From Bondarzewia mesenterica (Eukaryota > Basidiomycota > Agaricomycetes > Russulales > Bondarzewiaceae): a DNA stretch of 14,941 nucleotides. The DNA lies in assembly GCA_004802705.1 (NCBI GenBank), contig SGPL01000702.1:1-14941 (forward strand), in the 5' to 3' direction. A program made the translations under genes and the position numbers. This document shows positions 1-14,941 of the stretch, piece after piece; position 1 is the first letter of the stretch; the number at the start of each line of letters is the position of its first letter. Below the pieces are notes generated by a model. It ran no database searches. It was not told the DNA's origin and worked only from the letters and a program-made list of their open reading frames with translations.

Positions 1-217
1 AGCGTTCCCATGTTGTAACAGTCCCGATGTGTTGCTTTGATCCCCACGCACGTGGAATGTACGAGCGCATCATCTCACGACGCTCCCGAGGCTCGCCGAA
101 GCAGCATCAGACTGCTCGCCTTCGCACTGGTGAATCAATGCGAGTAGTCGCACGTAACGGTTCCATTTCATGTGAGCGCTAGCTCTTTTTGATCTAGGGA
201 ACTACCAGGTTCGATAG

Positions 218-1162
218 ACGCCCAAGTCATACAGCCTTTTGCCCAACCCATGCTTGTACGACGAAGATTGGAGAAATTTCACTTTCTGGCTATCGATTGT
301 CCGTGATTACATTCGATGCGATGGCTCGTCTTCCGCGTCGCTAAATCCGTTTGAATGGCTTTTCCCAGGCCACATCGCCATTTCACCATTTGCCATCGCT
401 TGAAGCAGTTCATAGGTAGGTGCCTGTATGCTTCATAGGGGCAGATCCTACAAATACCTTACATCGTTCGAGATAATCAGAATGGTGCAGTTTATTCTTC
501 TTTGAGAAACTCGGACTGATTCTCGGTGCAGATACACTCTTCCATCTGCGGAAGATATCCAACGCCGCACTCACTCGAGGTCGTCTACCGTACCTAGGAT
601 CCCGATATCGTTACCCATCTCAAATTGCAAAGCGCCTACCTGCGTCATCTGACATCAACGCACATGCATTCGTTCCGCCGCATGGCCTCAAGTTTGTCTT
701 TAGAGATGTCATTCGATGGGACTCGTTTTTGTCGGTGCGTACAGATTCCTCATGCTTCGGTGGGGCCAACGTCATGCGATCATCCCTTTCATGACCGACA
801 CGACTAAAGTCGGAGTTGGAGCTGGGACGAATTATCTCAACGTGCACGACTTGTTCGACTGCAGGAGTGCCTCCTGTTTTGCAGCCGAACTCTCCTGCGC
901 GAGTGTTGGGATTCTCATCCGGCATGACGGACCGGCAGGCAAGAATTGGATTTACTATATTGGGGTACTAGCCGCGGGCCAGCATGCTTACGTTCATTAG
1001 GGTATGCGCGTAATCGTCGTACCCAATCCGACTCCAGCTTGGACCGATCAGCATCCAGACCCCAATTTGAGCCTGAGACCCGAAGATGCACTTGCCCATC
1101 TCCCGGGAGATCGTCTCTTCTTGAATCCCGTTCCTTGGCGGAGGGCAATTATTTTATCCTAG
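218..1162 (+). other. Coding-like segments of an unidentified gene or gene relic
   Basis: Three stretches on + read like protein but do not join into one clean model. Frame 2 is open 218-403 (includes LYDEDWRNFTFWLSIVRDYI). Frame 0 is open 477-791 (includes HGLKFVFRDVIRWDSFL). Frame 2 is open again 704-1000 and, after a TAG at 998-1000, resumes 1001-1162 (includes LPGDRLFLNPVPWRRAIILS, stop 1160-1162). Some junctions look like introns: 416-480 has a good donor and acceptor with matching phase, and 735-809 begins GTGCGT and ends TAAAG. Others fail in phase, and the in-frame TAG could only be removed by a 36-nt intron (965-1000), which is short. I recognise no family. It may be a real multi-exon gene whose introns I could not place, or a decaying copy. 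The minus strand here also has open frames of 77 and 101 codons, so even the strand is not certain. Confidence 0.3.
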
Positions 1163-1822
1163 CTCATTGTGTTAAATTCCCCCATATATACCTGCCATCC
1201 GACAGGGCGACGCCATCGTGACGCGTCGGAGACTGTCAGGAAATGGCCATGGGGAAACCAGATGTACTTTTAATTCGTGCGTTCACACACCGACCAGCAG
1301 GGAACCTCTTCGTACGTTTTGACCGCACCACCTTTGACCGCTTCACTGTTCATTTGGTTTGCATCGGGCAGGTTTGAATAAAATCCGGCTTGTGTCGTCA
1401 ACGGACGTCGGAGTCTCGGAGGACGTCGGAAATGCCCATCTTCTTTCTTAGTTTTCACCGAGATCTCCCGATAAGCGACGAGATATAGGCCCGCCAGTGG
1501 CCATCAAAAAATTGTCCCACACAAACCAAGCCCAAGCTGGTCCTTCCATGAGCGCTGCAGCTCATATCATATTAAAGCTGTTGTCCAGTGCCTTCATCAT
1601 CATAAGATAGTAAAGGTAAGTTACATGTCTCCAAATAGAAAATGGCTCAAAGTCTCAATCGCCATCCGATAAGTAAGTAGAGACTGCAAATGAATGCCTG
1701 TTGTTTGAGGCGAGGCGGTTTCCGTGGTTGTGTTGTCACGCTTGGGGCTTTTGTACCTCCGCGTCCCGGTTTCACGGCGTACGCTTGGGTTATCTGAGGC
1801 ACGTTGCAAGTCTCCTACGACA
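1163..1822. other. Intergenic region with no recognisable gene
   Basis: About 660 bases lie between the last coding-like segment on the left and the TATA box of the BCS1-like gene. Open frames here are short and lack family resemblance or plausible splice partners. The 3' part is presumably upstream regulatory DNA of the BCS1-like gene. No repeat, RNA gene or mobile element was seen. Confidence 0.5.
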
Positions 1823-1830
1823 TATATAAA
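1823..1830 (+). promoter_or_regulatory. TATA box of the BCS1-like gene
   Basis: TATATAAA lies 71 nt upstream of the start codon at 1901. A start of transcription about 30 nt downstream would fall near 1855, in a pyrimidine-rich stretch, leaving a 5' leader of roughly 45 nt. The match to the consensus is exact; the use is inferred. Confidence 0.6.
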
Positions 1831-1900
1831 ACGCCCTACCCTACTCCGAACTGTGCCTTCGACTCTCCCCCGCATTTTACTTCCTCTCAATTGGATATCA

Positions 1901-4900
1901 ATGGACTTCGTCAAAAGTGCACTCTCTCCGTTTGTAGGGTCCAGCAGTTCTCTTCAAGATACCTTGGTGAGCTGCACTGCGCCTCGCCGACTCGTGAACG
2001 AAACCTTGACCTTGGCTTTTGCACAGAAACTGGTCGTCATCGGAGGCACTGTCGAAACCGCCCGACGAGCCTCTGTATCCGCCTGGAGCGGTTTCGTAGA
2101 TTGTATGTCTTTGTGCGAGTTGTTCAAAGGGACGTCCGAGTGCTGACAATCTATTTCCAGCGTTCTTCCTTACAGCACATTTTAGTCAGGAGGATTACCC
2201 ATATGACTGGTAAGCCCGCATGCACCTCGCTCTCATGCACTTTGACTGAGCAGGAGCGACAGGTTGATGCACTGGCTTTCTAAGGTCTGTTGATGAACCG
2301 TCTGTCATTCATTTGTCTGAGTATTAAAGACCGTAACTCTCCCATCAGCAACCGGCATGGGGTCGCAGCCGAGAATTCGAGATTACGACACGGGCCATCA
2401 GCCGAAATGGAATGACACAATCGACGACCGGTGACTTGGAGGAGGAGGAGGAAGAGCTGGAGGACGAGGAGGAGGACGAGCTCGTGCACGGGCGGCGGAA
2501 GCGGAAGGTGGCGTTCATGCCGAGTCTTGGTGAGCCGAACAACAGACAGCGTTATGCGTTAAACGCCAATCAGCGCCTCAACGCGTTTCACAGACACGAC
2601 ACACACCATCTATTACCGAGGACATTGGCTGCGCGTGAGTAACAAGGCGCGTGCTCCCAAATTAGGAAATACTCACGCACCGCCTCGCAGATAACCAGGA
2701 CCAAAAAATTCCAGGAATATGGCCACCACTGTGCTTTGAAAATAAGGTAAAATATCCCGGATATCCCGGCGTTACGTATGTCTTTTTATTGACGTGGAAA
2801 ACAAGTGTCGTCGCTCGGAACAACGACATCCTCAAGAAACTCGTCTTGGAGGCAAAGCGTGAGTATGAGAAAGATGCCGAACATCGCGTGCACATTTTCA
2901 TGGCAGACACGTGAGTGCAAACTAGCCCCGTACGATCGCTTCCGCTTCTCACCACGGCCCGGTTCATCAGCACCTACGGATGTTGGAGATGGAACGGCGC
3001 ACGCCAGAAGCGTCCCATGAGCTCTATCGTTCTCGAGCCTGCTGTAAAGGAGATGCTTCTGGCGGATTGCAAGGACTTCTTGCGTTCCGAGGACTGGTCA
3101 GTGCGTTCCAATTCGATCCTTATGATGCAATGGTTCATTTTGCCCTATGTCCAGGTACGCTGAAAGAGGTCTGTCCAAGCTGTGCCACCGACGTCATTCG
3201 ACGCCCTAACCCCGTCCAACAGGAATTCCATTTCGCCGAGGTTACTTGTTGCATGGTGTTCCAGGCAGGCACGTAACTTTTGTGTTTGCTGTGACAAATG
3301 CCCGTTGACACTAGACTCATAGTGGCAAAACATCTCTCATCCATTCCATGGCCGGCGAACTTGGCCTTGACATCTATGTCGTTAGTCTGTCTTCAAAAGG
3401 GTGAGTTCTAGCACCGTCTCGAAATGGACCATTACGCCTCTGACGCGAAACAGTATGAGTGATAACACATTGACTACCCTTATGGGTAATGTCCCGTCAA
3501 GGTGGGTTGTGCCTTTTGACACGTGCCGTACCCAAGTGAATTGACGGTTCCGCAGATGCATTTTGCTCTTGGAAGACTTGGATGCTGCTTTCACTCGCTC
3601 CGTCAGTAGAGACTCTTCGTCTACGGGTACTCCCACGGCCACCGTGAAGACCGCGACAGAGGCGAATGATGGATCCACACTGAGTTTGAGTGGACTGCTG
3701 AACAGTCTAGATGGCGTCGCGGCAGCAGAGGGCCGGTGAGGCTTCTTTGAGATGGAGCGTCTATGATTATCCATCTAACACCGGTGACACAGACTCCTCT
3801 TCGCCACTACAAATCACATCGAGCGATTGGATCCCGCTCTGAGTCGCCCAGGTCGCATGGATGTTTGGGTAAACTTCAAGAATGCGACCAAATGGCAGGC
3901 GGAGGGCATCTTCAAATGCTTCTTCCCCTCCAAGCCCTCCGCCGTGTCCTCCGTGGAAGCCTCTCCGCCGCAGGACAACTCGCAGAAGAACATGCCCATC
4001 CCCAAGCGGAAGCAGACTTCGCATGCGGTTCCATTACTCGACGAAGCAGAAATATCTGAACTTGCCAAGCGCTTTGCAGATTCGATCCCAGAAGATGAAA
4101 TGAGTGTACGCCACTGTCATCGCCTTATCTCTCGACTTGTTGCTCACAAGCAGTGCAGGTTGCCAGTCTCCAGGGCTATCTCCTGAAGAACAAGACGCGG
4201 CCACGTGAATGTGTCGAGGAAGTTGCGGGCTGGTATGATTCACTATCTCATGTTCGTTATCCGACCTCGGGAACTTGACATCACCTTCAGGATCATCCAA
4301 GAGCGTGAGACGCGCATTCGACTGAAGAAAGAGAAAGAAGAGGTGAGTCATCCATTCATGCGATCTCCTCGAGGATTCGCTCCTGACGGACGCACGAATC
4401 AGCGCGAGGCCAAGGAGAAAAAGGAGGTAAGGAAGCGCTTTCCAGTTCCACGCGACTGACGCTCAATTGGCTATCATCCAAGGCCGAAGAGCAGGCACGT
4501 AAGGAGGTAAGTTTTTGACGCCTTGTCCACAAGCTGATCTCGAAATGATGATACGCTTTGCAGAAGGAGGAGCTCGCAGCTAAAGAAGTAAGTCTATCGG
4601 ACTTCTGAAGGACGCAGTGCAGCTCAATTTCTGACTGTCCCGCCGAAGAAAGAACAAGAGCTCCTGAAAGAAGTGAGTACGAATGATCAGCGCGTGGGCA
4701 TTACCATTCTAACGCCTACCTGAACCATCTCTTATTAGAAGCTTGAAAAGAAAGAGGCAAGAAAGAGGGCAAAGAAAGCAGCCCGCCCCGATGGGCCTCC
4801 TCCCGTCAACACGGAGATAATCGCGATGCCGCCACCGCCGCCGCCCCCAACCAGCACCTCCGGCGCCACACCAAGCACCCCGTTCACGGTAGAGCCCAGC

Positions 4901-5107
4901 AGCCCCGACAGCGATTCTGACAGCAGCTCTTCTGATGAAGACTCGCAGACAGAGGTCACCGCCAACGAGGCCGATGCCGAGGAGAGTGTGACTTCGGAAG
5001 GAGAGTCCGAGCGTCCATCTGATGAAAGTGCATCCCCCAATGGGGACGCTCAGGCTTCCGAAAAATGGGTCGCCGTGAAGGGACTACCAGAACCGTCGAG
5101 GCAATAG
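1901..5107 (+). CDS. BCS1: BCS1-like mitochondrial AAA ATPase (21 exons, 683 aa)
   Basis: Classical Bcs1 sits in the inner mitochondrial membrane and moves the folded Rieske protein into complex III. Exons: 1901-2102, 2161-2209, 2263-2284, 2349-2529, 2594-2634, 2691-2746, 2806-2910, 2971-3096, 3155-3168, 3223-3268, 3323-3400, 3454-3501, 3556-3735, 3793-4105, 4159-4232, 4291-4342, 4403-4426, 4483-4506, 4564-4587, 4649-4672, 4739-5107; the sum is 2052 nt, in frame throughout. A BCS1_N-type region (about 1-270) carries an acidic insert (about 120-136). The AAA core has Walker A GVPGSGKT (277-284), Walker B ILLLEDLD (325-332), sensor-1 TTN (388-390) and arginine fingers in SRPGRMD (400-406). A charged helix (about 515-580), a proline run and a Ser/Asp/Glu-rich tail follow, none typical of Bcs1. 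The family call is firm. Basidiomycetes carry several BCS1-like paralogues, so strict orthology and Rieske transport are not shown. Intron 10 is GC-AG. Confidence 0.88.
3269..3322 (+). other. Non-canonical GC-AG intron splitting the Walker A codon
   Basis: The 54-nt intron starts AG|GCACGT and ends CATAG|T. Joining AG to T makes the serine of GVPGSGKT, the exact AAA P-loop. The only GT-AG option in frame (3273-3314, 42 nt) would insert four residues, RHTH, into the P-loop. Conservation of the motif decides for GC-AG. A TTGAC branch-like site lies at 3305-3309. Confidence 0.85.
4403..4672 (+). other. Ladder of four 24-nt phase-0 microexons
   Basis: Exons 17-20 of the BCS1-like gene are each exactly 24 nt: 4403-4426 (REAKEKKE), 4483-4506 (AEEQARKE), 4564-4587 (KEELAAKE) and 4649-4672 (KEQELLKE). 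All flanking introns are phase 0 with canonical GT-AG ends and lengths of 60, 56, 57, 61 and 66 nt. Each exon ends in a Lys-Glu pair directly before the donor, as does the following repeat. The encoded units extend one continuous charged helix from exon 16 into exon 21. Confidence 0.85.
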
Positions 5108-5535
5108 GCGAACGGAAGATCGTCGTGATGTGACCAGTGACTCTTTACTTACGAGAGATTTCATGAGCGTTGACATGTTAATGGGGGTTTTCATGCCGTA
5201 GGATCTATTTTACGCTACACTCGATTATGGGCTTTTGGTACATACATAGATATACATCGATGTCTTGCAGTTCGGCGAGTGCACATATTTGCGAAAGCAG
5301 TGACTTTCACATCGATGTCTTGCAGTTCGGCGAGTGCACATATTTGCGAAAGCAGTGACTTTCCCGAATGACGCTGATCACGGAGATGGCCGCAACAGCT
5401 CCGAAAAGGGTACCTCGGGACCAAGCCCTTGCCTGTGATCATGTTTGCATTGAAAGAGCAGAGGTAGACATCCACAACGGAGAGGAGCACGTAATAAGAA
5501 GCGAAACCAGCACTACGGGAACATANAATTATCTT
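5108..5535. other. Intergenic region between convergent BCS1-like and DNM1 genes
   Basis: This holds the 3' ends of both genes. No gene was supported. The only structure seen is the 55-bp tandem duplication at 5254-5363. An N lies at 5526, ten bases beyond the DNM1 stop codon. No clear AATAAA signal was found for either gene. Confidence 0.6.
5254..5363. repeat. Perfect 55-bp tandem duplication
   Basis: Two identical adjacent copies occupy 5254-5308 and 5309-5363, each beginning ACATCGATGTCTTGCAG and ending GCAGTGACTTTC. No mismatch is visible between them, so the event is recent or recently homogenised. It could also be an assembly artefact, since the contig has N bases nearby. Confidence 0.95.
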
Positions 5536-8500
5536 CTATGTAGATTTCAGGCTAACTTCCGAAAGGGTTTTGAATGCCTCCTTGTATGCATCCAACAACG
5601 CCTTGACGCGCGCACGTTCCGCAACCAGGGCCTCGTCTTCGTTCAACAGGTCCGAAAAAAAGTTCCGGTTTGTACAGAGCCGAAACAAGACGGTTCTGCA
5701 CCTGTTGTGAGGTATGNTTCACGAGGAAGTGCATGACGGCCTTGGGTATGAGGTCTTGAATGCTCTGTCGCACGATGGAGAAGTAGGACGCGATGAGTGA
5801 TCGGATGAGGTTCGTCTCCATTTCTTCGCGCATGGTCAAATGTGTGTTGCCCTCGGCCGAGACCTGCTCCATGAAAGAATCATCAGCTCCATGATGCTTG
5901 GAATGTGATGGACAAGAGGGACAAGCTCACCGCTTCAATGTGTTTTCCGAGGCTCTTCATGTCGAAGGCCGCAGTGTTCCCATCCCGCGTTCCAGCCAGG
6001 AGGCCCGATTGCAGCGACGTATCAACACCTGATACATCCCGCCCCGAGGAGACCACCTGTCCCACAGCTGATCTCTCCATGCTGGGCCCGGAGATGGGCC
6101 CGGGGCCGTTCTGTCCAAAAAAGTAATTCAGGAAAGTCTCCCGGGCAGAAGCCGGGGACGCGCCCATCTGGGAGTTTGCGGTTGACGGTCGGGTGGAGTG
6201 CTGTTGCGGATGGTGATGATGGTGCGGTTTTGACGGTTTTCCGACGGTGCCTGCAGCCGACGAGGCTGTGGTACGTGAACGATCATGCACAGTCGACGAG
6301 ACAGAGCGCCCATCGCGGGGATGCCCAGATACGCTTGATGCATCTTCTGTTGACTCGTCATCCTCCTCATCCATTGAGGGCGCGCCGTTGATACTAGGTT
6401 CCGCAGAGGACGGCTAACACAGACCAGACCATGATTAACGGGCCATGGAAGATTGCAAGTACACGTTTGAGCTTACCCTTGGCGGAAAAATTTGTTTTGG
6501 GGTTGGCGTGTTTGACGCCTGAGCAGCATTCGCACTCCCAGAGATGAAAGTAGGGTGATTGACATTGATATATGCCTGCTGTATCTCGATCAAGCTTTGG
6601 GCATATTCCGACGTAGGTCCAAGGCGTTCACGCAAAAGTTCAGATACAACCTCGACAAGTTGCGCATGAAGGCGAGGGAACCGTTGCAGTTCCTGCATTG
6701 TTATTAATAACACAAATCAATGGTTCGAAGAAAAGCGTGAGACTCACGAAGCTTGTACAGTTGTGACAGATCTTGACAAGCTCCTCGTAGACCAGCTCCA
6801 CGCATCGCAGGCTCGGCGCCTCAAGCAATTTAATTTGGGGTTTGACGAGGAGGTCGAAAGCTATTTCAGGAACGAACAAACTCGGTCGTGGTCCTGTCGA
6901 ATTGCGAATAGCAGTCCGGATGTCCTGGTTCTCGAGATTCTGAGTTGAATCAATAGACGCCAAGGCAGTTCCGAATACATCATTGAAGATATAGTATATC
7001 CGGGCGCCACCAGAGAGTTCCTTCGTGGAGATATCAACGTTTGTGCCTTCAATCGAAGCCACAAAATCCCGCGCGAACTGCGTCATGAGGCGAAGGATAA
7101 GCGCTCCTTGCTAAATGAAAGTGGCAACAGTCAGTTGCATCTATCACGAAGGAAAAAACAAATGGAAACCATCTAACTTGATTTCTGTCGCCATAAATGG
7201 CAGCATCTCCAAATGAATTGAGTTCCTGCTGCGCCTGGCCCATTAGGGTGTTTAAACGGGCTTTCATATCCGGAAGCTTGTCCCGGATGTGATTAAGCAA
7301 GACCTTGTTCCAATGTTAGTACGACAAATTTAACTCGACGCAACGGCAGTTCCGCGATACCTGATTCAGGGTCTTCGCGAGATATTTCGTCCCATTTTTG
7401 TGGGCAATATTCCTGTATGCCGCATGAGTGCCGAAGAACTCCGCCTCGCTGTTTATTGCGTCCCTCATGCTCTTCTCCACGTTGATATCCTGTTGACTGC
7501 GATTGACCACGCCGATAAAACCCAATTTTAATGGGTAGATCCTTCCGGTGAGAATATCGAACGCATGTGTGCCTGCGTCCATGAGGTCAAGTTTTGTGAG
7601 AATTCCGATCGTTCTTCGGCCCTGTGGATCGACGGAACGGGCAAGTTTGAGAGATTCGGAGTTCGCGAGATCGACATTAGCTGCCGATACGGCGAGAATG
7701 ACGCTGCACACTTGTCAGCCATCGTGTATGCGACATGCAGATCAGGCGATGCTAACCAGTTGGGTCTAGAGATATAGTCCACGACCAAACCGCGAATCTG
7801 ACGTTCGATATCTGTAGGTTGGTCGCCCACAGGGATCTGTCAAGCACGATGCCACACGTCGATTCAACTCAACCAACCAAGCCCACAGCCTAAAGACCCA
7901 ACGACGTACCTTCGTCAAACCAGGCAAATCAACCAACGTCAAGTCCAGCACATTTGGACTATATATCCTCAAATTGATAGGCAACTTGCTGATACCCTTA
8001 TTCTGTCCGGCAACACGGAACGTCTCCTGCTCGATCTCTTTGCGAATCTCGTTGAAGTCGGTAAAGCGTTTGTCAATATGCAAGAACTGGCCCCATTCCG
8101 TATATGTTGGTTCTGGTGCGCCGGGGGCTGTTTCCGGGACGGGCGTGTGGATAAGCTGGAGGACGAGTGGACGACGAGTGACGATGCCTTGGCCACGGGG
8201 AAGGAAATCACGGCCGACGATACTAAGGCAGGTAGTTGGGTCGAAAAAAGGGAATATGATGTTAATTGTGGTAAGTCACGTACTTCTCGAGGACACTGGA
8301 TTTTCCTGCAGACTGACTGCCGACCTGCCCAACGACGTCGAGCCGTCAGACGACCGATGCAAAACAACCAACAAAAAAGCAATAAAAACACGCACAACAG
8401 CCAACTGCGGCATATCCAGTTCTCCACCTAGTCCCCCGTTTCAATACAGGTAGTCACATGGCGGGAAAAGTGCACGCCTACAACTCACCAAGATTGCTGA

Positions 8501-8546
8501 AGGTGTCCTGGAGCTTATTGACGAGCTTAATGAGGTCGCCGTCCAT
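5536..8546 (-). CDS. DNM1: Dynamin-related GTPase Dnm1/DRP1, mitochondrial fission (11 exons; apparent frameshift)
   Basis: Dnm1 assembles into helices on the outer mitochondrial membrane (and peroxisomes) and constricts them using GTP. Exons on -: 8546-8489, 8427-8396, 8324-8284, 8222-7910, 7836-7757, 7703-7361, 7303-7178, 7110-6748, 6692-6477, 6413-5931, 5863-5536. GTPase motifs: G1 GSQSAGKSS (about 32-40), G3 DLPGLTK (142-148), G4 TKLD (211-214), then GVVNRSQQD. The stalk includes [14 protein letters not shown] and [20 protein letters not shown]. Exon 10 encodes the variable insert, Ser/His-rich and ending in [10 protein letters not shown], a Dnm1 rather than Vps1 hallmark. The GED is in exon 11. 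Exon 11 is one base too long: the 7-A run at 5655-5661 shifts the last ~40 codons. With six A the frame runs on through a family-typical GED end to the stop at 5536-5538, giving about 793 aa. Sequencing error is likeliest; a true mutant is possible. Confidence 0.93.
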
Positions 8547-8874
8547 AGTGGGCAAGTTTGGCCTTAAATTCGAGAATTATTAGACGATGGTATAACGGGT
8601 GGGGCTGGGAGTTGGTGTCGAAGACGAAGGGTCAGCGGAAGAGCTCGGCGCGCGGCGCGTTGAAGCTGGACGTGACGGGATGGCAGCACGCGTCGTCACG
8701 GCTCGGCTAAGGTCCACATTTGGCCTTGTTGACCCTTGTGGGTCCACTCTTACTCTCAAATTTTTCTCAAAGCAAGCTCAAGCTACATACAAGGCAATTT
8801 TGTCGCACGCTTTTCTCACGGAACAAAGTGTATTAAACTCAGTCCAGCCGACATTTTATTCCACATCAACTGAC
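8547..8874. other. ATP4-DNM1 intergenic region: DNM1 promoter and ATP4 3' end
   Basis: These 328 bases separate two genes on the - strand. An ACGCGT hexamer at 8688-8693 and GC-rich CGCG repeats around 8648-8660 lie 100-150 nt upstream of the DNM1 start. The right edge holds the ATP4 poly(A) signal. Open frames on + here have no family resemblance. Confidence 0.5.
8855..8860 (-). terminator. Candidate poly(A) signal of ATP4 (AATAAA)
   Basis: On the - strand AATAAA lies 15 nt downstream of the ATP4 stop codon (8875-8877). The match is exact; use is inferred from position. Confidence 0.5.
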
Positions 8875-9988
8875 TTAGATGGCCTTGCTCTTAACGAGCT
8901 CTGTATGTGCGCGACACATTAGTTCACTTCGCTAACAGAGGAGATGGAAATTATACGCACGCTCGACCTCGGAGACGGCCCATGCGAGTACTTCCCTCTG
9001 CGTCTTATCGTCCTGGAGGTTTTTGAGCACATTGTCAACGACAGTCTTGACGAGCTGAGCCTGCTCCTGCTCCTTCTCCTGCTGCTCGTAGCGAACCCAG
9101 CTGTCTAGCACAGCCTTGACCTCGGACGCGAGCGCGACACGTTGACGCTGGACGAAGATATCCGACTCGAGCGTAGCAGTCTCCTACAAATATTTCAAAA
9201 AACACGACGTTAAGCGTTCAGATGATATGAATGCCTTCAAGCACGCACCTTGGAGACGGCGAAAAGACCCTGGGTCAAGGAGACGACATCCTTCATCTGG
9301 TTGACGGACTCGATGCGGTCCTTGACGGCCTGAGTGTGCTCAGTGCGAGACTTGTCGAGGACGCTCTTGATGCGGTTGATATGTCCCTCCGCCCATTCCT
9401 TGTACGGCGTCCTGATGATCTACACATGTTCAAACTTGTCAATATACTACCAACAACCTTCCATGCAATGCACAGTTTTACAACCCGGCCAGCCATCTAG
9501 CACAACACAGATACAAATGGCACAGGACGCACCTTCGCGATGTAGGTGAAGAGGATCAAGTAGCCGACAGCGACGACAGTCTCCTCGTTCATAACATACA
9601 GTTCCTGGGAGATGGCAGCAGCGATGAGGCCGCTCCCAAGGATGGCAGAGCCAGTCTTCGTGATGAGGTTGGGGGACGATGGGAGCTTGTTGATGACCTC
9701 CGACGCACGCTCGGCGGGGGGCGGGGGGGTAGACATCGCGCGACTGCATCCATCCCACATCACATCAGCCAGTCAGATCCCAACGTCCTGACATCCCAAA
9801 TAAGACCACACGTACGCATGCATGAGTTGAGAGACGGCTGCGACCGCCTGCGGGCGAACGCGCGACGCTGGACGAAACAATTCCTTTAGCCCACCTCCAG
9901 CTTGAAACAGACAAAGCGGCATTCAAATAAAAGGAATTAAATACGGACCGGACGCCCTGAGGGTGTTGACGGCAACTCTGGAGGCCAT
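8875..9988 (-). CDS. ATP4: F1Fo ATP synthase subunit b (Atp4), mitochondrial, 6 exons, 251 aa
   Basis: Atp4 is the peripheral stalk (stator) subunit that holds F1 to the membrane Fo part of complex V. Exons on -: 9988-9949, 9900-9816, 9743-9533, 9419-9249, 9183-8961, 8900-8875; total 756 nt. The first ~43 residues, rich in Arg, Val and Ala and lacking acids apart from one Glu, look like a mitochondrial targeting peptide. The mature part begins near STPPPPAERASEVINKLPSS. Two membrane helices follow (about 62-82 and 92-110), then the matrix helix IIRTPYKEWAEGHINRIKSV and a long coiled stalk with AVLDSWVRYEQQEKEQEQAQ. The last exon is only 26 nt and gives the C-terminus VEQLVKSKAI, similar to the yeast end; reading straight on instead gives VERAYNFHLLC and a stop. 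Length is close to the yeast precursor (244). Upstream neighbour on the same strand is the BRCT-like gene. Confidence 0.93.
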
Positions 9989-10347
9989 TTATGATAGGAA
10001 GGAAAGAAATAGGCAGGCCTGCTGGTGATGATACTGCTCTTCGGGCGTTCGTTTGGCGCACACAAACACCGGGACATCAACTCCGATTTTCCACGAGAAC
10101 TTCCGGGTTTGGTAACTGACCCGGAACGACTTCACTGATCAAGCATCCACCGCATATCGCTTTTTTGCATACGATCACGTAGCAACGGATAAAATACAAT
10201 GAGGATTCAAATGTGTCGGAAGAAATAATATTCAGTATTCAGATGCTGACAGTAAGCGTCCATTCCGAGTCGCCAGATACATTAGCATGCCAAGTCGAGA
10301 GAGCCTATCTGTAGCAAAGACTCCTAGAGATTTTATGACAAGTTTTA
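9989..10347. other. Intergenic region upstream of ATP4
   Basis: These 359 bases lie between the BRCT-like gene's stop codon and the ATP4 start, both on -. They must hold the ATP4 promoter. I saw no CCAAT box, clear TATA box, RNA gene or repeat in it. Confidence 0.5.
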
Positions 10348-10349
10348 TT
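10344..10349 (-). terminator. Candidate poly(A) signal overlapping the BRCT-like stop codon
   Basis: On - the sequence TAATAAA contains both the TAA stop (10350-10348) and an AATAAA hexamer (10349-10344). Position fits a signal, but an AATAAA this close to the stop would leave a very short 3' UTR, so use is uncertain. Confidence 0.3.
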
Positions 10350-11767
10350 ACCGCGAAGGGGAACCGGTGATGGACAGAACACGAAATTCCTGTCCAAAGT
10401 GTCTTTTTCCTGGCTCAAACGGCGAATTTTCGAAAGTCGACACGTCGCTCAGCGCACCCAGGACGGCGGCAGCAGAGAACCGAAAAGGGCCAGTGTCCGA
10501 TGCGACTACCGGGTCATACATACATTCCATGAACGTTGGCTCTTTCGCGCTACTAGGGACACGGTTATTCTTGAAGGACAGCAGACAACAGTATGTATGC
10601 GCACAGACCTTGGAGTAGAAAGTGTATCCGAGGACGGGGATGCTGTATCAGGACTCCTGCTGCCGCCATTGGGATGCGTAACAACTTTGCGTGAAAACAC
10701 AGTAGACCGTGAACGAGAGCGAGAGATTTTTCCGGTCTTGACCAACCGAGAGCGCTCCTGACATATATCCAGATGTTTGATCGGTTCGCCCAAGTGGTCC
10801 AAAAGGACGTGTTTGACCGGAGATTCCGCTGTAGCCGACTTGTCAGCAGTTTCGAGTGAAACGAGCGTCGTGTCCGAGGGATCCAGCGACACGAGCGTCG
10901 TATCGCCAGACAACCTGCGACCTTCGTTTTGAGGCCATTGAATATCCTGTCGTATGGGCTCCTCGACAGGGTCAAGAGAATGACGGTTCTGGCGGTTCTG
11001 GTCATAGAATCGGGGTTTTTTGTGTGGCTGGCAATCAGACTCCGGATTTTCCGATTGTTCCACATGTCTCTTCCGTCCCGCGGAGGTTGATCCCGCATTC
11101 GAAGTCTCGAAAGCTTCCGGATCGGCGCAGCGATCTTCAGCGATCGACGAAAACTGTTTTTAAGAATCATTATGCCAATAGCATACCTTGATAATACGGT
11201 GTTTTGCCTGAAAGACGCCGTGCTTTAGTGTTCAAATTGGGGCGACATAGGAAAGAAGTGCAGACCGTCTAAAACGTATTTGGCCTTGGGAAGGCCGCGG
11301 AAATACTGCTGTATACTCGTCTTGATCCATTCGGCATCAAAGACCTGCGAGGGCACATGTATGATCGGTATGCACGAGAGATGATGCGAGACACTGACCA
11401 CCAGATTTTTCATTGACAGTCTACAATCTCTCAGCTGCAAAGGAAACCGACGAAAGGAGACAGCATTGAGCCCTTACTTTGATACCCAAGGGTCATTCTG
11501 ACCGCTGCAAAAATAATAGTCCGCGGTCCTTCGTTCTTGCTCCGAACGCGCGATGACCCCTCCTTGCGCAGCTAGCATATGGAGCGCATACAGTCAGTCC
11601 TTGGGAGTAAATCCGGATAAATTGAAACGTGTTGTTTTACCCCACGAATGAATCGCTATCCCTGGGACGGACGGACTGAAGCATGCTTCGAAAAACGTGT
11701 TTGGAAGTCTCGTTTTGAAAATGTCAAGACGCCTGACTTTACCTATCCCTGCAAATAATTTCATCAT
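10348..11767 (-). CDS. Probable BRCT-domain protein with disordered tail (8-exon model, about 332 aa)
   Basis: BRCT domains bind phosphoproteins, mostly in DNA repair and checkpoint complexes; the partner here is unknown. Model exons on -: 11767-11743, 11661-11641, 11571-11478, 11429-11399, 11344-11266, 11207-11187, 11134-10609, 10549-10348; the sum is 999 nt and all phases agree. BRCT-like features are the AAQGGVIARS turn with its Gly-Gly pair, a beta strand ADYYFC, and the conserved-Trp helix VVFDAEWIKTSIQQ. The N-terminal end of the domain (KLFAGIG) is about ten residues short of normal, so exons 1-2 are the weakest part. An alternative in-frame reading there (LYALHMLAAQGG) fits the domain helix but needs a TGA at about 11593 to be absent. 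The tail is polar, with basic clusters (GRKRH, HKKPRF, RSRSRS) and a repeated DTTLVSL. Nuclear location is inferred. Introns 4, 5 and 7 use GTC donors. Confidence 0.6.
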
Positions 11768-11952
11768 CGAAGTCGTAGAATAGTGATATCAAATAAGATG
11801 CAGTTGCGCTTTGAAAATCCGATGTTCATGCGAAGGTGGTAGCGGATTTGAAGGGCAGTGTATGATCGTTGGTGGTAGGAAGCAGTCAAGATGCGCGGAC
11901 TTTGCGGAACGCGTCGCGTCGCGTCTGTTTACTCGTATTTACCACCACCTCC
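11768..11952. promoter_or_regulatory. Divergent 185-bp promoter with MCB-like ACGCGT and GCGTC repeats
   Basis: The region separates the start codons of the BRCT-like gene (-) and the coiled-coil gene (+). ACGCGT, the core recognised by MBF-type cell-cycle regulators in fungi, is at 11909-11914 and runs into three tandem GCGTC units (11911-11925). Shared control of both genes around S phase is inferred; no TATA box was seen. Confidence 0.45.
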
Positions 11953-12895
11953 ATGGACCCCTCTGCCTCCGCCTCTGCCTCCACTCCAAGAAACGATGTT
12001 CCTGCCGTAGTAGTCAAATCAGAGGATCGTTCAAGAGTAAGTAGAATCCTGTCGGACATAACCCTCCAATCGCATCAGTTGACCCGAAGCGCAGCCGGTC
12101 TTCCAGCAACAGCCTCCTACGCAGGCCCACCGCCAAGTGCGTTACAAAGACAGGTGTGTCCTTCATAAACTTGCCATCCATGTCTATCACTCAATGAGCG
12201 TTGACTCGACATCTTCCTTTAAAAGGTTTCAAACCCTTCGGGAACGCTATGACCAAGTGACCACGGTGCGTTCACCCCCTTTCTCGCGATCTCTGCATCT
12301 CACCGGATCGACATCCCAACAACATTCAGATGCACGAGGATTACGAAAGGCTACTCAGCGCCGCCTTTGAGAAGGAGCGCAAGCTGCAGCTCGAAATCGA
12401 GTCCGTCTCTTCTTTCCCACTCGCCCATCGGCACAGACCCCGACTGACGCTGTTCTCGCCACACATATAGCTCCCTCCTCGACGTCTGGGTCCCCGACGC
12501 CAAAACACAGACCGAAAGCTCAGCCTACGATCCATCATACAGAGTCCCGACCTCCGCTCGCTACCCTTACCCCGCCGAATACGTACAACCCTCGGAATAT
12601 GCACAACCCCCGGAATACGCATACAACCACAACCACAACATTCTCAATCCCAATCAGACGAACGCCCACGCCCGCGTCGGCCATCGTTACTCTAACGGGA
12701 ACGGCACGAACAACGGTCACGCCGAACCTGTATGGCACGCTCCGCCCGAGGTACGCACATACACGCGCGCGCGCGACTGTCCCACACGGCCCCATACTGT
12801 CCAGCCACCTGCGGATTCCTACCGCTGATCCTGACTCTGCTTTTCCGTCTCTTTTCCAGCACCCCGTCGAAGCAAACGGTCGAGCGCCAATCTAG
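11953..12895 (+). CDS. Unidentified short coiled-coil protein with PEY/Asn-rich tail (5 exons, 209 aa)
   Basis: I do not recognise a family. Model exons: 11953-12155, 12226-12265, 12330-12400, 12471-12750, 12860-12895; the sum is 630 nt. The start ATG is followed by an Ala/Ser run (DPSASASAST). Residues about 30-67 are Ser/Thr/Ala/Pro-rich. Residues about 68-110 are a charged amphipathic helix (FQTLRERYDQVTT, then YERLLSAAFEKERKLQLEID), a likely coiled coil ending in SLLDVWVPD. The tail has three related units, AEYVQPS, EYAQPP and EYAYNHN, then Asn/His-rich low complexity. No signal peptide or membrane helix is seen. Exon 1 has to end at GGT|GTGTCC (12155) rather than at the better-looking CAG|GTGTGT two bases earlier, because only that keeps the frame; this is the weakest junction. 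Intron 3 begins GTCCGT. A helical adaptor or nuclear role is only a guess. Confidence 0.65.
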
Positions 12896-13494
12896 CCAGC
12901 CAGTTTTCCTTCGTATTCCGCATCGCAAGCCGCATGTCTGTGTGTCATCCTCGAAAAACTCCCATGTGCTGTCCGTCTCAACGTTGCATCGTCATCGCAT
13001 CTTCCATCGTATCGTATCGTATCGTATCGTATTGTCCCACATCTTCCGCTGCCGCATATACACGTGTAATTTTGTTTCCTACTGCCTACTCAAAGGGGAG
13101 GGGGGGGTGTTCATCACCTCACTCGCCTGCGTTCTAGATCATAAACGCTGCCAACGAACAACCACCGTGACACGTATATATCAGATCGCCCAACACTAAA
13201 AAAAAAAGAGTCGAATGTTTGTCGGACATCTCCATCGTAACTCGTTCACTCTCACCAGGCACTCTTCCGCGCCGTTCGCATCTCTTGATGATGGATCAAA
13301 CTCACAACTCGGAGCGCACTCGCAACAGGCCTCATGTCAGTTTCACCCACCGCGACACGTGCTGCATGATACGCCCCTCACACCCCGCTCGAGGAAATGC
13401 ACAAGTGTATTGCGAAGACGGCCTTTTTGTTTTCTGCAAGCAAGCGGGCGATATAGACGCCCCGAGCTCCTGTCAAATGATCATACAATTCTAG
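12896..13494. other. 3' flank of the coiled-coil gene; no supported gene
   Basis: It contains the ATCGT microsatellite (13006-13030), a G run near 13097 and a 10-11 base A run near 13198. A short minus-strand frame ending at 13378 (LELYDHLTGARGVYIARL and following) reads somewhat like protein but has no start, splice partner or family match. Confidence 0.4.
13006..13030. repeat. ATCGT pentanucleotide microsatellite, 5 copies
   Basis: Five perfect ATCGT units occupy 25 bp just downstream of the coiled-coil gene, probably in its 3' UTR. Confidence 0.95.
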
Positions 13495-14620
13495 ATGGGT
13501 GCAGCGAACGAACGAACAAAGAAAAGAAAAAAGAAAGGAAACGGTATCAAACGGCGACCACAGAAGGCCCAATAGAGGGGTAAATGGGTGCGAATGTGGG
13601 GCGTGCCGGAGAGGAAGGAATGTGAAGCACAGTGGAGCCAGGCAAAAAAATGAGAAAGAGAAAATGAAAGAGAGAACGAGAACGAGAACGAGAAAAAAAA
13701 GAGAAAAAGAGAAAACGTGACGGAGGGGGAACAAGAAGTGGAGGGACGAGTGAAGAGATGGTGAAAGGGTGAAACGAAAGCACGACAAATGAGGTCTGAG
13801 AACGAACATGGGAATGGAAGAGGCCTAGGGTGAAACAAACAAAAGAGAAAGAAAGAAAAAAAGTGGATACGAGCATTGAAATTTGAAACGTTGAACGTTT
13901 GAAGGTTGGTATGGTATGGCTGGTTGAAACGTTTGAACGACGAGTCGAGTTCGGACGGATACGGCCAAACAAAAGAAAAAGGGATGTGAGTGTCGATGTC
14001 GATGACGGGAAGATCGGTAAGGCCGTTGGGGGAGGTGGGGGTATGGAAAGTTGGACAGAAACAAAGTGACGTTGTGATGGATGGCAGCACTGCAAAATGG
14101 GGGACGGGAGACGACAAAAAAAGAAAGAACAAAAAGAAAAAAAAAAAACAGGGAAGAAGTCCGGCACGGGGAGAGAGACGGAAAAAAAAAGAGTAAAAAA
14201 GAGTCGAGAATGGGATTAACGTTAAGGAGCGACGAAGTTGGTTACCGCGACGTGCGTCATCATCAAGAAGGGGGGTGATGATCACACGTCGTAGATGCGA
14301 GCAAGAAAAAGGAGAGTGCGAACGGGAGAAGGAAGGCGACGGAGCAGGGGATATATTTTGGGTTCGAAAAANAAAAAAACGACGATGCGAAAGAAAGAAA
14401 AAACCGAGACATGAAGAAGGGAGGAAACAAAGGAGCGTTCTGAACGAGATTCGAGAGACGAAACCGCGACAACGAATCGAGATCAAGCAAAGGGGATGGA
14501 GGGACAAGAATTAAAAACGAACGGAAGGTCAAAAAGGTGAGGGGGTAAAAAAGAAAAGAAAAACGAATGAATAAAGCGTCCATCGAAGCAACCCAACGTC
14601 AAGCCAGTCAAGATCAGCAA
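13495..14620 (+). repeat. About 1.1 kb purine-rich, strand-asymmetric low-complexity tract
   Basis: The + strand is overwhelmingly A and G with many AAAG, GAGAAC, GAAAAAAAG and GGAGGG runs; for example 13644-13716 is almost pure purine with GAACGAGAACGAGAACGAGA-type repeats. At about 14687-14733 the bias flips abruptly to pyrimidines (CTCTCTCTTTTCTCC). The minus strand therefore shows long Phe/Ser/Leu-rich open frames (up to 338 codons) that are by-products of composition. One N lies at 14372. It falls between the end of the coiled-coil gene and the next gene, so it may be a long 3' UTR, promoter DNA or a structural tract. Confidence 0.8.
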
Positions 14621-14737
14621 CAGTCCCTGCGAAACGCAACAAACGACGACGAACAAGCGCGCCAACAAACGACAACAACATCGATCCATTTTTTCTCTTT
14701 CATCTCTCTCTCTTTTCTCCTCTCTCGCGACCCGAGC

Positions 14738-14941
14738 TCACGGACCCGGCGACGGCTTGGAAACAGGCGCAATGGACGACATCGACTGCTCGCCCTTGAC
14801 ACCCACATTAGCCTGCCGTGCGACGCTCCCGATACTCGGGATGACCATCTCCTCCCTCCTGGGCGCCCTCGCCGCGAGCCCACTCCCGCTCCTCGGCCGC
14901 GTCGTCCCCCAACTCGTCCCGATCCCATACCCCAACGGCGC
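14738..14941 (-). CDS. 3' end of an unidentified gene running off the window
   Basis: The minus strand is open from the window edge to a TGA at 14738-14740. The last 65 or so residues are Gly/Arg-rich, then EEMVIPSIGSVARQANVGVK and a Ser/Pro-rich end (KPSPGP). This reads like the polar C-terminus of a larger protein, but no family is recognised. The rival reading is a + strand gene starting at ATG 14771 (MDDIDCSPLTPTLACR, then hydrophobic), preceded by a CT-rich tract at 14687-14733 of the kind seen near fungal transcription starts. The two cannot be separated from 200 bases; I prefer the minus strand slightly. Confidence 0.4.
   Translation of the reverse strand, partial: APLGYGIGTSWGTTRPRSGSGLAARAPRREEMVIPSIGSVARQANVGVKGEQSMSSIAPVSKPSPGP

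What the first reader, a model, noticed from the sequence alone, without database searches (positions are those of the whole stretch)
4403..4672. Four consecutive 24-nt microexons form a modular helix ladder in a BCS1-like ATPase
Exons 17-20 are all exactly 24 nt, all phase 0, spaced 80, 81 and 85 nt apart, and each encodes eight charged residues ending in Lys-Glu. Any subset could be skipped without a frame shift, changing the length of the C-terminal helix in eight-residue steps. The regular spacing suggests either duplication of an exon-intron unit or repeated intron insertion into a repetitive charged-helix sequence. I do not know of this arrangement in BCS1 proteins.
Basis: partly seen in the sequence, partly recalled or inferred. 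Interest (0 to 1): 0.75.

Follow-up and report, generated by a model that had tools for sequence, protein, structure and literature searches.

The report
Conserved four-microexon ladder in mushrooms
In this mushroom gene a charged rod in the protein is built from four consecutive tiny exons of exactly 24 bases each, and the same four-step rod appears in most of the related mushroom proteins examined, so it is a real and probably old gene design that is more likely always spliced in than switchable.

Summary
Exons at 4403-4426, 4483-4506, 4564-4587 and 4649-4672 are each 24 nt, phase 0, with GT-AG introns, spaced 80, 81 and 85 nt. They are exons 18-21 of 22 in a BCS1-like AAA ATPase of Bondarzewia mesenterica. 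None of 300 Markov resamples of the window gives even two consecutive equal-length exons.

The new result is conservation. Of the 120 homologues listed, 85 carry exactly 32 residues (4 x 8) there, and units 1-3 are recognisable by position. In 11 of the 120 gene models the helix breaks at a unit border into Val (= GT...); together they mark all five borders. Of 23 environmental sequences that look spliced, 20 keep 4 x 8. AlphaFold draws one continuous helix through the units.

Best reading: an old, constitutively spliced exon-intron array encoding a single-helix rod beyond the AAA lid. Regulated skipping is unproven; published data on coding-exon skipping in a mushroom are mixed. Duplication as the origin is favoured but unproven; the introns keep no similarity.

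The parts
1901..5107 (+). BCS1-like AAA ATPase gene, 22 exons, CDS 1992 nt, 663 aa
   Evidence: Spliced model without internal stop, co-linear with P0001 and P0003; P0003 hits PF08740, PF00004 and PF25426 above cut-off
4291..4342 (+). Exon 17: end of the AAA lid and start of the long helix ([17 protein letters not shown])
4343..4402 (+). Intron 17, 60 nt, GTGAGT..CAG; retention stays open (20 codons)
4403..4426 (+). Microexon 18, unit 1, REAKEKKE, 24 nt, phase 0
   Evidence: 73 of 82 proteins passing a strict four-unit filter have the identical 8-mer
4427..4482 (+). Intron 18, 56 nt, GTAAGG..AAG; retention gives an in-frame stop
4483..4506 (+). Microexon 19, unit 2, AEEQARKE, 24 nt, phase 0
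4507..4563 (+). Intron 19, 57 nt, GTAAGT..CAG; retention gives an in-frame stop
4564..4587 (+). Microexon 20, unit 3, KEELAAKE, 24 nt, phase 0
4588..4648 (+). Intron 20, 61 nt, GTAAGT..AAG; retention gives an in-frame stop
4649..4672 (+). Microexon 21, unit 4, KEQELLKE, 24 nt, phase 0
4673..4738 (+). Intron 21, 66 nt, GTGAGT..TAG; retention gives an in-frame stop
4739..5107 (+). Exon 22: helix end ([13 protein letters not shown]), Pro- and acidic Ser-rich tail, conserved EKWVAVK near the C-terminus, stop codon

Best explanation
The four 24-nt exons are an old exon-intron array in a BCS1-like AAA ATPase of mushroom-forming fungi. Each exon adds eight residues to one long, highly charged alpha helix that leaves the AAA lid and carries a presumably disordered acidic tail with a conserved EKWVAVK motif near its end. 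The exons are most likely spliced in constitutively, each short intron being recognised as a unit (inferred). The array then fixes the rod at 32 residues, about 48 angstrom at 1.5 angstrom per residue (calculated from textbook helix geometry). Shown: exon structure in this window, conservation of the four units in proteins, helix prediction. Inferred: constitutive inclusion, rod function, and origin by duplication of one exon-intron unit before the sampled lineages diverged. The confidence below is for the constitutive rod; origin is weighed apart under the rivals.
For: Exact exon structure beyond chance. Of the 120 homologues listed, 85 have exactly 4 x 8 residues; 8 have 24, 3 have 40, 1 has 8, 11 have other lengths, 11 are gene models that break at a unit border, 1 is truncated. 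Units 1, 2 and 3 resemble their own position in other species best in 82, 69 and 77 of 82. All 11 broken models show Val at a border, the phase-0 reading of GT; together they mark all five borders, and 9 of 11 new models of the third search do the same. Of 23 environmental-only sequences, 20 keep 4 x 8; 9 of the 20 of the first search lie on contigs shorter than the 3,207 nt that the intron-bearing gene spans here. One continuous predicted helix, residues 484-556 of P0001 and 487-568 of P0003, spans the units. Opposite charges at i, i+4: consensus 30 against 15.6 in shuffles (0 of 2000), window 20 against 13.4 (p 0.012). Mean donor score of the five ladder introns is 7.8 against 5.9 for the other 16.
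Against: No transcript of this species was examined. They are 90% clusters and could hide a skipped isoform. Unit 4 resembles its own position best in only 28 of 82. Heterobasidion (P0002, 82% identical) has one unit in its gene model, and 8 of 120 have three. Among the 19 new proteins of the second search many are off the 8-residue register, including Schizophyllum, Coprinopsis, Leucocoprinus, Pluteus and Amanita. Mean confidence of both AlphaFold models is low, 54 and 47. Mean acceptor score of the ladder introns is lower than that of the others, 3.5 against 4.1, with introns 18, 20 and 21 weak. Splice-junction analysis in S. commune counts 1,527 coding exon-skipping events.
Confidence: 0.72

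Rival explanations
1. Regulated modular ladder: cells skip 0-4 microexons to tune the helix length in 8-residue steps.
For: All four exons are frame-neutral. Whole-unit length variants exist among related gene models: 24 residues in 8, 40 in 3 and 8 in 1 of 120. Three models of Boletales (P0025, P0084, P0097; order recalled) appear to lack the third unit while keeping a Gln-marked fourth. S. commune junction data count 1,527 coding exon-skipping events.
Against: 20 of 20 environmental-only sequences of the first search have four units. In assembled transcripts of S. commune exon skipping is 1% of coding events. The variants come from gene models, which often fail in this region, and 11 of 120 have lengths that are not whole-unit variants.
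Confidence: 0.15
2. On origin: repeated intron insertion at one fixed point of a pre-existing 24-nt coding repeat, rather than duplication of an exon-intron unit. This can be true together with the best explanation's rod.
For: Introns 17-21 share no similarity beyond shuffles (fraction of shuffles reaching the score 0.08-0.94). Introns were gained massively in an amylase gene transferred to basidiomycetes (PMC3584928, passages read). Lys-Glu repeats offer many AG-purine sites.
Against: Five introns placed at random among 41 codon junctions would be evenly spaced in 190 of 749,398 ways, before counting equal phase; a site-specific insertion would escape this argument. Loss of intron similarity is expected after a long time, so it does not separate the two models.
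Confidence: 0.35
3. Gene-prediction artefact: the region is intronic or one retained exon, and the small exons are not used.
For: No transcript of this species was examined.
Against: In-frame stops in four of the five introns; the spliced 4 x 8 form is kept in 85 of 120 homologues, 20 of them environmental sequences without introns; 0 of 300 resamples.
Confidence: 0.03

Closest known systems
Fibrillar collagen genes with serial 54-bp exons (recalled, no call)
   Same: Many consecutive in-phase exons of equal length, each coding a whole number of protein repeat steps.
   Different: Longer exons, Gly-X-Y triple helix, animal genes; here 24-nt exons, introns of 56-66 nt, a predicted single charged helix, fungi.
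Schistosome micro-exon genes (MEG; PMC10526429, abstract and outline seen)
   Same: Serial very short exons interspersed with introns.
   Different: By that abstract MEG exons vary from 3 to 81 bp, introns reach 5 kbp and products are secreted and highly variable; here introns are short, the exon length is fixed and the protein is a conserved AAA ATPase.
Microexons in Phanerochaete P450 genes (PMC1184071, passages) and in Trichoderma Xlr2 (PMC11121469, passages)
   Same: Fungal microexons; in the P450 genes also with small introns of 45-55 bp.
   Different: Scattered or single microexons; the passages seen describe no array of equal-length exons.
Mitochondrial chaperone Bcs1 (6ukp, 6sh3, 9gs2)
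   Same: BCS1_N and AAA core; E 1e-54 to 1e-55 with P0003.
   Different: The match ends at residues 410-412 of P0003 and does not reach the helix tail; it is not shown that this protein moves the Rieske protein.

Membership tests
BCS1-like AAA ATPases | BCS1_N, AAA and BCS1-type lid domains | tested here: met
   P0003: PF08740 158.6 bits, PF00004 60.1, PF25426 55.5; P0001: 155.7, 46.8, 54.5, all over cut-off. In the window's own DNA PF08740 scores 35.9 bits, over cut-off; single open frames scored below cut-off
BCS1-like AAA ATPases | Walker A motif in the window's own gene | tested here: met
   GVPGSGKTS is read when the GC-AG intron 3269-3322 is used; the public model P0001 lacks its first half
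Bcs1 proper (Rieske protein translocase) | Orthology to yeast or human Bcs1 and mitochondrial function | tested here: inconclusive
   Best PDB relatives are Bcs1, but the genome has BCS1_N matches on four other contigs; no tree was built
Microexon array | Consecutive exons of at most 30 nt (definition from the PMC8042270 abstract in the listing) | tested here: met
   Four exons of 24 nt
Microexon array | Inclusion in mature mRNA | tested here: inconclusive
   Supported indirectly by 20 of 23 environmental-only sequences; no RNA of this species
Single alpha helix (charged) | Continuous helix with opposite charges at i, i+4 and few apolar residues (criteria recalled) | tested here: met
   prediction only
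Single alpha helix (charged) | Stable and monomeric in solution | not testable with these tools
   needs circular dichroism or SAXS
Schistosome micro-exon genes | Short exons with long introns | tested here: not met
   All 21 introns are 53-66 nt
Schistosome micro-exon genes | Secreted, variable product | not tested
   The product is a BCS1-like AAA ATPase; no secretion test was run

The most novel reading that the evidence does not exclude
The ladder works as a genetic ruler: one microexon equals one fixed length and angle step (8 residues, about 12 angstrom, about 80 degrees) of rods projecting from a BCS1-like AAA ring, and both evolution (lineages with 3, 4 or 5 units) and perhaps regulated splicing set the rod length by whole exons.
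Probability: 0.15. Interest if true: 0.75.

Novelty: new variant of a known kind. Interest (0 to 1): 0.45.

Why it matters
Equal-length exon arrays are known to me mainly from animal structural proteins (recalled). One built of 24-nt exons and kept across several lineages of mushroom-forming fungi gives a natural test of exon duplication against intron insertion, and of how a spliceosome handles serial microexons between very short introns. It also points to a practical problem: public gene models of this protein often break exactly here (11 of the 120 in the first list; 9 of the 11 new models of the third search), so those database C-termini are probably wrong.

Tried and rejected
Intron-to-intron similarity as proof of duplication: nothing clear above shuffles. 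Shared bases between the window's four exons (8 to 14 of 24) were not informative. Paralogues in the same genome as witnesses of the ladder: C21 seems to have one intron in its tail, and C137, C552 and C240 show no ladder in the stretches displayed; this was read by eye from three-frame displays. Genomic DNA of relatives: genome contigs and viral contigs gave no confirmed relative, so intron positions in relatives rest on breaks in protein models. The first spliced model had exon 4 nine bases too long (searches used it); it was corrected, which does not touch the ladder. The automatic unit counters misparsed some tails; the counts given come from lists set by hand and checked by script, where one tail (P0099) had no script anchor and was placed by eye. 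Literature searches for this array found none (listings only, except the papers cited with passages or abstracts). Each structure prediction used part of the homologues: 60 and 52 of the 120.

Full report
What is there. The window is contig C664 of a 33.1-Mb assembly. Its protein matches EW146_g9003 of Bondarzewia mesenterica (P0001, 97% identity). The gene has 22 exons between 1901 and 5107 and codes for 663 residues. The four exons of the finding are exons 18-21. Each is 24 nt and phase 0, with GT-AG introns of 60, 56, 57, 61 and 66 nt around and between them. Their starts lie 80, 81 and 85 nt apart, as reported. Two further very small exons were found, exon 4 (22 nt) and exon 10 (14 nt), so the gene is rich in introns throughout.

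Is it more than chance? A scan for runs of equal-length exons with strict donors finds a chain of two or more in the window only at 24 nt, where it is four long. None of 300 first-order Markov resamples (one strand) reaches two at any length from 9 to 60. Nine other own-genome loci, all AAA-related and so not a random sample (66,986 bases counting both strands), reach at most one. Reading through introns 18-21 meets a stop in each; intron 17 stays open.

Conservation. The first protein search listed the best 120 of 2410 homologues. Between the end of exon 17 and the start of exon 22, 85 of the 120 have exactly 32 residues, 20 of them from environmental sources only. The rest: eight have 24 residues, three 40, one 8 (Heterobasidion), eleven other lengths, eleven are models that break at a unit border, and one is truncated. 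Eighty-two proteins (of the 139 then held) passed a strict filter for four units. In these, unit 1 is REAKEKKE in 73. Units 1, 2 and 3 resemble their own position in other species best in 82, 69 and 77 of 82; unit 4 only in 28, as units 3 and 4 are nearly alike. The second search added 19 proteins, of which several (Schizophyllum, Coprinopsis, Leucocoprinus, Pluteus, Amanita) are off the 8-residue register. So the four-step form is common in the lists seen but not universal, and lists capped at 120 do not show the more distant fungi. Orders and families are assigned from recalled taxonomy of the species names.

Intron positions in relatives. No genomic DNA of relatives could be fetched. Protein models give an indirect view. 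A phase-0 intron begins with GT, which reads as Val. In eleven of the 120 models the charged helix breaks at a unit border into Val: after exon 17 (P0055, P0079, P0082, P0085, P0119), after unit 1 (P0094), after unit 2 (P0111), after unit 3 (P0055, P0095, P0110) and after the last unit (P0092, P0098); P0085 also breaks after unit 3, into Ala. Of the eleven new proteins of the third search, all from Lactarius, Russula or Lactifluus, nine show Val at such a border (P0140-P0142, P0144-P0148, P0150; P0142 and P0150 with small differences in the residues before it), P0143 ends there otherwise, and P0149 ends earlier. This supports introns at all five borders in several families. It is inference from errors, not a reading of DNA.

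Are the exons used? Twenty proteins of the first search come only from environmental sources (lgn, jgi) and have open frames of 608-707 residues. Nine of them lie on contigs shorter than 3,207 bp, the span of the intron-bearing gene here. They are therefore probably spliced RNA; this is inference, since the tools do not say so. All 20 contain exactly four units. Three more from the second search do not clearly do so: P0136 has 38 and P0138 37 residues, and P0134 has 32 or 37 depending on where the end is set, with unusual units. That gives 20 of 23. P0008 is closest to Lactarius models that break in the ladder, and it spans all four units. Clusters at 90% identity may hide skipped forms. [quoted passage not shown]

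The protein. P0003 carries BCS1_N, AAA and BCS1-lid domains above cut-off, and its best solved relatives are Bcs1 structures, whose match ends at residues 410-412. AlphaFold models of P0001 and P0003, from alignments of 60 and 52 sequences, show one unbroken helix, residues 484-556 and 487-568, running from the lid through the units (512-543 and 515-546). In P0001 confidence by blocks of ten is 83-94 from 481 to 530, then 78 and 71 to 550, and 54 for 551-560; in P0003 it is 76-84 from 481 to 550. Overall confidence is low, 54 and 47. The tail is rich in opposite charges at i, i+4. This is what a single charged helix looks like (family knowledge, recalled). Bcs1 is a homo-heptamer (PMC10567702, start of abstract in the listing), so seven such rods could stand out from a ring; this is speculation for this protein.

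Splice signals. By a weight matrix from the other 16 introns the ladder's donors score higher (mean 7.8 against 5.9) and its acceptors somewhat lower (3.5 against 4.1; introns 18, 20 and 21 are the weak ones). This neither proves nor excludes skipping.

Origin. Random placement of five introns among 41 codon junctions gives equal spacing in 190 of 749,398 ways. This favours either duplication of one exon-intron unit or insertion at one fixed point of an existing 24-nt repeat. The introns keep no similarity, and massive intron gain is on record for a gene transferred to basidiomycetes (PMC3584928, passages). I favour duplication but cannot exclude insertion. Paralogues in the genome do not show the ladder in the stretches displayed (read by eye).

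Verdict. The proposed use as a skippable ladder is not supported by what I could see, though it is not excluded. It is a new variant of a known kind: a conserved equal-length microexon array in fungi.

Noticed in passing
window 3155-3322: Exon 10 is only 14 nt, and the intron at 3269-3322 needs a GC-AG reading to give the Walker A motif; the public model P0001 reads otherwise here and lacks part of the motif.
   Followed up: partly
window 2263-2284: Exon 4 is a 22-nt microexon that gives the conserved YPYDWLMHW.
   Followed up: yes
window 5254-5363: Perfect 55-bp tandem duplication just downstream of the gene.
   Followed up: no
window about 6640-8275, minus strand: Pieces of a dynamin-family gene (PF00350, PF01031).
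   Followed up: no
window about 8932-9772, minus strand: Pieces of a mitochondrial ATP synthase B chain gene (PF05405).
   Followed up: no
P0140-P0150: Lactarius, Russula and Lactifluus gene models of this protein: 9 of 11 read into Val at a border of the microexon ladder, so their database C-termini are probably wrong.
   Followed up: partly
P0098, P0100, P0102, P0109, P0116: Lentinula models carry five or more 8-residue units, a possible recent unit duplication.
   Followed up: no
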